Assembly (NCBI RefSeq): GCF_000813745.1
Contig: NZ_JWLC01000013.1
Coordinates: forward strand, 125,498-189,497
Source: Leisingera sp. ANG-M1
Lineage (GTDB): Bacteria > Pseudomonadota > Alphaproteobacteria > Rhodobacterales > Rhodobacteraceae
Length of the DNA: 64,000 nt
Direction: 5' to 3'
Made by a program: the position numbers and the translations under genes. Below, piece after piece: positions 1 through 64,000 of this stretch; the stretch's first letter is position 1; each line of letters starts with the position of its first letter. The notes beneath the pieces are model-generated. The model searched no databases and was not told where the DNA came from. It saw only the letters and a list, made by a program, of their open reading frames with translations.

Positions 1-1163
1 AGCAGAACCACGTCTTTGACGTCGCCCTGCAGAACGCCGGCCTGGATGGCGGCGCCCATGGCAACCACTTCGTCCGGGTTCACGCCTTTGTGGGGCTCTT
101 TGCCGAAGAATTTGGTTACTTCTTCGATGACTTTCGGCATCCGGGTCATGCCGCCGACCAGAACCACCTCGTCCACGTCGGAGGCGGACAGGCCAGCATC
201 CTTCAGAGCCGCCTTGCACGGATCCATGGAGCGTTTGATCAGGTCAGCCACCAGGCTTTCCAGCTTGGCGCGGGTCAGTTTCATCACCAGGTGCAGCGGC
301 TGGCCCGAGGAGGGATCCATCGAGATGAACGGCTGGTTGATCTCGGTCTGCGAGGTGGAGGAGAGTTCGATCTTGGCTTTCTCTGCGGCCTCTTTCAGAC
401 GCTGCAGGGCCATCTTGTCCTTGGACAGATCGACGCCGTTTTCCTTTTTGAACTCGTCAGCCAGGTAGTTGACGATGCGCATGTCGAAGTCTTCGCCGCC
501 CAGGAAGGTGTCGCCGTTGGTCGACTTCACTTCGAACAGGCCGTCGTCGATTTCCAGGATGGTGACGTCGAAGGTACCGCCGCCGAGGTCATAAACCGCG
601 ATGGTCTGGGTGTCTTCTTTGTCGAGGCCATAAGCCAGCGCAGCCGCGGTCGGCTCGTTGATGATGCGCAGAACTTCGAGGCCTGCGATCTTGCCGGCGT
701 CTTTGGTGGCCTGGCGCTGTGCGTCGTTGAAGTAGGCCGGCACGGTGATAACCGCCTGGGTGACTTCCTCGCCCAGGTAGGATTCTGCGGTCTCTTTCAT
801 CTTGCCCAGGGTGAAGGCGGAGATCTGCGACGGGGAGTATTTCTCACCCTTGGCTTCAACCCAGGCGTCGCCGTTGCCGCCGTTGACGATGGCGAAGGGC
901 ACCATTTTCTTGTCTTTGGCGACGGCCGGGTCGTCGTTACGGCGGCCGATCAGGCGTTTCACACCAAAGACGGTGTTGTCGGGGTTGGTGACAGCCTGGC
1001 GCTTGGCCGGCTGGCCGACGAGACGCTCGTCGTCGGTGAAGGCAACAATCGACGGGGTGGTGCGCGCGCCCTCGGCGTTTTCAATCACGCGGGGCTGCGA
1101 GCCGTCCATGATGGCCACACAGGAGTTGGTGGTACCCAGGTCGATGCCGATAACTTTGCTCAT
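1..1163 (-). CDS. dnaK: Molecular chaperone DnaK (Hsp70), 5' part only
   Basis: Cytosolic ATP-dependent Hsp70 chaperone that works with DnaJ and GrpE. The first 387 or so codons are present; the rest runs off the left edge of the window. Visible Hsp70 signatures are the phosphate-1 motif GIDLGTTNS near residues 5-13, the second phosphate loop DLGGGTFDV near residue 195 and the adenosine motif [10 protein letters not shown] near residue 340. So the whole nucleotide-binding domain is present and the substrate-binding domain is outside. The start is the ATG at 1161-1163. A heat-shock type promoter lies about 110 bases upstream. The left edge is a window boundary, not a real truncation. Confidence 0.97.
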
Positions 1164-1270
1164 ATTCGATCCCTTTTACTACTCAAGGCGATTACCCGAG
1201 GCCTGAACCCGTTGCGGCATCCCGGCCCCGATTGAAGTTGCGGTTTGGTCTGCACCTTGCCGCGTCCCGG

Positions 1271-1302
1271 CGTATATAGGGAGCAGAAAACGCCCCTGCA
1301 AG
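1271..1302 (-). promoter_or_regulatory. Candidate RpoH (sigma-32) promoter of dnaK
   Basis: Reading the minus strand, CTTG (1299-1302) is followed after 18 bases by CCTATATACG (1271-1280). This fits the alphaproteobacterial heat-shock consensus CTTG-N17/18-CYTATNTNNG, and the -10 part matches at every defined position. It faces dnaK with a leader of roughly 100 bases. Confidence 0.7.
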
Positions 1303-1376
1303 CGCCCAGATTGGCTGTGATGCGTGAATCGATGCGCTTTTTTGCAAGGGTCATGGTTAAGGATGGATGAACGGCA

Positions 1377-1979
1377 ATGACCCTGCTGCGCGTGCGCGGA
1401 TTTGATGTGTGCAAGGGCTATTTGGAACCCGCCCGCCAGGCGGTGCTGATCGAGGCTTTGCGGCCGGTGCTGAAAGCTGCGCCTCTGTTTTCGCCCAAGG
1501 TGCGGGGCGGCGGGCAGATGTCGGTGCGGATGACTTCGGCGGGGCAGTTCGGCTGGTATTCCGATGGTTCCGGCTACCGCTATGCGGAGCAGCACCCCAA
1601 GGGGCAGAAGTGGCCGGCAATCCCTGAGGCGGTTCTGGACATCTGGCGGGACCTGACCGGGCTGGAGCGGCAGCCGGAGTGCTGCCTGCTCAACTACTAT
1701 GGCGAGGGAGCCCGGATGGGGCTGCATCAGGACAAGGACGAGGCGGATTTTTCCTTTCCCGTGGTGTCCATTTCGCTGGGGGACGACGGGTTGTTCCGGA
1801 TCGGCAACCGCACCCGCGGGGGCAGGACCGAATCGGTGTGGCTGAACTCGGGCGATGTGGTGGTGATGGGGGGCGAGGCGCGGCTCGCGTATCACGGGGT
1901 GGACCGGATCCGGTTCAAATCCTCCCGCCTGCTGCCCAAGGGGGGAAGGATCAATCTGACACTGCGCGTGGTGACCTGA
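1377..1979 (+). CDS. alkB: AlkB-type 2-oxoglutarate/Fe(II) dioxygenase (DNA repair)
   Basis: Probably reverses N-alkyl base damage (1-methyladenine, 3-methylcytosine) by oxidative demethylation in the cytoplasm. The 200-residue product has the iron ligands H117-x-D119 (in GLHQDKDEADFSF) and H173 (in LAYHGVD). It also has the 2-oxoglutarate-binding RxNxTxR signature at R191-R197, which is the AlkB family hallmark. Length matches bacterial AlkB. It is divergent from dnaK across about 210 bases and ends against a hairpin shared with the convergent permease gene. The family call is firm; substrate preference cannot be read from the sequence. Confidence 0.92.
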   Translation: MTLLRVRGFDVCKGYLEPARQAVLIEALRPVLKAAPLFSPKVRGGGQMSVRMTSAGQFGWYSDGSGYRYAEQHPKGQKWPAIPEAVLDIWRDLTGLERQPECCLLNYYGEGARMGLHQDKDEADFSFPVVSISLGDDGLFRIGNRTRGGRTESVWLNSGDVVVMGGEARLAYHGVDRIRFKSSRLLPKGGRINLTLRVVT

Positions 1980-1991
1980 GGGGCGCCGGAC

Positions 1992-2013
1992 CAAAAGTTT
2001 TCAAAAACTTTTG
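1992..2013. terminator. Bidirectional hairpin between convergent alkB and ABC permease
   Basis: CAAAAGTTT (1992-2000) and AAACTTTTG (2005-2013) form a perfect 9-bp stem with a 4-base loop. The A/T content supplies a T-rich 3' side in either direction. Its position between convergent genes supports a shared terminator. Confidence 0.6.
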
Positions 2014-2052
2014 CCGGGAGTTTTACTCAAAAACCTTGTGCTGCGCCTGACG

Positions 2053-2874
2053 TCAGCGCCGCGCGCTCCAGCTGATGGAGACATGGCGGCGGGTGTAGAA
2101 TTCGCCCATCAGGCCGATCACGATCAGGATCAGGGCAACCCAGGCGGCATACTGCCAGGAGCTGAAATGCGGGTTGTAGTTGATGAAGACATAGCCGCGG
2201 GACTGATCAATGCAGTGAAACAGCGGGTTCCAATCGAACATGGCCAGCATGAAACTGGGCAAGGTGTTCGCAAGGAACATCTTGCCCGAGGCGATCATAT
2301 TGGCACGCTGGTAGATCATTGTCAGGATGCTGACCAGCCCGGGCGCCCAGGGTTTCAGCACCAGCAGCACCAGCCCGACCGCGGCCCCGGTGATCCAGGA
2401 CAGCAGCACCATGCCAAAAGCCGGAATGGGCTGTTCGATGTGCACGGGCGTAAAGGCGACATGATACACAAACAGGATGATGAACAGCGACAGCACCTGA
2501 ATATAGAGCGCGCCGATTGCCGCCGACGCAATTGCCACCATCGTATTCATCGGCGCATGCTGCATCATCGGGCTGCTTGGCCCCTCGGCGTTGGCAACAG
2601 CGCCAACCGTCTTGGTGTGGACCATGAACAGAAAGACACCGGACATCACATACAGCAGGAAATCGCCGCGGATGGCTGAGCCGCGCAGCCCGAGCAGGGA
2701 GAACATGGCATAGAACGCGCCCACGAAGAGCACGGCCTGGAGGATATTCAGGCCGAGGGCCAGAAATGCATTGTTGTGCTTGGAACGGACGCTGCGCACC
2801 ACCGAGTGAAACACCACCTCGGCGAAGGGGATAAATCCGAAGTACCAGGATTGCTGTGAGCGCTGCTGAAACAT
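2053..2874 (-). CDS. ABC-2 type permease, polysaccharide/capsule export (KpsM/Wzm-like)
   Basis: Inner-membrane subunit of an ABC-2 exporter, most like those moving capsular or O-polysaccharide (KpsM, Wzm). The 273 residues show an N-terminal cytoplasmic segment and about six hydrophobic helices, for example around residues 38-65, 70-90, 118-140, 150-170 and 238-258. No ATP-binding partner is adjacent, so the matching KpsT/Wzt must be encoded elsewhere. It is divergent from cysQ and the surface-glycan genes, which supports a role in glycan export. The substrate is inferred from context only. Confidence 0.8.
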   Translation of the reverse strand: MFQQRSQQSWYFGFIPFAEVVFHSVVRSVRSKHNNAFLALGLNILQAVLFVGAFYAMFSLLGLRGSAIRGDFLLYVMSGVFLFMVHTKTVGAVANAEGPSSPMMQHAPMNTMVAIASAAIGALYIQVLSLFIILFVYHVAFTPVHIEQPIPAFGMVLLSWITGAAVGLVLLVLKPWAPGLVSILTMIYQRANMIASGKMFLANTLPSFMLAMFDWNPLFHCIDQSRGYVFINYNPHFSSWQYAAWVALILIVIGLMGEFYTRRHVSISWSARR

Positions 2875-2986
2875 GAGGCCTGTAATCTCTGCTCGAATTT
2901 GATGCGGCTGCTTGCCGTTCTGCTGTCAGCGCATCATAAGGGGGAGCAGGCAAATTTTCAATTAAACCTGTATCAGGGAGAGCTGC

Positions 2987-3784
2987 GTGACTTATGAAGA
3001 CCTGGTGCCCGTGATCCGCCGCCTGGCCATCGAGGCCGGCGCAAAGATTATGGAAATCTACAACTCCGACGATTTCGACGTGAAGGTCAAATCCGACGAA
3101 AGCCCGGTGACCGAGGCTGATGAAGCGGCAGACGCGCTGATCTCGGCCGGTCTGCGGGCAGCGTTCCCTGACATGATGCTGGTGACCGAGGAACAGTCGG
3201 CCTCGCATAAGGAGCGCGGCGACACCTTCTTGATCGTCGATCCGCTGGACGGCACCAAGGAGTTCATCCACCGCCGCGGCGACTTTACGGTCAATATCGC
3301 GCTGGTCGAAAAAGGCGTGCCGACCCGCGGCGTGGTCTATGCACCGGCCAAGCAGCGCATGTTCTTTACCCTGGCCGACGGCAGCGCGGTCGAAGAGACC
3401 GGCGCCTTTGATCCCGCGGCGATCGGCGAGACCCGCCCGATCCGGGTGGCAGACAGCGATAATTCCGCCCTGATGGTGGTGGCGTCGAAATCGCACCGCG
3501 ACCAGGCCACCGACGACTACATCGGCAAGTACAGCGTCAAGGACAGCAAGAGCGCCGGCTCGTCGCTGAAGTTCTGCCTGGTGGCCACCGGCGAGGCGGA
3601 TCTGTACCCGCGCGTCGGCCGCACCATGGAGTGGGACACCGCTGCCGGTCACGCGGTGCTCGCAGGGGCTGGCGGCAATGTGGTGCGTTTTGACGATCAT
3701 TCCCCGCTGATTTATGGCAAAGAGGGCTATGCGAACCCGTTCTTCATCGCCTATGCACCGGCCGTGGAACTGAAGAAAGCCTGA
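2987..3784 (+). CDS. cysQ: 3'(2'),5'-bisphosphate nucleotidase CysQ
   Basis: Mg-dependent phosphatase of the inositol-monophosphatase fold. CysQ hydrolyses 3'-phosphoadenosine 5'-phosphate (PAP), the by-product of PAPS use. Metal-binding motifs are the acidic VTEEQ near residue 67, DPLDGT at residues 85-90 and WDTAAG at residues 216-221; length 265 is typical. The start is GTG at 2987, preceded by a GGGAG-like element. It is followed directly by kdsB (stop TGA, then ATG). Placement ahead of glycan genes that end in a sulfotransferase is notable, because sulfotransferases release PAP. Confidence 0.92.
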   Translation: MTYEDLVPVIRRLAIEAGAKIMEIYNSDDFDVKVKSDESPVTEADEAADALISAGLRAAFPDMMLVTEEQSASHKERGDTFLIVDPLDGTKEFIHRRGDFTVNIALVEKGVPTRGVVYAPAKQRMFFTLADGSAVEETGAFDPAAIGETRPIRVADSDNSALMVVASKSHRDQATDDYIGKYSVKDSKSAGSSLKFCLVATGEADLYPRVGRTMEWDTAAGHAVLAGAGGNVVRFDDHSPLIYGKEGYANPFFIAYAPAVELKKA

Positions 3785-4585
3785 ATGTCTGTCCTGATCG
3801 TCATCCCCGCCCGCTATGCCTCAACCCGCTATCCCGGCAAGCCGCTGGTGCCGCTGACCGGCGCCACTGGCGAGAAACGCACGCTGGTCGAGCGTTCCTG
3901 GCGGGCGGCCTGCTCGGTCCAGGGCGTGGACCGGGTTGTGGTGGCGACGGATGACGATCGCATCAAAGACGCTGCCGAGGGGTTTGGCGCCGAGGTGGTT
4001 ATGACCTCGGAAACCTGCGCCAATGGCACCGAACGCTGTGCCGAAGCGCATGCGGCGCTGGGCGGCGGCTATGACATTGTCGTAAACCTGCAGGGCGATG
4101 CGCCGCTGACCCCGCATTGGTTTGTCGAGGACCTGGTGGCGGGCCTGCGCGCGGCGCCGGGCATGGGGCTGGCAACACCGGTCCTGCGCTGCAACGGCGA
4201 AACGCTGAACAGCCTTCTGGCCGACCGCAAGGCCGGCCGGGTCGGCGGCACCACCGCGGTATTTGCCGAAGACCGCAGTGCGCTCTACTTCTCCAAAGAG
4301 GTGGTGCCCTATTGCGGCGAAACCTACGGAGATGGCGAAAATACGCCGGTCTACCACCATGTCGGCGTCTATGCCTACCGTCCGGATGCGCTGGCAGCGT
4401 ATCCTGACTGGGAGACCGGGCCGCTGGAAAGCCTGGAAGGGCTGGAACAGCTGCGCTTCCTGGAGAACGGCCGCAAGGTGCTGTGCGTGGAAGTTGAGGC
4501 GCGCGGGCGGGAATTCTGGGAGCTGAACAATCCCGAGGATGTGCCGCGGCTGGAAGCGATGATGAAGAAGATGGGGCACGAGTGA
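3785..4585 (+). CDS. kdsB: 3-deoxy-manno-octulosonate cytidylyltransferase (CMP-KDO synthetase)
   Basis: Activates KDO with CTP to CMP-KDO for LPS inner core or KDO-linked capsule. The 266-residue product begins with the nucleotide-binding segment ARYASTRYPGKPL (residues 8-20), and NLQGDAPLT (101-109) corresponds to the family's QGDEP loop with Ala replacing Glu. It abuts cysQ with no gap. KdsD, two steps earlier in the same pathway, is encoded at 15.6-16.6 kb. Other sugar-acid cytidylyltransferases are related, but the N-terminal motif favours KdsB. Confidence 0.88.
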   Translation: MSVLIVIPARYASTRYPGKPLVPLTGATGEKRTLVERSWRAACSVQGVDRVVVATDDDRIKDAAEGFGAEVVMTSETCANGTERCAEAHAALGGGYDIVVNLQGDAPLTPHWFVEDLVAGLRAAPGMGLATPVLRCNGETLNSLLADRKAGRVGGTTAVFAEDRSALYFSKEVVPYCGETYGDGENTPVYHHVGVYAYRPDALAAYPDWETGPLESLEGLEQLRFLENGRKVLCVEVEARGREFWELNNPEDVPRLEAMMKKMGHE

Positions 4586-4756
4586 CTGGAAGATGGTAAT
4601 GAGGGCAAAAGCTGATACAGGGCCGCGGCAGCGGGCTGCGGCAGGCAGCTGCTTTACAATTTGTTGGAGAAACCCGGGCATGATGCGCGCCAGACGTCTT
4701 GCGCCCTGCGCGGGAGACAGCCGCCGGCCCCGGGATTTGAGTATTGAGAGAACGCT

Positions 4757-5650
4757 ATGCGCAGAAAAGTAACCAAAGCAATTTTTCCGGTTGCAGGCCT
4801 GGGAACCCGGTTCCTGCCCGCAACGAAATCCGTTCCGAAAGAGATCATGACCCTGGTCGACCGGCCGCTGGTGCAATACGCCATCGACGAGGCGCGCGCA
4901 GCCGGGATCAAGGAGTTCATCTTTGTCACTTCGCGCGGCAAGGGGGCTTTGGAAGACTATTTCGACCACTCGCCGGTGCTGGAGCAGGAGCTGCGCAAAA
5001 AGGGCAAGGATGAGCTGCTGGAAGTGCTCCAGAGCACCAATATGGAATCCGGCGCCATTGCCTATCTGCGTCAGCACAAGGCGCTGGGCCTGGGCCATGC
5101 TGTCTGGTGCGCCCGCCGCCTGATCGCCAATGAGCCCTTTGCGGTGATCCTGCCGGACGACGTGATTGCAGCCGAAAAGCCCTGCCTGCAGCAGATGGTC
5201 GAGGCCTATGAGGAAACCGGCGGCAACATGGTCGCGGCGATGGAAGTGCCGCCCGAGAAGACCTCCGCCTACGGCGTTCTGGACGTGAAGGACGACATGG
5301 GCCAGGTGGTTTCTGCCAATGGCATGGTGGAAAAGCCGAAGGCTGAGGAGGCCCCGTCGAATCTGGCGGTGATCGGCCGCTATATCCTGTCGCCTTCGGT
5401 TCTGAAGAACCTGAACAAGATGAAGTCGGGTGCCGGCGGCGAGATCCAGCTGACCGACGCAATTGCCGAGGACATCGCCCAGGACGTGCCGGTTTACGGC
5501 TACCGCTTCCGCGGCCAGCGGTTCGACTGCGGCTCTAAGGCGGGCTTTCTGCAGGCGACCGTTGCCTTTGCTCTGGCGCGGGATGAACTGCGGGACGATC
5601 TGATGAGCTATATTTCCGAGATCGCCCAGGTCGGCAAAGCCGCCCAGTAA
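4757..5650 (+). CDS. galU: UTP-glucose-1-phosphate uridylyltransferase
   Basis: Makes UDP-glucose, precursor for exopolysaccharide, LPS and, through GalE, UDP-galactose. The 297-residue product has the classic GalU N-terminus with AGLGTRFLPATKSVPKEIM (about residues 13-31), the nucleotidyltransferase glycine-rich loop and activating Lys. Length is normal. A 171-base gap separates it from kdsB, so it may have its own promoter. It precedes galE, and the two enzymes are consecutive in nucleotide-sugar supply. Confidence 0.95.
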   Translation: MRRKVTKAIFPVAGLGTRFLPATKSVPKEIMTLVDRPLVQYAIDEARAAGIKEFIFVTSRGKGALEDYFDHSPVLEQELRKKGKDELLEVLQSTNMESGAIAYLRQHKALGLGHAVWCARRLIANEPFAVILPDDVIAAEKPCLQQMVEAYEETGGNMVAAMEVPPEKTSAYGVLDVKDDMGQVVSANGMVEKPKAEEAPSNLAVIGRYILSPSVLKNLNKMKSGAGGEIQLTDAIAEDIAQDVPVYGYRFRGQRFDCGSKAGFLQATVAFALARDELRDDLMSYISEIAQVGKAAQ

Positions 5651-5657
5651 AACCTTT

Positions 5658-5677
5658 GGCCGCCCTGCCGGGGCGGC
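5658..5677 (+). terminator. GC-rich hairpin between galU and galE
   Basis: GGCCGCCC (5658-5665) and GGGCGGCC (5670-5677) form a perfect 8-bp stem with loop TGCC. No T-tract follows, so it may be an RNA-stability or attenuation element rather than a full terminator. Confidence 0.4.
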
Positions 5678-5696
5678 CCTGCATGGGGCAGAGACA

Positions 5697-6680
5697 GTGA
5701 CAAATATCCTCGTGACCGGCGGCGCCGGCTATATTGGCTCGCATGCCTGCAAGGCGCTGAAGGCGGCGGGCTATACCCCTGTAACCTACGACAATCTGGT
5801 GACCGGCTGGCAGGATGCGGTGAAATTCGGCCCCTTCGAGAAGGGCGACCTGAATGACCGCGCCCGGCTGGACGAAGTTTTTGCCAAGTACCAGCCCGCC
5901 GCCGTGATGCATTTTGCGGCGCTCAGCCAGGTTGGCGAAGCGATGAGCGAGCCGGGCCGCTACTGGGCCAACAACACCGGCGGTTCGCTGAACCTGATCG
6001 AAGCTGCGGTTGCAGCGGGCTGCCTGGACTTCGTGTTCTCCTCGACCTGTGCCACCTATGGCGAGCACGACAATGTGGTACTGGACGAAAACACCCCGCA
6101 GCTGCCGCTGAACGCCTATGGCGCGTCCAAGCGCGCGGTGGAGGATATCCTCAAGGATTTCGGCGCTGCGCATGGGCTGCGCTCGGTGATCTTCCGCTAT
6201 TTCAACGTGGCGGGAGCGGACCCCGAGGCTGAGGTGGGCGAGTTCCACCGCCCCGAGACCCATCTGGTGCCGCTGGTGCTGGATGCGATTGCGGGCAAGC
6301 GTGATGCGCTGACCATCTTCGGCACCGACTACGACACGCCGGACGGCACCTGCATCCGCGATTACGTGCATGTCTGCGATCTGGTGGATGCGCATGTGCT
6401 GGGCCTGAAATGGCTGGAAGCGGGCAAGGGCAGCCAGGTGTTCAACCTGGGCACCGGTTCAGGCTTTTCTGTCCGCGAGGTGATGGACAAGGCGGAAGCC
6501 GTGACAGGGCAAAAGGTGCCCTGCAACACTGGCGAGCGCCGGGCGGGGGACTGCACCAAACTGGTTTCGGGCTCGACCCGGGCGGTGACCGACCTGGGCT
6601 GGGAGCCGCAGCGGTCGACGCTGGAGGTAATGATTGCCGACGCCTGGAAGTGGCATAAGACAGGCCACTACGAGGGCTGA
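5697..6680 (+). CDS. galE: UDP-glucose 4-epimerase
   Basis: Interconverts UDP-glucose and UDP-galactose using tightly bound NAD. The 327-residue extended short-chain dehydrogenase has the Rossmann motif GGAGYIGS (about residues 7-14), a Ser-rich SSTCATYG segment and the catalytic YxxxK (Y141/K145). Start is GTG at 5697. It is 46 bases downstream of galU and two bases before the next glycosyltransferase gene, so the three are probably cotranscribed. Confidence 0.94.
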   Translation: MTNILVTGGAGYIGSHACKALKAAGYTPVTYDNLVTGWQDAVKFGPFEKGDLNDRARLDEVFAKYQPAAVMHFAALSQVGEAMSEPGRYWANNTGGSLNLIEAAVAAGCLDFVFSSTCATYGEHDNVVLDENTPQLPLNAYGASKRAVEDILKDFGAAHGLRSVIFRYFNVAGADPEAEVGEFHRPETHLVPLVLDAIAGKRDALTIFGTDYDTPDGTCIRDYVHVCDLVDAHVLGLKWLEAGKGSQVFNLGTGSGFSVREVMDKAEAVTGQKVPCNTGERRAGDCTKLVSGSTRAVTDLGWEPQRSTLEVMIADAWKWHKTGHYEG

Positions 6681-6682
6681 GC

Positions 6683-7723
6683 ATGACAGGCCCCGCCGCT
6701 CCTGACCTGCCGCCGCTGGGCCTGACCGGGGCCTACCGGATGCGGTGGAAGCGGCGGCGGATGCTATGGCGGAGCCTGCGGGCCCGCCGCCAGCTGGCCA
6801 AAGTTGCGAACCGGACCGCGCAGATTCCCGGCGGCGGGGTGCTCGTCTTTACCGTCCTGCGCAACGAGATCACCCGGCTGCCGTATTTCCTGGAGCACTA
6901 CCGCCGCCTGGGTGCCGTGCATTTTCTGGCAGTGGATAACGGCAGCGATGACGGCAGCACCGAATTGCTGGCGGCGCAGCCGGATGTGTCGCTGTGGCAG
7001 ACTTCGGCGAGTTACCGTGAGACCCGCTTTGGCCTGGATTGGCTGGGCTGGCTGCTGATCCGCTATGGGCACGGGCGCTGGTGCCTGACGGTGGATACGG
7101 ACGAACTGCTGGTCTACTCCGGCATGGAACAGCACGGGCTGCCGCAGCTGACTGAGGTTCTGGAGCGCCGCGGCCAGCCGGGTTTTGGCGCTTTGATGCT
7201 GGACCTCTATCCCAAGGGACCGCTGGGAACGCAAAGCTATGCGCCGGGGCAGGACCCCTGCGAGGTGCTGCAATGGTTTGATGCCGGGCCTTACAGGGCG
7301 GTCCGGCAGCACCCGGCAGGCAATCTGTGGGTGCAGGGCGGTGCCCGGGAGCGGATGTTCTTTCAGGCCCAGCCGGAGCGGTCGCCAACGCTGAACAAGA
7401 TCCCGCTGATCCGCTGGAACCGCCGCTATGCCTATATCAACTCTACTCATTCGCTGCTGCCGCCGGCGCTGAATGCGCTGTACAGGGGACCGGGCGGCGC
7501 GGCGCCTTCGGGGGTGCTGCTGCACACCAAGTTCCTGCCCGAAATTGTTTCCAAATCGGCAACGGAAAAACAGCGCGGGCAGCATTTTCACACGCCGCAG
7601 CAGTTTGATGCCTACTACGACCGCATTACGGAGGCTCCGGATTTGTGGCATGCCGGGTCGGTGCGGTACCGGGGCCCCGGGCAGCTGGCGGAGCTGGGGC
7701 TGATGCAGCCTGCTGCTTGGTGA
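6683..7723 (+). CDS. GT-A family glycosyltransferase (family 2-like)
   Basis: Probable cytoplasmic or membrane-associated glycosyltransferase of the 'glycosyl transferase family 2' type with an N-terminal VLRNE...LPYFLEHY signature (about residues 55-75). It has the DNGSDDGS loop and a metal-binding acidic motif VDTDE (137-141). It has no clear transmembrane helix. It is a tandem paralogue of the next gene: both share the LRNE/MRNE start, the DVSLWQT segment, the metal motif and a QGG(A/P)R...F motif in the second half. It follows galE by two bases, suggesting use of a UDP-hexose; donor and acceptor are unknown. Confidence 0.82.
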   Translation: MTGPAAPDLPPLGLTGAYRMRWKRRRMLWRSLRARRQLAKVANRTAQIPGGGVLVFTVLRNEITRLPYFLEHYRRLGAVHFLAVDNGSDDGSTELLAAQPDVSLWQTSASYRETRFGLDWLGWLLIRYGHGRWCLTVDTDELLVYSGMEQHGLPQLTEVLERRGQPGFGALMLDLYPKGPLGTQSYAPGQDPCEVLQWFDAGPYRAVRQHPAGNLWVQGGARERMFFQAQPERSPTLNKIPLIRWNRRYAYINSTHSLLPPALNALYRGPGGAAPSGVLLHTKFLPEIVSKSATEKQRGQHFHTPQQFDAYYDRITEAPDLWHAGSVRYRGPGQLAELGLMQPAAW

Positions 7724-7742
7724 GGCCCAGAGTGAGACATCT

Positions 7743-7764
7743 GCTGCAACGGCACTGTTGCAGC
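7743..7764 (+). terminator. Hairpin after first glycosyltransferase gene
   Basis: GCTGCAAC (7743-7750) pairs with GTTGCAGC (7757-7764), an 8-bp stem with a 6-base loop. No T-run follows, so it is a weak terminator candidate. Confidence 0.35.
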
Positions 7765-7799
7765 GGGACCGTAGCTCCGTGTAACTGTTTCTAAATTCG

Positions 7800-7828
7800 T
7801 TGTTAATACAGTGCACCCGTGACATATT
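7800..7828 (+). promoter_or_regulatory. Possible sigma-70 promoter for second glycosyltransferase gene
   Basis: TTGTTA (7800-7805), 17 bases, then CATATT (7823-7828), in a locally AT-rich patch of the 180-base gap between the tandem glycosyltransferase genes. Confidence 0.3.
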
Positions 7829-7903
7829 GTGCGGAAGCTTGCGACAGGTCCGGGACGGACCGGCCAGGCGGGTGCGCTCCTTGAGAGATGATTTGGAGTA
7901 AAC

Positions 7904-8914
7904 GTGGGGCTTTGGGATTCTTACCGGATGCGGTTGCGGCGCAAGCGGCGGCTTGTGCGCGCGGTGCGCAAATCCGGTGAACTCACCCCGGTGCAGGATC
8001 ATACGGGGTCGATCCGGCCCGGTGACATCCTGTTGGTCTGCACCATGCGCAACGAACAGATCCGGCTGCCCTATTTCCTGCAGTATTACCGCGGCATGGG
8101 GATCAATCATTTCCTGTTCGTGGACAATGGTTCCACCGATGGCACTGCCGACTACCTGCGCGGAATGGCGGATGTGTCGCTGTGGCAGACGACCGCCAGC
8201 TATAAGCGGGCGGGGTTCGGCATCGACTGGATGAACTATCTCAAGCGCAAATACGCGCACGGCCACTGGGTGCTGGTGGTCGATCCGGATGAGTTCTTTA
8301 TCTACCCGTTCTGCGATACAAGGCCGATCCGGGCGCTGACCGACTGGCTGGACAATTCCGCGATCCGCAGCTTTTCGGCGATGCTGATCGACGTCTATCC
8401 CAAGGGCCGGATCGGCGAGGTGCCGTATCAGGCAGGGCAGAATCCGCTGGATATCGCCCATTGGTTCGACAGCGGCAATTACATGATCTCCCGCAACCCG
8501 GAATACGGCAACCTGTGGATTCAGGGCGGGCCGCGGGCGCGGGTGTTCTTTGCCGACCAGCCGCAGAAGGCGCCGGCGCTGAACAAGATACCGCTGGTCA
8601 AATGGCACCGGCGCTTTGCCTATGCGAGCTCGACCCATGCGCTGCTGCCGCGCGGGCTGAACCAGGTCTATGAGGCGGATGGCGGCGAGAAGGCCAGCGG
8701 CGCGCTGCTGCACACCAAGTTCCTGGATACGTTCACCGCCAAAGCGCAGGAGGAACTGGTCCGGGGGCAGCATTATGCCGGGTCGGTGGAATACAAGGCC
8801 TATGCAGGCGGATTGGCGGAGCAGCCGGAGCTGTGGTGCAAATGGAGCGAGAAATACATCAACTGGCGCCAGCTTGAGATTCTGGGGCTGATGTCCAAGG
8901 GGAACTGGGCATGA
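7904..8914 (+). CDS. GT-A family glycosyltransferase, paralogue of preceding gene
   Basis: The 336-residue glycosyltransferase has the same architecture as its upstream neighbour: TMRNEQIRLPYFLQYY, DNGSTDGT, DVSLWQT and metal motif VDPDE (126-130). Start is GTG at 7904 after a TTGGAG Shine-Dalgarno. Its stop overlaps the next start by four bases (ATGA), so it is coupled to the GT14-like gene. The pair looks like an old tandem duplication whose members may add different sugars. Function beyond glycosyl transfer is not resolvable. Confidence 0.82.
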   Translation: MGLWDSYRMRLRRKRRLVRAVRKSGELTPVQDHTGSIRPGDILLVCTMRNEQIRLPYFLQYYRGMGINHFLFVDNGSTDGTADYLRGMADVSLWQTTASYKRAGFGIDWMNYLKRKYAHGHWVLVVDPDEFFIYPFCDTRPIRALTDWLDNSAIRSFSAMLIDVYPKGRIGEVPYQAGQNPLDIAHWFDSGNYMISRNPEYGNLWIQGGPRARVFFADQPQKAPALNKIPLVKWHRRFAYASSTHALLPRGLNQVYEADGGEKASGALLHTKFLDTFTAKAQEELVRGQHYAGSVEYKAYAGGLAEQPELWCKWSEKYINWRQLEILGLMSKGNWA

Positions 8915-10611
8915 GCACGGTCGGGGTGGTCATGCTGGTGCACACGGCGCTGGAGCGGGCGGCGCAGGTGGTACGGCATTGGACCGCCAGCGGCTGCCCG
9001 GTGGTCCTGCATGTGGACCGCAACGTGGACCCCCGGGTGTTCACCCGGTTCCGAGAGTCGCTGGCTGATGAACCGCTGGTGCGCTTCTCTGCCCGCCACC
9101 GCTGCGAGTGGGGCACCTGGGGCATTGTTGCAGCCTCGCAGTCCGCGTCCGAGGTGATGCTGGCGCAGTTCCCGGGCGTCCGCCATGTCTATCTCGCTTC
9201 GGGGTCCTGCCTGCCTTTGCGGCCGATCGAAGAGCTGATTGATTACCTTGCCGCCCGCCCGCGCACCGATTTCATCGAAAGCGCCACCACCGCAGATGTG
9301 CCGTGGATTGTCGGCGGCCTCAGCCATGAGCGCTTTACCCTGCGGTTCCCGTTCTCCTGGAAGAAGAACCGTTACCTTTTCGACCGTTACGTGAACTTGC
9401 AGCGCAAGCTGCGGTTCAAGCGCCGGATCCCGCCCGGGCTGGTGCCGCATATGGGCAGCCAGTGGTGGTGCCTGACCCGGCAGACCTTGTCTGCGATCCT
9501 GGAGGACCCGGAGCGCCCGGTTTATGATGCCTACTTCCGCAAGGTTTGGATTCCGGATGAAAGCTACTTTCAGACGCTGGTGCGGCAGTGTTCCAGCAAT
9601 ATCGAGAGCCGCTCGCTGACGCTGTCGAAATTCGATTTCCAGGGCAAGCCGCATATTTTCTATGACGATCACCTGCAGCTGTTGCGACGGTCCGACTGTT
9701 TTGTCGCCCGCAAGATCTGGCCGCATGCGGAACGGCTGTACCAGGCTTTCCTGACCGACCCGGCCGGAGCGATGAAGCGGACCGAGCCAAACCCCGGCAA
9801 GATCGACCGGATCTTTGCCAAGGCCGTAGAGCGGCGCACACGCGGCCGCCCCGGCCTCTACATGCAGAGCCGCTTTCCCGGGCATGGTTCGGAGAACGGC
9901 ATCACCTCCAGCCCCTATTCCGTGTTCCAGGGCTTTACCGAGCTGTTTGAGGATTTTGAGACCTGGCTGGCCAGAACAACCGGCGCCCGGGTGCATGGCC
10001 ATATCTTTGCACCCGAAGGGGCGGCATTCTCGGAAGGCCAGACCCTGCTCAACGGCTGCCTCAACGGCAGCGCCAAGGTGCGCGACTATAACCCCGAGAG
10101 TTTTCTCACCAGCCTGATCTGGAACACCCGGGGCGAACGCCAGTGCTTCCAATTCGGGCCCCGCGACAATCAGGCGGTGAACTGGCTGATAGCCCGGGAT
10201 TCCAACGTGCAGATTTCGGTGATTAGCGGTGCATGGGCCGTGCCTCTGTTCAAATCCAACCGTAATTTCACCGAGCTGCGGCAGGAAGCCGCCCGGCTGC
10301 AGCGGATCGAGGCCGAGCAGCTGAAAGTGCTGCGGTCGCAATGGACCAAGGCGCGGGTGCGGATCTGGCCGATGGCGGAGTTTGCAGAGGCTCCGATGGA
10401 ACCGCTGCAAACGATCATTGACGAAATCGGGCCGCTGGCAGCCCGTCACCTGAGCGAGGCGCCGAAAATGACCGATCTTGAAGGTTTCGGGCAATTCCTG
10501 CAGAATCTGAAGAACCAGGGCATGCATCCTTATTTGATGGGGGACTTCCCGGTTGAGCATGGTCCGGTCAGCATGCCAAAGCCGCCGCGCAAACCCTATC
10601 TGGTGCGATAA
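8911..10611 (+). CDS. GT14-like (core-2/I-branching type) glycosyltransferase with long C-terminal region
   Basis: Residues 1-270 resemble the Branch (GT14) family of beta-1,6-N-acetylglucosaminyl/xylosyl transferases: HVDRN near residue 34, a LASGSCLP motif near residue 95, and MGSQWWCLTR near residue 185. The remaining 300 residues (about 270-566) are not a domain I can name; they include FPGHGSEN and an FGPRDNQAVNW segment. At 566 residues it is much longer than a minimal GT14 domain. It is translationally coupled to the preceding glycosyltransferase and followed six bases later by the sulfotransferase gene. Confidence 0.75.
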   Translation: MSTVGVVMLVHTALERAAQVVRHWTASGCPVVLHVDRNVDPRVFTRFRESLADEPLVRFSARHRCEWGTWGIVAASQSASEVMLAQFPGVRHVYLASGSCLPLRPIEELIDYLAARPRTDFIESATTADVPWIVGGLSHERFTLRFPFSWKKNRYLFDRYVNLQRKLRFKRRIPPGLVPHMGSQWWCLTRQTLSAILEDPERPVYDAYFRKVWIPDESYFQTLVRQCSSNIESRSLTLSKFDFQGKPHIFYDDHLQLLRRSDCFVARKIWPHAERLYQAFLTDPAGAMKRTEPNPGKIDRIFAKAVERRTRGRPGLYMQSRFPGHGSENGITSSPYSVFQGFTELFEDFETWLARTTGARVHGHIFAPEGAAFSEGQTLLNGCLNGSAKVRDYNPESFLTSLIWNTRGERQCFQFGPRDNQAVNWLIARDSNVQISVISGAWAVPLFKSNRNFTELRQEAARLQRIEAEQLKVLRSQWTKARVRIWPMAEFAEAPMEPLQTIIDEIGPLAARHLSEAPKMTDLEGFGQFLQNLKNQGMHPYLMGDFPVEHGPVSMPKPPRKPYLVR

Positions 10612-10617
10612 ATCCTG

Positions 10618-12051
10618 ATGTCTTCTTCCTTTGACTATTTTGCTGTCTTTGCGGAAATGCGGACCGGTTCCAATTTCCTGGAGGCCAACCTCAACGCCTT
10701 TGACGGACTCATCTGCCACGGCGAGGCCTTCAATCCGCATTTCATCGGCTATCCGAACAAGAGCGAAATTCTTGGCGTGACCCAGCCCATGCGCGAGGCG
10801 GACCCGGAGCGGCTGCTGCAGGAGATCAAGGCGCAGCCCGGTGTGCTGGGGGGCTTCCGCTATTTCCACGATCACGATCCGCGGGTGCTGGATACAATGC
10901 TGGACGATCCGCGCTGCGGCAAGATCGTGCTGACCCGCAATCCTTTGGACAGCTATGTGTCCTGGAAGATCGCTCAGGAAACCGGCCAGTGGAAGCTGAC
11001 CAATGTGAAACGCCGCAAGGAGGCCAAGGTGCGGTTTGACGCAGCGGAGTTTGCAGCGCATGTGGAGGCGCTGCAGGACTTCCAGGTGACGCTGCTGAAC
11101 CGGCTGCAGGGCCTGGGGCAGACGGCGTTTTATGTGGCTTACGAAGATTTGCAGAGCGTGGAGGTGATGAACGGGCTGGCGCGCTGGCTTGGGGTGCCGC
11201 AGCAGCTGGAGGCGCTGGACGAGAGCCTCAAGCGGCAAAACCCGGCGCCGCTGCTGTCCAAGGTCGCCAATCCTGATGACGTGCAGGAGGCGCTGGCCGG
11301 CATGGACCGGTTCAACCTGACACGGACGCCGAATTTCGAGCCGCGCCGGGGGCCGGCGGTGCCCGGCTATGCTGCCGGCGTGGTGACGCCGCTGCTGTAC
11401 CTGCCGCTGAAGGGCGGGCCTGAGCCGGAGGTGGCGCGCTGGATGGCAGGCCTGGACCATGTGGCGCCGGACGGGCTGATCCAGGGCATGAACCAGAAGC
11501 AGCTGCGGCAGTGGAAACGCGGCAACAAGGGCTTCCGCAGCTTCACGGTGCTGCGCCACCCGGCAGCACGGGCGCATGCAGTGTTCTGCCGCCGCGTTCT
11601 GCGGGCGGGAGAGGGCAGTTACAAACCGGTCCGCAACACGCTGCGGCGTCAATTTGGAGTGAAAATCCCGGAAAACGGTCCAGGCGGAGGCTACTCCCTG
11701 CCGCAGCACAGAGAAGCGTTTTGCGGGTTTTTGGCATTTCTGCGGGCCAATCTGGCTGGGCAGACCTCGGTGCGGGTGGATCCGGAGTGGGCCAGCCAGA
11801 GCCAGGTTCTGGCAGGATTTGCCGAGCTCGGATCTCCGGACCTTCTGATCCGCGAGGAGGAAATGGCAGAGGATCTTCCGGCACTGGCGCGCAAACTGGG
11901 GCGGCTGGAGCCGGGGGAGGTGCCTGCTGCTGCGCCGGACGTTCCGTTTACGCTGAACGATATCTATGACGCGGAGCTGGAAGCGATGGTTGCAGCGGTG
12001 TACCAGCGCGACTATCTGGCTTTTGGCTTTGGTCCTTGGCGCCAGGACTGA
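10618..12051 (+). CDS. Sulfotransferase with a second, degenerate sulfotransferase-like half
   Basis: Likely transfers sulfate from PAPS to a glycan or lipid-linked saccharide. The N-terminal half has the 5'-phosphosulfate loop RTGSNFLE (R15-E22) and the 3'-phosphate motif LTRNPLDSYVS (R107, S112), as in NodH-like enzymes. The C-terminal half carries a second RHP...R motif (VLRHPAARAH, R313) followed by a DPEWASQSQVL segment near residue 388. That is reminiscent of the HW.PQ region of Sulfotransfer_2 proteins, but I see no second P-loop. At 477 residues it is nearly twice the length of single-domain bacterial enzymes. It closes the glycan gene run. Confidence 0.8.
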   Translation: MSSSFDYFAVFAEMRTGSNFLEANLNAFDGLICHGEAFNPHFIGYPNKSEILGVTQPMREADPERLLQEIKAQPGVLGGFRYFHDHDPRVLDTMLDDPRCGKIVLTRNPLDSYVSWKIAQETGQWKLTNVKRRKEAKVRFDAAEFAAHVEALQDFQVTLLNRLQGLGQTAFYVAYEDLQSVEVMNGLARWLGVPQQLEALDESLKRQNPAPLLSKVANPDDVQEALAGMDRFNLTRTPNFEPRRGPAVPGYAAGVVTPLLYLPLKGGPEPEVARWMAGLDHVAPDGLIQGMNQKQLRQWKRGNKGFRSFTVLRHPAARAHAVFCRRVLRAGEGSYKPVRNTLRRQFGVKIPENGPGGGYSLPQHREAFCGFLAFLRANLAGQTSVRVDPEWASQSQVLAGFAELGSPDLLIREEEMAEDLPALARKLGRLEPGEVPAAAPDVPFTLNDIYDAELEAMVAAVYQRDYLAFGFGPWRQD

Positions 12052-12397
12052 CCTGACCTGACCTGGCCTGCCCGGACCGCTGCGGTCTCTGCCAGCAAGG
12101 CGCTCCCGCGCCCGCCGGAAGTTTGGCAAGCCAAACATCCGCAACGGCCTTGGGCCGGGCGCCGCACGGAGTGCGGCGCGGTGATTGCGGCAGGCTTTGC
12201 GCAGAGATGCGGCGGTGCAGTGGGAAGCGCGGCTGCATGCCTGTGAGCTGAAGGCTCTCAGGCGTGCCTGGCCCAACGGGAAGAGTGCCGCCGGAAGGCG
12301 GCCGATGACGGGCGGGAGATCCTGCCACCGGAAGCAGACGGCGCAACCGGACGGGCGGCAAGCGGTGTTTGGGTTTCAGATGGCCGGAAATCGCACG
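12052..12397. other. 346-base intergenic region with GC-rich palindromes
   Basis: No convincing gene. It holds GTTTGGC-AA-GCCAAAC (12121-12136), a TTGGGCC[G]GGCGC core (12150-12162), a 9-bp hairpin (12159-12179) and an inverted GGCCCAACGG copy (12270-12279). The same arrangement recurs after hemN at 19066-19125. The short open frames here look like GC-rich noise. Confidence 0.5.
12121..12179. repeat. Palindromic intergenic element, copy A
   Basis: Order: 7-bp inverted repeat (12121-12136), short spacer, TTGGGCCGGGCGC core, then hairpin GCGCCGCAC-GGA-GTGCGGCGC (12159-12179). Copy B at 19066-19125 has the same order with different stem sequences, so the shared part is the core plus the architecture. 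It may serve as a terminator for the sulfotransferase gene. Confidence 0.45.
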
Positions 12398-12862
12398 TCA
12401 GGCAGCCTGAACTGACTGGTCCTCGGTCAGGATGGTGTACAAGGTTGCCGGCTCGTGATTGGCGCGCAGCTTGGTGCAGAAGCTCTGCTCGCGCAGAGTG
12501 CGGGACACCAGCGCCAGGGCTTTCAGATGCTCGACACCGGCGTCTTCCGGTGCAAACAGGGCAAAGGCGATGTCCACCGGCTGGCGGTCAACTGCTCCGA
12601 AATCCAGCGGCTTTTCCAGAATCAGGAAAATGCCGCAGACCTCGCTGATCATGTCCAGCCGGGCATGCGGCAGGGCAACGCCATGGCCCACCCCGGTGGG
12701 GCCGAGGCTTTCGCGGTCCAGCAAAGCCTCGAGCGTGGCTTGGGCGTCCAGCCCATAGGCGGTCTGAGCAACATCTGCGATTTCCTGGAACAAGCGCTTC
12801 TTGCTGGAGGCCGCACCGATTACCCGGACGGCCTCTGGCTTGAGGATGCTGGAAATCTGCAT
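12398..12862 (-). CDS. ptsN: PTS IIA-like nitrogen regulatory protein PtsN (EIIA-Ntr)
   Basis: Cytoplasmic phosphoacceptor of the PTS-Ntr chain (PtsP-PtsO-PtsN), involved in regulation of potassium, nitrogen and carbon metabolism, not sugar uptake. The 154-residue protein has the active-site segment GVALPHARLD with the phosphorylated His at residue 66. It is the last gene of the minus-strand lpt-hpf-ptsN run and starts 50 bases after hpf, the usual neighbourhood in proteobacteria. Confidence 0.93.
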   Translation of the reverse strand: MQISSILKPEAVRVIGAASSKKRLFQEIADVAQTAYGLDAQATLEALLDRESLGPTGVGHGVALPHARLDMISEVCGIFLILEKPLDFGAVDRQPVDIAFALFAPEDAGVEHLKALALVSRTLREQSFCTKLRANHEPATLYTILTEDQSVQAA

Positions 12863-12912
12863 TTCTTCTGCTCCGTTCCGGCGCCCCGCAGGGGCGCCGA
12901 TACCTTAGATGA

Positions 12913-13470
12913 TCACGGGTCGATCCAGCCGATGTTGCCGTCTTCACGGCGGTAGACCACATTCAACCCGTCTTTGCCTTCGTTACGGAAGACCAGAACC
13001 GGTGCCCCTGCAAGCTCCATCTGCATCACCGCTTCCCCGACCGACAGCGACGGAATCCGGGTTTCCATTTCGGCGACGATGATCGGCTGCAGCGAGTCCG
13101 GCTCGGTATCCGCTTCCTCAGATGCGAGGATATACGAATTGGCGCCCAGATGTTCAACCGGTTCGCTGCGGTCCTTGTGGTGATCTTTCAACCGGCGCTT
13201 GTAGCGGCGCAGCTGCTTTTCCATTTTCTCGCAGCAGCCTTCGAACGCAGCATAGATTTCCGTCGCATGTGCTTTGGCCTGGGCGGTCAGTCCAGTGGAC
13301 AGATGCACAGTGGTTTCACATACATACTCATGCGCCGAACGGGAAAAGACCACGGCGGCGTCGGTTGGCCGTTCAGCATACTTCTGAACAACCGAACCCA
13401 GCTCGTTCTGCACATGTGTTTGCAGAGCTTCGCCGATGTCGATCTGTTTACCGCTGATTTTGTAACGCAT
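12913..13470 (-). CDS. hpf: Ribosome hibernation-promoting factor, long form
   Basis: Binds the small ribosomal subunit and promotes inactive 100S dimers in slow growth. The start is chosen at the ATG ending at 13470 (MRYKISGKQIDIG), which has AGGAGATCAC directly upstream. An in-frame extension of 21 codons to 13533 lacks family similarity. The 185-residue length gives the N-terminal S30AE domain (about 1-100) plus the C-terminal dimerisation domain (about 130-185, with PVLVFRNEGKDGLNVVYRR) of long-form HPF. It lies between lptB and ptsN; no rpoN gene is present in the gap. Confidence 0.93.
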   Translation of the reverse strand: MRYKISGKQIDIGEALQTHVQNELGSVVQKYAERPTDAAVVFSRSAHEYVCETTVHLSTGLTAQAKAHATEIYAAFEGCCEKMEKQLRRYKRRLKDHHKDRSEPVEHLGANSYILASEEADTEPDSLQPIIVAEMETRIPSLSVGEAVMQMELAGAPVLVFRNEGKDGLNVVYRREDGNIGWIDP

Positions 13471-13742
13471 GTGATCTCCTTCACGAATTATTGCGGCCGA
13501 ATCTGCTGCCAAGGCAATCCTTGGCAGTGTCACGTCAGATGCGGATCCGGGGGGCAGGCAAGGCGGCCGGTTGCATCGCTGCAGGCCCTGTTGCCAAGGC
13601 CATCAAGCGGTTTGCATCGGTGTGCGCATTTGCCATGAGGTAATTCGACGGCAACTGGCCGGGAGAGTCAATGCGAATCCCGGAAAAAAGAAACATGGGT
13701 TTCAGGCATATTTTTCCGGTTGCCCGCCATTGGCGGAGCGGG

Positions 13743-14501
13743 TCAGGAAATCCGGAAATTGTCGCCGAGGTAGACGCGGCGGACGTTTTCGTTTTCCACC
13801 ACTTCCTCGGGGCTGCCGGACATCAGCACCTGGCCGTCGTGCAGGATATAGGCGCGGTCGACGATCTCGAGCGTTTCGCGCACGTTATGGTCGGTGATCA
13901 GAACACCGATGCCGCGCTTTTTCAGGTCCGCCACCAGATGGCGGATATCGCCGACCGAAATCGGGTCGACGCCGGCAAAAGGCTCGTCAAGCAGCAGGTA
14001 CTTCGGATCGGCAGCCAGGCAGCGGGCGATTTCGACCCGGCGGCGCTCGCCGCCCGACAGCGCCAGGGCCGGGGCGCGGCGCAGGTGCTCGATCGAGAAG
14101 TCCGACAGCAGCTCTTCCAGCCGCTCACGGCGTTTGTGCTCGTGCTTTTGCGAGATGTCGAGCACAGCAGAGATATTGTCCTCGACCGACAGGCCGCGGA
14201 AGATCGACATTTCCTGCGGCAGGTAGCCGATGCCCAGCCGGGCGCGGCGGTACATCGGCAGGCCGGTCACGTTCTGGCCGTCTATGGTGACGGTGCCGGC
14301 CTCGGGGAATACCAAGCCGGCGATGGCGTAGAAGCTGGTGGTCTTGCCGGAGCCATTGGGACCCAGCAGTGCCACTACTTCACCGCGCTTCAGCGACATC
14401 GACACGTCGCGGATCACCACCCGCTTGCGGTAGGATTTGCGCAGCTTCTCGATGCGCAGCCCGGAGGAGCCTTCGGTAACAGTCAGATCCGGCCGCGCCA
14501 T
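13743..14501 (-). CDS. lptB: LPS export ABC transporter ATP-binding protein LptB
   Basis: ATPase that powers LPS extraction by LptFG and transfer through LptC and LptA. The 252-residue protein has Walker A GPNGSGKT (47-54), signature [13 protein letters not shown] (about 145-157), Walker B YLLLDEP and the LptB-typical [12 protein letters not shown] segment. Its start overlaps the lptA stop by one base. The last gene of the lptCAB group; 272 bases then separate it from hpf. Confidence 0.96.
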
Positions 14502-15013
14502 CAGTTGCTGCCGCCGTCCGGGTTCAGGATGGTTTTCACCCGGCCTGCCATCTGCGCGGTGCCCGAGGTCAGGTTCACTTCCAGCCGGTTCGAGGCCAGA
14601 GTGCCGCCTTCCTGGTTCAGCAGAACATTGCCGGTCATCACGATAGTGCCCTTGTCGATGGTGTATTCGGCGCGCTGCGCCTCGGCTGCATCTGGGCCGC
14701 TGACCAGAACCACATTGCCGGTGGCCTCCAGCCGTTCGATGCCGGCCTTGGCGCCGCTATCATCCGCGGTCTTGTAGATCACCAGTACCTTGTCGGCCGA
14801 CAGCCGCATGATGCCCTGAACGATCAGCACATTGCCGGTAAACTCGGCAGAGCCGTCGGATTGGTTCACCGCCAGATTGTCAGCAGTGACCTCGACGGGC
14901 TGGCTGGGATCGGATTTGACCGCGCCAAAAGCGACGGAGGCCGTCTGCGCAGCAGCAAGGCCGGGAAGCATTGCCAGCGGCAGGCAGAATATCAGGGCGC
15001 GCAAATAGGACAC
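14501..15013 (-). CDS. lptA: LPS periplasmic transport protein LptA
   Basis: Periplasmic bridge protein carrying LPS from LptC to the outer-membrane LptD complex. The 170-residue precursor has a signal peptide ending near [10 protein letters not shown] (about residue 22). It then has a beta-jellyroll LptA/OstA domain with segments such as [20 protein letters not shown] and [12 protein letters not shown]. Three bases from lptC and overlapping lptB. Confidence 0.93.
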
Positions 15014-15016
15014 AGG

Positions 15017-15616
15017 TTATCTTTCCGGTTTCTGGGGATCATATAGCAGCTTCACCCCGTTTTTGAACAGCATATGGACCGGGCCGCCCTCGGTTTTCAC
15101 CCCGATGCGCATATTACCTGCGGTCAGCTTGCCAATTGCGCCGCTGGCGCGGACCGGGCCGGGACTTTCCGCTTCCAGCCCGCTGAGCGCGGTGTTCAGC
15201 TCTTCGGTCTCGACCAGCAGCCCGTCGGCGGAGGTAATGGTCACGTTTCCGGTGAACTGCGCGGTGTCCTGGCCGGGATGAATGGCGCCGGTCTTGGAGG
15301 CGAGGGTGATCTGCCCGCCATCGGCCAGATTGATCTCGGCAGCGAGATCGCTGGCAATCGCCGGGGAGCCGGCGCCGCCGGGACGGGCCAGCGAGGCGGT
15401 GACCATGATCTCGTCGCCCTGCGCGGTGGTGCCGGAGAAGAACGGCGCAGTGATCTGCTGGCCTTTCATCCTGTCCTCGATCTCCTTTTGGGCAAAGGGG
15501 ATCACCGCGTCCGTATTCACGCCGCGCGAGATCAGGAACAGGGTGGACATCAGAACCAGGGCCGCCAACGGCAGCAACACCTTGAGATAGGCAACGGCTC
15601 TGGAGTAGCTGTCCAT
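15017..15616 (-). CDS. lptC: LPS export protein LptC
   Basis: Bitopic inner-membrane protein linking LptBFG to LptA. The chosen start (ATG at 15614-15616, MDSYSRAVAYLKV) puts a single transmembrane helix at about residues 10-32, followed by a periplasmic beta-rich domain (with QFTGNVTITSADGL), as in the LptC/YrbK family. Longer in-frame starts would overlap kdsD and add a non-homologous stretch. Length 199 residues is typical for Rhodobacteraceae. Sits between kdsD and lptA in the same operon. Confidence 0.9.
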   Translation of the reverse strand: MDSYSRAVAYLKVLLPLAALVLMSTLFLISRGVNTDAVIPFAQKEIEDRMKGQQITAPFFSGTTAQGDEIMVTASLARPGGAGSPAIASDLAAEINLADGGQITLASKTGAIHPGQDTAQFTGNVTITSADGLLVETEELNTALSGLEAESPGPVRASGAIGKLTAGNMRIGVKTEGGPVHMLFKNGVKLLYDPQKPER

Positions 15617-15638
15617 AGTCCTGAAACTCCGGCCCGCG

Positions 15639-16607
15639 TCAGCCCAAGCCTGCGCGCAGGCAGTCGTGGATGTGCAGCAGCCCCTCGGCCTTGCCGCCGT
15701 TTTCCGGATCCACCACAAACAGGCAGGTGATCTTGCGCTGGTTCATCACGGCGACCGCTTCTTCGGCCATGGCGCCAGGAGCGATTGTGGCCGGGCCCGC
15801 GGTCATGACTTCCGCGGCGGTTTTTTCCAACAGCCCGTCCATGTGGCGGCGCAGGTCGCCGTCGGTGATGATGCCGGCCAGGGAACCGTCTGCTGCGGCA
15901 ACGCCGGCAACACCAAAGCCTTTCTGGCTGATCTCGATCAGCGCATCGGGCATCGGCGTGGCCTCGGGGACCAGCGGCAGGGCCTCGCCGGCGTGCATCA
16001 GGTCGCGCACTTTGCTGAGCTGTGCGCCCAGCTTGCCGCCCGGATGGAAGTCGCGGAAATTCTCCGGGCGGAAATCCCGGTGTTTCATCAGCGCAATCGC
16101 CAGCGCGTCGCCCATCGCCAGGGTTAGAGTGGTTGAGATCGACGGCACCATGCCAAACCCGCAGGCTTCACCCAGCGAGGGGATCTGCAGATGCACATCC
16201 GCCTGTTTCATCAGGGTGCTGTCCAACTTGCTGGACAGCCCAATGAGGGGAATGCCGAAGCGGCGGGTGAAGACGAGCAGGTTGGCCAGTTCCGGCGCCT
16301 CTCCGGAGTTGGAGATCGCCAGCACCACATCGCCCTCGGACAGCATGCCAAGGTCGCCGTGGCTGGCCTCGGCCGGATGCACGAAATAGGCGGGGGTGCC
16401 GGTGGAGGCGAGGGTGGCGGCGATCTTGTGGCCGATATGGCCGGATTTGCCGATGCCGCTGACGATGATGCGGCCCTTTGCCCCGAGGATCAGCTGCACC
16501 GCTTCGGCAAAGCGGTTGTCCAGGCTGTCTGCCAGAGCGTCCAGCGCCTTGGCTTCATCAGCGATCACCTGGCGGGCGGTAGAAAGGAATTTTTCTGTAT
16601 TGGTCAT
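15639..16607 (-). CDS. kdsD: Arabinose-5-phosphate isomerase (KdsD/KpsF)
   Basis: Converts ribulose-5-phosphate to arabinose-5-phosphate, the first committed step of KDO synthesis. The 322-residue protein has an N-terminal SIS sugar-isomerase domain (GRIIVSGIGKSGHIGHK near residue 45; the EASHGDLG loop near 82) and a C-terminal CBS pair (about 200-320). Its ATG overlaps the rnd stop by four bases. Links KDO supply to LPS transport genes immediately downstream. KpsF-type capsule paralogues look the same, so the lpt context is what points to the housekeeping enzyme. Confidence 0.93.
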   Translation of the reverse strand: MTNTEKFLSTARQVIADEAKALDALADSLDNRFAEAVQLILGAKGRIIVSGIGKSGHIGHKIAATLASTGTPAYFVHPAEASHGDLGMLSEGDVVLAISNSGEAPELANLLVFTRRFGIPLIGLSSKLDSTLMKQADVHLQIPSLGEACGFGMVPSISTTLTLAMGDALAIALMKHRDFRPENFRDFHPGGKLGAQLSKVRDLMHAGEALPLVPEATPMPDALIEISQKGFGVAGVAAADGSLAGIITDGDLRRHMDGLLEKTAAEVMTAGPATIAPGAMAEEAVAVMNQRKITCLFVVDPENGGKAEGLLHIHDCLRAGLG

Positions 16608-17218
16608 GAGTGTGCAAAAATATCAGTTTCGGGCCAGCCGGCGAGATCCAGCCTGGCGCGCATGGGAAGAAAATCGAAACAGGCCTGGGCCATTCCGGTG
16701 CGGTCTTCGCGGGCGAGCCGCTTGTCCAGCGCCTCGCGCAGCCTGTGCAGGTGCAGCACGTCCGAGGCGGCATAATCGAGCTGGGCATCGGTCAGCTCTT
16801 CGGCACCCCAGTCGCTCATCTGCTGCTGCTTGGAGATGTCGACGCCGAGAAGTTCTTGGGTCAGGTTTCTGAGCCCGTGCCGGTCGGTATAGGTGCGCAC
16901 CAGGCGGCTGGCGATCTTGGTGCAATAAACCGGCGCCGCCAGGGCGCCAAAAGCATTATACATGGCGGCAATATCGAACCGGCCGAAATGGAACAGTTTC
17001 AGGACATTGGGGTCTTCCAGCATCCGGCAGAGATTGGGAGCTTCGGTCTGGCCCTTGGCCACCTGCACGATATGGGCGTCGCCGTCGCCGCCGGACATCT
17101 GGATCACGCAAAGCCGGTCGCGGTGCGGGTTCAGACCCATGGTTTCGCAATCAATGGCCACAACAGGACCAAGGTCCAGCCCGTCGGGCAGGTCGTTCTT
17201 GTACAGGTGGTTGGCCAC
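16604..17218 (-). CDS. rnd: Ribonuclease D-family 3'-5' exonuclease
   Basis: DEDD-family 3'-5' exoribonuclease implicated in tRNA 3' trimming. Start chosen at GTG (17216-17218; VANHLYKNDLPDG), giving 204 residues: the exonuclease domain only, without the HRDC domains of E. coli RNase D, as is common in alphaproteobacteria. Catalytic motifs are DCE at D23-E25, FHFGRFDIAAM (ExoII) near residue 85 and YAASD (ExoIII) near 150. An open frame continues upstream through the tRNA-Leu gene, but that part is antisense tRNA, not protein. First gene of the kdsD-lpt operon. Confidence 0.9.
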   Translation of the reverse strand: MANHLYKNDLPDGLDLGPVVAIDCETMGLNPHRDRLCVIQMSGGDGDAHIVQVAKGQTEAPNLCRMLEDPNVLKLFHFGRFDIAAMYNAFGALAAPVYCTKIASRLVRTYTDRHGLRNLTQELLGVDISKQQQMSDWGAEELTDAQLDYAASDVLHLHRLREALDKRLAREDRTGMAQACFDFLPMRARLDLAGWPETDIFAHS

Positions 17219-17377
17219 AGGGGTTCCCTTTTGATATTCACCGCGCCGGCTGGTGCTGGACAGGAGATAGGCGCTTTGGCCGTCAAACTCAACTGCGCCG
17301 GGGCAGGCTGGTTTACAGGTGCGCTTAGCCGTGCTGCGGAACGGGGCATCCCGGACTGGCGTATATATCTTGGGAAA

Positions 17378-17464
17378 TGGTGCCCAGGAGAGGACTCGAA
17401 CCTCCACGTCCATACGGACACTAGCACCTGAAGCTAGCGCGTCTACCAATTCCGCCACCTGGGC
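17378..17464 (-). tRNA. tRNA-Leu (anticodon CAG), CCA encoded
   Basis: On the minus strand the acceptor arms GCCCAGG and CCTGGGC pair, with discriminator A and an encoded CCA (17378-17380). The D-arm has the AATTGGTAGACGC signature, the anticodon stem CTAGC/GCTAG encloses TTCAGGT (anticodon CAG), a long variable arm follows, and the T-arm has GGTTCGAGTCC. The long variable arm is class II, as expected for leucine. It lies between rnd and the divergent hemN. Confidence 0.97.
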
Positions 17465-17632
17465 AGGTGTCGTGAGGAGGGCGTATAAGCAGAGTCGCAG
17501 GCAGCGTCAAATGGAAAATGCGCGTCTTTGCCGATTTTCCGGAAAATCAGCGTATGCAGGGAATTTTCAATTGAAACCAGTGTGTTGATGGGAAACGCGG
17601 AAAAGCCGGAATGGATAACTCAGGCCATCGGT

Positions 17633-17646
17633 TTGATCCTGCGCAA
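17633..17646 (+). promoter_or_regulatory. Weak FNR/FnrL-like site upstream of hemN
   Basis: TTGAT-CCTG-CGCAA matches 8 of 10 defined positions of the FNR consensus TTGAT-N4-ATCAA and lies 35 bases before the hemN start. hemN genes are known FnrL targets in Rhodobacter, which is the reason for listing it. Confidence 0.3.
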
Positions 17647-17680
17647 AGTGGCGGGGCCGTTAAACAGGCATAGGACAGTC

Positions 17681-19036
17681 ATGAAACAGATTGACCGCCT
17701 CCAAGCTCTTGGGCTGTTCGACAGCCGGGTGCCCCGCTATACCTCTTATCCGACCGCGCCGGTCTTTACTCCGTCGGTGGGCGCCCAGGAACAAGCCCGC
17801 CAATTGCAAGCGCTGGATCCGGATGTGCCGGTTTCCGTCTATTTGCATATTCCGTTCTGCGAGAGGCTTTGCTGGTTCTGTGCTTGCCGCACACAAGGCA
17901 CCCAGACGCTAAGCCCGGTGGAAAGCTACATCGGCACACTGGAGCAGGAACTGAAGCTGGTGGCGCCGCTGCTGCCGGAAGGGCTGCAGATGGGGCGGCT
18001 GCACTGGGGCGGAGGCACACCGACCATTCTGCCGCCGCATCTGATTCACCGCCTGGCGAAAGCGGTAAAGGCGGTTTTCCCGCAGACAGACGACTGGGAG
18101 TTCTCGGTGGAGATCGACCCGACGATGGTGGACCGGGACAAGATTGCGGCGCTGGCTGCGGAGGGCATGAGCCGGGCCAGCATCGGTATCCAGGATTTCG
18201 ACCCGCTGGTGCAGCAGGCAATCGGACGGGCGCAGCCGTTTGAGGTGACAAGGACCTGTGTGGACGACCTGCGCGCCGCGGGAATCACTTCGCTCAATGC
18301 GGATCTGGTCTATGGGCTGCCGCATCAGACCCCGGCGCGGTTCGCAGATACAGTGCAAAAGGTGCTGAGCCTGGGTCCGGACCGGCTCGCCCTGTTCGGA
18401 TATGCGCATGTGCCTTGGGTGGCCAAGCGGCAAAAGCTGATCAAAGAGGAGGCCTTGCCGGATGACATCGCCCGGTTCCATCTTGCCGGTCAAGCGGCAG
18501 AGGCCTTTGCGGCGGCTGGATATGCAGCGATTGGGATCGACCATTTTGCCAAGCCCGGAGATGGGTTGGAACGCGCGGCCCGCAGCGGTCATCTGCGGCG
18601 CAATTTCCAGGGCTACACCGATGACACATGCCCGTCGCTGATCGGGTTCGGGGCATCTTCGATTTCCCGTTTCGCTGGCGGTTATGTCCAGAATGCCGCG
18701 GCAACGCCTGCCTATGTGCAGCGGATCGAGTCGGGCCAGCTGGCGGGCGCGCGCGGCCATGTGATGAGCGAAGAAGACCTGATGCGCGGCCGTGCGATCG
18801 AGATGCTGATGTGCGGTTTCCGGCTGGACAGGGATGAGCTGCGGCAGCGCTTCGGCGGAATTGCGGATCGGCTGGAGGCCGGCCTGGCCCGGACAGCGGA
18901 ACAATTCGGGGATTATGTTGCGCTGACCAGCGAAGCGCTGGAGATTGCTCCCGAAGGCAGGGCGCTGACCCGGATTATCGCCAGCGGGTTTGACGCCCAT
19001 ATGCCGGAAGGCGTGCGCTACAGCCGTGCCTCCTGA
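17681..19036 (+). CDS. hemN: Oxygen-independent coproporphyrinogen III oxidase (radical SAM)
   Basis: Anaerobic or low-oxygen step of haem synthesis: oxidative decarboxylation of coproporphyrinogen III to protoporphyrinogen IX by a radical-SAM mechanism. From ATG 17681 the product is 451 residues with the 4Fe-4S ligands C60-x3-C64-x2-C67 followed by C69, within HIPFCERLCWFCAC, as in true HemN. The GGGTPT motif follows near residue 110. The open frame extends 51 codons further upstream, but that part lacks family similarity and a good ribosome site. Single transcription unit flanked by tRNA-Leu and a palindromic element. Confidence 0.93.
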   Translation: MKQIDRLQALGLFDSRVPRYTSYPTAPVFTPSVGAQEQARQLQALDPDVPVSVYLHIPFCERLCWFCACRTQGTQTLSPVESYIGTLEQELKLVAPLLPEGLQMGRLHWGGGTPTILPPHLIHRLAKAVKAVFPQTDDWEFSVEIDPTMVDRDKIAALAAEGMSRASIGIQDFDPLVQQAIGRAQPFEVTRTCVDDLRAAGITSLNADLVYGLPHQTPARFADTVQKVLSLGPDRLALFGYAHVPWVAKRQKLIKEEALPDDIARFHLAGQAAEAFAAAGYAAIGIDHFAKPGDGLERAARSGHLRRNFQGYTDDTCPSLIGFGASSISRFAGGYVQNAAATPAYVQRIESGQLAGARGHVMSEEDLMRGRAIEMLMCGFRLDRDELRQRFGGIADRLEAGLARTAEQFGDYVALTSEALEIAPEGRALTRIIASGFDAHMPEGVRYSRAS

Positions 19037-19065
19037 CAGGACAGGGCAGGCTCCCGCCTGCTTGG

Positions 19066-19125
19066 TGCATTCACTGAATGCACGCCGCCGTTGGGCCCGG
19101 CGCTGCGCTGGCGCGCAGCGGCGCC
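19066..19125. repeat. Palindromic intergenic element, copy B (downstream of hemN)
   Basis: TGCATTCA-C-TGAATGCA (19066-19082), then CCGTTGGGCCCGGCGC (from 19088), then hairpin GGCGCTGCGC-TGGC-GCGCAGC (19099-19119) extended to 19125. Same order as copy A at 12121-12179, and CCGTTGGGCC is found inverted at 12270-12279. Probably also ends hemN transcription. Confidence 0.45.
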
Positions 19126-19219
19126 AGACCGCCGCCGCGCCGCAAGGCTTTCGGGCCAAAGCATTGATTTGGCCGGAACAGGCGCCACTTCGCCTGCGAA
19201 CTGCCGGCAAGTTTAATTG

Positions 19220-19235
19220 TTAAGGCCCGTTTAAC
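19220..19235 (+). promoter_or_regulatory. CtrA box upstream of motB
   Basis: TTAA (19220-19223), 7 bases, TTAAC (19231-19235): an exact match to the CtrA consensus TTAA-N7-TTAAC, 47 bases before the chosen motB start. Confidence 0.75.
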
Positions 19236-19281
19236 GCGCCGCCTGCTATCCAGAGAATGGGTGAAAATAGTGGTGGTGAAC

Positions 19282-20118
19282 ATGAGCGCACAAGGCAATG
19301 TGGCGCCCATTATCATCAAGAAGAAAAAATCGGGTGGTGGCGATGGCCATCACGGCGGCGCGTGGAAAGTGGCTTATGCAGACTTCGTGACCGCGATGAT
19401 GGCCTTCTTTTTGCTGATGTGGCTGCTGAACGCGACAACAGAAAAACAACGCAAGGGTCTGGCGGACTACTTCTCGCCATCGATTCCGCTGAGCCGGGTT
19501 TCCGGCGGCGGCAATGGCGCCTTCCAGGGGGACAGCATGTTCACCGAGGAAATCAAGCCGCAGTCCGGCACCGGGGCCACGGATGTCAATCCGGTGGATG
19601 CCCAGCAGGCGCAGGGCGACACCGGGGTTGAAGCCGATGAAAAGCGCGAAGAGGAAGATTCCAAGTTCCGCGCCATCGAGGAGCAGCTTTCCGGGCGCGG
19701 CGGCGAGAGCATGGTGTCTGTCGCGATGTCCCGCCATATCGTGACCCGCGTCACCGATGAAGGCCTGATCATCGAGCTGTTTGCAACTGAGAACGCTCCG
19801 CTGTTTGAAGACGGGGAAGCGGAGCCGACTGCCCTGTTCCGGGATCTGGTCAGGATGATTGCCCGGGTTTCCGAAGGGGTAGAAAGCAATGCGGCCATTG
19901 GCGGCCATATCCGGTCGCATCCGGTTGTGCTGGCGAGAAACCCTGTTTGGGAATTGTCTCACACCAGGGCGGACAAGACCCGCGTGCTGCTCGAATCGGG
20001 CGGGCTGGCAGCGCGGCGGATTCACCGGGTGACCGGTCATGCCGACCGCAAGCTGGCTGTCGCGAATCCGATGGCGGCCCGCAACAACCGGATCGAAATC
20101 ATCCTTTTGCGCGAATAA
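19282..20118 (+). CDS. motB: Flagellar motor stator protein MotB
   Basis: Stator subunit that anchors MotA to peptidoglycan and carries the proton path. From ATG 19282 (MSAQGNVAP) the protein has 278 residues; an in-frame GTG at 19261 is possible but less family-like. One transmembrane helix (about 36-52) follows the conserved proton-binding Asp D34 in AYADFVTAMMAFFLLMWLL. The C-terminal OmpA-like peptidoglycan-binding domain ends with ADRKLAVANPMAARNNRIEI. Unlike most genomes it is not next to motA, which lies 11 kb away at 30.7 kb. Confidence 0.95.
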   Translation: MSAQGNVAPIIIKKKKSGGGDGHHGGAWKVAYADFVTAMMAFFLLMWLLNATTEKQRKGLADYFSPSIPLSRVSGGGNGAFQGDSMFTEEIKPQSGTGATDVNPVDAQQAQGDTGVEADEKREEEDSKFRAIEEQLSGRGGESMVSVAMSRHIVTRVTDEGLIIELFATENAPLFEDGEAEPTALFRDLVRMIARVSEGVESNAAIGGHIRSHPVVLARNPVWELSHTRADKTRVLLESGGLAARRIHRVTGHADRKLAVANPMAARNNRIEIILLRE

Positions 20119-20170
20119 AACCCTGAAAACACTGGGTCCGGCGGCTGGCAGATAACTTGTATTTTATCTG

Positions 20171-20185
20171 TTAGCCGCCCGTTAA
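20171..20185 (+). promoter_or_regulatory. CtrA-like box upstream of flgE
   Basis: TTAG (20171-20174), 7 bases, TTAA (20182-20185): one mismatch to TTAA-N7-TTAA, 57 bases before the flgE start in an AT-rich patch. Confidence 0.6.
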
Positions 20186-20242
20186 TCGCTCCTGCGCTAG
20201 CTGTTGCATCCAGAATGATTAGATGCAGCAGAAAGGCGTGCT

Positions 20243-21529
20243 ATGACCATTTCTTCGTCGCTGAACGCGGGCGTTTCAGGATTGAGCGCCAACGCCAGCC
20301 GGTTGGCTTCCATTTCCGACAACATCGCCAACTCCTCGACCCGCGGGTACAAGCGGGTGCAGACAGACTTCCATTCTATGGTTTTGTCCGGCTCCGGCGG
20401 CAGCTATTCGGCGGGCGGCGTGCGCACCACCAATGTCCGCCTTATTGATGAACGCGGCCCGCTGGTGTCCACCAATAACGCCACCGACCTTGCGGTGCGC
20501 GGCCGCGGCATGCTGCCGGTGGCATCCATCACCGAGGTCGAGGCTGGCGGCAGCCCGACAATGATGATGACCTCCACCGGGTCTTTCCGCACAGATTCCA
20601 ATGGCTACCTTACCACTGAATCGGGATTGGTCCTGATGGGATGGCCTGCGAATTCCGACGGCACGGTCCCGGACTATCCGCGCGACACCAGCAGTTCTCT
20701 TGAGCCGATCCACGTGGACCTCAACCGCCTGTCCGCGGTTCCGACCACCGAAATCAGCCTGACGGCAAACCTTCCGGCCGACAGTGCTGTGGTTGGTACT
20801 ACAGCTGGTCCCGAAGATCAGGTGGTGACCTATTACGACAACATGGGCCGGGCTGAAGACCTGACCATCACCTATACGCCAACCGGCGCGGCAGACAACG
20901 AGTGGACGATGGAAATCGCCGACTCTGCATCCGCCGGTGCGGTGATCGCCGAGTACACGCTGACCTTTGATGACAGCTCCAGCACCGGCGGCACCCTGGC
21001 CAGCGTGGCTCTGGTGACCGGGAACGCGTATGACGCGACCGAAGGTTCCGTGACCGTCAACGTTGCAAGCGGCCCGATCGAGATCAACATCGGCACCATC
21101 GGCGGCAATGGCTTGCAGCAGCTGGGTGACGAATTTGTTCAGAACAACACCACCAAGGACGGCAACCCGGTCGGAACCTTTGTTGCGGTGAAGGTCAATG
21201 AATCCGGCGAAGTTATTGCGACCTACGATTCCGGCGACGAACGGGTCATCTACCAAGTGCCACTGGTGGATGTGCCGAACATGAACGGGATGCGGGCGCT
21301 GGATTCTCAGACCTATATGCCGAACGATGAATCCGGTGACTTCTACCTTTGGGACGCAGGCGACGGGCCAACCAGCGATATACTGGGTTATGCGCTTGAG
21401 GAATCCGCTGTCGATGTGGCGACCGAGCTGACCGACATGATCCAGACCCAGCGGGCCTATTCGTCCAACGCCAAGGTCATTCAGACCGTTGACGAAATGC
21501 TGCAGGAAACCACCAACATCAAGCGCTAA
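20243..21529 (+). CDS. flgE: Flagellar hook protein FlgE
   Basis: Forms the extracellular hook. The 428-residue protein starts MTISSSLNAGVSGLSANASRL, followed by ISDNIANSSTRGYKR, the rod/hook N-terminal signature. It ends with a C-terminal helix containing ELTDMIQTQRAYSSNAKVIQT. The middle is the variable FlgE D1/D2 region. Secreted by the flagellar export apparatus, no signal peptide. First gene of flgE-flgK-flgL-flgI. Its stop codon sits in the loop of a perfect 10-bp hairpin. Confidence 0.95.
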   Translation: MTISSSLNAGVSGLSANASRLASISDNIANSSTRGYKRVQTDFHSMVLSGSGGSYSAGGVRTTNVRLIDERGPLVSTNNATDLAVRGRGMLPVASITEVEAGGSPTMMMTSTGSFRTDSNGYLTTESGLVLMGWPANSDGTVPDYPRDTSSSLEPIHVDLNRLSAVPTTEISLTANLPADSAVVGTTAGPEDQVVTYYDNMGRAEDLTITYTPTGAADNEWTMEIADSASAGAVIAEYTLTFDDSSSTGGTLASVALVTGNAYDATEGSVTVNVASGPIEINIGTIGGNGLQQLGDEFVQNNTTKDGNPVGTFVAVKVNESGEVIATYDSGDERVIYQVPLVDVPNMNGMRALDSQTYMPNDESGDFYLWDAGDGPTSDILGYALEESAVDVATELTDMIQTQRAYSSNAKVIQTVDEMLQETTNIKR

Positions 21530-21540
21530 CGCGCTTGATG
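21517..21540 (+). terminator. Hairpin enclosing the flgE stop codon
   Basis: CATCAAGCGC (21517-21526) and GCGCTTGATG (21531-21540) form a perfect 10-bp stem. The loop TAAC holds the flgE stop. No T-tract, so it more likely protects or partly attenuates the hook mRNA than terminates it. Confidence 0.5.
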
Positions 21541-21575
21541 CCTCCTGACATTGGCTTCACGAAAGCAGGCTGAAC

Positions 21576-23024
21576 ATGTCTATCTATTCCGCGCTTAACA
21601 GCGCGATGAGCGGGCTGAACGCGGCCAGCCGCTCGTCGCAGGTGGTCTCCGAGAACCTCTCCAATGCCCTTACACCGGGCTACACGCGGCGGGTTCTTGA
21701 CCTGAACACTCCTGGACCCGGTGTTCCCGGCGTCCAGGTTGGCAGTGTTCAGCGCCTCAACGACCCGGTTCTGATTACCAACCGCCGGGTTGCCGAGGCG
21801 GACTACGGGGCCGCCAAAGTGCAGGCCGATTTCTTTGAACGGATGTCCGATCTGGTCGGGACCGTCGATGATGAAATGTCGTTGGCGTCGCAGCTATCGG
21901 ATTTCGAATCGTCACTGATCGAAGCGGTGTCGCGGCCAGACTCCCAGCCCCGGCTGAATGATCTTTCGGTCAAAGCGAACACACTGGCAGATTCGATCTC
22001 CCGCACCGCCGAAGGGCTTCGGGACCTGAGGATCGTCGCCGACAATGCGATCGGTGCTCAGGTGGACAAGGTGAACCAGGCGCTGAAGGAGATCGAAAAG
22101 CTTAATGCCCGGATCATGGTCGTGGAAGCGGGCGGCATGGATGCCGTTTCAATGCACGATCAGCGGGATCAGCTGATTGATCAGATCAACGAGATCATCC
22201 CGGTCAATGTGGTTCAGCGCGACAATGGCCAGCTCAGCTTGTATTCCGCCGGCGGGGTGATGCTGCTGGATCATAAGGCGTCCGAACTGACCTTTACGCC
22301 GTCGCGGGATATCATGCCGCATATGACGCTGGGCAACGGCCTGCTTTCCGGGATTGAGGTCAACGGCCGGTCGATTGACACAAGCACCGATGGCCCGTTG
22401 CGCGGCGGCACGCTGACCGCGCAATTCGAGATCCGCGATGTGACCGCCGTTGAGGCCCAGGAGGATCTGGATGCCATGGCCGCCGATCTGATCGAGCGGT
22501 TCCAGGATCCAGCCTTGGATGCGACAATCGGGGCGACCGATGCCGGCATCTTTACCGATGACGGTGCCTTCTTCGATCCTGTGAACACCGTGGGAATTTC
22601 CAACCGGATTGACCTGAACAATCTGGTTGCCTTGGACGGTGCCGCCGAAACCTGGCGCTTCCGCGACGGGCTTTATGCGGCCGGGCAGGGCGATCCTGGC
22701 GATTCCAGCCTGCTGCAGGCTTACTCGGACGCATTGAACACCAACAGGACCGTGTCTTCGATCGGGCTGGGGACTGCAGATATGACCGCGTCAACGCTGA
22801 GCGCCAATCTGCTGTCGCGGTTTGCCCAGGACAATGAGACGGCATCCCGTGCCTCAACCTTTGCCGCCGCGAGTTTCAATGAGTTGAGCCAGGCCGAGCT
22901 TGCGCTGGGTGTCGACACTGACGCCGAATTGCAAAACCTGATGCTGGTCGAAAAATTCTACGCTGCCAACGCCCGGATGATCACCGTGATCGACGAGCTT
23001 ATGGACACACTTTTGAGGATCTGA
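21576..23024 (+). CDS. flgK: Flagellar hook-associated protein 1, FlgK
   Basis: Hook-filament junction protein. 482 residues with the N-terminal MSIYSALNSAMSGLNAASR and VVSENLSNALTPGY signature of the rod/hook/HAP family. The C-terminal segment ASFNELSQAELALGVDTD and the ending NARMITVIDELMDTLLRI are typical HAP1. Shorter than the enterobacterial protein (about 547), as usual in alphaproteobacteria. Three bases separate it from flgL. Confidence 0.93.
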   Translation: MSIYSALNSAMSGLNAASRSSQVVSENLSNALTPGYTRRVLDLNTPGPGVPGVQVGSVQRLNDPVLITNRRVAEADYGAAKVQADFFERMSDLVGTVDDEMSLASQLSDFESSLIEAVSRPDSQPRLNDLSVKANTLADSISRTAEGLRDLRIVADNAIGAQVDKVNQALKEIEKLNARIMVVEAGGMDAVSMHDQRDQLIDQINEIIPVNVVQRDNGQLSLYSAGGVMLLDHKASELTFTPSRDIMPHMTLGNGLLSGIEVNGRSIDTSTDGPLRGGTLTAQFEIRDVTAVEAQEDLDAMAADLIERFQDPALDATIGATDAGIFTDDGAFFDPVNTVGISNRIDLNNLVALDGAAETWRFRDGLYAAGQGDPGDSSLLQAYSDALNTNRTVSSIGLGTADMTASTLSANLLSRFAQDNETASRASTFAAASFNELSQAELALGVDTDAELQNLMLVEKFYAANARMITVIDELMDTLLRI

Positions 23025-23027
23025 CGC

Positions 23028-24032
23028 ATGATTGTTAATTCCTATGGAGATATGGCGCAGCACCTCTTCCTCCGCAGCCGGAACTCGGAGCTGAAGGAGA
23101 GTGTCACCACCCTGTCTGAAGAGTTTGCAACAGGGAAAACCGCCAATCTGACTGAGCGGCTGGGCGGGGATTTCACCTATCTGGCAGATTTGGAAAGCAA
23201 CCTGAACCGTCTGGACAGCTATATGGTTGCCAACGGCGAGGTGCAGCTGTTTGCCACAACCATTCAGGGCAGCCTGGAGAAGGTGCACGGCCAGGTGCAA
23301 GCGATGCGCAACGATATCGTGACGCTGTCGCCGACCATGGATCTGAACAACGCCGAGCAGTTCGCCAGCCAGGCTAAGCAGAGAATGTCCAGCGCGATCA
23401 ATTTGATGAACTCTGCCGTCGGCGGCCGGACAATCTTTGCGGGCACTGCAACGGATACGCAGCCGCTCAACGGCTCCAACACGCTGATGACCGCCATTCT
23501 GACCGAGGTCTCCGGCCTGACCACAAGCGATGACATCATCCAAGCGGTCAAGGACTGGTTTGATGACCCCGCAGGGTTTGACACCGTGATGTACAAGGGC
23601 TCCACGACGTCGCTGCAACCGGTTACCGTTGGCGAGGGCGAGCAAGTCACTTTGGGCATCCGTGCTGATGACGAAAACCTCAAGCACACGCTGCAGAGCT
23701 ATGTCATCACCTCGCTTGCGGATGAGCCAAGCCTCGGCCTGACGGAAGAGGTGAAGATTGATCTTGTCATCGACGCCGCCGGAGAATTGTCGGAGAGCGA
23801 GGACAGGCTGATCCAGCTGCAGGCGGATGTCGGCTTCATCGAAGGCCAGCTGGAGGCCGTCAACACCCGCAATGAAGCGTCGAAAACCAGCTTGAGCATC
23901 GTCAAGAACAACCTGGTTTCCGCTGATCCGTACGAGACTTATACCCGGCTGGAAGAAGCGCAAACTCAGCTGGAAGGCCTGTACACGATCACCTCGCGCA
24001 GCTCGCGTCTCTCACTGATGAACTATCTCTGA
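23028..24032 (+). CDS. flgL: Flagellar hook-associated protein 3, FlgL
   Basis: Second hook-filament junction protein and member of the flagellin superfamily. 334 residues; the N-terminus has LRSRNSELKESVTTLSEEFATGK, and the C-terminus has a coiled coil with ARLEEAQTQLE-type sequence ending SSRLSLMNYL, as in FlgL. Lies between flgK and flgI and shares the A of its stop with the flgI start codon, so expression is coupled. Confidence 0.9.
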   Translation: MIVNSYGDMAQHLFLRSRNSELKESVTTLSEEFATGKTANLTERLGGDFTYLADLESNLNRLDSYMVANGEVQLFATTIQGSLEKVHGQVQAMRNDIVTLSPTMDLNNAEQFASQAKQRMSSAINLMNSAVGGRTIFAGTATDTQPLNGSNTLMTAILTEVSGLTTSDDIIQAVKDWFDDPAGFDTVMYKGSTTSLQPVTVGEGEQVTLGIRADDENLKHTLQSYVITSLADEPSLGLTEEVKIDLVIDAAGELSESEDRLIQLQADVGFIEGQLEAVNTRNEASKTSLSIVKNNLVSADPYETYTRLEEAQTQLEGLYTITSRSSRLSLMNYL

Positions 24033-25138
24033 TGCTGGTATATTTCCGCCTTCTCATCGCTTGCCTGTTTCTTCTGCCTGCAGTGGCGCAGGCGAGCACC
24101 ATCCGCCTCAAGGACCTGGTTGAATTTGACGGTGTCCGGGGCAACGATCTGGTCGGCTACGGTCTGGTTGTTGGCTTGGACGGCACCGGCGACGGTTTGC
24201 GGAACTCTCCGTTTACCGAAGAGATCATGTCCAACATCCTGGAGCGTCTCGGGGTCAATGTGACCGGCGAGCAATTCCGCCCGAAAAACGTTGCAGCTGT
24301 GTTTGTGACGGCAACTTTGCCGCCGTTTGCCCGGGTTGGCAGCACCATTGATGTGACTGTTTCGGCCATCGGCGATTCCAAGAGCCTTTTGGGCGGTACT
24401 CTGATTATGACACCGCTGAATGCAGCCGACGGCCAGATCTACGCGGTGTCCCAAGGCACCATTCTTGCAGGCGGAGCCGTTGCCGAAGGAGAAGCAGCGC
24501 AGGTTACGCAGGGCGTGCCGACGTCCGGTGTTATCCCCTCCGGCGCGCGGGTCGAGCGGGAGATCGACTTTGACCTGGCCTCGCTGTCCTCTATGCGGCT
24601 GGCCCTGCGTGAGCCGGACTTTACCACAGCGGGCCGGATTGAACGGGCGATCAACGATGAGTTTGGCCGCAACGTTGCGCTGATGCGCGATTCCGGCACT
24701 GTCGAGGTGGATATCCAGCGCACAAACACACGCTCTACGGCGCATGCGGTTGGCCGGATTGAAAACATCCTGGTTGAACCTCAGCGCAAAGCGCGGGTTG
24801 TGGTGGATCAGCGCTCGGGCACCATCGTCATGGGCAGCGACGTCCGGATCTCCCGGGTGGCCGTGGCCCAGGGCAATCTGACCCTGCGGATCGAGGAAGC
24901 ACCCCTGGTGGTGCAGCCCAATCCCTTTGCAAACGGGCAGACTGTAGCCGTGCCGCGGACCGGGGCAGCCATCGAGGAAGAGGAAGGAATTCAGCTGGCC
25001 GAAGTGCCGGAGACAACCTCCTTGTCGGAAGTGGTGGCAGGCTTGAACGCCTTGGGCGTCTCGCCGCGGGACATGATCGATATCCTCAAAAGCCTGAAGG
25101 CGGCCGGCGCGCTGCATGCCGAGTTCGTCGTGCGCTGA
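24032..25138 (+). CDS. flgI: Flagellar P-ring protein FlgI
   Basis: Periplasmic P-ring subunit surrounding the rod at the peptidoglycan. The 368-residue precursor has a signal peptide (LLIACLFLLPAVAQA, cleavage near residue 22) followed by STIRLKDLVEFDGVRGNDLVGYGLVVGL, the FlgI N-terminal signature. Conserved GTILAGG and QRSGTIVMGSDVRIS segments are present. Length is typical. Followed by a strong rho-independent terminator. Confidence 0.96.
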   Translation: MLVYFRLLIACLFLLPAVAQASTIRLKDLVEFDGVRGNDLVGYGLVVGLDGTGDGLRNSPFTEEIMSNILERLGVNVTGEQFRPKNVAAVFVTATLPPFARVGSTIDVTVSAIGDSKSLLGGTLIMTPLNAADGQIYAVSQGTILAGGAVAEGEAAQVTQGVPTSGVIPSGARVEREIDFDLASLSSMRLALREPDFTTAGRIERAINDEFGRNVALMRDSGTVEVDIQRTNTRSTAHAVGRIENILVEPQRKARVVVDQRSGTIVMGSDVRISRVAVAQGNLTLRIEEAPLVVQPNPFANGQTVAVPRTGAAIEEEEGIQLAEVPETTSLSEVVAGLNALGVSPRDMIDILKSLKAAGALHAEFVVR

Positions 25139-25164
25139 CGGAAATTGACCTGTTGGGTATTGCG

Positions 25165-25195
25165 CCCTGGCTTGCCTGAGCAAGCCAGGGTTTTT
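25165..25195 (+). terminator. Rho-independent terminator after flgI
   Basis: CCCTGGCTTGC (25165-25175) pairs perfectly over 11 bp with GCAAGCCAGGG (25180-25190), loop CTGA, followed by TTTTT (25191-25195). Confidence 0.92.
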
Positions 25196-25532
25196 GATGT
25201 GCAGGCAACTAGCGGTGCTGCTCTGCTTTCAAGCCGAAGGCGACATAAGACGCGGGAGCAGACCCAGAGGGAAAACGCCGGTGCATATGTTTCTGAAGAC
25301 GGGCAATTGTCGCCGATATCCCTCGTCATCCTTCAGCCGCATCAGCGGCATCAGGCCTAGGTGGCAGGATGCCGTGGCGTCCCCGGGATCAGCGCGGGAC
25401 GGATGCTTTTGAGTTCGCTGCCGCCCAGGCACAGGTGTTTCGCTGCATGCTCTATCAGATCACGGCAACGAGCATAGCGCTGCTGCTGAGGCGCATTCGA
25501 CAAGTTCGCAGGAACGTGCACGGCCAATCAAA
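25196..25532. other. Gene-free stretch between two terminators
   Basis: The gap between flgI and the convergent fliP holds a strong terminator at each end. Between them I see no recognisable gene; short open frames in three phases have no family signature, and none has a good ribosome site. A GCCGC/GCGGC mini-hairpin is the only local structure noted. Confidence 0.5.
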
Positions 25533-25566
25533 AAGGCCCGGGCATCGCAACAGATGCCCGGGCCTT
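25533..25566 (-). terminator. Rho-independent terminator of the fliF-fliH-fliN-fliP operon
   Basis: AAGGCCCGGGCATC (25533-25546) pairs over 14 bp with GATGCCCGGGCCTT (25553-25566), loop of 6. On the minus strand a TTTTTGATT run follows directly, so it ends fliP transcription. Confidence 0.9.
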
Positions 25567-25583
25567 GCAAGGCTACAAGGAAC

Positions 25584-26327
25584 TTAGGGGTAGTAGCTGC
25601 GCACAAGAGCGGTTGCGATCAGGCTCCAGCCGTCTGCAACAACAAAGAAGGCCAGTTTGAACGGCAGCGACACAATTGCCGGCGGCACCATCATCATGCC
25701 CATGGACATCAGGACGGCGGCCACCACCAGATCGATCACCAGGAAGGGCAGGAAAACCAGGAAGCCGATTTGAAAGGCGCGCGAAATTTCCGACAGCAGA
25801 AAGCTCGGCACCAGAGCCGACAGAGGGGCCTCGGGAACGGGGTCCATGCCCTGGGTTTCCGGCCTGAGGTCAGCAATGGCATAAAACGTATCCGGATCCA
25901 GCCGGTTGGCCATGAAGGCGCGGAAGGGCTCCAGGCTGCGGGCAATGGCCTCTCCTGGCTCCAGCCGCTCTTCCAGCAGCGGGTTGATGCCTGTGGCCCA
26001 GGCTTCGGTAAAGACAGGTTCCATCACAAAATAGGTCAGGAACAAGGCCAGGCTGATCATCAGCATGTTGGGCGGTGCCTGCTGCAGCCCAAGCCCCTGG
26101 CGCAGGATTGACAGCACTGTCACCAGAAAGGGGAAGCAGGTGATCATGATCAGCAGGCCCGGGGCCAGGCTGAGCACGGTAATCAACAGAATCAGCTGGA
26201 TCGAACGGGCCGAAACCGACTCGCCGTCTGCCAGCGAAAGGCTCAGTTCTTGAGCCAGGGCGGTCTGCGGCAAGGCCAGCAGCAGTGCTGAGACCAGTGC
26301 CGCCCGCACAAAGGTCTTATGTGTCAT
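25584..26327 (-). CDS. fliP: Flagellar export gate protein FliP
   Basis: Core subunit of the FliPQR export gate in the MS ring. 247 residues with a cleavable signal peptide (ALLLALPQTALA, about residues 1-25) and four membrane helices. Family motifs are SLAPGLLIMITCFPFLVTVLSILRQ split across helix 1, SEISRAFQIGFLVFLPFLVIDLV and SMGMMMVPP. Its start overlaps the fliN stop by four bases. FliO, the usual assembly partner, was not found nearby. Confidence 0.95.
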   Translation of the reverse strand: MTHKTFVRAALVSALLLALPQTALAQELSLSLADGESVSARSIQLILLITVLSLAPGLLIMITCFPFLVTVLSILRQGLGLQQAPPNMLMISLALFLTYFVMEPVFTEAWATGINPLLEERLEPGEAIARSLEPFRAFMANRLDPDTFYAIADLRPETQGMDPVPEAPLSALVPSFLLSEISRAFQIGFLVFLPFLVIDLVVAAVLMSMGMMMVPPAIVSLPFKLAFFVVADGWSLIATALVRSYYP

Positions 26328-26620
26328 CCCAAACCGCTTTGCAGATCGGCAATTTCCGTGAGGCGCACGGCCAGCTGGCCGGCCTGGTCTCCTTCCAGCT
26401 CTTCCAGCTGGCCGCGGGCAACCAAACGGTCCCCGACATAGAGGTCCACCGGATCTTCGACCCGTTTGTCCAGCGTCAGGACCGCATTTTCGCCAAGGCT
26501 GACCAGGTCGCGGATCAGCGGTCGGGCCTTGCCGACCGAGACAACCACCTCGACGGGGACCGACACAAAGGGATTGCCTGCATCGGCGGGTTTCATGTTC
26601 AGATCGGCAGCGTCATCCAT
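26324..26620 (-). CDS. fliN: Flagellar motor switch protein FliN (short form)
   Basis: C-ring component. Start chosen at ATG 26618-26620 (MDDAADLNMKP), giving 98 residues that consist of little more than the SpoA/FliN domain: VPVEVVVSVGKARPLIRDLVSLGENAVLTL in two parts, then VDLYVGDRLVARGQ. A longer frame to 26719 lies inside fliH and lacks similarity. Overlaps fliH by eight bases and fliP by four. FliG and FliM, its C-ring partners, are not in this window. Confidence 0.92.
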   Translation of the reverse strand: MDDAADLNMKPADAGNPFVSVPVEVVVSVGKARPLIRDLVSLGENAVLTLDKRVEDPVDLYVGDRLVARGQLEELEGDQAGQLAVRLTEIADLQSGLG

Positions 26621-27212
26621 ACTGGCTGTCCTCTTTGGCGTGATAGGTAAAGGCTTCAATTGAGTCCTGAATCGACTCCAGCAGCGCATCGCAGTTGATT
26701 TCGCACTCGGAACTGCCAATGCGCAGATAGGCCTGGCCTGGTGTCAGGGCACCGTCTTCCTGCACCGTGACCGGTACCGAAAAATTCTCCGGCAGCAGGT
26801 TCCGCACCGTGGCGCCTTCGCCGGGGGAAACCACGATCCGCATCGGCTGATCGGTCTGCCCCTTGGCCAATTCGGCAAGCTGATCAACGATGTGATGGCC
26901 AAAGGAAGCGGCCATTGCATCGGGCAGGATAGCGCTGGTCAGAACCTTGAACATGGGGTCCAGCGAATCAAGCAGCTGGCTTTGCGCCTCGTGGTAGGTA
27001 AAGCTGAGATCCTCCAGGGAATTGGCGAGTTCGGCGGAGATCCGGCTGGTCTCCTGATCCTTGGCTGTCACCGCATCATCCCATCCGGCGCTGTAGCCCT
27101 TTTCAAAGGATTCCAGGCGCTGTTCTTCTATGACTTCCTCGGAGACGGCAGGCACGGCCGGTTCTGCCGGGGTGCTGAACCCGAAGTCTTCCAGCAAATG
27201 GGCAATTGTCAT
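26613..27212 (-). CDS. fliH: FliH-like export ATPase regulator
   Basis: Likely negative regulator and docking partner of the export ATPase FliI, which is encoded 16 kb away at 43.5 kb. The 199-residue protein has no membrane helix. It has an acidic N-terminus, a central helical or coiled region (about 35-95) containing FEKGYSAGWDDA, and a C-terminal part with LRIGSSECEINCDALLESI typical of the FliH/YscL family. One-base overlap with the fliF stop, eight-base overlap with fliN. The call rests on position as well as sequence. Confidence 0.8.
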   Translation of the reverse strand: MTIAHLLEDFGFSTPAEPAVPAVSEEVIEEQRLESFEKGYSAGWDDAVTAKDQETSRISAELANSLEDLSFTYHEAQSQLLDSLDPMFKVLTSAILPDAMAASFGHHIVDQLAELAKGQTDQPMRIVVSPGEGATVRNLLPENFSVPVTVQEDGALTPGQAYLRIGSSECEINCDALLESIQDSIEAFTYHAKEDSQYG

Positions 27213-28882
27213 CAGGCCTGCTCCTTATTCTCTTCCAGCCAGCCGCGCAGGATCTGGACGGTTTCCTCCTGCCGTTCGCCGATCAGGTTGCGTAGGCGGT
27301 CGACCGGATCGTCCGAGCCGCCGCCCAGTGCTCCCAGGCCAGCAGCGCCCATCATGTCGCCCGCACCCATGGTGGGAAGGCCGCCCATCGGTTCAAACTG
27401 GCCGTCGCCGCTGTCGATTTCGCCGTCCAGCGCGAGGCCTGCACCCAGATCCGGTGCCGTCATGAAGCCGCCGTCGCCGCCGGGGCCGGGCAGGCCGGGC
27501 AGCCCGCCGTCGTCCGGCCCAGGCAGGGCAGCAACCGGCGTTGCCTGATTCGACAGGATCGGACGCACCACGAACAGGCCCAGGATCAGGCTGACAATGG
27601 CCAGCGCTGCAATCTGAATCAGCGACATCGCGTCAAAATAGAGGTTGTCCATGAAGGAGGACGACGCCACAGACCCTTGCGGCTCCACGGCCGGCAGTTC
27701 CATTGACTTGAGGGTGATTACGTCGCCGCGCTCTGCGTCAAAGCCGACAGCGGCAGAGATCAGCTCGCGCATGGCAGCCAGCTCCTCTTCCGGCCGGGGC
27801 TGGAAAACAGTTTCGCCGGCATCATTAGTGGCAGCGGTTCCGTTCACAAGCACCGCAACGGTCAGGCGCTTGATGGCACCAGGGCCGCGGACGATTTCTT
27901 TTTCGGTTTCCGAGATCTCATAGTTGATCCGCTCCCGGGTCGCGCTGGTGTTTGCCTTGGAACCCTGGCCGGAGGCCGCATCGCCATCGGGGATATTGGA
28001 GGCCACGGTCACTTCGCCGGACTGGTTGCTGGAAGAATCGGCACGTTCCTCCACATCGGTGCTGACCGCGACGCGGCTTTTCGGATCCACTCGCTTCTCG
28101 CGGATCGACTCAGTGTCGGTGACGGTTTCAACACTGACTTCAACCACGGCATTGCCCTGGCCGACGCGGGCTTCGACCAGCCGCATGACCCGTTCGCGAA
28201 TCGTCTGCGAGCGGTCGTCTGTCCCGGCCCCGGCCGCGGCGGTTGCATCGGTTGAACCAATCAGCGCGCCATTGGCATCGATCACTGCGACATTCTCAAC
28301 TGCAAGGCCGGTAACGGCGGAGGCAATCAGAAAGCGGATTGCATTGGCCTGCGGCGGTGTGATCGGCGAGCCCATCGGCACAATCGAAACCGATGCGGTG
28401 GGTTCAACCGTCCGCTGGAAAGGATTCGAGCCGGTGTTGGCGATATGCACCCGCGCCTGGCTGACATGCGGGCTGGCGACGATGGTGCGGGCCAGTTCGC
28501 CTTCCTTGGCGCGCCAGTAGGCTGCATCAAACATCTGCGATGTTGTGCCAAAGCCGCTGAGCGAATCGAGGAGCTCGTAGCCCTTGCCGCCATTAGCGGG
28601 CAGGCCTTCGCTGGCCAGCGTCATCCGCAGTTCGTCACGCCGCGTTGACGGCACGTAGATCGAGCCGCCGCGTACTTCATACTGTGTGCCGCGCTGTTCC
28701 AGCGCCCGCACCACATCCCCAGCCGAACCGCTTTCCAGCCCGGCGTAGAGCAGAGTCATTGTTGGCTTGCTTGCCACATGGGACATCGCGAAAACGCTGA
28801 GAATCATGATCACCGTGGCACCCACTGCAATCACGCGCTTGCGCATGTCCATTTCTGCCCAGACATTCTTGATCTGCTGCAC
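27212..28882 (-). CDS. fliF: Flagellar MS-ring protein FliF
   Basis: Inner-membrane MS ring on which the flagellum is built. I place the start at GTG 28880-28882 (VQQIKNVWAEMD), which has GGAGG five bases upstream; an ATG at 28921 would add 13 non-conserved residues. 556 residues: first transmembrane helix about 18-38, secretin-like ring modules with EGLPANGGKGYELLDS, and a second helix about 430-452 (ALAIVSLILGLFVVRPIL). A Gly/Pro-rich stretch precedes a C-terminal tail with DPVDRLRNLIGERQEETVQILRGWL, where FliG would bind. First gene of the minus-strand operon. Confidence 0.95.
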   Translation of the reverse strand: MQQIKNVWAEMDMRKRVIAVGATVIMILSVFAMSHVASKPTMTLLYAGLESGSAGDVVRALEQRGTQYEVRGGSIYVPSTRRDELRMTLASEGLPANGGKGYELLDSLSGFGTTSQMFDAAYWRAKEGELARTIVASPHVSQARVHIANTGSNPFQRTVEPTASVSIVPMGSPITPPQANAIRFLIASAVTGLAVENVAVIDANGALIGSTDATAAAGAGTDDRSQTIRERVMRLVEARVGQGNAVVEVSVETVTDTESIREKRVDPKSRVAVSTDVEERADSSSNQSGEVTVASNIPDGDAASGQGSKANTSATRERINYEISETEKEIVRGPGAIKRLTVAVLVNGTAATNDAGETVFQPRPEEELAAMRELISAAVGFDAERGDVITLKSMELPAVEPQGSVASSSFMDNLYFDAMSLIQIAALAIVSLILGLFVVRPILSNQATPVAALPGPDDGGLPGLPGPGGDGGFMTAPDLGAGLALDGEIDSGDGQFEPMGGLPTMGAGDMMGAAGLGALGGGSDDPVDRLRNLIGERQEETVQILRGWLEENKEQA

Positions 28883-28940
28883 ATTAACCTCCGTCGCACC
28901 GGCGTTCTGTCCGGCGTGCAACCTTTTTGACGGATCGGCC

Positions 28941-28955
28941 TTAACATTCGGTTAG
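28941..28955. promoter_or_regulatory. CtrA-like box between divergent fliF and fliL
   Basis: TTAA (28941-28944), 7 bases, TTAG (28952-28955): one mismatch to the CtrA consensus, 47 bases from the fliL start and about 60 from the fliF start, so it could serve both directions. Confidence 0.6.
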
Positions 28956-29001
28956 TTCCTCGCAGGTTATGAAGAAGCTGCACGACGTTTTAGGGATAGC
29001 C

Positions 29002-29526
29002 ATGACAGACGCTGCAGTAGATACGGAAGCAGAAGCCCCGGCCAAGAAAAGCAAACTGCCCCTCATCATCGGGGTGGTGCTGGCGCTGGTAGGGGCGGGC
29101 GGAGGATTCTTCGCCGTTCAGTCAGGCCTTCTTCCCTTTGGTCAGAAAGCAGCGCCAGAACCGGCGCCTGCGGCCGAAGCGGCGCCAGAAGGCGTGGACA
29201 ATGGTGAGACGGCGGAGGATATCGCCAATCTTGCCTTTATCGAAATGGACCCGATTGTGATTACCCTGCGCAAAGCCAGCGGTATCAAGCATTTGCGGTT
29301 CCGCGCGCAACTTGAGGTCGATCTTGCCCATCAGGCCGAGGTCGAGAAAATCCTCCCGCGGGTTATCGATGTCCTGAACAGCTATCTAAGAGCATTGGAG
29401 CTTGAGGATCTGACCGATCCGATGGCGCTGCCGAAACTGAGAGCGCAGATGCTGCGGCGGATCAATATTGCCACCGGCCAGGGCCGGGTGCGCGATCTGC
29501 TGATCATGGATTTCGTACTGAACTAG
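29002..29526 (+). CDS. fliL: Flagellar basal body-associated protein FliL (copy 1)
   Basis: Bitopic inner-membrane protein that surrounds and supports stators. Start at ATG 29002, which follows an AGGGA Shine-Dalgarno; an ATG at 28969 has weaker support. The 174 residues comprise a short cytoplasmic tail, one transmembrane helix (about 20-40: LPLIIGVVLALVGAGGGFF), an Ala/Pro/Glu-rich linker and the FliL domain ending TGQGRVRDLLIMDFVLN. Followed after nine bases by the bitopic coiled-coil gene. A second FliL homologue is at 38.8 kb. Confidence 0.93.
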   Translation: MTDAAVDTEAEAPAKKSKLPLIIGVVLALVGAGGGFFAVQSGLLPFGQKAAPEPAPAAEAAPEGVDNGETAEDIANLAFIEMDPIVITLRKASGIKHLRFRAQLEVDLAHQAEVEKILPRVIDVLNSYLRALELEDLTDPMALPKLRAQMLRRINIATGQGRVRDLLIMDFVLN

Positions 29527-29535
29527 GAGGACAGG

Positions 29536-29982
29536 ATGGACATTATTGCTGATATCCTGCTTGCGGCCGGAGCGCTGGGCGCCGGATTCTATTGCCTGGT
29601 GCTGTCGCGCCGGCTGAAACGCTTCAATGACCTGGAAAAAGGCGTAGGCGGTGCGGTGGCCGTGCTGTCCGCCCAGGTGGATGATCTGAACAAGTCGCTG
29701 CAAGCGGCGCAGCAGGTGTCGGACGGCTCCAGCAAGGCGCTGCAGCAGCTGACCGGCCGCGCCGAATCGGTGGCGCAGCGGCTGGAACTGATGATGGCCT
29801 CGATGCACGACATACCCGAGGCTGCAGCCGCAGCTCCGGCGGCGCAGGCCGGCTCTGAAGACGAAGCGATGGCGGCGGCCTATGAAGCCGATTCGCAGCC
29901 CGCAGCGGACGAGGCGGAAGAAGCCAAACCTTCGGGGCTGATGTTCGTGCGCCACAACCGCAGCCAGAACCGGGTGGCGTGA
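29536..29982 (+). CDS. Bitopic coiled-coil protein downstream of fliL (flagellar accessory)
   Basis: Not confidently named. The 148-residue protein has one N-terminal transmembrane helix (about 4-24, MDIIADILLAAGALGAGFY) and a charged stop-transfer segment SRRLKRF. A coiled coil follows (about 35-90, with LSAQVDDLNKSLQAAQQV and GRAESVAQRLELM), then an Ala/Glu-rich tail ending in basic HNRSQNRVA. It has a perfect AGGAGG ribosome site, sits between fliL and the MotE-like gene and overlaps the latter by four bases. Position and layout recall PflI/MotF-type bitopic motor proteins of other alphaproteobacteria; that link is inference. Confidence 0.7.
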   Translation: MDIIADILLAAGALGAGFYCLVLSRRLKRFNDLEKGVGGAVAVLSAQVDDLNKSLQAAQQVSDGSSKALQQLTGRAESVAQRLELMMASMHDIPEAAAAAPAAQAGSEDEAMAAAYEADSQPAADEAEEAKPSGLMFVRHNRSQNRVA

Positions 29983-30596
29983 TGGCGAAGGGAGCGAAGA
30001 AATCCAAGCGCTTGCGGCGCGGCGGCACGCTGATGATGCTGGCGGTTCTGCTGATGGGCTCCGCCGCGGTGCGGCTGGGCCTTGAGGCCGGACCGGCGAT
30101 CGCCCGTGAAGTCGCGAGTCTGCAGCAGCCGGGCGGCGGGGAGATGGAGCACAAGGGGGAGACCCCCATGAGCAAAATGCCCTCCTCGGCGGAATTGCAA
30201 ACGATGCTGGCTGCCTTTCAGGAGCGGGAGAAGGCTCTGGCCGCCCGCGAGGCGGAACTTCAGGACCGGTTGAAAGCGCTGGAAATTGCCGATCAGGCGA
30301 TCGAGCAGAAGCTGGCGGCATTGCAGGAAGCCGAGGAGAAGCTGCGGGCAACCCTGGCTTTGGCCGATGGCGCGACCGAGGCGGATGTGACCCGGCTGAC
30401 AACGGTTTACGAGCAGATGAAGCCCAAGGAGGCCGCGGCCTTGTTCGAGGAAATGGATCCCGGCTTTGCTGCGGGTTTCCTCGCCCGGATGCAGCCAGAG
30501 GCAGCGGCGGGAATCATGGCGGGCCTGAGCCCGGAAGCCGCCTATACCATCAGCGTGGTTCTGGCTGGCCGCAACGGGGCGGTGCCCAAGGAGTGA
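29979..30596 (+). CDS. MotE-like protein (MgtE-N-type domain), motor accessory
   Basis: 205 residues: a basic N-terminus, one hydrophobic helix (about 15-33) that could be a signal anchor, a coiled coil (about 70-125, ALAAREAELQDRLKALE) and a C-terminal helical domain (about 130-198, VYEQMKPKEAAALFEEMDP then MAGLSPEAAYTISVVL) of the MgtE N-terminal type. In Sinorhizobium MotE has this layout and acts as periplasmic chaperone of MotC. The MgtE channel itself is excluded, as there are no pore helices. ATGA overlap with the upstream gene and 78 bases before motA support a motor role. Confidence 0.75.
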   Translation: MMAKGAKKSKRLRRGGTLMMLAVLLMGSAAVRLGLEAGPAIAREVASLQQPGGGEMEHKGETPMSKMPSSAELQTMLAAFQEREKALAAREAELQDRLKALEIADQAIEQKLAALQEAEEKLRATLALADGATEADVTRLTTVYEQMKPKEAAALFEEMDPGFAAGFLARMQPEAAAGIMAGLSPEAAYTISVVLAGRNGAVPKE

Positions 30597-30611
30597 CTTG
30601 GGCGCGCGGGC

Positions 30612-30626
30612 TTAGTCTTTCCTTAG
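30612..30626 (+). promoter_or_regulatory. CtrA-like box upstream of motA
   Basis: TTAG (30612-30615), 7 bases, TTAG (30623-30626): two mismatches to TTAA-N7-TTAA, 49 bases before the motA start and within a short AT-rich gap. Confidence 0.45.
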
Positions 30627-30674
30627 GAAGACTCGCCTAATCTTATAAAAACCAATGGAATTCGGAGTGGACCT

Positions 30675-31544
30675 ATGATCGGGATTGTAGGCATTGCGGT
30701 GATCTTTGCCATGGTGTTCGGCGGATATCTTCTGGCCGGCGGCAAGATGGGGATTATTCTTAAATCGCTGCCGTTTGAGATGATGATGATTGGCGGCGCT
30801 GCGGTCGGGGCCTTCTTGCTTGGCAACGACATGGGCGGTGTCAAACACACGGTCAAGGACGTCGGCAAGGTCTTCAAAGGCCCGAAATGGAAGCCGGATG
30901 ACTACCGCGACCTCCTGTGCCTGCTGTTTGCCCTGATCCGCATTGCGCGGGCCAATCCGGTCGAAGTGGAACAGCATATTGAGGACCCGGAAAACTCGTC
31001 TGTTTTCAATAAGTACCCCAAGATCCTGGCCGACAAGGAAGCGGTGAACCTGATCTGCGACACCATGCGCTCGGCGTCGATGAACTATGACGATCCGCAT
31101 CAGGTGGAGGAAGTTCTGGAGAAGCGCATGGAGGCCAACCTGCATCACGCGCTGCATTCCAGCCACGCGCTGCAGACTATGGCGGACGGCCTTCCGGCGC
31201 TTGGGATTGTTGCGGCGGTGCTTGGCGTGATCAAAACCATGGCCTCGATCGACCAGCCGCCGGAGGTGCTGGGTAAAATGATCGGCGGCGCGCTTGTGGG
31301 CACCTTCCTTGGCGTGTTCCTGGCCTACGGTCTTGTCGCCCCATTTGCCGGCAAGGTGAAAGCCGTGATCGAAGAGGATGCGCATTTCTACCAGCTGATC
31401 CGCGAAGTGCTGGTGGCCAATCTGCACAACCATGCCGCTGCGATTTGCATCGAAGTCGGCCGTCAAAATACTCCGTCTCATATCCGCCCCGGTTTCTCGG
31501 AGCTTGAAGAGGCGCTCAAATCGGTGAAACAGGACGCAGCATGA
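30675..31544 (+). CDS. motA: Flagellar motor stator protein MotA
   Basis: Proton-channel stator subunit, four membrane helices. 289 residues with MotA hallmarks: an N-terminal helix (GIAVIFAMVFGGYLLAGG) and a large cytoplasmic loop with charged residues for FliG contact. The conserved Pro lies in GLPALGIVAAVLGVIKTM, and GGALVGTFLGVFLAYGLVAPF follows. Alphaproteobacterial length. Overlaps the following large periplasmic protein gene by four bases, so the two are coupled. motB is separate at 19.3 kb. Confidence 0.96.
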   Translation: MIGIVGIAVIFAMVFGGYLLAGGKMGIILKSLPFEMMMIGGAAVGAFLLGNDMGGVKHTVKDVGKVFKGPKWKPDDYRDLLCLLFALIRIARANPVEVEQHIEDPENSSVFNKYPKILADKEAVNLICDTMRSASMNYDDPHQVEEVLEKRMEANLHHALHSSHALQTMADGLPALGIVAAVLGVIKTMASIDQPPEVLGKMIGGALVGTFLGVFLAYGLVAPFAGKVKAVIEEDAHFYQLIREVLVANLHNHAAAICIEVGRQNTPSHIRPGFSELEEALKSVKQDAA

Positions 31545-33991
31545 TCTGGCGCGCACTTGCCACTGCAGCCGCAATTCTGACGGCTGGCGCCGTCTCGGCG
31601 CAGACGATTGTGACCCGCTCGGGTGAGCACAATGGGTTCACGCGCCTGGTCATGCGCCTGCCGGGCGGTGCCGACTGGTCGCTGACGCAAAGCGGTAAAT
31701 CGGCGACGGTGAACATCGATGCGCCGGATGTGGAGTTTGACACCTCCCGGGTGTTCAACCTTATCCCGCGCACACGCCTGCAATCGCTTGGGCAAAACGG
31801 GCCTGGCCAGCCGCTGCGGCTGCAGCTGGGGTGTGAATGCACCGTTACCTCCTATGTACAGGAGGACGGCTATCTGGTTGTCGATATCCGCGATGGCGGG
31901 CTGCCGCCCTCAGAGAATCAATATTCGGTAGGCAGCAGTGTTCTCCCGCTTACGCCGCCGTCTTCGCAAAGCGGCTACCGGTTCAATTTTTCCCAGTCGG
32001 CGGCGGCAGATGCGCGGATGGCGCTGGAGATTGCGGCGGCCATTACCGGTCAGGCCGCTCCGGGACAGACCGTCAAGCCCCAGGATCAGAGCGCTGTGCC
32101 TGATGCTGAGACCGCGGCTGAAGAAGAACCGCCGCAGGAATCTGTGTCCCTGCCTTTAGACGGGAACGGGTTCCCGAAAGACGAAGAAACTGCCGCTGAC
32201 GAGGCAGCTCCAGGGCTTCCGGAAACCGGCATGCTGCTGAACATGGAAGAGACCGAGCGCGCCGCAGTGGTGCGGGAATCGGAACAGCGGCTGCTGCAGC
32301 AGATCGGCAGGGCTGCGAATCAAGGCCTTCTCAGCGTGGCCGCCGATGGGATCCCTGAGGCGGATGATACAGCAGGGCTTGACCCGTTGGGGCGTTCAGA
32401 CAGGCCTTTGAATCCGCTGGATCATATCTCCGTCACCTCCGCAATCGACCGCGAGACCGGGCTGATGGCCGCCTTGTCAGACGGCAGCGGCAAACCGGAT
32501 CACTGCCTGGCAGACCGCGACGTCGCGATCCACAACTGGGGCAATGAACGCCCGTTTGCAGATCAGCTCGGACCGCTGCGCGGAGCGCTTGTCCGGGAGT
32601 TTGACGACGTGAACCCGGCAAGTGTTTATGCGCTGGCGCGGCTCTATCTGTTCTTTGGCTTTGGTGCCGAGGCCCGGTCCATTCTGACAATTCTGCCTCC
32701 TGAAGAGCAGGCCAGCCAGGAAGCCGCGCTTCTGGAAGCTATGGCCATGATGATGGATGGCGCCGTCCTCCCGGTTAACAATCCGTTCTCCGGGCAGCAG
32801 GGCTGCGAAGGCCATGGCGCGTTCTGGGGTGCCTTGGCCGACGGAACCGTTAAGAAAAGCGCAAATACCGATGCCATGCAGCAGGCCTTCTCGAAGATGC
32901 CGACACATTTGCGGGTGCATCTGGGGCCTCGGTTGAGCCAGATGTTTGCTGAAGCCGGAGAGCATCATGTTGCCGAGGCGGTGCTGCGGGCGGTGGACCG
33001 GACCGGGGTTGAGGATGTGCCGGAAATCAACCTGGCTGAGGCCGCGATCGCCGAGCTGAAGGGTGACACTGAAAAAGTGGCCGAAGAACTTACCAGCGAG
33101 GTTGCCGAGCGGACAGGTAACGCTCCTGCGGCGCTGATTGATCTGGTCGCTTTGTCGGTCAAGGAGCGCAAGGCGCTGTCGCCGGATGTTCCGGATCTGA
33201 TCGCTTCCTACGAGCTGGAAAACCGCGAGACCGAGCTGGGCGCGCAGCTGCGTCAGGCGCAGGTCGCCTCGCTGGCGCTGATGGGGCAGTTCCACGACGC
33301 GTTCCAGGAACTGAAAAGCCTGACCGAGCGTGACGGGCCCAAGGCACGGACTGCTGCAATCGAGCCGCTGATGCTGCTTTTGACGGAACGTGCGGATGAT
33401 GTGACTTTCTTGCAATATGCGCTGGTGTTCGCGGGGCAGACTACGGCGGCTGAAGCTGCCCCGGTTGCGGTCCCGGTGGCCCGCCGCCTGCTGGACCTTG
33501 GGTTTGCCGAGCAAGCAGAGAGCCTTCTGACCAAGCTTTCGCTGGAGCCGGAGGATGAAACCCGCCGCCTGATGATGGCTGAGGCCGCGCTGGTAATGGA
33601 CAAACCGCACCGGGCGCTTGTTGAACTGATGGGCCTGGAAGGATCTGATGCCAACCGGATCCGGGCCGAGGCGCTGTGGCGCAATGGCGAATATGACCGG
33701 GCGGGTGAGTATCTATTGGCCGAGGATGAGGCCAATGCAGCAGCCCGCGGGTTCTGGCATTCCGAGAACCTTGAAGCCATCGAAGCCATTGAAGATGGCG
33801 AGGACGCTCAGTTCGGAGCGGTTGCTTCGGTCACCACACAGATTGGCGAAACGGCGCAGGATCCTGAAGGGCTGACACCGCTGGCCCATGCACGGGCGCT
33901 GGTCGAAAGCAGCGAAGGAACCAGAGGCGGTATCACCGATTTGCTCAATCAAGTTGGAACCGGCCTGGGCGATACCGAAGAAAGTCAGTGA
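31541..33991 (+). CDS. Large periplasmic repeat protein coupled to motA (flagellar motor accessory)
   Basis: Unrecognised family. 816 residues with a signal peptide (MIWRALATAAAILTAGAVSA, cleavage near residue 20) and a beta-rich N-terminal domain (about 21-125) reminiscent of AMIN-type cell-wall modules. An acidic low-complexity linker follows (about 170-240), then a long helical region (about 340-800) with TPR-like repeats such as YALARLYLFFGFGAEARSIL and RIRAEALWRNGEYDRAGEYL. Translationally coupled to motA (ATGA) and followed by a terminator. It could play the part of MotC or MotK, periplasmic proteins needed for rotation in other alphaproteobacteria; that is inference from position and localisation. 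Confidence 0.7.
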   Translation: MIWRALATAAAILTAGAVSAQTIVTRSGEHNGFTRLVMRLPGGADWSLTQSGKSATVNIDAPDVEFDTSRVFNLIPRTRLQSLGQNGPGQPLRLQLGCECTVTSYVQEDGYLVVDIRDGGLPPSENQYSVGSSVLPLTPPSSQSGYRFNFSQSAAADARMALEIAAAITGQAAPGQTVKPQDQSAVPDAETAAEEEPPQESVSLPLDGNGFPKDEETAADEAAPGLPETGMLLNMEETERAAVVRESEQRLLQQIGRAANQGLLSVAADGIPEADDTAGLDPLGRSDRPLNPLDHISVTSAIDRETGLMAALSDGSGKPDHCLADRDVAIHNWGNERPFADQLGPLRGALVREFDDVNPASVYALARLYLFFGFGAEARSILTILPPEEQASQEAALLEAMAMMMDGAVLPVNNPFSGQQGCEGHGAFWGALADGTVKKSANTDAMQQAFSKMPTHLRVHLGPRLSQMFAEAGEHHVAEAVLRAVDRTGVEDVPEINLAEAAIAELKGDTEKVAEELTSEVAERTGNAPAALIDLVALSVKERKALSPDVPDLIASYELENRETELGAQLRQAQVASLALMGQFHDAFQELKSLTERDGPKARTAAIEPLMLLLTERADDVTFLQYALVFAGQTTAAEAAPVAVPVARRLLDLGFAEQAESLLTKLSLEPEDETRRLMMAEAALVMDKPHRALVELMGLEGSDANRIRAEALWRNGEYDRAGEYLLAEDEANAAARGFWHSENLEAIEAIEDGEDAQFGAVASVTTQIGETAQDPEGLTPLAHARALVESSEGTRGGITDLLNQVGTGLGDTEESQ

Positions 33992-34016
33992 ACAGGCAGC
34001 CTGTTTGCAGCCGTTT

Positions 34017-34045
34017 GGCCGTCCCTTCCGGGGCGGCCTTTGCTT
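34017..34045 (+). terminator. Rho-independent terminator after the motA operon
   Basis: GGCCGTCCC (34017-34025) pairs with GGGGCGGCC (34030-34038), nine pairs with one G-T wobble and loop TTCC, followed by TTTGCTTTT. Confidence 0.85.
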
Positions 34046-34383
34046 TTGATGATAACACTTTGTCAACCGGCGGCCGGTAACGTGAAGACCGGGTGAATCC
34101 TGATTTGGAACGGGCAGAATGCCGGAAAACTATTCAATACCTTGCCTGCAAAGGCTGATTCTGCGTGGATCATGCGCAGAACGCGGGGCTGTGCATTTTG
34201 CCGGTGCGGCCCGAAAACGCTTCAGAACGGTTGCCATTGCTTTGCCTGCTGCGGCGGGGACTGCGCGATACAGGCTGCTGGCCTTTGGGTCTGGCGGCGC
34301 GGCTGATCTGACCCAGGCTCCTGCTCCGGTCCGCTTGCCGCAGGTTCTCCCAATAAGTAACCGCAATACATGGGGCCCGACCT
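34046..34383. other. Intergenic region upstream of flhA
   Basis: About 340 bases with no gene I can support. One 90-codon frame (34119-34391) overlaps the flhA start and has no family features. No TTAA-N7-TTAA box was found here, unlike other flagellar upstream regions. It probably holds the flhA promoter. Confidence 0.5.
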
Positions 34384-36477
34384 GTGCCTAAGCTGACAAC
34401 AGAACAACTATTCAGCCCTACCGTCCTGCTGGCGCTGGCTTTGATGGCGATCATTGTGATGATGATCCTGCCGATGCCTGCCTGGGTACTGGATATCGGG
34501 CTGGCGGCCTCGTTTGCCCTGGCCATCCTGATCTTTACCATCACGCTTTTCATTGAGCGGCCGCTTGATTTCTCCTCGTTCCCGACGATTCTGCTGGCGT
34601 CACTGATGCTGCGTCTGTCACTGAACGTGTCCTCAACCAAGCTGATCATCGGCCAGGGGCATTCCGGCACCGATGCGGCCGGCAATGTGATTGAAGGTTT
34701 TGCCCAGTTTGTCATGGGCGGCAGCGTTTTCCTCGGCCTGGTGGTGTTCGGGGTGCTGCTGATCGTCAATTTCATGGTGATCACCAAAGGTGCCGCGCGG
34801 ATGGCCGAAGTCGGCGCCCGCTTTGCGCTGGATGGCATGCCGGGCAAACAGCTGGCGATTGACGCGGATATGTCCGCCGGTGCTATCGATCACCAAACGG
34901 CCAAGGAGCGGCGTGAGCGCGAGCAACAGGAGACCACATTCTTCGGCTCGCTGGACGGTGCTTCGAAGTTCGTCAAGGGCGACGCAATCGCCGGCCTGCT
35001 GATCACCCTCCTGAATCTGGTGATGGGCCTGATCATGGGCGTGCTTGTCCATGGCATGCCGGTCGGCAATGCCTTTGAGACTTATGCGATTCTGACTGTC
35101 GGCGATGGGCTGGTTTCGCAGATCCCGTCGGTGATCATTTCCATTGCCGCGGCGCTTCTGCTGGCCCGCGGCGGCACCACAGGCGCCACCGACACCGCCC
35201 TGTTTGATCAGTTCGGCCGTCATCCGGCCGCACTGACCACCGTTGCCGTGCTGATGGTGCTGTTTGCCCTGGTGCCGGGCTTGCCGTTCCTGCCGTTTGT
35301 GACCGGTGGAGGGGTGCTTGGCTACGCCGCCTACAGGATGGCGAAAAAGAAAAGGGACGATGCCGAAGCCGAGATCGAGGAAAAGATCGAGGAGGCCTCG
35401 GATCCGGCCGCCAGCCGGCCTCTGGGCGACATTCTGGACCTGGACGATCTGCATCTGGAGTTTGCGCCTGACCTGGTGAGCATGGTGCTGGATGCGGGCA
35501 CCGGGCTGGACGCGCGGATTGCCAATATGCGTTCGCATATTGCCACAACGTTCGGCCTGATCCTGCCGGAGATCCGCCTGACCGATCAGCATGATTTGGA
35601 AAAGGGCACCTATGTCATCAAGGTGCAGGGGGTCGAGCAGGTGCGCGGCATTCTCAATCCTGACATGGTGCTGGCGCTGATGCCGGACAATCATGATGCT
35701 TTGCCGCCGGGAACTGACGTGACCGAGCCGGTCTATGGCGCGCCCGCCCGCTGGATCCCCGTAAAGGCGCAGGAGCAGGCTGCTCTGGCCGGCGCCACGG
35801 TGGTCAGCCCGCCGGAAATTCTGGCAACGCATCTGCTGGAGATCATCAAGCAGAACTTTGCCCGCCTGCTGACGCTGAAATCGCTGCGCCGGCTGCTGGA
35901 CGAGATGACCCAGCTGTCGGACAGTTTCCGGGCCGAGGCCAACCGCAAGTTGCTGGACGCGCTGGTGCCGGACAAGGTGCCGATGGACACGCTGCACGCG
36001 GTGCTGCGGCTGCTGCTGGAGGAGCGGGTCTCGATCCGCAACATGCCGCTGATTCTGGAATCGATTGCCGAAGCCCGCCTGCACAGCACCCAGCCCGAGC
36101 TGATCTGCGAGCATGTGCGCCAGCGCTTGGGCTTCCAGCTGGTTGCTGAGATGAAGCGCGAGGACGGGACCATCCCGCTGATCCAGCTGGCGCCGGAGTG
36201 GGAGGACAAGTTCTCGACCTATCAGGTTGACGGGCAAGGAGCCGGGCTGGACATCGCGCTGCCGCCGGATCTGTTCAACCGGCTGGCCGAGGGGATGACC
36301 GACAAACTCTCTGCCACGACCGACCAGGGGGTGTTTGCCGCAGTCGTCACCTCGACCCGCCGCCGCCGCTATCTGAAGACCATTCTGAAGTCGCGCGGCC
36401 TCACCAATCCGGTGCTTTCCTTCGAGGAAATCGGGCTGGAGGCCCGGCCGGCCCTGGTTGGGATGGTGCAGGCATGA
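34384..36477 (+). CDS. flhA: Flagellar export protein FlhA
   Basis: Central membrane component of the flagellar type III export gate, with a large cytoplasmic ring that binds chaperone-substrate complexes. 697 residues from GTG 34384. About eight helices occupy residues 15-320, including the FHIPEP-family stretch GARFALDGMPGKQLAIDADM (about 140-160), followed by a cytoplasmic domain ending ARPALVGMVQA. Overlaps fliR by four bases (ATGA). Start codon choice is supported by the family N-terminus although the ribosome site is weak. Confidence 0.96.
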   Translation: MPKLTTEQLFSPTVLLALALMAIIVMMILPMPAWVLDIGLAASFALAILIFTITLFIERPLDFSSFPTILLASLMLRLSLNVSSTKLIIGQGHSGTDAAGNVIEGFAQFVMGGSVFLGLVVFGVLLIVNFMVITKGAARMAEVGARFALDGMPGKQLAIDADMSAGAIDHQTAKERREREQQETTFFGSLDGASKFVKGDAIAGLLITLLNLVMGLIMGVLVHGMPVGNAFETYAILTVGDGLVSQIPSVIISIAAALLLARGGTTGATDTALFDQFGRHPAALTTVAVLMVLFALVPGLPFLPFVTGGGVLGYAAYRMAKKKRDDAEAEIEEKIEEASDPAASRPLGDILDLDDLHLEFAPDLVSMVLDAGTGLDARIANMRSHIATTFGLILPEIRLTDQHDLEKGTYVIKVQGVEQVRGILNPDMVLALMPDNHDALPPGTDVTEPVYGAPARWIPVKAQEQAALAGATVVSPPEILATHLLEIIKQNFARLLTLKSLRRLLDEMTQLSDSFRAEANRKLLDALVPDKVPMDTLHAVLRLLLEERVSIRNMPLILESIAEARLHSTQPELICEHVRQRLGFQLVAEMKREDGTIPLIQLAPEWEDKFSTYQVDGQGAGLDIALPPDLFNRLAEGMTDKLSATTDQGVFAAVVTSTRRRRYLKTILKSRGLTNPVLSFEEIGLEARPALVGMVQA

Positions 36478-37253
36478 GCCTGAACTTTCTGCCCCCGGAG
36501 CTGGTTGCGCTGCTGGGGGCAGGATTCTGGCATGCCGCAATCGTGTTTCTGAGGATTGCGGCGATGGTGTCGGTGCTGCCGGCGATGGGGGAGCTTTATG
36601 TCCCCGCCCGGGTCAAACTGGCGGTGGCCGCGGCCTTTACCTTTGTGGTTGCACCGGCGCTGCCGGCCTTCCCGGCGCCGGAAGGTGTTATGGGCTTTGC
36701 CCGCTTTGCCGTGACCGAAGCCATCATCGGGCTGGCTTTGGGCATCGGCATCCGGATTTTTGTGCTGGCCTTGCAGACGGCCGGCACGATGGCGGCGCAA
36801 AGCACCTCGCTATCGCAGGTTCTGGGCGGTATCGGTGCGGAACCAATGCCGGCGCTTGGCGCTGTTCTGATGATTTCCGGCGTCACTCTTGCGGCAATGA
36901 TGGGGTTGCATGTGCGGGTGGCAGAGCTGCTGATCCGCTCTTACCAGATGTTTCCCGCAGGCCAGTTCCCGGCCGCGGCTGGGCTGACGGAATGGGGCGT
37001 TTACCGGGTCTCGCAAAGCTTCTCCCTGTCCTTCACACTGGCGGCGCCGTTCGTGGTTACCGCCGTCATTTACAATTTGGCCCTGGGGGTGATTAACCGG
37101 GCGATGCCGCAGCTGATGGTGGCTATGGTCGGTGCGCCGGTGATTACCTTCAGCGGGTTGTTCATCCTGATGGTTGGCAGCCCGATGATCCTGGATGTCT
37201 GGATCAGAGCCTTGATGATGTTCATTGCAGACCCGGGAGGCGGAATGCCATGA
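36474..37253 (+). CDS. fliR: Flagellar export gate protein FliR
   Basis: Export gate subunit assembling with FliP and FliQ. 259 residues, about six helices, with MGELYVPARVKLAVAAAFTF, TAGTMAAQSTSLSQVLG and the C-terminal MVGAPVITFSGLFILMVG. Overlaps flhA and flhB by four bases on each side, so flhA-fliR-flhB are one translationally coupled unit. FliP and FliQ are in other operons of the same cluster. Confidence 0.94.
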   Translation: MSLNFLPPELVALLGAGFWHAAIVFLRIAAMVSVLPAMGELYVPARVKLAVAAAFTFVVAPALPAFPAPEGVMGFARFAVTEAIIGLALGIGIRIFVLALQTAGTMAAQSTSLSQVLGGIGAEPMPALGAVLMISGVTLAAMMGLHVRVAELLIRSYQMFPAGQFPAAAGLTEWGVYRVSQSFSLSFTLAAPFVVTAVIYNLALGVINRAMPQLMVAMVGAPVITFSGLFILMVGSPMILDVWIRALMMFIADPGGGMP

Positions 37254-38338
37254 GCGGGCAGGACGACGACTCAGATAAGTCATTTGAGCCAACGGAACAG
37301 AAACTCCGAAAGGCCCGGGAAAAAGGCGAAGTTGCCAAGTCCACAGATCTTTCGGTGGCTGCGGCGTATCTCGGCCTGATCATTGCGTTTTACACCGCTG
37401 GCAGCAGCAGCGTCGAAGGCATCGGCACCGCGCTGATGGCGTTTATCGACCAGCCGGACCGGCTTGCACCGCTGTTTTTCGAGGGTCCCTCCGCCGCCCC
37501 GGTGGCAGGTTTCATCGGCAGCGCTTTCCGTCCGGTCCTGCCGTGGTTCCTGGTGCCATTTGCCCTGGTGCTGCTCTCGATTGTCGGGCAGCGGGCCCTT
37601 GTTTTCGCCCCCAGCAAGCTGGAGCCGAAGCTGTCGCGCATTTCGCTGATCTCAAATGCCAAGAATAAGTTCGGCCGCTCCGGCCTGTTTGAGTTCTTCA
37701 AGAGCTTCGTGAAGCTGCTGCTCTATTCGGTTTGCCTGGGCGTGTATCTCAGCTACCGGCTGCCGGAGATGATCTCTTCTGCCGGAACCGGCCCGCAGTC
37801 GGTGGTCCTGATGCTGGCGCAGCTGGCGATGGAGTTTTTGTTCCTGGCGCTGATCATCGCGCTGGCTATCGGTGTTGTGGATGCGGCTTTCCAGCATGCG
37901 GAGCACCGCCGCAAGAACATGATGTCGCGCAAGGAAGTCCAGGATGAGATCAAGGACTCTGAAGGCGATCCGCATATGAAAGGCCAGCGGCGTCAGCGCG
38001 GACAGCAGATCGCGATGGGCCAGATGATGGCGGATGTGCCCAAGGCCGATGTGGTGATCGTCAACCCGACCCATTATGCGGTTGCGCTTCAGTGGGTCCG
38101 GGAGCCCGGCACCGCACCGGTCTGCGTCGCCAAAGGCGTGGACGAAGTGGCGGCAGCGATCCGGCGCGTCGCCAATGAAAACGGCGTTCCGATTCACAGC
38201 GATCCGCCAACCGCACGGGCATTGCATGCCGCGGTCGAGATTGGCGACGAAATCCATGAGGAGCATTATGCGCCGGTGGCTGCGGCGATCCGCTTTGCCG
38301 AAGAAATGCGCCTGCGCGCCAAAGGGAAGGTCACATGA
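37250..38338 (+). CDS. flhB: Flagellar export switch protein FlhB
   Basis: Membrane protein that switches export from rod/hook to filament substrates. 362 residues: N-terminal QDDDSDKSFEPTEQKLRKAR, four helices, and a cytoplasmic domain with the self-cleaving NPTH motif at residues 272-275 (VIVNPTHYAVAL). Overlaps fliR and the following coiled-coil gene by four bases each. All residues for autocleavage are present. Confidence 0.95.
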   Translation: MSGQDDDSDKSFEPTEQKLRKAREKGEVAKSTDLSVAAAYLGLIIAFYTAGSSSVEGIGTALMAFIDQPDRLAPLFFEGPSAAPVAGFIGSAFRPVLPWFLVPFALVLLSIVGQRALVFAPSKLEPKLSRISLISNAKNKFGRSGLFEFFKSFVKLLLYSVCLGVYLSYRLPEMISSAGTGPQSVVLMLAQLAMEFLFLALIIALAIGVVDAAFQHAEHRRKNMMSRKEVQDEIKDSEGDPHMKGQRRQRGQQIAMGQMMADVPKADVVIVNPTHYAVALQWVREPGTAPVCVAKGVDEVAAAIRRVANENGVPIHSDPPTARALHAAVEIGDEIHEEHYAPVAAAIRFAEEMRLRAKGKVT

Positions 38339-38733
38339 AGCAGAAAATGCTGGATCAGATGGCAGCGGTTACAGCTGCGCAATACATGCAGGAACATGCC
38401 AAAGTGCAGCCGGTCCTGGCCAGGGAAGCCCAGTTGCGCGGTCAGCTGGCCAAACTGAACGAGCAGGTGCAGAGCGCGCGCAGCGAGGCAGGAGAGGATC
38501 ACGCGATGAAAGCGCTGGGCGCAGATCTCTTGTGGCAAGGCTGGCACACCCGCACCCGGCGCCAGCTGAACCTGGAACTGGCCCAGGCGACGGCTCAGAA
38601 GCTGCGGATGATGGACCAGCTGCGCAAGGCGTTCGGCCGCAAGCACGCGGTGGAAACCATGGCCGCAGCCGAACGCAAGCGGCATAAGGCCGAGCAAGCC
38701 AAAGCGCAGATGAACCGGCTGCTGGAGGGGTGA
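38335..38733 (+). CDS. Small coiled-coil protein in the flhB operon, candidate FliJ analogue
   Basis: 132 residues, almost all predicted helix, rich in Gln, Lys, Ala and Arg, with heptad-like segments AREAQLRGQLAKLNEQVQSA and ERKRHKAEQAKAQMNRLLEG. No membrane helix or signal. Overlaps flhB by four bases and is followed by a terminator. FliJ is a small coiled-coil protein that links FliI to FlhA, and no other FliJ candidate is in the window, so it may be the divergent FliJ. Sequence alone does not prove it. Confidence 0.6.
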   Translation: MKQKMLDQMAAVTAAQYMQEHAKVQPVLAREAQLRGQLAKLNEQVQSARSEAGEDHAMKALGADLLWQGWHTRTRRQLNLELAQATAQKLRMMDQLRKAFGRKHAVETMAAAERKRHKAEQAKAQMNRLLEG

Positions 38734-38757
38734 ACCAAGCCGGAATCAAAGCAACCG

Positions 38758-38788
38758 AAAAGGCCGGTCCTTGCGGGACCGGCCTTTT
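38758..38788. terminator. Bidirectional terminator between the flhA operon and the flgB operon
   Basis: AAAAGGCCGGTCC (38758-38770) pairs over 13 bp with GGACCGGCCTTTT (38776-38788). The A and T runs make it usable from both sides, matching the convergent gene ends. Confidence 0.88.
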
Positions 38789-38810
38789 GGATTCCGGGGT
38801 GTGATTCCGG

Positions 38811-39305
38811 TCAGACGTCCTGCCTGGAGATTTCCATGATCAGGACGTCGTAGACGCCTTTGCCGATGTGCTTTTGCGCTGCTTCGCGCAAAGCGGTGCG
38901 CAGCGGCTCCAGCACATCCGAACGGGTAAAGGCGCCGCGGAAGCCGCCCATGTTGGCGTGATCAAACAGAACCTGCAGGAAGACATCGCGCAGCTTGGGT
39001 TCAAGCATGTGCACTTTTTCCGTGGTGCCTTTCTTGGCTTCCAGGCTCAGCGAAATGACTACCAGGGATGTCAGCTCGTCGCGTTCGACCACCGGCACCA
39101 CGAACTGGTTGTTGATCTTGATGTACTCGCGCTGGTTCTCTTCGCTTTCTTCGGCGATTTCTTCCTCAGCTTCTTCGGCGGGTTTTGCTTCTTCGCTGCC
39201 CTCGGCGACAGGAGGCTCGGGTGCCGGTGCCAGCATGATGCCGGCGCCGATGCCGCCTCCGGTTCCGATGATCAGCAGAATGACTGGCAGGAGTTTCGAC
39301 AGCAT
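38811..39305 (-). CDS. FliL-family protein (copy 2)
   Basis: 164 residues: one N-terminal transmembrane helix (about 5-25, LLPVILLIIGTGGGIGAGI), an acidic Glu-rich linker (about 35-60) and a FliL domain with YIKINNQFVVPVV and FLQVLFDHANMGG, ending VYDVLIMEISRQDV. Last gene of the minus-strand flgB-to-flgH operon, nine bases after flgH. It is a second FliL besides the one at 29.0 kb, and the linker differs strongly. It may stabilise stators under different conditions or act in basal-body assembly; unknown. Confidence 0.85.
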   Translation of the reverse strand: MLSKLLPVILLIIGTGGGIGAGIMLAPAPEPPVAEGSEEAKPAEEAEEEIAEESEENQREYIKINNQFVVPVVERDELTSLVVISLSLEAKKGTTEKVHMLEPKLRDVFLQVLFDHANMGGFRGAFTRSDVLEPLRTALREAAQKHIGKGVYDVLIMEISRQDV

Positions 39306-39313
39306 GGCTACCC

Positions 39314-40054
39314 TCAGAACGGCAGGATTACGTCAAGCAGCTGCTGGCCGTAGCGCGGCTGCTGAACATCGGTGATCTGGCCGCGGCCGCCATAAGAGAC
39401 TCGGGCCTGGGCGATCTTGTCATAGGTGATTTCATTCTGGCGGCTGATGTCCTGGGGCCGGACATAGCCGGTGACCAGCAGCTCGCGCAGTTCGAAGTTC
39501 ACCCGCAGTTCCTGGGTGCCGCTGATCGCAAGCACCCCGTTGGGCAAAACGTCAACAACAGTGGCGGCGACCCGCAGCTCCAGTTTCTCGCTGCGTTTGA
39601 CGGTTCCTTTGCCGCCGGAAGCGCTGCTGCTGCCGAGCTCAACCGCATCGGCCGAAGTGGCGCCTTCGGGCAGTTTCCGGTCCAGCCGCTGCGGCAAGCC
39701 AAGCAAATGCGGCACATTCAGGCTTTCCGACCCCGAGCGCGAGCGCTGGGTATCGTTGGAGATCTCCGCCTCTTCGTCGATTTCGATCACCACCGTCAGG
39801 ATGTCACCGCGTTTCATGGCACGGCGGTCGCCCAGCAGTGATTGCTGCGAACCGCTCCACAAAGAGGACCCGTCCACGGTGCGCCGGGTCTGGGTCTGCG
39901 TCGGCAGCCCCTGGTACAGCATGGCGACATGTTCGGGCGATTCGTTCGCAGGTGTGAAGGAAGGCGCTTTGCCCAGATGGTCCATCCGGCCGCAAGCCCC
40001 GAGTATTGTCAGCCCGATCAGCAGCGGTTTGACGGGGGAATATCTCTTAGTCAT
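39314..40054 (-). CDS. flgH: Flagellar L-ring protein FlgH
   Basis: Outer-membrane lipoprotein forming the L-ring. The 246-residue precursor has a lipobox LGAC near residue 19-22 (GLTILGACGRMDHLG). Family motifs include SLWSGSQQSLLGDRRAMKRGDILTVVIEI in two parts and the C-terminal TGYVRPQDISRQNEITYDKIAQARVSYGGRGQI region. Overlaps the flgA stop by one base. Confidence 0.95.
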   Translation of the reverse strand: MTKRYSPVKPLLIGLTILGACGRMDHLGKAPSFTPANESPEHVAMLYQGLPTQTQTRRTVDGSSLWSGSQQSLLGDRRAMKRGDILTVVIEIDEEAEISNDTQRSRSGSESLNVPHLLGLPQRLDRKLPEGATSADAVELGSSSASGGKGTVKRSEKLELRVAATVVDVLPNGVLAISGTQELRVNFELRELLVTGYVRPQDISRQNEITYDKIAQARVSYGGRGQITDVQQPRYGQQLLDVILPF

Positions 40055-40476
40055 CAGTTTACCTCAACGGAGCCGTCTTCCGAGATGCGCCCGGTGACAG
40101 TGGCGCGGGAAGAGAGATTCATGACCCGGACGGCGTCGCCGGCAGCACCGCGTCCAAGCGAGCGGCCTTCCGCCGCAATGGTCAGCCCGCCTTGGCGGAA
40201 AATCAGGGTGACCAGGTCATTGCGTTCAATAATGGCCGGCGGGCCAATGTCGCCCGCCCGCAGCGGCCGCCCGGCGTAAAGCGCGACGCGGGCCTCCTGG
40301 CCGATCACTTCGGCCGGGTTCGACAACGCGCCGGGGATCTCGCCTTTCTTCAGGGCCAGGTCTTCGGCGGTTACAATTGCCTTGGCGCGGATTGTGCGCA
40401 GCGGGATCAGATACTCTGCCAAAGCAGGCGGAGCACAGAGCGCGGCGGCGGTCAGGCAGGCGAGAGCAAGTTTCAT
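40054..40476 (-). CDS. flgA: Flagellar P-ring assembly chaperone FlgA
   Basis: Periplasmic chaperone for FlgI P-ring assembly. The 140-residue precursor has a signal peptide (LALACLTAAALCAPPALA, about residue 20) and a SAF-type domain with IVTAEDLALKKGEIPG, YAGRPLRAGDIGPP and a final EGRSLGRGAAGDAVRVMN segment. Shorter than enterobacterial FlgA (about 219), keeping the C-terminal functional domain only. One-base overlaps with flgG and flgH. Confidence 0.92.
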   Translation of the reverse strand: MKLALACLTAAALCAPPALAEYLIPLRTIRAKAIVTAEDLALKKGEIPGALSNPAEVIGQEARVALYAGRPLRAGDIGPPAIIERNDLVTLIFRQGGLTIAAEGRSLGRGAAGDAVRVMNLSSRATVTGRISEDGSVEVN

Positions 40477-41261
40477 CAGCGCACCTGTGTGGTTGCACCC
40501 ATCATCTGGTCGACAGCCGAGATGACCTTGGCGTTCATTTCATAGCCGCGCTGGGCTTCGATCAGCTCGGTTACTTCGCGCACAGCGTCGACCGAGCTGC
40601 CTTCCAGATAACCCTGGCGGAAGGTGCCAAGCCCATCTTCGCCGGCAGTGGAAACAGTGGCGGCGCCAGAGGCTTCGGTCTCGCTGAACAGGTTGCTGCC
40701 GATCGCTTCAAGACCTTTGGGGTTGGTGAAGCCTGCCAGGGTGAACTGGCCCAGAAGCTGGCCGCCGGTCGTGCCATCGAAATAGCCGTAAACTTCGCCT
40801 TCGGCGTTTATCGAGATGCTGGTGGCGTCATCGGGAATGGTGATTTCCGGCGACACGGCGAAACCGTCGGAGGTCACGATCAGCCCCTCCGCTGAGCGCT
40901 TCAAGGCGCCGTCGCGGGTATAGGCTGTCTCGCCGGAAGGCAGGGTGACCTCCAGGTAGCCTTTGCCGTCGATTGCGATGTCCAGGTCATTGTTGGTCTG
41001 CTGAAGCGCGCCCTGGGACAGATGCACCGAAATGGCTGCCGGACGCACACCAAGGCCGACCTGCACGCCGGTTGGCAGCACGGTGCCGTCCGATGCGTTC
41101 ACGGTGCCGGCGCGCGAAATCTGCTGGTAATGCAGGTCGGCAAACTCGGCGCGGCGCGCGTTGTAGGCGGTGGTGTTCATGTTGGCGAGGTTGTTGGAGA
41201 TGGTCTCCACCCGCAGCTGCTGGGCGCTCATGCCGGTTGCGGCGATTTTCAGGGCACGCAT
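40476..41261 (-). CDS. flgG: Flagellar distal rod protein FlgG
   Basis: Distal rod subunit. 261 residues with MRALKIAATGMSAQQLRVE, TISNNLANMNTTAYNARRAEF and a C-terminal LEGSSVDAVREVTELIEAQRGYEMNAKVIS signature seen in parts, all standard for FlgG. Exported by the flagellar apparatus, no signal peptide. 10 bases after flgF, overlapping flgA. Confidence 0.96.
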   Translation of the reverse strand: MRALKIAATGMSAQQLRVETISNNLANMNTTAYNARRAEFADLHYQQISRAGTVNASDGTVLPTGVQVGLGVRPAAISVHLSQGALQQTNNDLDIAIDGKGYLEVTLPSGETAYTRDGALKRSAEGLIVTSDGFAVSPEITIPDDATSISINAEGEVYGYFDGTTGGQLLGQFTLAGFTNPKGLEAIGSNLFSETEASGAATVSTAGEDGLGTFRQGYLEGSSVDAVREVTELIEAQRGYEMNAKVISAVDQMMGATTQVR

Positions 41262-41271
41262 CTGGATTCTC

Positions 41272-41988
41272 CTAGGACTTGATCAGGTTCTTGATGGCAT
41301 TACGGATGCGTTCGTCTTCCGACTGCAGGAAGCTCTGGCCCATTTCATAGGCACGCTGGACTTCGATCATGCGGGAGACCTCGGAAATCGCGTTCACGTT
41401 GGAGCCTTCCAGGAAACCTTGCAGAACTTTCGAATCGAAAGTCTCCTCGATTTCCCCGTCGACGCGGAACATGACGCCGTCCTCCCGCACCAAAGAGTGC
41501 AGCTCCACCGGTTTGAACAGGCCCAACTGCCCCAGAAGCCGCCCGTTTGCACTGAGCGAGCCATCGGCGCCGACTTCGATCTTGCCGGCATCCGGCGGCA
41601 CGAACACCGGCGCGCGGCCGGCATCCAGCACCCGGAGGCCATCCATTGTCACCAGGTCGCCCTCGGCATTCGGGGAAAAGGCGCCGGAACGGGTCAGCCG
41701 TTCGCCCTGCGGGGTTTCGACCATGAAGAACGCATCGCCCTCGATCGCGAAATCGAAGGTGCCGCCTGTTTTGGTCATCGCCCCCTGTTCCATCGAGGTG
41801 TTGAAAATGTTTGCCCGCGACATCGACAGCGACTGCTGCCCGGGCGAAGATTTCACGAATTCCGAAAAGATCAGGCCTTCCTGGCGGAAGCCCGTGGTGG
41901 CCGAGTTGGCGATATTGTTTGCGATCACGCGCATTTCCCGCATCAGGCCGGACTGGCGCGAAAGAGTGGCATAGCCTGCAGTTTCCAT
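41272..41988 (-). CDS. flgF: Flagellar proximal rod protein FlgF
   Basis: Rod protein. Start at ATG 41986-41988 (METAGYATLSRQSGLMREM), preceded by GGAGGATCGTA; the frame is open further upstream across fliQ, but that part is not homologous. 238 residues with the rod signature VIANNIANSATTGFRQEG and the C-terminal EGSNVNAISEVSRMIEVQRA. Its start overlaps the fliQ stop, so the two are coupled. Confidence 0.93.
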   Translation of the reverse strand: METAGYATLSRQSGLMREMRVIANNIANSATTGFRQEGLIFSEFVKSSPGQQSLSMSRANIFNTSMEQGAMTKTGGTFDFAIEGDAFFMVETPQGERLTRSGAFSPNAEGDLVTMDGLRVLDAGRAPVFVPPDAGKIEVGADGSLSANGRLLGQLGLFKPVELHSLVREDGVMFRVDGEIEETFDSKVLQGFLEGSNVNAISEVSRMIEVQRAYEMGQSFLQSEDERIRNAIKNLIKS

Positions 41989-42260
41989 TACGATCCTCCG
42001 GCAATCATGGGAACAACGTGGCCATTGAAAAAAGCCACCAGCGTTTGGGTCATGAAGCCCATGGTCATCCAGAACACGACGACAATCGCTGTCAGTTTGG
42101 GGACAAAGGTCAAGGTCATTTCCTGGACCGAAGTCAGGGCCTGGAACAGGCCGATGGCGAGGCCGACCACCAGGGCAACGATCAGAATCGGTGTCGCCAT
42201 GGTGACCGCTGCCCACATGGCCTGGCGCAGGGTGTCATAGAACAGGCTTTCGCTCATCAT
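41988..42260 (-). CDS. fliQ: Flagellar export gate protein FliQ
   Basis: Small gate subunit with two transmembrane helices. 90 residues with the family motifs LRQAMWAAVTMATPILIVALVVGL (in parts) and FQALTSVQEMTLTFVPKL. Two adjacent ATG codons are possible starts. Placed between fliE and flgF. Confidence 0.93.
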   Translation of the reverse strand: MMSESLFYDTLRQAMWAAVTMATPILIVALVVGLAIGLFQALTSVQEMTLTFVPKLTAIVVVFWMTMGFMTQTLVAFFNGHVVPMIAGGS

Positions 42261-42263
42261 GGC

Positions 42264-42566
42264 TTAGACCGGCATCCTCAGGATTTCCTGATAGGCCTCG
42301 ACCACTTTGTTGCGCACGGTCACTGCGGTCTCCACCGCCAGCTCGGTCTGGGCCAGCGCCTGCACCAGAGCGTGCGGATCCGCCTGCGAAGTCATCGCCT
42401 GCATCGAAACCTGCTCGCTCTTTTGCAAAGTGGCGGCAAAATCTTCGAAGCTTTCTTTCAGGCGGGCACCGGCACCGGCGCCTGCGGCTGTATGATTCGG
42501 GTCGGCCTTAGTTGCCGGGCGGGCGGCGGCATAGCCGCTGGTTGCGGAAAGGCTGCGAATATCCAT
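42264..42566 (-). CDS. fliE: Flagellar hook-basal body complex protein FliE
   Basis: Connects the MS ring to the rod. 100 residues; N-terminal low-complexity Ala/Gly region (about 10-40), then a helical C-terminal part with DPHALVQALAQTELAVETAV and VRNKVVEAYQEILRMPV, the conserved FliE end. Three bases before fliQ, 31 bases after flgC. Confidence 0.93.
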   Translation of the reverse strand: MDIRSLSATSGYAAARPATKADPNHTAAGAGAGARLKESFEDFAATLQKSEQVSMQAMTSQADPHALVQALAQTELAVETAVTVRNKVVEAYQEILRMPV

Positions 42567-42597
42567 TCTGGATCTCCAAAAGTTTCAGTTAGGTCTG

Positions 42598-42990
42598 TTA
42601 GCGTCTCAAAAGGTCCATCAGCGAGGAGGACATCGAGCGGGTCTGCTCGAACATTTTCAAATTGGCTTCGTAGCTGCGCTGCGCCTCGCGGGCGTCAGCG
42701 ATTTCAATCATCAGATCGACGTTTGAGCCCTTGTAGTGCCCGCTTTCGTCGGCCAGCGGATGCGAGGGGTCATAGACTTCCTCGAGGTCGCGGCGGTCCA
42801 GCGTGACACGGCCGGTGCGCACGTGCTCTACGTCGGTCTGCAGCTCCCGCACGGCTTCAAACGGAACCGTCTTGCGGCGGTAGCCCGGCGTGTCTGCGTT
42901 GGAAATGTTTTCAGACACATGGCGCAGGCGCGCGGATTGCGCCTTAAGGCCGCTGGCAGTGACGGAAAGGGCTCTGGAAAATTCACTCAT
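42598..42990 (-). CDS. flgC: Flagellar proximal rod protein FlgC
   Basis: Rod subunit. 130 residues: N-terminal SRALSVTASGLKAQSARLRH, VSENISNADTPGYRRK, a middle VDLMIEIADAREAQRSYEAN and C-terminal helix, all standard for FlgC. 13 bases after flgB. Confidence 0.95.
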   Translation of the reverse strand: MSEFSRALSVTASGLKAQSARLRHVSENISNADTPGYRRKTVPFEAVRELQTDVEHVRTGRVTLDRRDLEEVYDPSHPLADESGHYKGSNVDLMIEIADAREAQRSYEANLKMFEQTRSMSSSLMDLLRR

Positions 42991-43003
42991 TGCTCAAACC
43001 TCT

Positions 43004-43393
43004 TCAGTTCTTGCCCAGGCTGGTGCGCAGGATGTTCAAGGAGGACTTATAGATCGCCATGGCACGCTTGTGCTGGCGCTCGGTCTCGACGCCTTTCAGC
43101 AGTTCGGTTTCGACGGAAACAGAATTGTCATTGGGGTCGCTGCCCGCATCGCTGGTGGTGACAGCCCAATCCATGCCGCTGCCGGCGGCGCCGTTCAAAT
43201 GGCTGCCGCGGGTTGCGATCATGCTGCTGGGGCGGGCGCCTGCTGCAAAGACTTCCTTGAAAGGCTTGATATCCTTGGCGTGGTAACCGGGCGTATCGGC
43301 ATTGGCGATATTCTGGGAAACCAATGCCTGGCGTTTGCCGGCATGCGCCGCCATGGAATAGGCAATTTTGAAGACGTTCAATTCTGTGAACAC
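43004..43393 (-). CDS. flgB: Flagellar proximal rod protein FlgB
   Basis: Rod subunit, first gene of the long minus-strand operon flgB-flgC-fliE-fliQ-flgF-flgG-flgA-flgH-fliL2. I prefer GTG 43391-43393 (VFTELNVFKIAYSM) because a GGGAG sequence lies about eight bases upstream and 129 residues fits FlgB; an ATG at 43420 is an alternative. Signature LVSQNIANADTPGYHAKDIK and C-terminal AMAIYKSSLNILRTSLG are clear. Divergent from fliI across 73 bases. Confidence 0.92.
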   Translation of the reverse strand: MFTELNVFKIAYSMAAHAGKRQALVSQNIANADTPGYHAKDIKPFKEVFAAGARPSSMIATRGSHLNGAAGSGMDWAVTTSDAGSDPNDNSVSVETELLKGVETERQHKRAMAIYKSSLNILRTSLGKN

Positions 43394-43466
43394 CAGGGCT
43401 TCTCCCTTGATCGATTTCAATCAAGGCTTAACCCCGATTCCTTTAGAAATTGTTTTCAGGACATCA

Positions 43467-44810
43467 ATGGAGGCCGCTGCGATGAAAGCAGAGCTGCAAG
43501 CACTGACCCGTCAAATAGCCGGAAAACGCCTGGCCACGAAGATGGGCAGAGTCACCGGTATCTCGGGCGGAGAGATCGAAATAGACGGTCTTGCGGCTTC
43601 CGCGCGGATCGGCGACAGGCTTATACTGCGCCGCGGCCCGCAGGATGAGCTGCACGGCGAAGTTCTGAAGATCAGCGGCAGCAACATAAGCATGCTGCCG
43701 GACAGGGCGCCGGATGGGGCCGCCATTGGCGATGCGGTGCTGCTGCACCCGTCTCCGGAGTTTTCTCCTAGTGATCATTGGGTTGGCCGGGTGATTGATC
43801 CTTTTGGCGAACCGCTGGACGGCCGCCCGCTTCTGCCGGGCCCTGCCGCGCGGGATCTGATGGCCGCACCGCCCAAAGCGGCCGGCCGGCGCGCGATGGG
43901 CGAGCGGCTTGCCACCGGGCAGGCAGTGCTGAACACGATTCTGCCGATTGTGCGCGGGCAACGGATTGGCCTGTTTGCCGGTTCCGGTGTGGGTAAGTCT
44001 TCGCTGCTGGCCAAGCTGGCGCAGGCGATGGAAGCCGACGTGGTGGTGATGGCCCTGATTGGCGAGCGCGGCCGGGAAGTGAATCACTTTGTCGAGCAGG
44101 TCCTGGGACCGGAGGGCATGCGGCGGGCCGTCGTTGTTGCAGCGACCTCCGATCAGTCGGCACTGGTCCGGCGCCGTTGTGCCTGGTCTGCAATGACCGT
44201 GGCCGAGCATTTCCGGGATCAGGGCAAGAACGTTCTGTTCCTGGCCGACTCGGTCACCCGTTTTGCCGAGGCCCACCGTGAAATCTCTGCCGCTTCCGGC
44301 GAAGCGCCGGCATTGCGCGGCTATCCGCCGTCGGTGACGCCGCTGATTACCGGCCTGTGCGAGCGGGCAGGCCCGGGCGGCGACGGGCAGGGCGACATTA
44401 CTGCGGTGTTCAGTGTCCTGGTGGCTGGTTCCGACATGGACGAGCCGATTGCGGATATTCTGCGCGGTGTTCTGGACGGCCATATCGTACTGAACCGGGA
44501 AATCGCTGAGCGCGGCCGGTTCCCGGCGATTGATGTCTCCCGTTCCGTCTCCCGGAGTCTTCCGGCCGCGGCCTCCGCCGACGAGAATGAAGCGATCAAG
44601 GATGTGCGCAAATTCCTGGGCGCCTACGAACAGTCGGAAGTGATGATCCGCGCGGGGCTTTACGCCGAAGGTAATGATGTGGTGCTGGATCAGGCTGTGC
44701 GTCTCTGGCCCGAGCTGGATGCGTTTTTCGGGCGCGAAGACCCGGACGGCATCACCAGCAGCTTTAACCGCCTGCTGTTGTTGCTGCGCCGGGCCAAAGC
44801 CGGGCGGTAA
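43467..44810 (+). CDS. fliI: Flagellar export ATPase FliI
   Basis: Cytoplasmic ATPase of the flagellar export apparatus, F1-beta-like. From ATG 43467 (AGGA five bases upstream) it has 447 residues; ATG 43482 with GGAGG upstream is nearly as good. Walker A GSGVGKS at 172-178, the ALIGERGREVNHFVEQVLG segment, Walker B NVLFLADSVTRFAEAHREI and the PGGDGQGDITAVFSVLVAG loop are all present. Monocistronic: divergent from flgB, with a strong terminator after it. FliH is encoded at 26.6 kb. Confidence 0.95.
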   Translation: MEAAAMKAELQALTRQIAGKRLATKMGRVTGISGGEIEIDGLAASARIGDRLILRRGPQDELHGEVLKISGSNISMLPDRAPDGAAIGDAVLLHPSPEFSPSDHWVGRVIDPFGEPLDGRPLLPGPAARDLMAAPPKAAGRRAMGERLATGQAVLNTILPIVRGQRIGLFAGSGVGKSSLLAKLAQAMEADVVVMALIGERGREVNHFVEQVLGPEGMRRAVVVAATSDQSALVRRRCAWSAMTVAEHFRDQGKNVLFLADSVTRFAEAHREISAASGEAPALRGYPPSVTPLITGLCERAGPGGDGQGDITAVFSVLVAGSDMDEPIADILRGVLDGHIVLNREIAERGRFPAIDVSRSVSRSLPAAASADENEAIKDVRKFLGAYEQSEVMIRAGLYAEGNDVVLDQAVRLWPELDAFFGREDPDGITSSFNRLLLLLRRAKAGR

Positions 44811-44838
44811 CGGCAGCGGAATGCGCCGCAAAAGCAAC

Positions 44839-44872
44839 AGGAGCTTTCAGTGTTTGCTGAAAGCTCCTTTCT
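44839..44872. terminator. Terminator between convergent fliI and the DUF1217 gene
   Basis: AGGAGCTTTCAG (44839-44850) pairs over 12 bp with CTGAAAGCTCCT (44857-44868), loop TGTTTG, followed by TTCT on the plus strand. Confidence 0.85.
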
Positions 44873-44883
44873 GTTTGGGATGA

Positions 44884-45675
44884 TCAGCCTTGCAGCAGGA
44901 GCAGCGCGGTTGAACCCGATGATATGCTTGAGTCAAACTGGCTGATCTCGGACATAGCCAGATACCTGGTGATCAGCTTGTCCATTTGTTCGGGGTCGGA
45001 AAAACCCGACAGATCATCAGACCCAAACACTGCATTTGCCCGGTCCTTGAACGCAGTGAGCTGCTGATCGATGTCAATCTGGCCGATGCTTGATGGCAGA
45101 TTCAGCGACAGCTCGAACATTTCCCGCAAGGCGGGCTGCGCCATGACATTGAACCATTGGGTGTCCACCGAAGTGTCATCGCCCGCTACGGCCGCCAGTT
45201 CGCGTTCGGCAAACATGGCTGTCCGCATGGCGGGATCCTGCTCGCCGACGGCTGTCTCGAAAGCTTGCACCTGGTTTGCGGAAACCAGCTCGGTCATGGC
45301 CTGAAGGTCGCCGGTTTTCAGAGACTGGCCAGGGCCGAACCCGAATGCGTCGCTCAGCTGCACGTATCTGGCATCGTCCATGCGGTTGGCCAAGGCATCG
45401 TCTGCCTCCGTGCCCTCTTGCAGGATACGCTCCAGGAAAGCTTTCTTGTAGCTGTCCTCCTCCAGGCCGAAGGCACCGAGAGCGACATCTAGCAGGCGGG
45501 GATCTGAAATCAGATCCGCGGCGCTTTTCACATTTCCGATGTTTTCCAGAAAGTAATCGGATTCGCGTTGCAGCACGGCGTCTTGGGTAAAGACTTCGAA
45601 CTGCTTGTCATATGTGGCCTGAAGGAAGTTCCAGCCCGCAATTCCTGTGGAAGGCAGGAGGGGCTGGAAGCTCAT
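44884..45675 (-). CDS. DUF1217 flagellar-cluster protein
   Basis: 263-residue, mostly helical protein of the DUF1217 family found in alphaproteobacterial flagellar clusters. Visible features are SFQPLLPSTGIAGWNFLQAT at the N-terminus, a repeated RESDYFLENIGNVKSAADLI-type segment and FGFGPGQSLKTGD. No signal peptide or membrane helix. Overlaps the flbT stop by four bases, so it is cotranscribed with flaF and flbT. Biochemical function unknown; its link to flagellin control genes suggests a role in filament production or export. Confidence 0.8.
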   Translation of the reverse strand: MSFQPLLPSTGIAGWNFLQATYDKQFEVFTQDAVLQRESDYFLENIGNVKSAADLISDPRLLDVALGAFGLEEDSYKKAFLERILQEGTEADDALANRMDDARYVQLSDAFGFGPGQSLKTGDLQAMTELVSANQVQAFETAVGEQDPAMRTAMFAERELAAVAGDDTSVDTQWFNVMAQPALREMFELSLNLPSSIGQIDIDQQLTAFKDRANAVFGSDDLSGFSDPEQMDKLITRYLAMSEISQFDSSISSGSTALLLLQG

Positions 45676-46076
45676 GACGGCCTGACTGCAAACAGCCGGT
45701 CTTCCCGCGGCAGCAAGGTGCGCAGCGCCTTGAGGCAGCGGTAGTGGTTGTTGCCGATCAGCGCGTCGGTTGCCTCAGCAATCGAGGCCCGGCTGTCAGG
45801 GTCGGTGAAGACCTGGCTCAGTTCCTCGATCCGGCGCAGCATCGGCAAACGCTCTTCTTCGGGATCGGCATCGCCGGACAGGATCAGCTGTGCTGCATAG
45901 CACACCCGGCGCACCGGTGTATTGGCTTCTTCCGGGTGGATTGCATCGCGCAAGCGCAGGATGTTTGCATCCGGGGTGACAATGGACAGGCGGCTGCGGC
46001 GGTCGCCGTTTTCAATCACCGCGCCATTCACAAGGACACGCTCCTTGGGGGCAAGTTTCAGGACAAGTCCGCTCAT
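45672..46076 (-). CDS. flbT: Flagellin expression regulator FlbT
   Basis: In Caulobacter FlbT binds flagellin mRNA leaders and limits translation until the hook is finished. 134 residues with LKLAPKERVLVNGAVIENGD, RCLKALRTLLPREDRLFAV and acidic/basic helical centre, matching FlbT. Located two bases after flaF and downstream of fliC, whose 5' leader has hairpins that could be its target. Confidence 0.92.
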   Translation of the reverse strand: MSGLVLKLAPKERVLVNGAVIENGDRRSRLSIVTPDANILRLRDAIHPEEANTPVRRVCYAAQLILSGDADPEEERLPMLRRIEELSQVFTDPDSRASIAEATDALIGNNHYRCLKALRTLLPREDRLFAVRPS

Positions 46077-46078
46077 AT

Positions 46079-46450
46079 TCAGGAAGCTCCGCTGCGGAGG
46101 CCACGCATGATGGCCGTATTGATTTCCACCAGCGGCCGGATGTTGGCCTCGCGCTGAAGCACTTTGCTGGTGTGCTGTCTCGTGAATTCCGCCAGTTCGA
46201 AGAGGTTCTGCTTGAGATCGTTCGGCAGGGGGTTGCCTTTGGAAGCGAGATCTGCCGTGAAAATCGTCCAGAGTTTGCGGTTGTCGTTCAACGCTGCTGC
46301 AAGTTCACTGAATTCATCGCGGCCGTTTTGCGCCGCCGTGATCAGCCGGCGGGTAACGCGGGCGACCACTTCATATTCGAAATTCTTAGCTGTCCGGGTC
46401 GGGGCCTTTGCCGCCGAATAGGCACTCTTCGCCTTCAGAAGGGCATTCAC
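46079..46450 (-). CDS. flaF: Flagellin biosynthesis regulator FlaF
   Basis: FlaF promotes flagellin synthesis or secretion in alphaproteobacteria, opposing FlbT. 123 residues, all helical, with the family segments AYSAAKAPTRTAKNFEYEVVARVTRRLI (in parts), LAAALNDNRKLWTIFTADLA and LNTAIMRG-like end. It lies 78 bases after fliC with a GC hairpin between, and two bases before flbT. Confidence 0.93.
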   Translation of the reverse strand: MNALLKAKSAYSAAKAPTRTAKNFEYEVVARVTRRLITAAQNGRDEFSELAAALNDNRKLWTIFTADLASKGNPLPNDLKQNLFELAEFTRQHTSKVLQREANIRPLVEINTAIMRGLRSGAS

Positions 46451-46496
46451 GTGTTTTCCTAACGTATTATTCTTCAGGTTCTCTGAGAGGGGAAGG

Positions 46497-46519
46497 CCGG
46501 GGCGCTAAGCGCGCCCCGG
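46497..46519 (-). terminator. GC-rich hairpin after fliC
   Basis: CCGGGGCGC (46497-46505) pairs with GCGCCCCGG (46511-46519), 9 bp, between fliC and flaF. On the minus strand it is followed by CCTTCCCC rather than a T-run, so partial termination or mRNA 3' protection giving more flagellin than FlaF/FlbT is likely. Confidence 0.55.
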
Positions 46520-46528
46520 TTCAGGCTG

Positions 46529-47341
46529 TTAACGGAACAGCTGCTGCAAGGTCGATGGCGCCGAGTTGGCGATGGTCAGCGACTGCACTGCCAGCTGCTG
46601 CTGGGTCTGCAGGGCTTTCAACCGGGCCGACGCTTCTTCCATGTTGGTGTCGGTCATGGTGCTGACACCGGACTTCAGCGAGTCGGTCAGTTTCGACACG
46701 AAGTCGTTCTGGTCGCTCAGGCGGCTGCTGTCCGCACCCAGCTGTGCTGCCGAGTCGATGGCGAATGCGAGCATCGCTTCGATTTCCGACAGAACGGTGG
46801 TTGCGTTAGTGTTGGTGAGCGCCGGGATGCTCGTCGTGTCCATGTTGGCACCGGTGTCGATCGCGGTCACCGTGATGGTGTCGCTGCCGTCCAGGCGCAG
46901 GCCGCCCAGAACGTCCAGCTGCGGAGTGACGCTGTTGTCGAGCAGGTTTGCGCCGTTGAAGGTGGCGGAACCGATGATCGAATTGATCTGGTCACGTTTT
47001 TTGTCCAGGTCGGCCTCGATCTTGTCGTGGTCCACGTTCTGGGAAACACCTGCAACGGTCAGCTCGCGCATCTCTTTCAGGGTTTCAACGATCTGTTCCA
47101 TACCGGAGGAAGCAACCGCAACCGTGGCTTCACCAAAGTCCAGGGCGTCGGAGACGGACTGATACGCCTGAATGTCCGATTCCATGGATTTGGAGATGGC
47201 CCAGACAGCGGAGTTGTCCTTCGCCATGCCGACCTCTTTACCGGTCGAGATCTGGTTCTGGGTTTCTTCCAGGTTGTTGTTCACAGACTTCAGGGTCTGC
47301 AGAGCAACCATTGCGCCATTGTTTGTCAGAATGCTGGTCAT
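46529..47341 (-). CDS. fliC: Flagellin
   Basis: Filament subunit exported by the flagellar system. 270 residues, a short flagellin with the D0/D1 helices and little variable domain. The N-terminus is TSILTNNGAMVALQTLKSVN, with a QISTGKEVGMAKDN motif near residue 30-44; the C-terminus is ARLKALQTQQQLAVQSLTIA then STLQQLFR. Ribosome site AAGGA seven bases upstream of the ATG. Only one flagellin gene is in the window. A long, structured leader and a CtrA-like box precede it. Confidence 0.96.
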   Translation of the reverse strand: MTSILTNNGAMVALQTLKSVNNNLEETQNQISTGKEVGMAKDNSAVWAISKSMESDIQAYQSVSDALDFGEATVAVASSGMEQIVETLKEMRELTVAGVSQNVDHDKIEADLDKKRDQINSIIGSATFNGANLLDNSVTPQLDVLGGLRLDGSDTITVTAIDTGANMDTTSIPALTNTNATTVLSEIEAMLAFAIDSAAQLGADSSRLSDQNDFVSKLTDSLKSGVSTMTDTNMEEASARLKALQTQQQLAVQSLTIANSAPSTLQQLFR

Positions 47342-47360
47342 AGCTTTTTCCTTTAGCTGC

Positions 47361-47400
47361 GGGGCGCTTTGGCCCCAATCTTGTTTGCCCTAGGGGCGTT
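47361..47400 (-). promoter_or_regulatory. Structured 5' leader of flagellin mRNA
   Basis: GGGGC/GCCCC (47361-47365 with 47372-47376) forms a small hairpin 20 bases from the fliC start, and a CCCTAGGG palindrome lies at 47388-47395. In other alphaproteobacteria FlbT acts on such leaders; flbT is in the same transcription unit here. Confidence 0.4.
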
Positions 47401-47487
47401 GTTTGACGTCTTTCTGACTGTGCGTTCCACCGTCCGGTTTCCGCGCCACCCCGTCTGAGGTGCAAGGCGACATTGGCGCAGGAGTTG

Positions 47488-47502
47488 CTAAGGGAGTGCT
47501 AA
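47488..47502 (-). promoter_or_regulatory. CtrA-like box upstream of fliC
   Basis: On the minus strand TTAG (47499-47502), 7 bases, TTAG (47488-47491), with two mismatches to TTAA-N7-TTAA. It is about 147 bases before the start codon, implying a long leader. Confidence 0.45.
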
Positions 47503-47542
47503 TGCGGGGATTTGGTTTTTTAGAATTTTCCCAAAATTGCAT

Positions 47543-47902
47543 TCAGGCCCGCTTTTCCAGCCGGGTGGCGCTGCGGGTGCCAAAACGGGTCCTGCGCCCG
47601 GCCTGGTCGTAAACGTCCAATCCCCTGCGGATACGGCGCAATTCAGCCATGCGGGCGGCAACGGCGCGGATCCCCTCCATGGCGCTGTCCAAAAGCTCCT
47701 GGTTGCGCGAAACCTTGGTATGCACTTGGGTCAGGGACTCGCGCTCAAGTTCGGTTACGGCGTTCAATTTGCCGATTGCCTTCTCTTTCTTGGCCAGAAG
47801 CTCTTCCAGTTTGGCAAGGTCGCCTGCCATCAGTGCGGCGCGCTCACGGTCGAGAATCTGGTCAAGCTCGTCGATGAGCTGCTGGGGTTTGGGGTCACTC
47901 AC
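47543..47902 (-). CDS. FlgN-like flagellar chaperone candidate
   Basis: 119 residues, helical with a coiled-coil core (about 8-80: LIDELDQILDRERAALMAGD, LAKLEELLAKKEKAIGKLN) and a basic C-terminus rich in Arg. This is the layout of FlgN, the export chaperone for FlgK and FlgL. Overlaps the rod-binding protein gene by eight bases. Sequence conservation in FlgN is low, so the call rests on architecture and location. Confidence 0.7.
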   Translation of the reverse strand: MSDPKPQQLIDELDQILDRERAALMAGDLAKLEELLAKKEKAIGKLNAVTELERESLTQVHTKVSRNQELLDSAMEGIRAVAARMAELRRIRRGLDVYDQAGRRTRFGTRSATRLEKRA

Positions 47903-48188
47903 CTTGGGTCTCCTTCAATGCGTGGTAAAGTGATTCGGCCAGGCCGATGCCGCCGGAGCGGGCAATCTGTGTGGCCTGTTCGCGGATCAGAAAACTGGAA
48001 AACTGCTCTTCGCCGGCACCGCCACCAAGGCCTTCGCGGGCTTCGCCGAGGCCCGCGGATTTCAGCATTTGCGCAAGAAAGGAGGCTTCCAGTTCAATTG
48101 CGGCCTCGCGCAGCGGATCGCTGGCTGCGGGCCGCACCGGGGTGATTGCAGACGGTGTCTGAATCGGTACTGGCAGTAGATCTGGCAT
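47895..48188 (-). CDS. Rod-binding protein (FlgJ N-terminal domain only)
   Basis: 97 residues matching the rod-binding N-terminal part of FlgJ: LREAAIELEASFLAQMLKSA, then EEQFSSFLIREQATQIARSGG and GLAESLYHAL. The C-terminal muramidase domain of gammaproteobacterial FlgJ is absent, as usual in alphaproteobacteria. A separate lytic enzyme would have to open peptidoglycan for the rod. First gene of a two-gene unit with the FlgN-like gene, divergent from fliK. Confidence 0.85.
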   Translation of the reverse strand: MPDLLPVPIQTPSAITPVRPAASDPLREAAIELEASFLAQMLKSAGLGEAREGLGGGAGEEQFSSFLIREQATQIARSGGIGLAESLYHALKETQGE

Positions 48189-48251
48189 ATCCGGTTCTCC
48201 GGTTTGAAAATTCGAATTCCATCGATTTTTCCAAGACTGCGCCGGAACCGG

Positions 48252-48267
48252 TTAAAATTGCCGTAAC
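48252..48267 (+). promoter_or_regulatory. CtrA-like box between flgJ-like and fliK-like genes
   Basis: TTAA (48252-48255), 7 bases, GTAAC (48263-48267): one mismatch to TTAA-N7-TTAAC. It lies 51 bases before the fliK-like start and 64 bases from the divergent flgJ-like start. Confidence 0.5.
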
Positions 48268-48318
48268 CGGTTTTGAGTAAGCCTGTCCGGGTCGAGATAG
48301 AATATCCGGAAGACGATC

Positions 48319-50337
48319 ATGATTATGAATTCGATCCTTGCCCCCGAGGCAGGCACTGTTGGGAAAACACCGCCTGCAACGATGGGTTCGTCAAAAAAAT
48401 CATCTAATTCCAGTACTTTTGCGGACGAAGTGTCCAGGCAGTCCAGCCTTGAAAAGGCCGAATTGGACGCACGAACCGGCAAGAGAGAATCAGTCGCGGA
48501 TGGGGAAACCGGATCGGATCCTGCTGCGGGCAAGGGTTCGGCTGATTCCGCCCCGGCGCCTCACCGTGCTTCAGATTCAGATCCTAAAGGGACGGATGTT
48601 CAGGCACCGGTGATCGCAAATGAACAGGCCGCTGGTTTGAGTGAAACAGCGGCAAATGCGGAGCCCGGCAATGGGGAAGCTGATTCTGGGAAAGCAAATC
48701 TGACAGCAAGCAGCGGGAACCCCGGGCTTGCTCTGATGGATCCCGGGGCGGATCGCGCAGCAGAAACCCCTGGTGCTCAGCCTGCAGGGGCTGCAGGTAC
48801 AAAGGAGCGTGGTGAAGCGAAAGCGCAAGGTCTGCCGGAAAAACCGGCAGATGCCGCAACCGCAAAGCCGGGTGAAACGGGAGTGCCGGTGCGGGGAACG
48901 CAGGCGGCCGATCCGGATACAGCCCAGCAGGGCACGGCCTCTCCCCGGACGGGTACCGAGGCGGCCGGGGCGGACGGGAAGCGCGCAGGATCCGGGGCTG
49001 GCGCCGCAGATCCTGCGCTGGACAGCCCGGCAGAATCAGTGCGCCAGGGGCATGTAGCTGAAACATCAGCAGGCCGGCCGGCTGAACCTGCCGGCGGCGA
49101 ACGCCAGGCAGGGATGGCGGCAGCAGGACACCCGGGTCAAGCGGGCGCGGCCCGCCAGGCGCCTGCCGCCAATCCGGCAGGAAAACAAGATACTGCCACG
49201 CCCGTTGAAACAGCGGTTAAAGCTGCCGCTTCCTCGTCTTCCAGCCCGGCAGCTGCGGAGAGGGTTTCAGCAAGCCAGCAGGGAGTGCAGCCGGAAGCGG
49301 GCGAGCTTGCCACGAAAGAAGGCAGGGGCAATGTTTCCGGCCGGGTATCTGCAGGTTTGAACACTGACACGCTGCCAGCCAGCCAGTCAGGCGTTGCCGC
49401 TAATGGGAAACAGCCGCCGCAGCAGTTGTCCCCGCTACAGGCGGAGCAGCAGACAGCGGAACCTGAACCGGAAGTGTCTCAGACCGCTGCTCTGCAATCT
49501 AACAAAGCCGGGTTGAACGCGGCTCCTGCCGCACAAGGAGGGGTACAGGCCTTTGCCGCCGGTCAAGGCATGAACGGCAGCAGTCAACGGGCAAACGCAG
49601 CCGCTGTTGCCGGGTCCGGGGCTGCAGCTGAAGAAGCGGCAGAAGAGGCTGAAGCCAGCGCTGCTGCTGATCGGCTGGTTTCCAAATCCGTTAAACGCGG
49701 AGACTTCCGCGCGGCCCCTGCCAATCAGCCCTCCGCGGCAGTGCAAATGGCGGCGGCATCCGCGCAATTGCGTCCGCCGGGCGGCGTGACCGCGGTAAAT
49801 TCGGAAAGCGACCTGCTGGGCGGATCCGGGGAAACTCTATCCGGCGTGCTTGGCCTTTCTGGCGATGCACCCGGGCTGACACAGCTTTTGGCCGAGGCAT
49901 CTTTTGGCACAGGGACCGTCCATCGCCCGGAAACACCGCGCATGATCGCGGCCCAGATGGCTGAGGCTTTTGCCGCCAAGGGGGAGCAGAAGGTGGAAAT
50001 TTCGCTGAACCCGCAAGAGCTGGGTCAGGTGAAAATGCGTGTCATGGCCAGCGAATCGGGCATCACGATGGTGATTCACACCGAACGCCCGGAAACCGGC
50101 GATCTGATGCGCCGCCACATCCATGAACTGGCAGAGGAATTCCGCCGCATGGGCTATGAAGACATTTCTTTTGAATTCAGCGGCGGCCAGGCGGGCGGCG
50201 GCCATGCCGGCCAGGAACCGGACGGCGGCGCGGCGCAGTCCGGCAGTGCGGCACGCGGCTCGGATACCGCTGAAGCTCAAGAACCAGCAACGCAAAATCT
50301 CCGGCTGGGGAACTCCGGCGTGGATATGAGGGTTTGA
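48319..50337 (+). CDS. fliK: Flagellar hook-length control protein FliK-like
   Basis: Molecular ruler and export-switch protein. 672 residues, of which about the first 500 are low-complexity (Ala, Gly, Gln, Pro, Glu, Ser), as expected for the disordered ruler part. The C-terminal Flg_hook domain (about 535-630) has KVEISLNPQELGQVKMRVMA and ITMVIHTERPETGDLMRRHI. Followed four bases later by flgD. Gene identity rests on the C-terminal domain; the N-terminal part has no recognisable homology. Confidence 0.88.
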   Translation: MIMNSILAPEAGTVGKTPPATMGSSKKSSNSSTFADEVSRQSSLEKAELDARTGKRESVADGETGSDPAAGKGSADSAPAPHRASDSDPKGTDVQAPVIANEQAAGLSETAANAEPGNGEADSGKANLTASSGNPGLALMDPGADRAAETPGAQPAGAAGTKERGEAKAQGLPEKPADAATAKPGETGVPVRGTQAADPDTAQQGTASPRTGTEAAGADGKRAGSGAGAADPALDSPAESVRQGHVAETSAGRPAEPAGGERQAGMAAAGHPGQAGAARQAPAANPAGKQDTATPVETAVKAAASSSSSPAAAERVSASQQGVQPEAGELATKEGRGNVSGRVSAGLNTDTLPASQSGVAANGKQPPQQLSPLQAEQQTAEPEPEVSQTAALQSNKAGLNAAPAAQGGVQAFAAGQGMNGSSQRANAAAVAGSGAAAEEAAEEAEASAAADRLVSKSVKRGDFRAAPANQPSAAVQMAAASAQLRPPGGVTAVNSESDLLGGSGETLSGVLGLSGDAPGLTQLLAEASFGTGTVHRPETPRMIAAQMAEAFAAKGEQKVEISLNPQELGQVKMRVMASESGITMVIHTERPETGDLMRRHIHELAEEFRRMGYEDISFEFSGGQAGGGHAGQEPDGGAAQSGSAARGSDTAEAQEPATQNLRLGNSGVDMRV

Positions 50338-50341
50338 TCAC

Positions 50342-51016
50342 ATGACAACACCAATTACTTCCGGAGGCAGCACTGCCGGGCAGCCACTGCCGCAGGCGTC
50401 CTCACAGCAAACCGCAGGCCTGACCTCGGATTTTGAGACCTTCATCAGAATGCTGACGGCACAGGCGACGAATCAGGACCCGCTGGAACCGTTGGACTCG
50501 ACGGAATATGCCGCACAGCTAGCGCAGTTCTCGATGGTAGAGCAGCAAACCAAGAGCAACACGCTTCTGGAAGGCCTGCAAGCGCAGCTTGGCCTCGCCA
50601 ATATGGCTGCTCTGTCCGGCTGGGTCGGAATGGAGGCCCGGGCAGTTGCGCCAGGCTACTTTGATGGCAGCAGCAGTATCACTATTGCACCAAATCCTGC
50701 GGCGGCTGCCGAGGCCGTGACCCTGGTGGTGCAGGATGAAAATGGCTCCGAAGTGCAGCGCATCAGCCTGCCGGTTTCAGCCGAACCTTACGAATGGAAT
50801 GGCCTCGATGACGACGGCAACCCGTTTGAAAAGGGTGAATACGCCTTTGTGGTCGAAAGCAGAAAGGGTGACGAGGTTCTGCTCGAGGAATATGCCGAGA
50901 TTTACTTCAAAGTGAACGAGACCCGCATGCAGGGCGGCGAAGTGGGGCTGATTACCGAAGGCGGTTCAGTTGTGCTGGCCTCCGCTGTCAGCGCGCTGCG
51001 CGACCCAGGCGCCTGA
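50342..51016 (+). CDS. flgD: Flagellar hook-capping (scaffold) protein FlgD
   Basis: Caps the growing hook. 224 residues: N-terminal signature FETFIRMLTAQATNQDPLEP and LDSTEYAAQLAQFSMVEQQT, then a Tudor/Fn3-like domain with YEWNGLDDDGNPFEKGEYAF, and TEGGSVVLASAVSALRDPG at the end. Last gene of the flagellar cluster on this side. Confidence 0.95.
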   Translation: MTTPITSGGSTAGQPLPQASSQQTAGLTSDFETFIRMLTAQATNQDPLEPLDSTEYAAQLAQFSMVEQQTKSNTLLEGLQAQLGLANMAALSGWVGMEARAVAPGYFDGSSSITIAPNPAAAAEAVTLVVQDENGSEVQRISLPVSAEPYEWNGLDDDGNPFEKGEYAFVVESRKGDEVLLEEYAEIYFKVNETRMQGGEVGLITEGGSVVLASAVSALRDPGA

Positions 51017-51068
51017 CCGGACGGTATGCGCAGGCGGAAAAACTGTCTAAGAACAGGGCGGCATAACT

Positions 51069-51935
51069 TTGGAGACCGCCCTGCAACCGCTGCCCGATCA
51101 GTTTGAAACCCGTTTTTTTGCCCATTTGTCTGCAACGGGCCTGCATGTTCCCGCTCCCCGGCGCCTGGCCGGCGGGCGGTCGAACCATGTCTGGCGGGCC
51201 GGGGCTCTGGTGATCAAGCTGTATGCGGCGGATGGTGCCAATCCCCTGTTTGCCAATGATCCTGAACGGGAGGCTGCGGTGCTGACCGCGCTGTCCGGTA
51301 CCGGGATGGTACCGCCGCTGGTGCAGATCGGTGTGTTCGAAGGGCGGAACTGGCTGAGTTATGCCCATGTAAACGGCAGCCCTTGGGAGGAAGATGCGGG
51401 CCATGTGGCGCAGCTCTTGGGCCGTTTGCACGATCTGGCACCGCCATCCGGACTGCCTGCCGGAGCAAATGGCAGTGCAGCACTGGAGCGGCAAACCAGC
51501 GGCATTCTTGCCCGCTGCACAGAGCAGAAGGGGTTGCCGGAGCTGCGCCCTTTGGGCCGGATTCCGCCTTTGCCGCAGCCGGTTCTGATTCATGGCGACC
51601 CGGTGCCAGGTAATTTGCTGGCCCATGACGGCACGCTGACGCTGATTGACTGGCAGTGCCCGCAAGTCGGCGATCCAGCCGAGGATCTGGCGTTGTTCCT
51701 GTCGCCTGCCATGCAGCTTATGTACCGTGGTGCCCCACTGTCCAAGGCCGAAGAGGATGCCTTTCTCACCGGCTATCCTGACCGGCGGATTACGGGCCGG
51801 GCCTTGGCGCTGATGCCTTGGTTCCACTGGCGCATGGCGGCCTATTGCCTGTGGCGGGCAGAGCGGGGCGGGGAGAAGGACTGGCAGGCGTTCGAACTGG
51901 AGCGCGCGGCACTTCAGTCCATCAGGCCCAAATAG
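51069..51935 (+). CDS. Aminoglycoside-phosphotransferase-fold kinase
   Basis: Small-molecule kinase of the APH/choline-kinase fold. From TTG 51069 there are 288 residues. It has N-lobe KLYAADGANPLFANDPERE, the catalytic loop LIHGDPVPGNLL (about residues 175-186; Asp and Asn present) and the metal-binding IDWQCPQVGDPAEDLALFL. The substrate is unknown; choline, ethanolamine, homoserine and sugars are all possible for this fold. Gene ends overlap the convergent oxidoreductase by 22 bases. The TTG start is the best I see but is uncertain by a few codons. Not evidence of antibiotic resistance. Confidence 0.75.
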   Translation: METALQPLPDQFETRFFAHLSATGLHVPAPRRLAGGRSNHVWRAGALVIKLYAADGANPLFANDPEREAAVLTALSGTGMVPPLVQIGVFEGRNWLSYAHVNGSPWEEDAGHVAQLLGRLHDLAPPSGLPAGANGSAALERQTSGILARCTEQKGLPELRPLGRIPPLPQPVLIHGDPVPGNLLAHDGTLTLIDWQCPQVGDPAEDLALFLSPAMQLMYRGAPLSKAEEDAFLTGYPDRRITGRALALMPWFHWRMAAYCLWRAERGGEKDWQAFELERAALQSIRPK

Positions 51936-53233
51936 GCATAAGCGGGCGGCATCAGCACCCGGCGGGCGCGGCCAAAGGGAAAACGCGGCATTTTCTGCAC
52001 CACCGGGGAATAGGGCAGGTCCGGTGTGTGTCCCTGCACCAGATCGCTCAGCAACCGGCCGGAATAGCTGCCCATCGCTACGCCGTTGCCGTGATAGCAA
52101 AGGCCTGCAAACATACCCGGGCGGTTCGGCACCGGACCGATGAAGGGCACTAGGTTGCGCGAGAGGCAGACCATGCCGGACCAGCAGTGCGTGGTTTCCA
52201 CATTGCGCCAGGCCGGGAACATCGCCTCGAAATCCTGCCGCAGCTTGCGCCGGATTCCGGCCTCGGCCCTCGGTGAGGCGAGCAGCCCGCCGCGCATCCC
52301 GAACAGGAAGCGATTGTCCGGCATCAAGCGGAAATAGTGCAGAAGGTTGCGGGTGTCATAGGCCATCTGATGCGAGAACCACCCCTGCGCTTGCAGCTCT
52401 TCCTGCGACAGGGGCCGGGTGACCATAACCGTGGATTGTGTGGGCATATAACGCCCGGCGAGCCAGTCCGGCAGGTCCTCGGAAGAATAGCCATTGGTGG
52501 CGATAACTACCTTGGATGACCGCAATGTGCCTTTGTTAGTCTCTATTTCAAACTTGCCGCCGGCTTGCTTTACGGCCAAGGCGGCGCTGTGCTGATACAG
52601 TCTTGCCCCGGCCTTCTGGGCTGCCGCGGCCAGGCCGAACAGATACTTTCGCGGGTTGAGAGCAAAGCCTACTGGTGTCGTCAGCGCCGCATGGAAACTG
52701 CCGTTCAGCCCCTTGTCCCGCAGCTGGTCATGGGTCAGGAAATCCGGCTCCTCCCCCTGCTGCCGCATCGCCTCTGCCTCGGCCAGAAGGCGCGCGGCTG
52801 CCTTTTCGCTGTGGGCCAGCTGGGTTTCGCCTTGCGAATGGGTGTCGGCGTCAATGCCATGGGTTTCCAGCAGTCCACGAACCAGATGCACTGCGGCTTC
52901 TTCGCTGGCATCGTAGGTATCGGCGGCCGCTTGGCCAAAGAACCGCCGCATATTGCGGCCGGAAAGTTTTGATCCGCCGAGGCAGCAGAAACCGCCATTC
53001 CGCCCCGAGGCGCCCCAACCTGGAGACTCTGCTTCCAGCAGCGCAACCGAAACCCAGGCCTCTGCCAGATGCAGCGCGGCCGACATGCCGGTGAAACCTC
53101 CGCCGATGATCGCGACATCAGCATCAGTATCACCTTGCAGCACCGGCCACTCCGGTGCTGCGATGGTCTCGTCCCACCAGCAGTTGCTGCGCGGGCCGGG
53201 ACCATAGGCGTAGTCGGAGAAGATCCGGCGCAT
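51914..53233 (-). CDS. FAD-dependent amine/amino-acid oxidoreductase (PuuB-like)
   Basis: DAO-family flavoprotein, probably acting on gamma-glutamylputrescine or a related amine or amino acid. 439 residues with the FAD-binding GGGFTGMSAALHLAE (about 44-58), SPGWGASGRNGGFC (about 70-83) and a C-terminal YHGNGVAMGSYSGRLLSDLV segment. The WDETI...P start with the GASGRNGG motif is like PuuB/OrdL. Downstream of and overlapping the potI stop/start boundary (53233), so cotranscribed with a putrescine-type transporter, which supports a polyamine role. Exact substrate inferred. Confidence 0.82.
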   Translation of the reverse strand: MRRIFSDYAYGPGPRSNCWWDETIAAPEWPVLQGDTDADVAIIGGGFTGMSAALHLAEAWVSVALLEAESPGWGASGRNGGFCCLGGSKLSGRNMRRFFGQAAADTYDASEEAAVHLVRGLLETHGIDADTHSQGETQLAHSEKAAARLLAEAEAMRQQGEEPDFLTHDQLRDKGLNGSFHAALTTPVGFALNPRKYLFGLAAAAQKAGARLYQHSAALAVKQAGGKFEIETNKGTLRSSKVVIATNGYSSEDLPDWLAGRYMPTQSTVMVTRPLSQEELQAQGWFSHQMAYDTRNLLHYFRLMPDNRFLFGMRGGLLASPRAEAGIRRKLRQDFEAMFPAWRNVETTHCWSGMVCLSRNLVPFIGPVPNRPGMFAGLCYHGNGVAMGSYSGRLLSDLVQGHTPDLPYSPVVQKMPRFPFGRARRVLMPPAYAYLGLMD

Positions 53234-54048
53234 CAGCTGCGCACCGCCTCCATCTCCTCGCGCTTCTGTTTGGCCACCTGGTGTTTGGTCACCAGCGAGG
53301 CGGTGATCACACCAACTGTCACGATGCTGATCATGATTGTCGAAAGCGCGTTGATCTCAGGCGAAACGCCCAGGCGCACGGCCGAGAAGATCTTGATCGG
53401 CAGGGTGGTAGCTGAGGGGCCGGATGTGAAGGAGGCAATTACCAGATCGTCCAGCGACAAGGTGAAGGCCAGAAGCCAGCCGGAAATCACCGCAGGCGCA
53501 ATGATCGGCAGAGTCACCAGCCGGAACGCCTCGGACGCCGAGCAGCCGAGATCCAGCGCCGCCTCTTCCAAGGACCGGTCAAATGTCACCAGCCGCGAGG
53601 AGACCACCACCGAGACATAGCACATCGAGAAGGTGGTATGCGCCAGCACGATAGTGAAGACACCGCGGTCGAGGCCAATGCCAATAAACAGCAAGAGCAG
53701 CGACAGGCCGGTGATCACCTCGGGCATCACCAGCGGCGCGTAGATCATGCCGGAGAACAGCGTCCGCCCCATGAACCGCCCGCCGCGCACCAGCACATAG
53801 GCTGCGATGGTGCCCAGCACGGTCGCCAGAGTGGAGGAGAACACCGCTACTTTCAGAGTCACCCAGGCGGCGTTCAAAAAGGCATCGTTCTGCAGCAGCT
53901 CGCCGTACCATTTGGTCGAGAAACCCGCCCAGACGGTGACCAGCTTGCTTTCGTTGAAGCTGAAGATCACCAGGATCACCATCGGGATATAGAGGAAGGC
54001 AAAGCCCAGGGTCAGCGATACGGCATTAAACCAGCTCATACGGTTCAT
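53233..54048 (-). CDS. potI: Polyamine ABC transporter permease (PotI/PotC-like)
   Basis: One of two inner-membrane permeases of the putrescine-type importer. Start at ATG 54046-54048 (MNRMSWFNAVSL), which overlaps the potH stop by four bases. 271 residues with six helices and the coupling (EAA) loop RSLEEAALDLGCSASEAFRLVTLPIIAPAV (in parts). A long open frame continues upstream through potH but is not coding. Part of potF-potG-potH-potI-oxidase. Confidence 0.9.
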   Translation of the reverse strand: MNRMSWFNAVSLTLGFAFLYIPMVILVIFSFNESKLVTVWAGFSTKWYGELLQNDAFLNAAWVTLKVAVFSSTLATVLGTIAAYVLVRGGRFMGRTLFSGMIYAPLVMPEVITGLSLLLLFIGIGLDRGVFTIVLAHTTFSMCYVSVVVSSRLVTFDRSLEEAALDLGCSASEAFRLVTLPIIAPAVISGWLLAFTLSLDDLVIASFTSGPSATTLPIKIFSAVRLGVSPEINALSTIMISIVTVGVITASLVTKHQVAKQKREEMEAVRS

Positions 54049-54926
54049 TGTTCGGCCTCCTGCTGTTTCTGCTGGTTGCGCTGGAACAGCACAATCGGGA
54101 CGACAAGCAGCAGCAAGAGAACCACCGCCACCGCGGATGCCACCGGCCAGTCGCGGTTGGAGAAGAACTCTTCCCACAGCACCTTGCCGATCATCAGCGT
54201 GTCCGAGCCGCCCAAGAGCGACGGGATCACAAACTCGCCCAGCACCGGAATGAAGACCAGAAAGCTGCCGGCGATGATGCCGTTTTTCGACAGCGGTACT
54301 GTCACCAGCCAGAAGGCCGACAGGCGCGAGCAGCCCAGGTCTTCGGCGGCCTCGATCAGCGATCCGTCCAGCCGCTCCAGCGCCGAATAGATCGGCAGGA
54401 TCATGAACGGCAGATAGGTGTAGACGATGCCGATATAGACGGCGGAATTGGTGTTGAGGATCGTCAGAGGTTCGGAGATCACCCCGGTCCACATCAGGAA
54501 CTGGTTGAGGAAGCCCTCGTTCGACAGGATCCCCATCCAGGCGTAGACGCGGATCAGGAAGGAGGTCCAGAACGGCAGGATCACAAGCATCATCAGCGTC
54601 GGGCGCCACTCAGCCGGGGCGCGGGCCATGCCATAGGCAATCGGGTAGCCGGCCAGCAGGGTGAAGAAGGTTGAGATGACCGCGATCTTCAGTGAGCTGA
54701 GGTAGGCCTTCCAATAAAGATCATCTTCGGTCAGCCAGACAAAATTCTCGAAATCCAACTCAGCCAGGAAGGCGGCAATGCCCTCGGCCCAGTCGAACTG
54801 CGGGAAGTAGGGTGGCCGGGCTATGGCCGCGTCCGACAGCGAGATTTTCAGGACAATGGCAAAGGGCACCAGGAACAGCGCCAGAAGCCAGACATAGGGG
54901 ATGGCAATCAGGAAATAGCGGCGCAT
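54045..54926 (-). CDS. potH: Polyamine ABC transporter permease (PotH/PotB-like)
   Basis: Partner permease to potI. 293 residues, six helices, with MMLVILPFWTSFLIRVYAWM, the EAA-type loop GSLIEAAEDLGCSRLSAFWLVTVPLSKNGI (in parts) and EFVIPSLLGGSDTLMIGKVL. Overlaps the potG stop by one base and potI by four. Confidence 0.92.
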   Translation of the reverse strand: MRRYFLIAIPYVWLLALFLVPFAIVLKISLSDAAIARPPYFPQFDWAEGIAAFLAELDFENFVWLTEDDLYWKAYLSSLKIAVISTFFTLLAGYPIAYGMARAPAEWRPTLMMLVILPFWTSFLIRVYAWMGILSNEGFLNQFLMWTGVISEPLTILNTNSAVYIGIVYTYLPFMILPIYSALERLDGSLIEAAEDLGCSRLSAFWLVTVPLSKNGIIAGSFLVFIPVLGEFVIPSLLGGSDTLMIGKVLWEEFFSNRDWPVASAVAVVLLLLLVVPIVLFQRNQQKQQEAEQ

Positions 54927-56053
54927 TATTCAGCCAGCAGAACGCCTGCCGTGGCGGTCCAGGACAGCCAGACAGTGTCTTCCCAGGTGAATGCGCGGCG
55001 GGCAATGCGGCGGGTGTTGGCGGCCTGCGCCTTGATCACGGCACCGGTGGGCAGCTCCACATGGTAGGTGGAGATATTGCCCAGGTAGGCGATATCCAGA
55101 ATCTTCCCCTGCACGGCGTTGTCCGCGGTCTCGGGCTTGTCGGCACTGATCGAGACCTTTTCCGGCCGGATGGCCAGATGGCATTTCTGCCCGTCGGAAA
55201 ACCCGTTAGGCGATTGCACGGCCAACGGCGCGTGACCTTCATGCCAGGACATGGCGTAGACGTCGCTGCCATTAGGTTTGGCGGTGCCTTCGATCAGGTT
55301 CACGTCGCCAATGAAATCAGCCACATAGACCGAGTTCGGCGTTTCATAGATCCGGTCCGGCGTGGCCACTTGGATGATTTTGCCGTGATCCATCACCGCC
55401 ACGCGGGAGGCGACCGTCATGGCCTCTTCCTGGTCGTGGGTCACGATCACAAAGGTGGTGCCGGTTTTCTCCTGGATATCCATCAGTTCAAACTGGGTTT
55501 CCTGGCGCAGCTTCTTGTCGAGCGCGCCGAGCGGTTCGTCCAGCAGCAGCAGTTTCGGGTGTTTTGCCAGCGAGCGTGCCAGTGCAACCCGCTGCCGCTG
55601 GCCGCCGGAGATCTGATGCGGCTTGCGGCGGGCGAATTTCTCCAGCCGGGTCAGCCGCAGCATCTCCTCAACCCGGTCGCCGATATCATGCTTGGGCATC
55701 TTCTCGCGCTTCAGGCCAAAGGCGATGTTTTCCCAGACAGACAGATGCGGGAACAGCGCATAGGACTGGAACATCATGTTCACCGCGCGCTTGTTCGGCG
55801 GCACCGGGGCGATGTCCTGCCCGGCCAGGTGAATGGTGCCCTCGGTCGGGGTCTCAAACCCCGCCAGCATCCGCATCAGCGTGGTCTTGCCGCAGCCCGA
55901 CGGGCCCAGCAGCGCGTAGAATTCCCGCTCGTAGATGTCGATGGTCAGATTGTCGATGGCGGTGAACTCACCATAGCGTTTGGTGACGTTCTGGAAATGG
56001 ATCAGGGGCTTTGCCTCGGGATCGTTCCAGGGTTCGAAAGCGGAAGTATTCAA
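54926..56053 (-). CDS. potG: Polyamine ABC transporter ATP-binding protein (PotG/PotA-like)
   Basis: ATPase of the putrescine-type importer. I place the start at TTG 56051-56053 (LNTSAFEPWNDPEAKPL), which has AGAGG six bases upstream; an ATG at 56143 would add 30 residues without similarity. 375 residues: Walker A GPSGCGKT near residue 49, MMFQSYALFPHLSVWENIAFG, signature SGGQRQRVALARSL, Walker B LLLLDEPLGALD and a C-terminal TOBE domain (about 290-370). Between potF and potH. Confidence 0.92.
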   Translation of the reverse strand: MNTSAFEPWNDPEAKPLIHFQNVTKRYGEFTAIDNLTIDIYEREFYALLGPSGCGKTTLMRMLAGFETPTEGTIHLAGQDIAPVPPNKRAVNMMFQSYALFPHLSVWENIAFGLKREKMPKHDIGDRVEEMLRLTRLEKFARRKPHQISGGQRQRVALARSLAKHPKLLLLDEPLGALDKKLRQETQFELMDIQEKTGTTFVIVTHDQEEAMTVASRVAVMDHGKIIQVATPDRIYETPNSVYVADFIGDVNLIEGTAKPNGSDVYAMSWHEGHAPLAVQSPNGFSDGQKCHLAIRPEKVSISADKPETADNAVQGKILDIAYLGNISTYHVELPTGAVIKAQAANTRRIARRAFTWEDTVWLSWTATAGVLLAE

Positions 56054-56176
56054 GCCGGGCCTCTTCTGCGATGTGTCGCGCGAATGTCTCGGATGGCCGC
56101 GCTCAAGGGATGCCCCGGCGCGTTCAGAAAATCGGGGCGGCAAATTCTGCGCGCCCCGGGGGTCATGTGCGGCTGA

Positions 56177-57265
56177 TCAGGTGCCGGATTTGACCTTGGT
56201 CCACATACGGGTGGCCTTGCGCTGTACTTTCGGCGGGTAGCCTTCCTTGATGTACAGGTTCTTGACGGTCTCGGCACCAGGATAGATCGCCGGATCGCCG
56301 ATCACGTCCTCTTCCAGGAATTCCTGCGACGCCTTGTTGCCGTTGGCGTAGTAAACATAGTTGGACGCCGCCGCCATGTTGTGGGCATCCATGATGAAGT
56401 TCAGGAACTTATGGGCGCCGTCCGGGTTCGGGGCATCAACCGGGATCGCCATCTGGTCGAACCACATCAGTGCGCCTTCTTTCGGTGCATTGAATTCGAT
56501 CTCGACACCGTTTTCAGCCTCTGCCGCACGGTCGCGTGCCTGCAGCACGTCGCCGGACCAGCCGAAGGCTACGCAGATATCGCCGTTGGCCAGCGCGTTG
56601 ATGTATTCGGAGCTGTGGAACTTGGTGATATAGGGGCGCACGCCCAGCAGCACCGGCTCGGCCTTGGCGACCACATCGGCGTCCATGCTGTTGGGGTCTT
56701 CACCGATGTATTTCAGCGCCGCTGGGATCATTTCATCCGGGGCGTCCAGGAAATGCACGCCGCAGCTGGCCAGCTTTTCCATGTTGGCCGGGTTGAACAC
56801 CAGCTCCAGCGAGTCGATCGGGGCATCTTCGCCCAGCACTTCCTTCACCTTGCCGACGTTCACGCCGATGCCGGTGGTGCCCCACATGTAGTTGATGGAA
56901 TATTCGTTGCCGGGGTCATACAGCGCGGTGCGCTCTTCGATCGCGTCCCACATGTTGCCGGAGTTGGTCAGCTTGGACGGGTCCAGCTTCTGGAAGGCGC
57001 CCGCCTGGATCTGCCGCGCCATAAAGGAGCCGGTCGGCACCACAACGTCATAGCCCGAGCCGCCGGCCAGCATTTTGGTCTCCAGAACCTCATTGCTGTC
57101 GAACACATCGTAAATCAGCTTGATGCCGGTCTCGGTCTCGAATTTCTCCAGCAGGCTTTCGTCGATGTAGTCGGACCAATTGTAAACGCGCACCTCTTCG
57201 GCAGAGGCAGCGGCGGCCGTGCCAAGGGCAACGACGGCGGTCATGGTCATCGTCTTCAGTGTCAT
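56177..57265 (-). CDS. potF: Periplasmic putrescine/polyamine-binding protein (PotF/PotD-like)
   Basis: Substrate-binding protein of the importer. Start at ATG 57263-57265 with AGGGAGAAATTC upstream. 362 residues: signal peptide MTMTAVVALGTAAAASA-EE (about residue 22), then VRVYNWSDYIDESLLEKFE, the family hallmark, and VPTGSFMARQIQAGAFQKLD. YINYMWGT-type and GDICVAFGWSGDVLQARDRA segments support PotF. It starts the minus-strand operon and is divergent from the GntR regulator gene. Confidence 0.93.
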   Translation of the reverse strand: MTLKTMTMTAVVALGTAAAASAEEVRVYNWSDYIDESLLEKFETETGIKLIYDVFDSNEVLETKMLAGGSGYDVVVPTGSFMARQIQAGAFQKLDPSKLTNSGNMWDAIEERTALYDPGNEYSINYMWGTTGIGVNVGKVKEVLGEDAPIDSLELVFNPANMEKLASCGVHFLDAPDEMIPAALKYIGEDPNSMDADVVAKAEPVLLGVRPYITKFHSSEYINALANGDICVAFGWSGDVLQARDRAAEAENGVEIEFNAPKEGALMWFDQMAIPVDAPNPDGAHKFLNFIMDAHNMAAASNYVYYANGNKASQEFLEEDVIGDPAIYPGAETVKNLYIKEGYPPKVQRKATRMWTKVKSGT

Positions 57266-57407
57266 GAATTTCTCCCTGTGCGTGCCGGTTTCAGGGTCCG
57301 GCTGTGGTGGGATTTGATCAAGTTTTGCCGCTTTCGGCAATACTCTTTATGTTTTCACTTGGGTAAAACTGGTGCAAGCTGGCCAAAATCGAGGAGGAAA
57401 ACCCCAG

Positions 57408-58094
57408 GTGACCGAGACTGCTCCGCCGCCCGCTGCGGCCCCTGAAAGCCCGGCCAAACTGCCCGCGCATGAGATCGTCTACCAGACGCTCAGGTCGCAG
57501 ATTCTGTTCGGCGAACTGGTGCCCGGGCAGGCGGTGACAATCCAAGGCCTGGTGGAGACGCTGGGGGCCGGCATGACGCCTGTGCGCGAAGCGATCAGGC
57601 GGCTGATCTCGGATGGTGCGCTGATGTTCCAGGGCAATCGCCGGGTATCTGTGCCGCTGCTCGGTCCCCAGGACCTGGAAGAACTGATTTTTGCCCGAAA
57701 AACAATCGAGTGCGAGCTTGCTCGCCGGGCAACTCCGCGGATCGGTGCAGCCCATATCGAGAAGCTGGTGGCCATCGATAATGCGCTCGACAAAGCGATC
57801 GCGACCGGGGATGTGGCAGGCTATCTTGTGCAGAACTACAGCTTCCACACGATGCTGTATGCCCATGCCGAGGCGCCCATTCTCAGCGATATCGCCGACC
57901 GCCTGTGGCTGCGCTTCGGCCCGTCCCTGCGGGTGGTCAGCGGACGGCTTGGCACCCAGAGCTTCCCGGACCGCCACAAGGACATTCTTGAAGCGCTGCG
58001 GCGGCAGGACCCTGAAATGGCCGCTTTGGCGATGGAACGGGACGTCTGCCAGGGCATGGAGCACGTGGTTGAGGGACTGAAGGGCGCTAACTGA
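57408..58094 (+). CDS. GntR-family transcriptional regulator (FadR/FCD type)
   Basis: Likely local regulator of polyamine genes. From GTG 57408 (GGAGG about ten bases upstream) it has 228 residues. The winged helix-turn-helix (about 20-85) contains LVPGQAVTIQGLVETLGAGMTPVREAIRRL in parts, and the FCD effector domain (about 90-215) carries His and Asp metal-type positions such as RHKDILEALRRQD. Lies between divergent potF and the aminotransferase, with an inverted repeat immediately downstream at the aminotransferase promoter. Confidence 0.88.
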   Translation: MTETAPPPAAAPESPAKLPAHEIVYQTLRSQILFGELVPGQAVTIQGLVETLGAGMTPVREAIRRLISDGALMFQGNRRVSVPLLGPQDLEELIFARKTIECELARRATPRIGAAHIEKLVAIDNALDKAIATGDVAGYLVQNYSFHTMLYAHAEAPILSDIADRLWLRFGPSLRVVSGRLGTQSFPDRHKDILEALRRQDPEMAALAMERDVCQGMEHVVEGLKGAN

Positions 58095-58099
58095 TTCGA

Positions 58100-58127
58100 T
58101 TGACTCCTGAGAATTTGATCATATTCT
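58100..58127 (+). promoter_or_regulatory. Sigma-70-type promoter of the aminotransferase gene
   Basis: TTGACT (58100-58105), 16 bases, TATTCT (58122-58127), 34 bases before the start codon. The left arm of an inverted repeat fills most of the spacer. Confidence 0.6.
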
Positions 58128-58152
58128 GGTGCCAATCAGTCATTCTCAGGAG
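58104..58152. promoter_or_regulatory. Inverted repeat overlapping promoter and ribosome site (operator candidate)
   Basis: CTCCTGAGAAT (58104-58114) and ATTCTCAGGAG (58142-58152) are perfect 11-base inverted arms 27 bases apart. The left arm is inside the -35/-10 spacer and the right arm contains the AGGAG ribosome site. Arm centres are 38 bases apart, so paired binding of a dimeric regulator such as the adjacent GntR protein is plausible. Confidence 0.5.
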
Positions 58153-58160
58153 CGAGTCCC

Positions 58161-59555
58161 ATGACCGTTATCACCAACCACATGCCGACAGCCGAGCTGC
58201 AGGCGCTGGACGCCGCCCACCACATGCATCCTTTCACCGCCAACGGCGAGCTGTCGCAGAAGGGCGCGCGCATCATCACCCGCGCGGACGGCGTCCATCT
58301 GACCGACAGCGAGGGACACCAGATCCTTGATGCGATGGCAGGCCTGTGGTGCGTCAACATCGGCTACGGCCGCGATGAGCTGGCCGAGGTTGCGGCCCGC
58401 CAGATGCGCGAGCTGCCCTATTACAACACGTTCTTCCAGACCACCCATGTGCCCGCCATCGCGCTGGCGGCGCGGATTGCCGAACTGGCGCCGGGGGATC
58501 TGAACAATGTGTTCTTCGCTGGTTCCGGCTCCGAGGCCAACGACACCAACATCCGCATGGTGCGCCATTACTGGGCGCTGAAGGGCAAGCCGTCGAAATC
58601 GGTGATCATCAGCCGCAAGAATGCTTATCACGGCTCCTCGGTCGGCAGCGGCAGCTTGGGCGGCATGAGCGGCATGCATGCCCAGGGCGGCATGCCGATC
58701 CCGGATATCCACCATATCAACCAGCCCAATTGGTGGGCCGAGGGCGGCGACATGCCGCCCGAAGAATTCGGCCTGCAGCGCGCCCGCGAGCTGGAAGAGG
58801 CGATCCTGGAGCTTGGCGAAGACCGCGTCGCCGCCTTTATCGCCGAGCCGGTGCAGGGCGCCGGCGGTGTGATCGTGGCGCCGGACAGCTACTGGCCGGA
58901 AATCCAGCGCATCTGCGATAAATACGAAATCCTGCTGATCGCCGACGAGGTGATCTGCGGCTTCGGGCGCACCGGCAATTGGTTCGGCAGCGAAACCCTG
59001 AACATCCGCCCCGACATCATGACCATCGCCAAGGGTCTCAGCTCCGGCTACGCGCCAATTGGCGGCTCCATCGTCAGCGACGAGGTTGCCTCGGTGATCG
59101 CCAGCGACGAGTTCAACCACGGCTACACGTACTCGGGCCACCCGGTTGCGGCAGCAGTGGCGCTGGAAAACCTGCGCATCATGGAAGAGGAGAACATCCT
59201 GGGCCATGTGCGCGACGTGGCGGCGCCGTATCTGAAAGAGAAATGGGAAGCGCTGACCGATCACCCGCTGGTGGGCGAGGCCAAGATCGTGGGTATGATG
59301 GGCTCCATCGCGCTGACCCCCGATAAAGAGGCCCGCGCCGTCTTTGCTTCGGATGCTGGCACTGTCGGCTACATCTGCCGCGAGCGCTGCTTTGCCAACA
59401 ATCTGGTGATGCGCCATGTGGGCGACCGGATGATCATCTCGCCGCCGCTGGTGATCACGCCTGAGCAGATCGACGTGCTGATTGAACGCGCAACCAAGTC
59501 GCTCGACGAATGCTATGCCGAGCTGAAGGCGCAGGACCTGCTGCACAGCGCCTGA
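58161..59555 (+). CDS. Class III (omega) aminotransferase, probable polyamine/putrescine transaminase
   Basis: PLP-dependent aminotransferase, likely moving an amino group from putrescine or another diamine (or beta-alanine-like omega-amine) to pyruvate. 464 residues with FAGSGSEANDTNIRMVRHYW, IAEPVQGAGGVIVAP, LIADEVICGFGRTGNWFGSE (PLP-binding Asp) and the Schiff-base Lys K291 in IAKGLSSGYAPIGG. Close to SpuC-type polyamine:pyruvate transaminases by motif and by context between two polyamine transporters. Substrate inferred. Confidence 0.88.
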   Translation: MTVITNHMPTAELQALDAAHHMHPFTANGELSQKGARIITRADGVHLTDSEGHQILDAMAGLWCVNIGYGRDELAEVAARQMRELPYYNTFFQTTHVPAIALAARIAELAPGDLNNVFFAGSGSEANDTNIRMVRHYWALKGKPSKSVIISRKNAYHGSSVGSGSLGGMSGMHAQGGMPIPDIHHINQPNWWAEGGDMPPEEFGLQRARELEEAILELGEDRVAAFIAEPVQGAGGVIVAPDSYWPEIQRICDKYEILLIADEVICGFGRTGNWFGSETLNIRPDIMTIAKGLSSGYAPIGGSIVSDEVASVIASDEFNHGYTYSGHPVAAAVALENLRIMEEENILGHVRDVAAPYLKEKWEALTDHPLVGEAKIVGMMGSIALTPDKEARAVFASDAGTVGYICRERCFANNLVMRHVGDRMIISPPLVITPEQIDVLIERATKSLDECYAELKAQDLLHSA

Positions 59556-59567
59556 TTTTTCTCCCCG

Positions 59568-59591
59568 GCGCCGCGTAACCGGCGGCGCTTT
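59568..59591 (+). terminator. Hairpin after the aminotransferase gene
   Basis: GCGCCGC (59568-59574) pairs with GCGGCGC (59582-59588), followed by TTTCC. First of two stacked terminator-like hairpins. Confidence 0.5.
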
Positions 59592-59609
59592 CCCCGCCGA
59601 CTCAGACCC

Positions 59610-59640
59610 GGCCCAGCGGTTTCCCTGCTGGGCCTTTTTC
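59610..59640 (+). terminator. Rho-independent terminator downstream of the aminotransferase gene
   Basis: GGCCCAGC (59610-59617) pairs over 8 bp with GCTGGGCC (59627-59634), followed by TTTTTC. Confidence 0.88.
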
Positions 59641-59926
59641 TTCGGTGCTGCGCTGGAAAGAGTCGTTTTCGTGCAAGTTTAGCGCTGACGGTGGCGCAAA
59701 ACGTCTGGGGTGCGTCGCAAAAAGTCCGGTATACCAAGCGGAATCAGGCCTACAGTTCCCCAAGGATATTCTTTTCGGCTAACGGAGAGGGTGACGGGAT
59801 GAATTTCGTAAACTCTCCATGGAAAGAATATTTTTTTCATCTCTAGCGCTTGGTAGCGTTGGTATGATTAACTTCGAATAAGTGCAGAGCAAATCTGCCG
59901 GATAGACAAACTACGGGGAGCCCGCT
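59641..59926 (+). promoter_or_regulatory. Regulatory region of the second polyamine transporter operon
   Basis: About 285 bases, distinctly more AT-rich than surroundings. It holds two near-identical 13-base direct repeats (59696-59708 and 59717-59729), a TATACC hexamer next to the second repeat (59730-59735), a possible 15-codon leader ORF (59799-59846) and the GGGGAG ribosome site of the ATPase gene. Confidence 0.45.
59799..59846 (+). CDS. Possible 15-residue leader peptide ORF
   Basis: ATG at 59799 follows GGAGAGGG with a suitable spacing, then 14 sense codons and TAG. The encoded peptide MNFVNSPWKEYFFHL is rich in aromatic residues (F, W, Y, F, F). It ends 80 bases before the ABC transporter ATPase gene. 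No related known leader is recognised; it may be chance. Confidence 0.3.
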   Translation: MNFVNSPWKEYFFHL

Positions 59927-61027
59927 TTGGCTGATGCGTCAAACGTTGATGCGTTCGTTGAATTCGAACGCGTCCAAAAGAGCTATGATGGCGAAAATCT
60001 CGTTGTCAAAGACCTCAACCTCACCATGCCCAAGGGCGAATTTCTGACCATGCTTGGCCCGTCGGGATCGGGCAAGACAACCTGCCTGATGATGCTGGCC
60101 GGATTTGAAACCGCCACCCATGGCGACATTCGCCTGGACGGGGTGTCGATCAACAACATCCCGCCGCACAAGCGCGGCATCGGCATGGTGTTCCAGAACT
60201 ATGCGCTGTTCCCGCATATGACGATTGCGGAAAACCTCTCTTTCCCTCTGGAAGTCCGCAAGATGGGCAAGTCCGAGCGCGAGGAGAAGGTGAAGCGGGC
60301 ACTGGACATGGTGGAAATGGGCGCCTTCGGCGGCCGCCGCCCGTCGCAGCTTTCGGGCGGCCAGCAGCAGCGGATCGCTTTGGCGCGGGCGCTGGTGTTC
60401 GAACCTGAGCTGGTTCTGATGGACGAGCCGCTGGGCGCGCTCGACAAGCAGCTGCGCGAAAAGATGCAGTTCGAGATCACCCACCTGGCGCACCGTCTGG
60501 GCATCACTGTGGTCTATGTGACCCACGACCAGACCGAGGCGCTGACCATGTCGGACCGCGTTGCTGTGTTCGACGACGGCCGCATCCAGCAGATCGCGCC
60601 GCCGGATCAGCTTTATGAAAGCCCGGAGAACAGCTTCGTTGCGCAGTTCATCGGCGAAAACAACACGCTGGAAGGCACTGTCAAGGAAATCAACAACGGC
60701 GTTGCCCTGGTGCAGCTGGACGATGGCGAACTGATCGATTGCAAGCCGGTCAACGTCTCCCGTCCCGGCGAGCGCACCCGGGTGTCGATCCGCCCCGAGC
60801 GGGTGGAATACAACAAGGAGCGCCTGCAGGAAGGCGCCCATACGCTCAAGGCGGAAGTGCTGGAGTTCATTTACATGGGCGACATCTTCCGCACCCGTCT
60901 GCGGGTGGCCGGCAATGATGAGTTTATCATCAAGACCCGGAACGCCCCGGACCAGACCCGTCTTCAGCCCGGCCAGCAGATCGAAATCGGCTGGCTGCCG
61001 GAAGACTGCCGCGCGCTGGACGCTTAA
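59927..61027 (+). CDS. potA: Spermidine/putrescine-type ABC transporter ATP-binding protein (second system)
   Basis: ATPase of a second polyamine-type importer. 366 residues from TTG 59927 (GGGGAG about eight bases upstream). Walker A GPSGSGKT at 44-51, Q-loop VFQNYALFPHMTIAENLSFP, signature LSGGQQQRIALARAL, Walker B LVLMDEPLGALDKQ and a C-terminal TOBE domain (about 280-360, RVSIRPERVEYN). First gene of the plus-strand ATPase-binding protein-permease-permease operon, the usual order for PotABCD-type systems in Rhodobacteraceae. Confidence 0.9.
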   Translation: MADASNVDAFVEFERVQKSYDGENLVVKDLNLTMPKGEFLTMLGPSGSGKTTCLMMLAGFETATHGDIRLDGVSINNIPPHKRGIGMVFQNYALFPHMTIAENLSFPLEVRKMGKSEREEKVKRALDMVEMGAFGGRRPSQLSGGQQQRIALARALVFEPELVLMDEPLGALDKQLREKMQFEITHLAHRLGITVVYVTHDQTEALTMSDRVAVFDDGRIQQIAPPDQLYESPENSFVAQFIGENNTLEGTVKEINNGVALVQLDDGELIDCKPVNVSRPGERTRVSIRPERVEYNKERLQEGAHTLKAEVLEFIYMGDIFRTRLRVAGNDEFIIKTRNAPDQTRLQPGQQIEIGWLPEDCRALDA

Positions 61028-61044
61028 GCCCTGCGCGCGACGAA

Positions 61045-61069
61045 CCCCCGGCAGACGAACGACCGGGGG
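61045..61069 (+). other. Hairpin between transporter ATPase and binding-protein genes
   Basis: CCCCCGG (61045-61051) pairs with CCGGGGG (61063-61069) in the 78-base gap. No T-run. Likely an RNA-processing or stability element. Confidence 0.4.
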
Positions 61070-61105
61070 CCTCACTTATGTGATTTCAACAAGGAGAGAC
61101 TCTCT

Positions 61106-62206
61106 ATGAAACTCAGCAAACTGTCTGCACTGGCGGTGACCACCGCCCTTTGCGCGCCATCGGCCTTTGCCGAGGAAATGTCCAATGAACTGGTCCTGGT
61201 GTCCTGGGGCGGTGCTTATCAGGCCAGCCAGCACAAAGCTTATGTTGAGCCCTACCTGGCCCAGAACCCCGGTTTGAAAGTGATCTGGGACGAAAGCTCG
61301 GCAGAGGCTGTGGCCAAGATCCGCGCGATGAACGAAGCCGGCAATGTGACTTGGGACCTGGTTGACGCCGTGGCTGCCGACTCCATGCGCCTGTGCGACG
61401 AAGGCCTGGCGGAAGAGCTGGATCACGACGAAGTTCTTGCTGCAGCACCCGATGGCACCTCCGCCACCGAAGACTTCGGCGACCTGATCGTCAGCGACTG
61501 TTTTGTGCCGCAGATCGTTTATTCGACCACCTTCGGCTACCGCACCGACCTGATCGACCAGCCGGACACAGTCTGCGCGATCTTCGACACCGAGAAATAT
61601 CCGGGCAAACGCTCGCTGCAGCGCCGTCCGATCGACAACATGGAATGGGCGCTGTACTGCGACGGCGTTGCCAAGGACGATATCTATGACGTTCTGGGCA
61701 CCGACGAAGGCGTAGACCGCGCCCTGGCCAAGCTCAACACCATCAAAGACCAGGTCGTCTGGTGGAGTGCAGGCGCGGAAACCCCGCAGCTGCTGGCTGA
61801 CGGCGAAGTTGTGATGGGCTCGACCTTCAACGGCCGCCTGTTCTCGGCGATTGCTGAACAGAACCAGCCGATTGGCATGCTCTGGGACATGCAGTCCTTC
61901 GACCTTGATGGCTGGGTCATTCCGGCAGGCCTGCCGGCCGACCGCAAGGCGCGCGTTCTGGACTTCCTGAAGTTCGCCACCGACACCCAGCGTCTGGCTG
62001 ACCAGGCTGCCTACATCTCCTACGGCCCGGCCCGTGCCTCCTCGGCACCGCTGGTTGGCAAGCACGCCGAATTGGGTATCGACATGGCGCCGCACATGCC
62101 GACCGATCCGGCCAACGCCTCCAACGTTCACGTCTATGACTACGAATGGTGGGCCGACAACCGCGATGATCTGGACGCTAAGTTCCAGGCATGGCTGGCC
62201 AAGTAA
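61106..62206 (+). CDS. potD: Periplasmic polyamine-type substrate-binding protein (second system)
   Basis: 366-residue extracellular solute-binding protein: signal peptide MKLSKLSALAVTTALCAPSAFA (split here as two parts, cleavage near residue 22), then ELVLVSWGGAYQASQHKAY, a PotD-like family start. It also has a WDLVDAVAADSMRLCDEG segment and DLDGWVIPAGLPADRKARVL near the C-terminus. Unlike potF of the first system it begins with VSWGGAY rather than VYNWSDY, so ligand specificity probably differs. Followed by a GC hairpin before the permease gene. Confidence 0.88.
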   Translation: MKLSKLSALAVTTALCAPSAFAEEMSNELVLVSWGGAYQASQHKAYVEPYLAQNPGLKVIWDESSAEAVAKIRAMNEAGNVTWDLVDAVAADSMRLCDEGLAEELDHDEVLAAAPDGTSATEDFGDLIVSDCFVPQIVYSTTFGYRTDLIDQPDTVCAIFDTEKYPGKRSLQRRPIDNMEWALYCDGVAKDDIYDVLGTDEGVDRALAKLNTIKDQVVWWSAGAETPQLLADGEVVMGSTFNGRLFSAIAEQNQPIGMLWDMQSFDLDGWVIPAGLPADRKARVLDFLKFATDTQRLADQAAYISYGPARASSAPLVGKHAELGIDMAPHMPTDPANASNVHVYDYEWWADNRDDLDAKFQAWLAK

Positions 62207-62235
62207 TCTGACCTTTTCCTGAATTGAAAAGGCCC

Positions 62236-62266
62236 GGCGGGGGCCGCCAACACGCAGGCCCCCGCC
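62236..62266 (+). other. Strong GC hairpin between binding-protein and permease genes
   Basis: GGCGGGGGCC (62236-62245) and GGCCCCCGCC (62257-62266) form a perfect 10-bp stem, loop of 11. Followed by CACAAAATAAAA, not T's. Such hairpins often stabilise the binding-protein message and reduce downstream expression. Confidence 0.6.
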
Positions 62267-62297
62267 CCACAAAATAAAAGACCCGACGGGGAACCCC

Positions 62298-63569
62298 ATG
62301 ACTGATATTAGCCAATCCGGCCCGATGCTGGCGGCGGACGGCACGCCGCTCAAGCGCAGCCTGGCGCGGGCGCTGCGGATGCAGAAGCTGCGCGCGCTGA
62401 TGCTGATTGCGCCGCTGCTGCTGTTCATCCTGCTGACCTTCATCCTGCCGGTTGCCGACATGCTGTACCGGTCGGTGGACAACCGCATCGTCCAGGACGT
62501 TCTGCCGCGCACGATCGAAGCGCTGGAGGATTGGGATCCCGGGTCGAACCAGCTGCCGGAGGAAGCGGCCTTTGCCGCCCTGGCCGCAGACCTGAAGGAC
62601 GCTGCCAACGCCAAGACCCACACCAAGGTTGCCAAGCGTCTGAACTATGAAAATCCGGGCATCGCCTCGGTGTTCCGCAAATCGGGCCGCAAGGTCAAGA
62701 AATGGGATGTCGAAAACGATGGCCCCTACCGCGAAAAGCTCATTGAGCTGAATGACGGCTGGGGAGACGTGGACCTCTGGAAAACCATCAAGACCTATTC
62801 CGGCGTCCGCACCGCAGGCTATTTCCTCAATGCGGTGGATATGAAGCTGGGCGCGGACGGCGCCGAGGTCCGCCCCGAGAACGAGCGGATCTACAACACC
62901 TTGCTGATCCGCACTATGCGGATGTCGCTGATCATCACCTTCAGCTGTATCCTGCTTGGCTACCCGGTGGCCTGGCTGCTGGCCAACCTGCCCGCCAGCA
63001 AGGCCAACCTCCTGCTGATCCTGGTGCTGCTGCCGTTCTGGACCTCGCTCCTGGTGCGAACTTCGGCCTGGAAGATCCTGCTGCAGCAACAGGGGGTGAT
63101 CAACGACACACTGGTCTGGATCGGGCTGGTGGATGACGCCAACCGATTGGTGCTGATCAACAATGAACTGGGCACCATCATCGCGATGACCCACATCCTG
63201 CTGCCCTTCATGATCCTGCCGATGTATTCGGTGATGCAGACCATCAACCCGACCTATATGCGCGCCGCAAAATCCATGGGCGCCACCGATTGGACAGCCT
63301 TCTGGCGGGTTTACTTCCCGCAATCGGTGCCGGGCATCGGCGCGGGCTCGATCCTCGTCTTCATCCTGGCGGTGGGTTACTACATCACCCCGGCACTGGT
63401 CGGCGGCACCAAGGGCACCTTCATCTCCAACCTGATTGCCTACCATATCTCGACCTCGGGCAACTGGGGCCTGGGCGCGGCACTGGGGGCTATCCTGCTG
63501 GCTGTCGTCCTGCTGCTCTACTGGGTCTATGACAAGATTGTCGGCATCGACAACGTGAAGCTGGGGTAA
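62298..63569 (+). CDS. potB: Polyamine-type ABC permease with long periplasmic insertion (PotB-like)
   Basis: Inner-membrane permease, 423 residues against about 285 for typical PotB. After a first helix (about 35-58, LMLIAPLLLFILLTFILPV) an extra region of about 145 residues (about 65-205) precedes the permease core. The insertion is hydrophilic and helical in parts, likely periplasmic. The core has LILVLLPFWTSLLVRTSAWK, the EAA loop YMRAAKSMGATDWTAFWRVYFP and PALVGGTKGTFISNLIAYHI. Five bases separate it from the next permease. Confidence 0.88.
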   Translation: MTDISQSGPMLAADGTPLKRSLARALRMQKLRALMLIAPLLLFILLTFILPVADMLYRSVDNRIVQDVLPRTIEALEDWDPGSNQLPEEAAFAALAADLKDAANAKTHTKVAKRLNYENPGIASVFRKSGRKVKKWDVENDGPYREKLIELNDGWGDVDLWKTIKTYSGVRTAGYFLNAVDMKLGADGAEVRPENERIYNTLLIRTMRMSLIITFSCILLGYPVAWLLANLPASKANLLLILVLLPFWTSLLVRTSAWKILLQQQGVINDTLVWIGLVDDANRLVLINNELGTIIAMTHILLPFMILPMYSVMQTINPTYMRAAKSMGATDWTAFWRVYFPQSVPGIGAGSILVFILAVGYYITPALVGGTKGTFISNLIAYHISTSGNWGLGAALGAILLAVVLLLYWVYDKIVGIDNVKLG

Positions 63570-63574
63570 CGGAC

Positions 63575-64000
63575 ATGAGCGCACTTCCTCCTTATGCAAG
63601 CACTGGCCAGCGTGCCTGGTACTATTCCTTCCGGGTGATCTGCGGGCTGATCTTCTTCTTCCTGATCGCGCCGATCGTCGTGATCATTCCGCTCAGCTTC
63701 AACGCGCAGGACTTCTTCACCTTCACGCCGGAGATGCTGCGGCTGGATCCTGAAGGCTTCTCGCTGAAGCACTACCGGAACTTCTTTGGCGATGATTCCT
63801 GGCAGACCTCGATGTGGAACTCGCTGAAGATCGCGCCGATGGCAACTATCGTCTCGGTCACCTTCGGCACCCTCGCGGCCATCGGCCTGAGCCAGCCGCA
63901 TGTGCCGTTCCGCCGGGCGATCATGGCTATCCTGATCTCACCGATGATCGTGCCGCTGATCATTTCCGCGGCCGGCATGTATTTCTTCTACAGCCGCATC
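63575..64000 (+). CDS. potC: Polyamine-type ABC permease (PotC-like), 5' part only
   Basis: Second permease of the second system, cut by the right edge of the window after 142 codons. Start at ATG 63575. Visible: first helix VICGLIFFFLIAPIVVIIPL (about residues 21-40), FNAQDFFTF, a WNSLKIAPMATIVSVTFGTL helix and AILISPMIVPLIISAAGMYF. The C-terminal half with the EAA loop lies outside. Confidence 0.88.
   Translation, partial: MSALPPYASTGQRAWYYSFRVICGLIFFFLIAPIVVIIPLSFNAQDFFTFTPEMLRLDPEGFSLKHYRNFFGDDSWQTSMWNSLKIAPMATIVSVTFGTLAAIGLSQPHVPFRRAIMAILISPMIVPLIISAAGMYFFYSRI

Follow-up and report, generated by a model that had tools for sequence, protein, structure and literature searches.

Two relatives of the locus studied here already provide descriptions of its cassette genes. 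In C. sphaeroides, the Fla2 operon fliL2-pflI-motE-motA2-motK encodes MotE and MotK, which are periplasmic, are needed for rotation and have been shown to bind each other and MotB2 (PMC10954123). In P. inhibens, the closely related studied strain, the fla1-type cluster carries CP2-CP3-motA-CP4 before flhA, and CP2, CP3 and CP4 are all essential for swimming, their mutants being immotile and complemented (PMC12363192). The latter paper found CP1-4 only in Rhodobacterales, and in its main text the names PflI, MotE and MotK do not appear. Judged by gene order, CP2-CP4, which were called enigmatic and order-specific, correspond to PflI-MotE-MotK of C. sphaeroides, which joins two literatures. The novelty of the present analysis therefore rests in the accompanying MotB and not in the cassette genes.

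The pflI-motE-motA-motK operon and its distribution

The window, i.e. the whole stretch of 64,000 nucleotides analysed from Leisingera sp. ANG-M1, contains the gene order fliL-pflI-motE-motA-motK with overlapping junctions inside a CtrA-type flagellar cluster. The following features were assigned:

27212-28921, minus strand: fliF (MS-ring), divergent from the operon; YscJ_FliF, 160.2 bits
28941-28955, plus strand: CtrA-type site TTAACATTCGGTTAG, 5' of fliL; one mismatch to TTAA-N7-TTAA
28969-29526, plus strand: fliL, which opens the operon; Pfam FliL, 52.9 bits (cut-off 24.6)
29536-29982, plus strand: pflI-like gene, P. inhibens CP2 by order; DUF6468 at 20.3 bits (below the cut-off of 26.9) and gene order
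29982-30596 (ATG) or from the GTG at 29979, plus strand: motE, CP3 by order; MgtE_N
30675-31544, plus strand: motA, a long MotA1-type stator A subunit; TIGR03818
31541-33991, plus strand: motK, CP4 by order; model, fold matches and conserved order
31601-31891, plus strand: AMIN domain of MotK, with a near-invariant CxC (C98, C100); model, fold match and relatives
34384-36477, plus strand: flhA, the 3' boundary of the cassette; FHIPEP, 748 bits

The four open reading frames that the initial annotation had placed between fliL and flhA are all present at these coordinates, encoding proteins of 148 (PflI-like), 205 (MotE; 204 if the ATG is used), 289 (MotA) and, as it had stated, 816 (MotK) residues. 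The tight junctions that it had pointed out at 29979/29982 and 31541/31544 were also recovered, and they are kept in most of the close relatives measured. The motA and motK genes overlap by 4 nt (ATGA, 31541-31544), and the start of motE overlaps the pflI stop with either the GTG at 29979 or the ATG at 29982, the latter being the likelier start. Among the best 80 of the 165 MotK-bearing loci, which are the closest relatives of the window, the order fliL-pflI-motE-motA-motK was found in all loci of sufficient length, motA and motK shared exactly 4 nt in 71 of the 79 loci in which this could be measured, and pflI and motE shared either 1 or 4 nt in 73 out of 77. In more distant members of the family, motE is sometimes located apart from motK (G020, G053 and G067). 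Sites with one mismatch to the CtrA-type consensus TTAA-N7-TTAA were found in 74/74 relatives, compared to 19/1480 random windows from the same loci. The window thus resembles the C. sphaeroides operon in gene order, close or overlapping junctions, domains and an upstream CtrA site (PMC10954123), and shares with the P. inhibens cluster the order before flhA (PMC12363192), except that sltF lies between CP4 and flhA in P. inhibens, whereas no sltF-sized open reading frame is listed there in the window.

With regard to distribution, MotK was found in 103 of 149 family genomes, every one of them among the 120 genomes with FlgI, and in none of the 29 genomes without FlgI. A profile search of the 46 MotK-negative genomes gave no MotK match (0/46), the same profile being able to match in other genomes. 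MotE was present in 109/149 genomes, 107 of which have FlgI; since the other two (G028 and G113) both carry FlhA, FlgI is probably missing from their assemblies. MotE and the long MotA occurred together in 108 genomes, MotA only in 2 and MotE only in 1. The Fisher tests run on the co-occurrences disregard the relatedness among the genomes. These counts favour the flagellar link proposed by the initial annotation, and a retention of the cassette in non-flagellated relatives is rejected by the 0/29 for MotK. MotK-like AMIN-TPR genes are also present outside Rhodobacterales.

Predicted structures and roles of the cassette proteins

The PflI-like protein, whose name was assigned from gene order in PMC10954123, has one transmembrane helix near its N-terminus (hydropathy maximum at residues 3-21) followed by RRLKR. 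By the positive-inside rule its coiled coil is predicted to be cytoplasmic, which would leave the protein outside any periplasmic module. Hence, the initial annotation was right in describing a bitopic coiled-coil protein, but not in assigning it to a periplasmic set.

MotE carries a signal sequence, as judged by eye, and passes the Pfam MgtE_N cut-off (26.9 versus 25.9 bits), in agreement with its first description as an MgtE-N/MotE-type protein. In the model (pLDDT 79), a long helix at residues 69-145 (coiled coil) is followed by four short helices, and an ARM-like/MgtE_N domain spans residues ~130-200. The fold matches were YlxF, the FliG middle domain and MgtE. Rank 1 in the PDB Foldseek search was chain 9a67_B from FliF-YlxF (E 1.8e-3), which aligned with a Z of 10.8 over 71 residues and was tied with FliG at a Z of 10.9. 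MotE is accordingly regarded as a probable E-ring protein akin to FlgY and YlxF, with a predicted position in a ring of the window motor. The window MotE contains no cysteine and 70 of 77 relatives are likewise cysteine-free; in one of the remaining seven (L234) the cysteine, at position 16, falls within the signal sequence. A disulfide-linked MotE dimer was therefore rejected for the window, and the cysteine was not used to define the family. MotA passes the NCBIfam TIGR03818 cut-off (360.7 versus 303.8 bits), which upholds its original identification.

MotK, described by the initial annotation as a secreted protein with a beta-rich domain and helical repeats, gave a confident model (mean pLDDT 82) that bears out this layout: a signal peptide (judged by eye), an AMIN domain (residues 21-117), a low-confidence linker, a TPR superhelix (~320-740) and C-terminal helices. 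The superhelix is reflected in Pfam TPR_19 (26.9 bits, cut-off 25), and the list of structure matches is taken up by chains with TPR or similar repeats. Pfam gave no AMIN match in MotK; in the model, however, residues 16-119 superimpose on AmiC (4bin) with a Z of 11.7 and an rmsd of 3.3 over 103 aligned residues. According to the model, MotK is thus an AMIN domain joined to a TPR superhelix. Foldseek placed 9hmf_K, a chain of the C. jejuni flagellar periplasmic scaffold, at rank 3 of 350,542 (E 6.9e-5), with TM-scores of only 0.17/0.18 and no sequence match, and the MotK profile found nothing among PDB sequences at E <= 1.

The AMIN domain of AmiC, the closest solved AMIN match of MotK, binds the cell wall, which points to contact with peptidoglycan. 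In line with this, the AMIN domain has been called peptidoglycan-binding (PMC10954123). Alternatively, the domain could be a protein-binding module that makes no contact with peptidoglycan, as in PflA: the beta domain and linker of C. jejuni PflA wrap and bind PflB, and PflA devoid of residues 16-168 loses PflB binding (PMC12222027). We put the chances of this alternative somewhat below even.

Our main reading, to which we assign a probability of roughly three in four, is that the cassette is a motor operon in which a scaffold of MotE (E-ring) and MotK (spoke) recruits and holds MotA-MotB, while the PflI-like protein serves assembly or placement. The operon would belong to the vertically inherited flagellum of Rhodobacterales, which goes by the name fla1-type in PMC12363192 and Fla2 in C. 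sphaeroides. MotE would probably form dimers around the MS-ring, the product of fliF, and so mark the motor site. MotK would be a spoke of the PflA kind that binds both MotE and MotB, its TPR superhelix bridging MotE and the stator (MotA with MotB) and its N-terminal AMIN domain touching peptidoglycan or a partner protein. The PflI-like protein would sit in the inner membrane with its coiled coil on the cytoplasmic side and would be required to assemble or place the flagellum. The notion of a periplasmic stator-support module in the initial annotation thus holds for MotE and MotK, given the results from C. sphaeroides (PMC10954123), but not for the PflI-like protein.

It could be argued that MotE, MotK and the PflI-like protein are instead assembly or export factors (chaperones), so that immotility would arise from failed assembly. 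The P. inhibens CP2 and CP3 mutants export FlgH only and show no flagella by electron microscopy (PMC12363192), which suggests an assembly role, and MotE was originally described as a chaperone of MotC (PMC13023049). However, flagella were rare even on wild-type cells in the same micrographs, and the CP4 mutant still exports flagellin and hook proteins (PMC12363192). Furthermore, motE mutants of C. sphaeroides carry flagella yet do not move (PMC13023049), and both MotE and MotK are found at the flagellated pole and are required for the motor to rotate (PMC10954123). This alternative appears improbable to us.

MotB and its peptidoglycan pocket

Stators are usually assumed to be kept from spinning by the binding of MotB to peptidoglycan. 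In wall-binding MotB and OmpA domains, the Asp of the G-H-T-D motif contacts the diaminopimelate of peptidoglycan. The motB gene of the window, which encodes the presumed partner, belongs to the same cluster, where it lies upstream of the cassette at a distance of 9.4 kb, and is the sole MotB_plug match in the genome:

19261-20118, plus strand: motB; MotB_plug at 72.5 bits, OmpA at 18.1 bits (below the cut-off of 27.2)
19909-19914, plus strand: codons of I217 and R218, at the T-D place of wall-binding MotBs (alignment)
19945-19947, plus strand: codon of V229, at the pocket Asn place of wall-binding MotBs (alignment)
20086-20088, plus strand: codon of N276, at the first Arg of N-R-R in wall-binding MotBs (alignment)

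Hence, all four pocket residues (T, D, N and R) are missing from the window MotB, R218 replacing the Asp. Neither this loss nor the position of motB had been remarked on in the initial annotation. A misalignment was rejected as the cause since H216, W230, R236 and the Salmonella MotB pin down the register.

Of 136 MotB_plug places listed, 130 were taken, the other six being a 126-aa fragment and five that were fla3-like or second copies; four fla3-like MotBs among the 130 escaped the motif script and were read separately, and two truncated ones (G022 and G114) were unreadable. The terms fla2-like and fla3-like are our own labels, based on a distant MotE, the MotA type and the gene order in the clusters read. 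The Asp was substituted in 92 of the 98 readable MotBs from MotK genomes, lost together with the whole pocket loop in one (G058) and kept in five, all from stem lineages (G004, G015, G017, G083 and G101); Paroceanicella profunda keeps it too. Among the 92 Asp-less proteins, T was kept in 23, N in 2 and R in 2, and all four residues were lost in 65, while W230 was retained in 91. By contrast, none of the 38 Asp-bearing alphaproteobacterial MotBs that were read departs from T, N or R. The MotBs of MotK-less clusters keep the Asp (fla2-like 8/8, fla3-like 4/4). One genome (G023) combines an Asp-less MotB with an undetected MotK and has a 235-aa open reading frame at the motK place. In other families, the Asp was also absent from 4 of 28 MotBs read (G181, G309, G211 and G288), out of 29 loci that are the best-scoring places of 116 genomes. 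Altered peptidoglycan was rejected as the cause, as GH[TA]D is kept in 8/8 other OmpA-domain proteins examined in the window genome (11 were matched), a set biased towards Asp-bearing proteins because the OmpA profile itself contains the motif.

A MotB tree built by a quick method places a single loss of the Asp at the base of the large Rhodobacteraceae clade, and the link to MotK is therefore without independent replication. The Asp-bearing MotK genomes, G023 and the four Asp-less MotBs from other families also count against the link. If the anchor was transferred to the scaffold, the stem lineages with both MotK and an intact pocket would show the order of events, the second anchor coming first and the old one being lost later. 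The MotBs of C. sphaeroides and P. inhibens would, from their place in the clade, be expected to have lost the pocket as well. The pocket loss in the MotK-bearing clade is new; a search of the open-licence PMC literature by title and abstract opening found no paper on it.

Since the MotB of this clade lacks the residues that hold diaminopimelate, the scaffold, more than MotB, may bear the anchoring load. Specifically, the OmpA-like domain would be kept for docking while MotK and MotE tether the stator against spinning. Based as it is on essentially one evolutionary loss seen in sequences, we put this forward tentatively, as a possibility somewhat short of even. It is also conceivable, though in our view unlikely, that MotB is still anchored to the wall through a pocket that was re-specified and not lost, MotE and MotK merely positioning or unplugging the stator. 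Consistent with this, the Arg of L-S-x-x-R-A (R236), present in the window MotB, stays in 90 of the 92 Asp-less proteins, so that some wall binding may remain. The N-x-R motif is likewise retained (N275 and R277, 92/92 each), R256 (88), R274 (88), E279 (91) and R284 (90) are near-invariant, R263 is kept in 81, and Arg is the residue that most often takes the place of the Asp (49/92). On the other hand, the Asp position varies freely, being occupied by R, A, P, Q, S, H or other residues, almost all of these proteins have also lost the pocket N and R and three quarters of them the T, the loop is missing altogether in the MotK-bearing G058, and the Asp is retained by those other OmpA-domain proteins of the genome that were examined. 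A transfer of the anchor to MotE and MotK would matter because a clade with a pocket-less MotB, some members of which are known swimmers, offers a would-be natural test of the MotB-anchoring assumption, and both P. inhibens and C. sphaeroides are open to genetic work. A review points out that there has been speculation about another anchoring region, not accompanied by binding studies (PMC7990780), and a 2025 survey of MotAB places the OmpA-like wall-binding domain among conserved flagellar traits (PMC12505986).

Comparison with known motor scaffolds

The nearest systems differ from the window in some details. MotK has 652 residues in C. sphaeroides compared to 816 here, and the cysteine of the MotE disulfide dimer, present in C. 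sphaeroides and S. meliloti, is absent from the window MotE. The MotE-MotC pair of S. meliloti resembles the window in combining a MotE family member with a periplasmic TPR partner, but MotC is described as lacking an AMIN domain (PMC13023049), in contrast to the window MotK. Two fla2-like clusters that were read encode, between flgE and flgF, a TPR protein of 613 or 624 aa with a signal sequence (judged by eye). MotC as the partner was rejected; Pfam shows no AMIN in these proteins, which is weak evidence as Pfam also misses the AMIN of the window MotK. In B. subtilis, YlxF with FliF (9a67, an integrative model) gave the best PDB Foldseek match of the window MotE, and FliG middle domains match about equally.

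In C. jejuni, the E-ring protein FlgY consists of a coiled coil and an ARM-like domain, as does the window MotE (PMC11870540, PMC13023049), and the spoke protein PflA has an AMIN-like beta domain and a TPR superhelix, a layout to which the modelled MotK may correspond (PMC13023049, PMC12222027), with no sequence-level match between MotK and PDB chains at E <= 1. The cage is reported only in Campylobacterota (PMC11870540). The initial annotation had viewed the set as a possible alternative module; along the lines argued in PMC13023049 and PMC11870540, it is better seen as one form of the E-ring/spoke scaffold (FlgY-PflA type) that is widespread among motors, the ring and spoke positions in the window motor being inferred.

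Pocket residues of MotB in genomes that carry MotK

The main point to be passed on from this analysis is that the wall pocket of MotB, which holds diaminopimelate, has been lost across the clade bearing the MotE-MotK scaffold, encoded by the pflI-motE-motA-motK cassette. The gene concerned lies in the same cluster as the cassette:

19261-20118, motB, sole MotB_plug match in the genome

Its product matched the OmpA profile with just 18.1 bits and has G-H-I-R where G-H-T-D is expected. Besides the Asp of this motif, T, N and the Arg of N-R-R are part of the same diaminopimelate pocket. The T, N, N-R-R Arg and LSxxRA Arg were invariant in 38 Asp-bearing alphaproteobacterial MotBs; among 92 Asp-less MotBs of MotK genomes, 23 retained the T and 2 each the N and the N-R-R Arg; all four pocket residues were gone in 65 (that of the window included), while the LSxxRA Arg (R236) was retained in 90. 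In Acinetobacter baumannii OmpA, diaminopimelate is linked by Asp271 and Arg286 (PMC10385648).

Altogether 100 MotBs of MotK genomes were compared. The Asp was substituted in 92 (49 R, 17 A, 7 P, plus others), present in five and in an alignment gap in three, two of which were truncated and one (from genome G058) without the loop altogether; it was missing in 93 of the 98 readable sequences. The pocket Asp was present in all eight MotK-less fla2-like MotBs, in all four fla3-like MotBs and in 24 of 28 from other families of the class. The MotBs outside the family without it (L260 and L261 from G181 and G309, L262 from G211, L286 from G288) possibly represent independent losses. In a MotB tree of 151 rows, built by a quick method, the Asp state changed at least four times, and the loss in the family was a single event, above stem lineages having both MotK and the Asp.

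Eighteen further MotBs came from MotK-negative genomes, 17 without the Asp and one with it. Nine of the genomes behind them lacked FlhA and the rest were fragmented assemblies or had a second flagellar type, except G023, which is a real counterexample to the link between MotK and pocket loss. Judged by residue conservation, the OmpA-like domain is not decaying, because W230, R236, R241, N275 and R277 stay and R256, R274, E279 and R284 are near-invariant in the Asp-less MotBs; the stem lineages already carry several of these residues. Among the titles and abstract beginnings listed by searches of open-access PMC papers, none concerned loss of the MotB wall pocket.

Retention of motB without the export apparatus (FlhA missing; loci L303, L305-L308, L312, L314) was seen in these nine out of 24 tested genomes. 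In all seven FlhA-less genomes whose surroundings were fetched, motB lay in a remnant with flgE; some of these remnants also contain flgK-flgL-flgI, and others a homologue of the gene at 46529-47341 of the window, a putative flagellin judging by gene order. Paracoccus aminophilus pAMI5 (L320, 8001-13809) has a motB-flgE-flgK-x-flgI island. That a stator subunit and a hook gene are kept without export apparatus is odd.

Conservation and distribution of the cassette

The four ORFs between fliL and flhA were found at the positions given by the initial annotation, as were the overlapping junctions: motA and motK share ATGA, and pflI and motE overlap too. A MotK search of genome contigs gave 165 relatives (the top one, from Leisingera sp. 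ANG-Vp, at 84% identity), of which the best 80 were retained for locus comparison. Among these, the motA/motK overlap was 4 nt in 71 of 79 loci, and pflI and motE overlapped by either 1 nt or 4 nt in 73 of 77. A CtrA-type site preceded fliL in 74 of 74 relatives. The motK of Pseudophaeobacter leonis 306 (L222, 10092-11624) looks broken, with a 511-codon open frame and the flanking genes present.

In the survey of 149 family genomes, FlgI was found in 120, MotK in 103, MotE in 109 and long MotA above the cut-off in 110. MotK was confined to FlgI-bearing genomes (103 of the 120; all 103 MotK genomes had FlgI) and occurred in none of the 29 without FlgI; a 30-row profile search of the 46 MotK-negative genomes found it in none. 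Three genomes had MotK without MotE (G040, G056 and G061); the G040 contig stops just past MotK, and motA of G061 begins at a contig end. In G020 (another contig) and in G067 and G053 (about 19-30 kb distant), motE is remote from motK, yet both are retained.

Of the 17 FlgI-bearing genomes without MotK, ten had neither long MotA nor a MotE match and seven had both, six of them fla2-like. The seventh, G023, has a fla1-like cluster with an unrelated 235-residue ORF (L043, 8626-9333) behind motA, in the place of motK; this ORF has a possible signal sequence further inside, and the G023 MotB is without the pocket Asp. The fla2-like clusters (horizontally transferred, often on plasmids) have a protein of 601-624 residues between flgE and flgF:

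L042, 257-2095, minus strand, protein between flgE and flgF
L049, 3639-5510, minus strand, protein between flgE and flgF
L322, 28836-30641, protein between flgE and flgF

Scans of two of them showed TPRs, and both have, by eye, a signal sequence; this protein is a candidate MotC/PflA-like partner of the distant MotE of these clusters.

Folds, possible origin and proposed role of MotK

MotA is of the long MotA1 type. The PflI-like protein has a single transmembrane helix followed by RRLKR, and its coiled coil should therefore be cytoplasmic. MotE carries what by eye is a signal sequence, and its predicted model combines a long helix with an ARM-like domain; in Foldseek against the PDB, YlxF of the FliF-YlxF model came first, then FliG and MgtE, and in a second structural comparison FliG (Z 10.9) and YlxF (Z 10.8) were tied. 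The predicted model of MotK carries an N-terminal AMIN domain (AmiC match, Z 11.7 across 103 residues) and a TPR superhelix. When MotK was compared with the whole PDB in Foldseek, third place went to 9hmf_K, a 773-residue chain of the C. jejuni flagellar periplasmic scaffold which we take to be PflA; the TM-scores were low (0.17/0.18), as would be anticipated for bent superhelices. The cysteines C98-x-C100 and C322 with C422 are conserved, and one relative (L035) has lost both C98 and C100 and retained C322 and C422, which suggests two disulfides.

The MotK profile matched in 86 of 190 class genomes, 84 being from other families. A number of the matches sit in frames of about 400 residues and probably represent amidases; the best-scoring places were mostly ORFs of about 1000-1400 residues, and two of these, when scanned, had Pfam AMIN or AMIN-like above and TPR below the cut-off. 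In other alphaproteobacterial families, large genes of this kind (L291, L292, L300, L301 and other profile matches) immediately follow a shorter MotB-like gene and have flagellar genes close by. Among the matches listed, judged by eye, at least 17 of 35 genomes checked further have the large ORF no more than 2 kb from a MotB_plug match, and this match is not the best one of its genome; FlgI was present in 33 of the 35, often on the same contig and 9-17 kb off. AMIN-TPR genes beside MotB-like genes are thus common near alphaproteobacterial flagellar genes, which counts against an order-specific origin of MotK, and they are a possible source of it.

In the mechanism that we propose, MotE would be located at the MS-ring, and MotK would span from MotE to the stator and hold MotB. 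AMIN-bearing MotK would have come first and pocket loss in MotB later, an order that would agree with the scaffold taking over the anchoring role of MotB. We regard this takeover as tentative (probability roughly 0.4); the single loss, the kept Arg236 and G023 speak against it, as does the report that the beta domain of C. jejuni PflA is a protein binder (PMC12222027).

Comparison with known systems

The proposal of the initial annotation that the cassette may be an alternative periplasmic stator-support module is mostly right, and it was already in print: Velez-Gonzalez et al. 2024 describe the same operon in C. sphaeroides fla2, where MotE and MotK are periplasmic and required for rotation and MotE, MotK and MotB2 bind among themselves (PMC10954123). 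The cassette itself is already known. According to Tomasch et al. 2025, swimming of P. inhibens requires CP2, CP3 and CP4, in the order fliF, fliL, CP2, CP3, motA, CP4, sltF, flhA (PMC12363192). Going by gene order, CP2 would be the PflI-like gene, CP3 MotE and CP4 MotK; the main text of that paper does not name MotK, MotE or PflI, and its authors call the functions of the CP genes "enigmatic" and the genes exclusive to Rhodobacterales fla1-type clusters. Whereas sltF in P. inhibens sits between the motK equivalent and flhA, the ORF listing of the window has no sltF-sized ORF there (33992-34383); L201 and similar loci have a wider motK-flhA gap. Zhu et al. 2026 (PMC13023049) and Feng et al. 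2025 (PMC11870540) group MotE with FlgY of the E-ring and MotK with PflA of the spokes.
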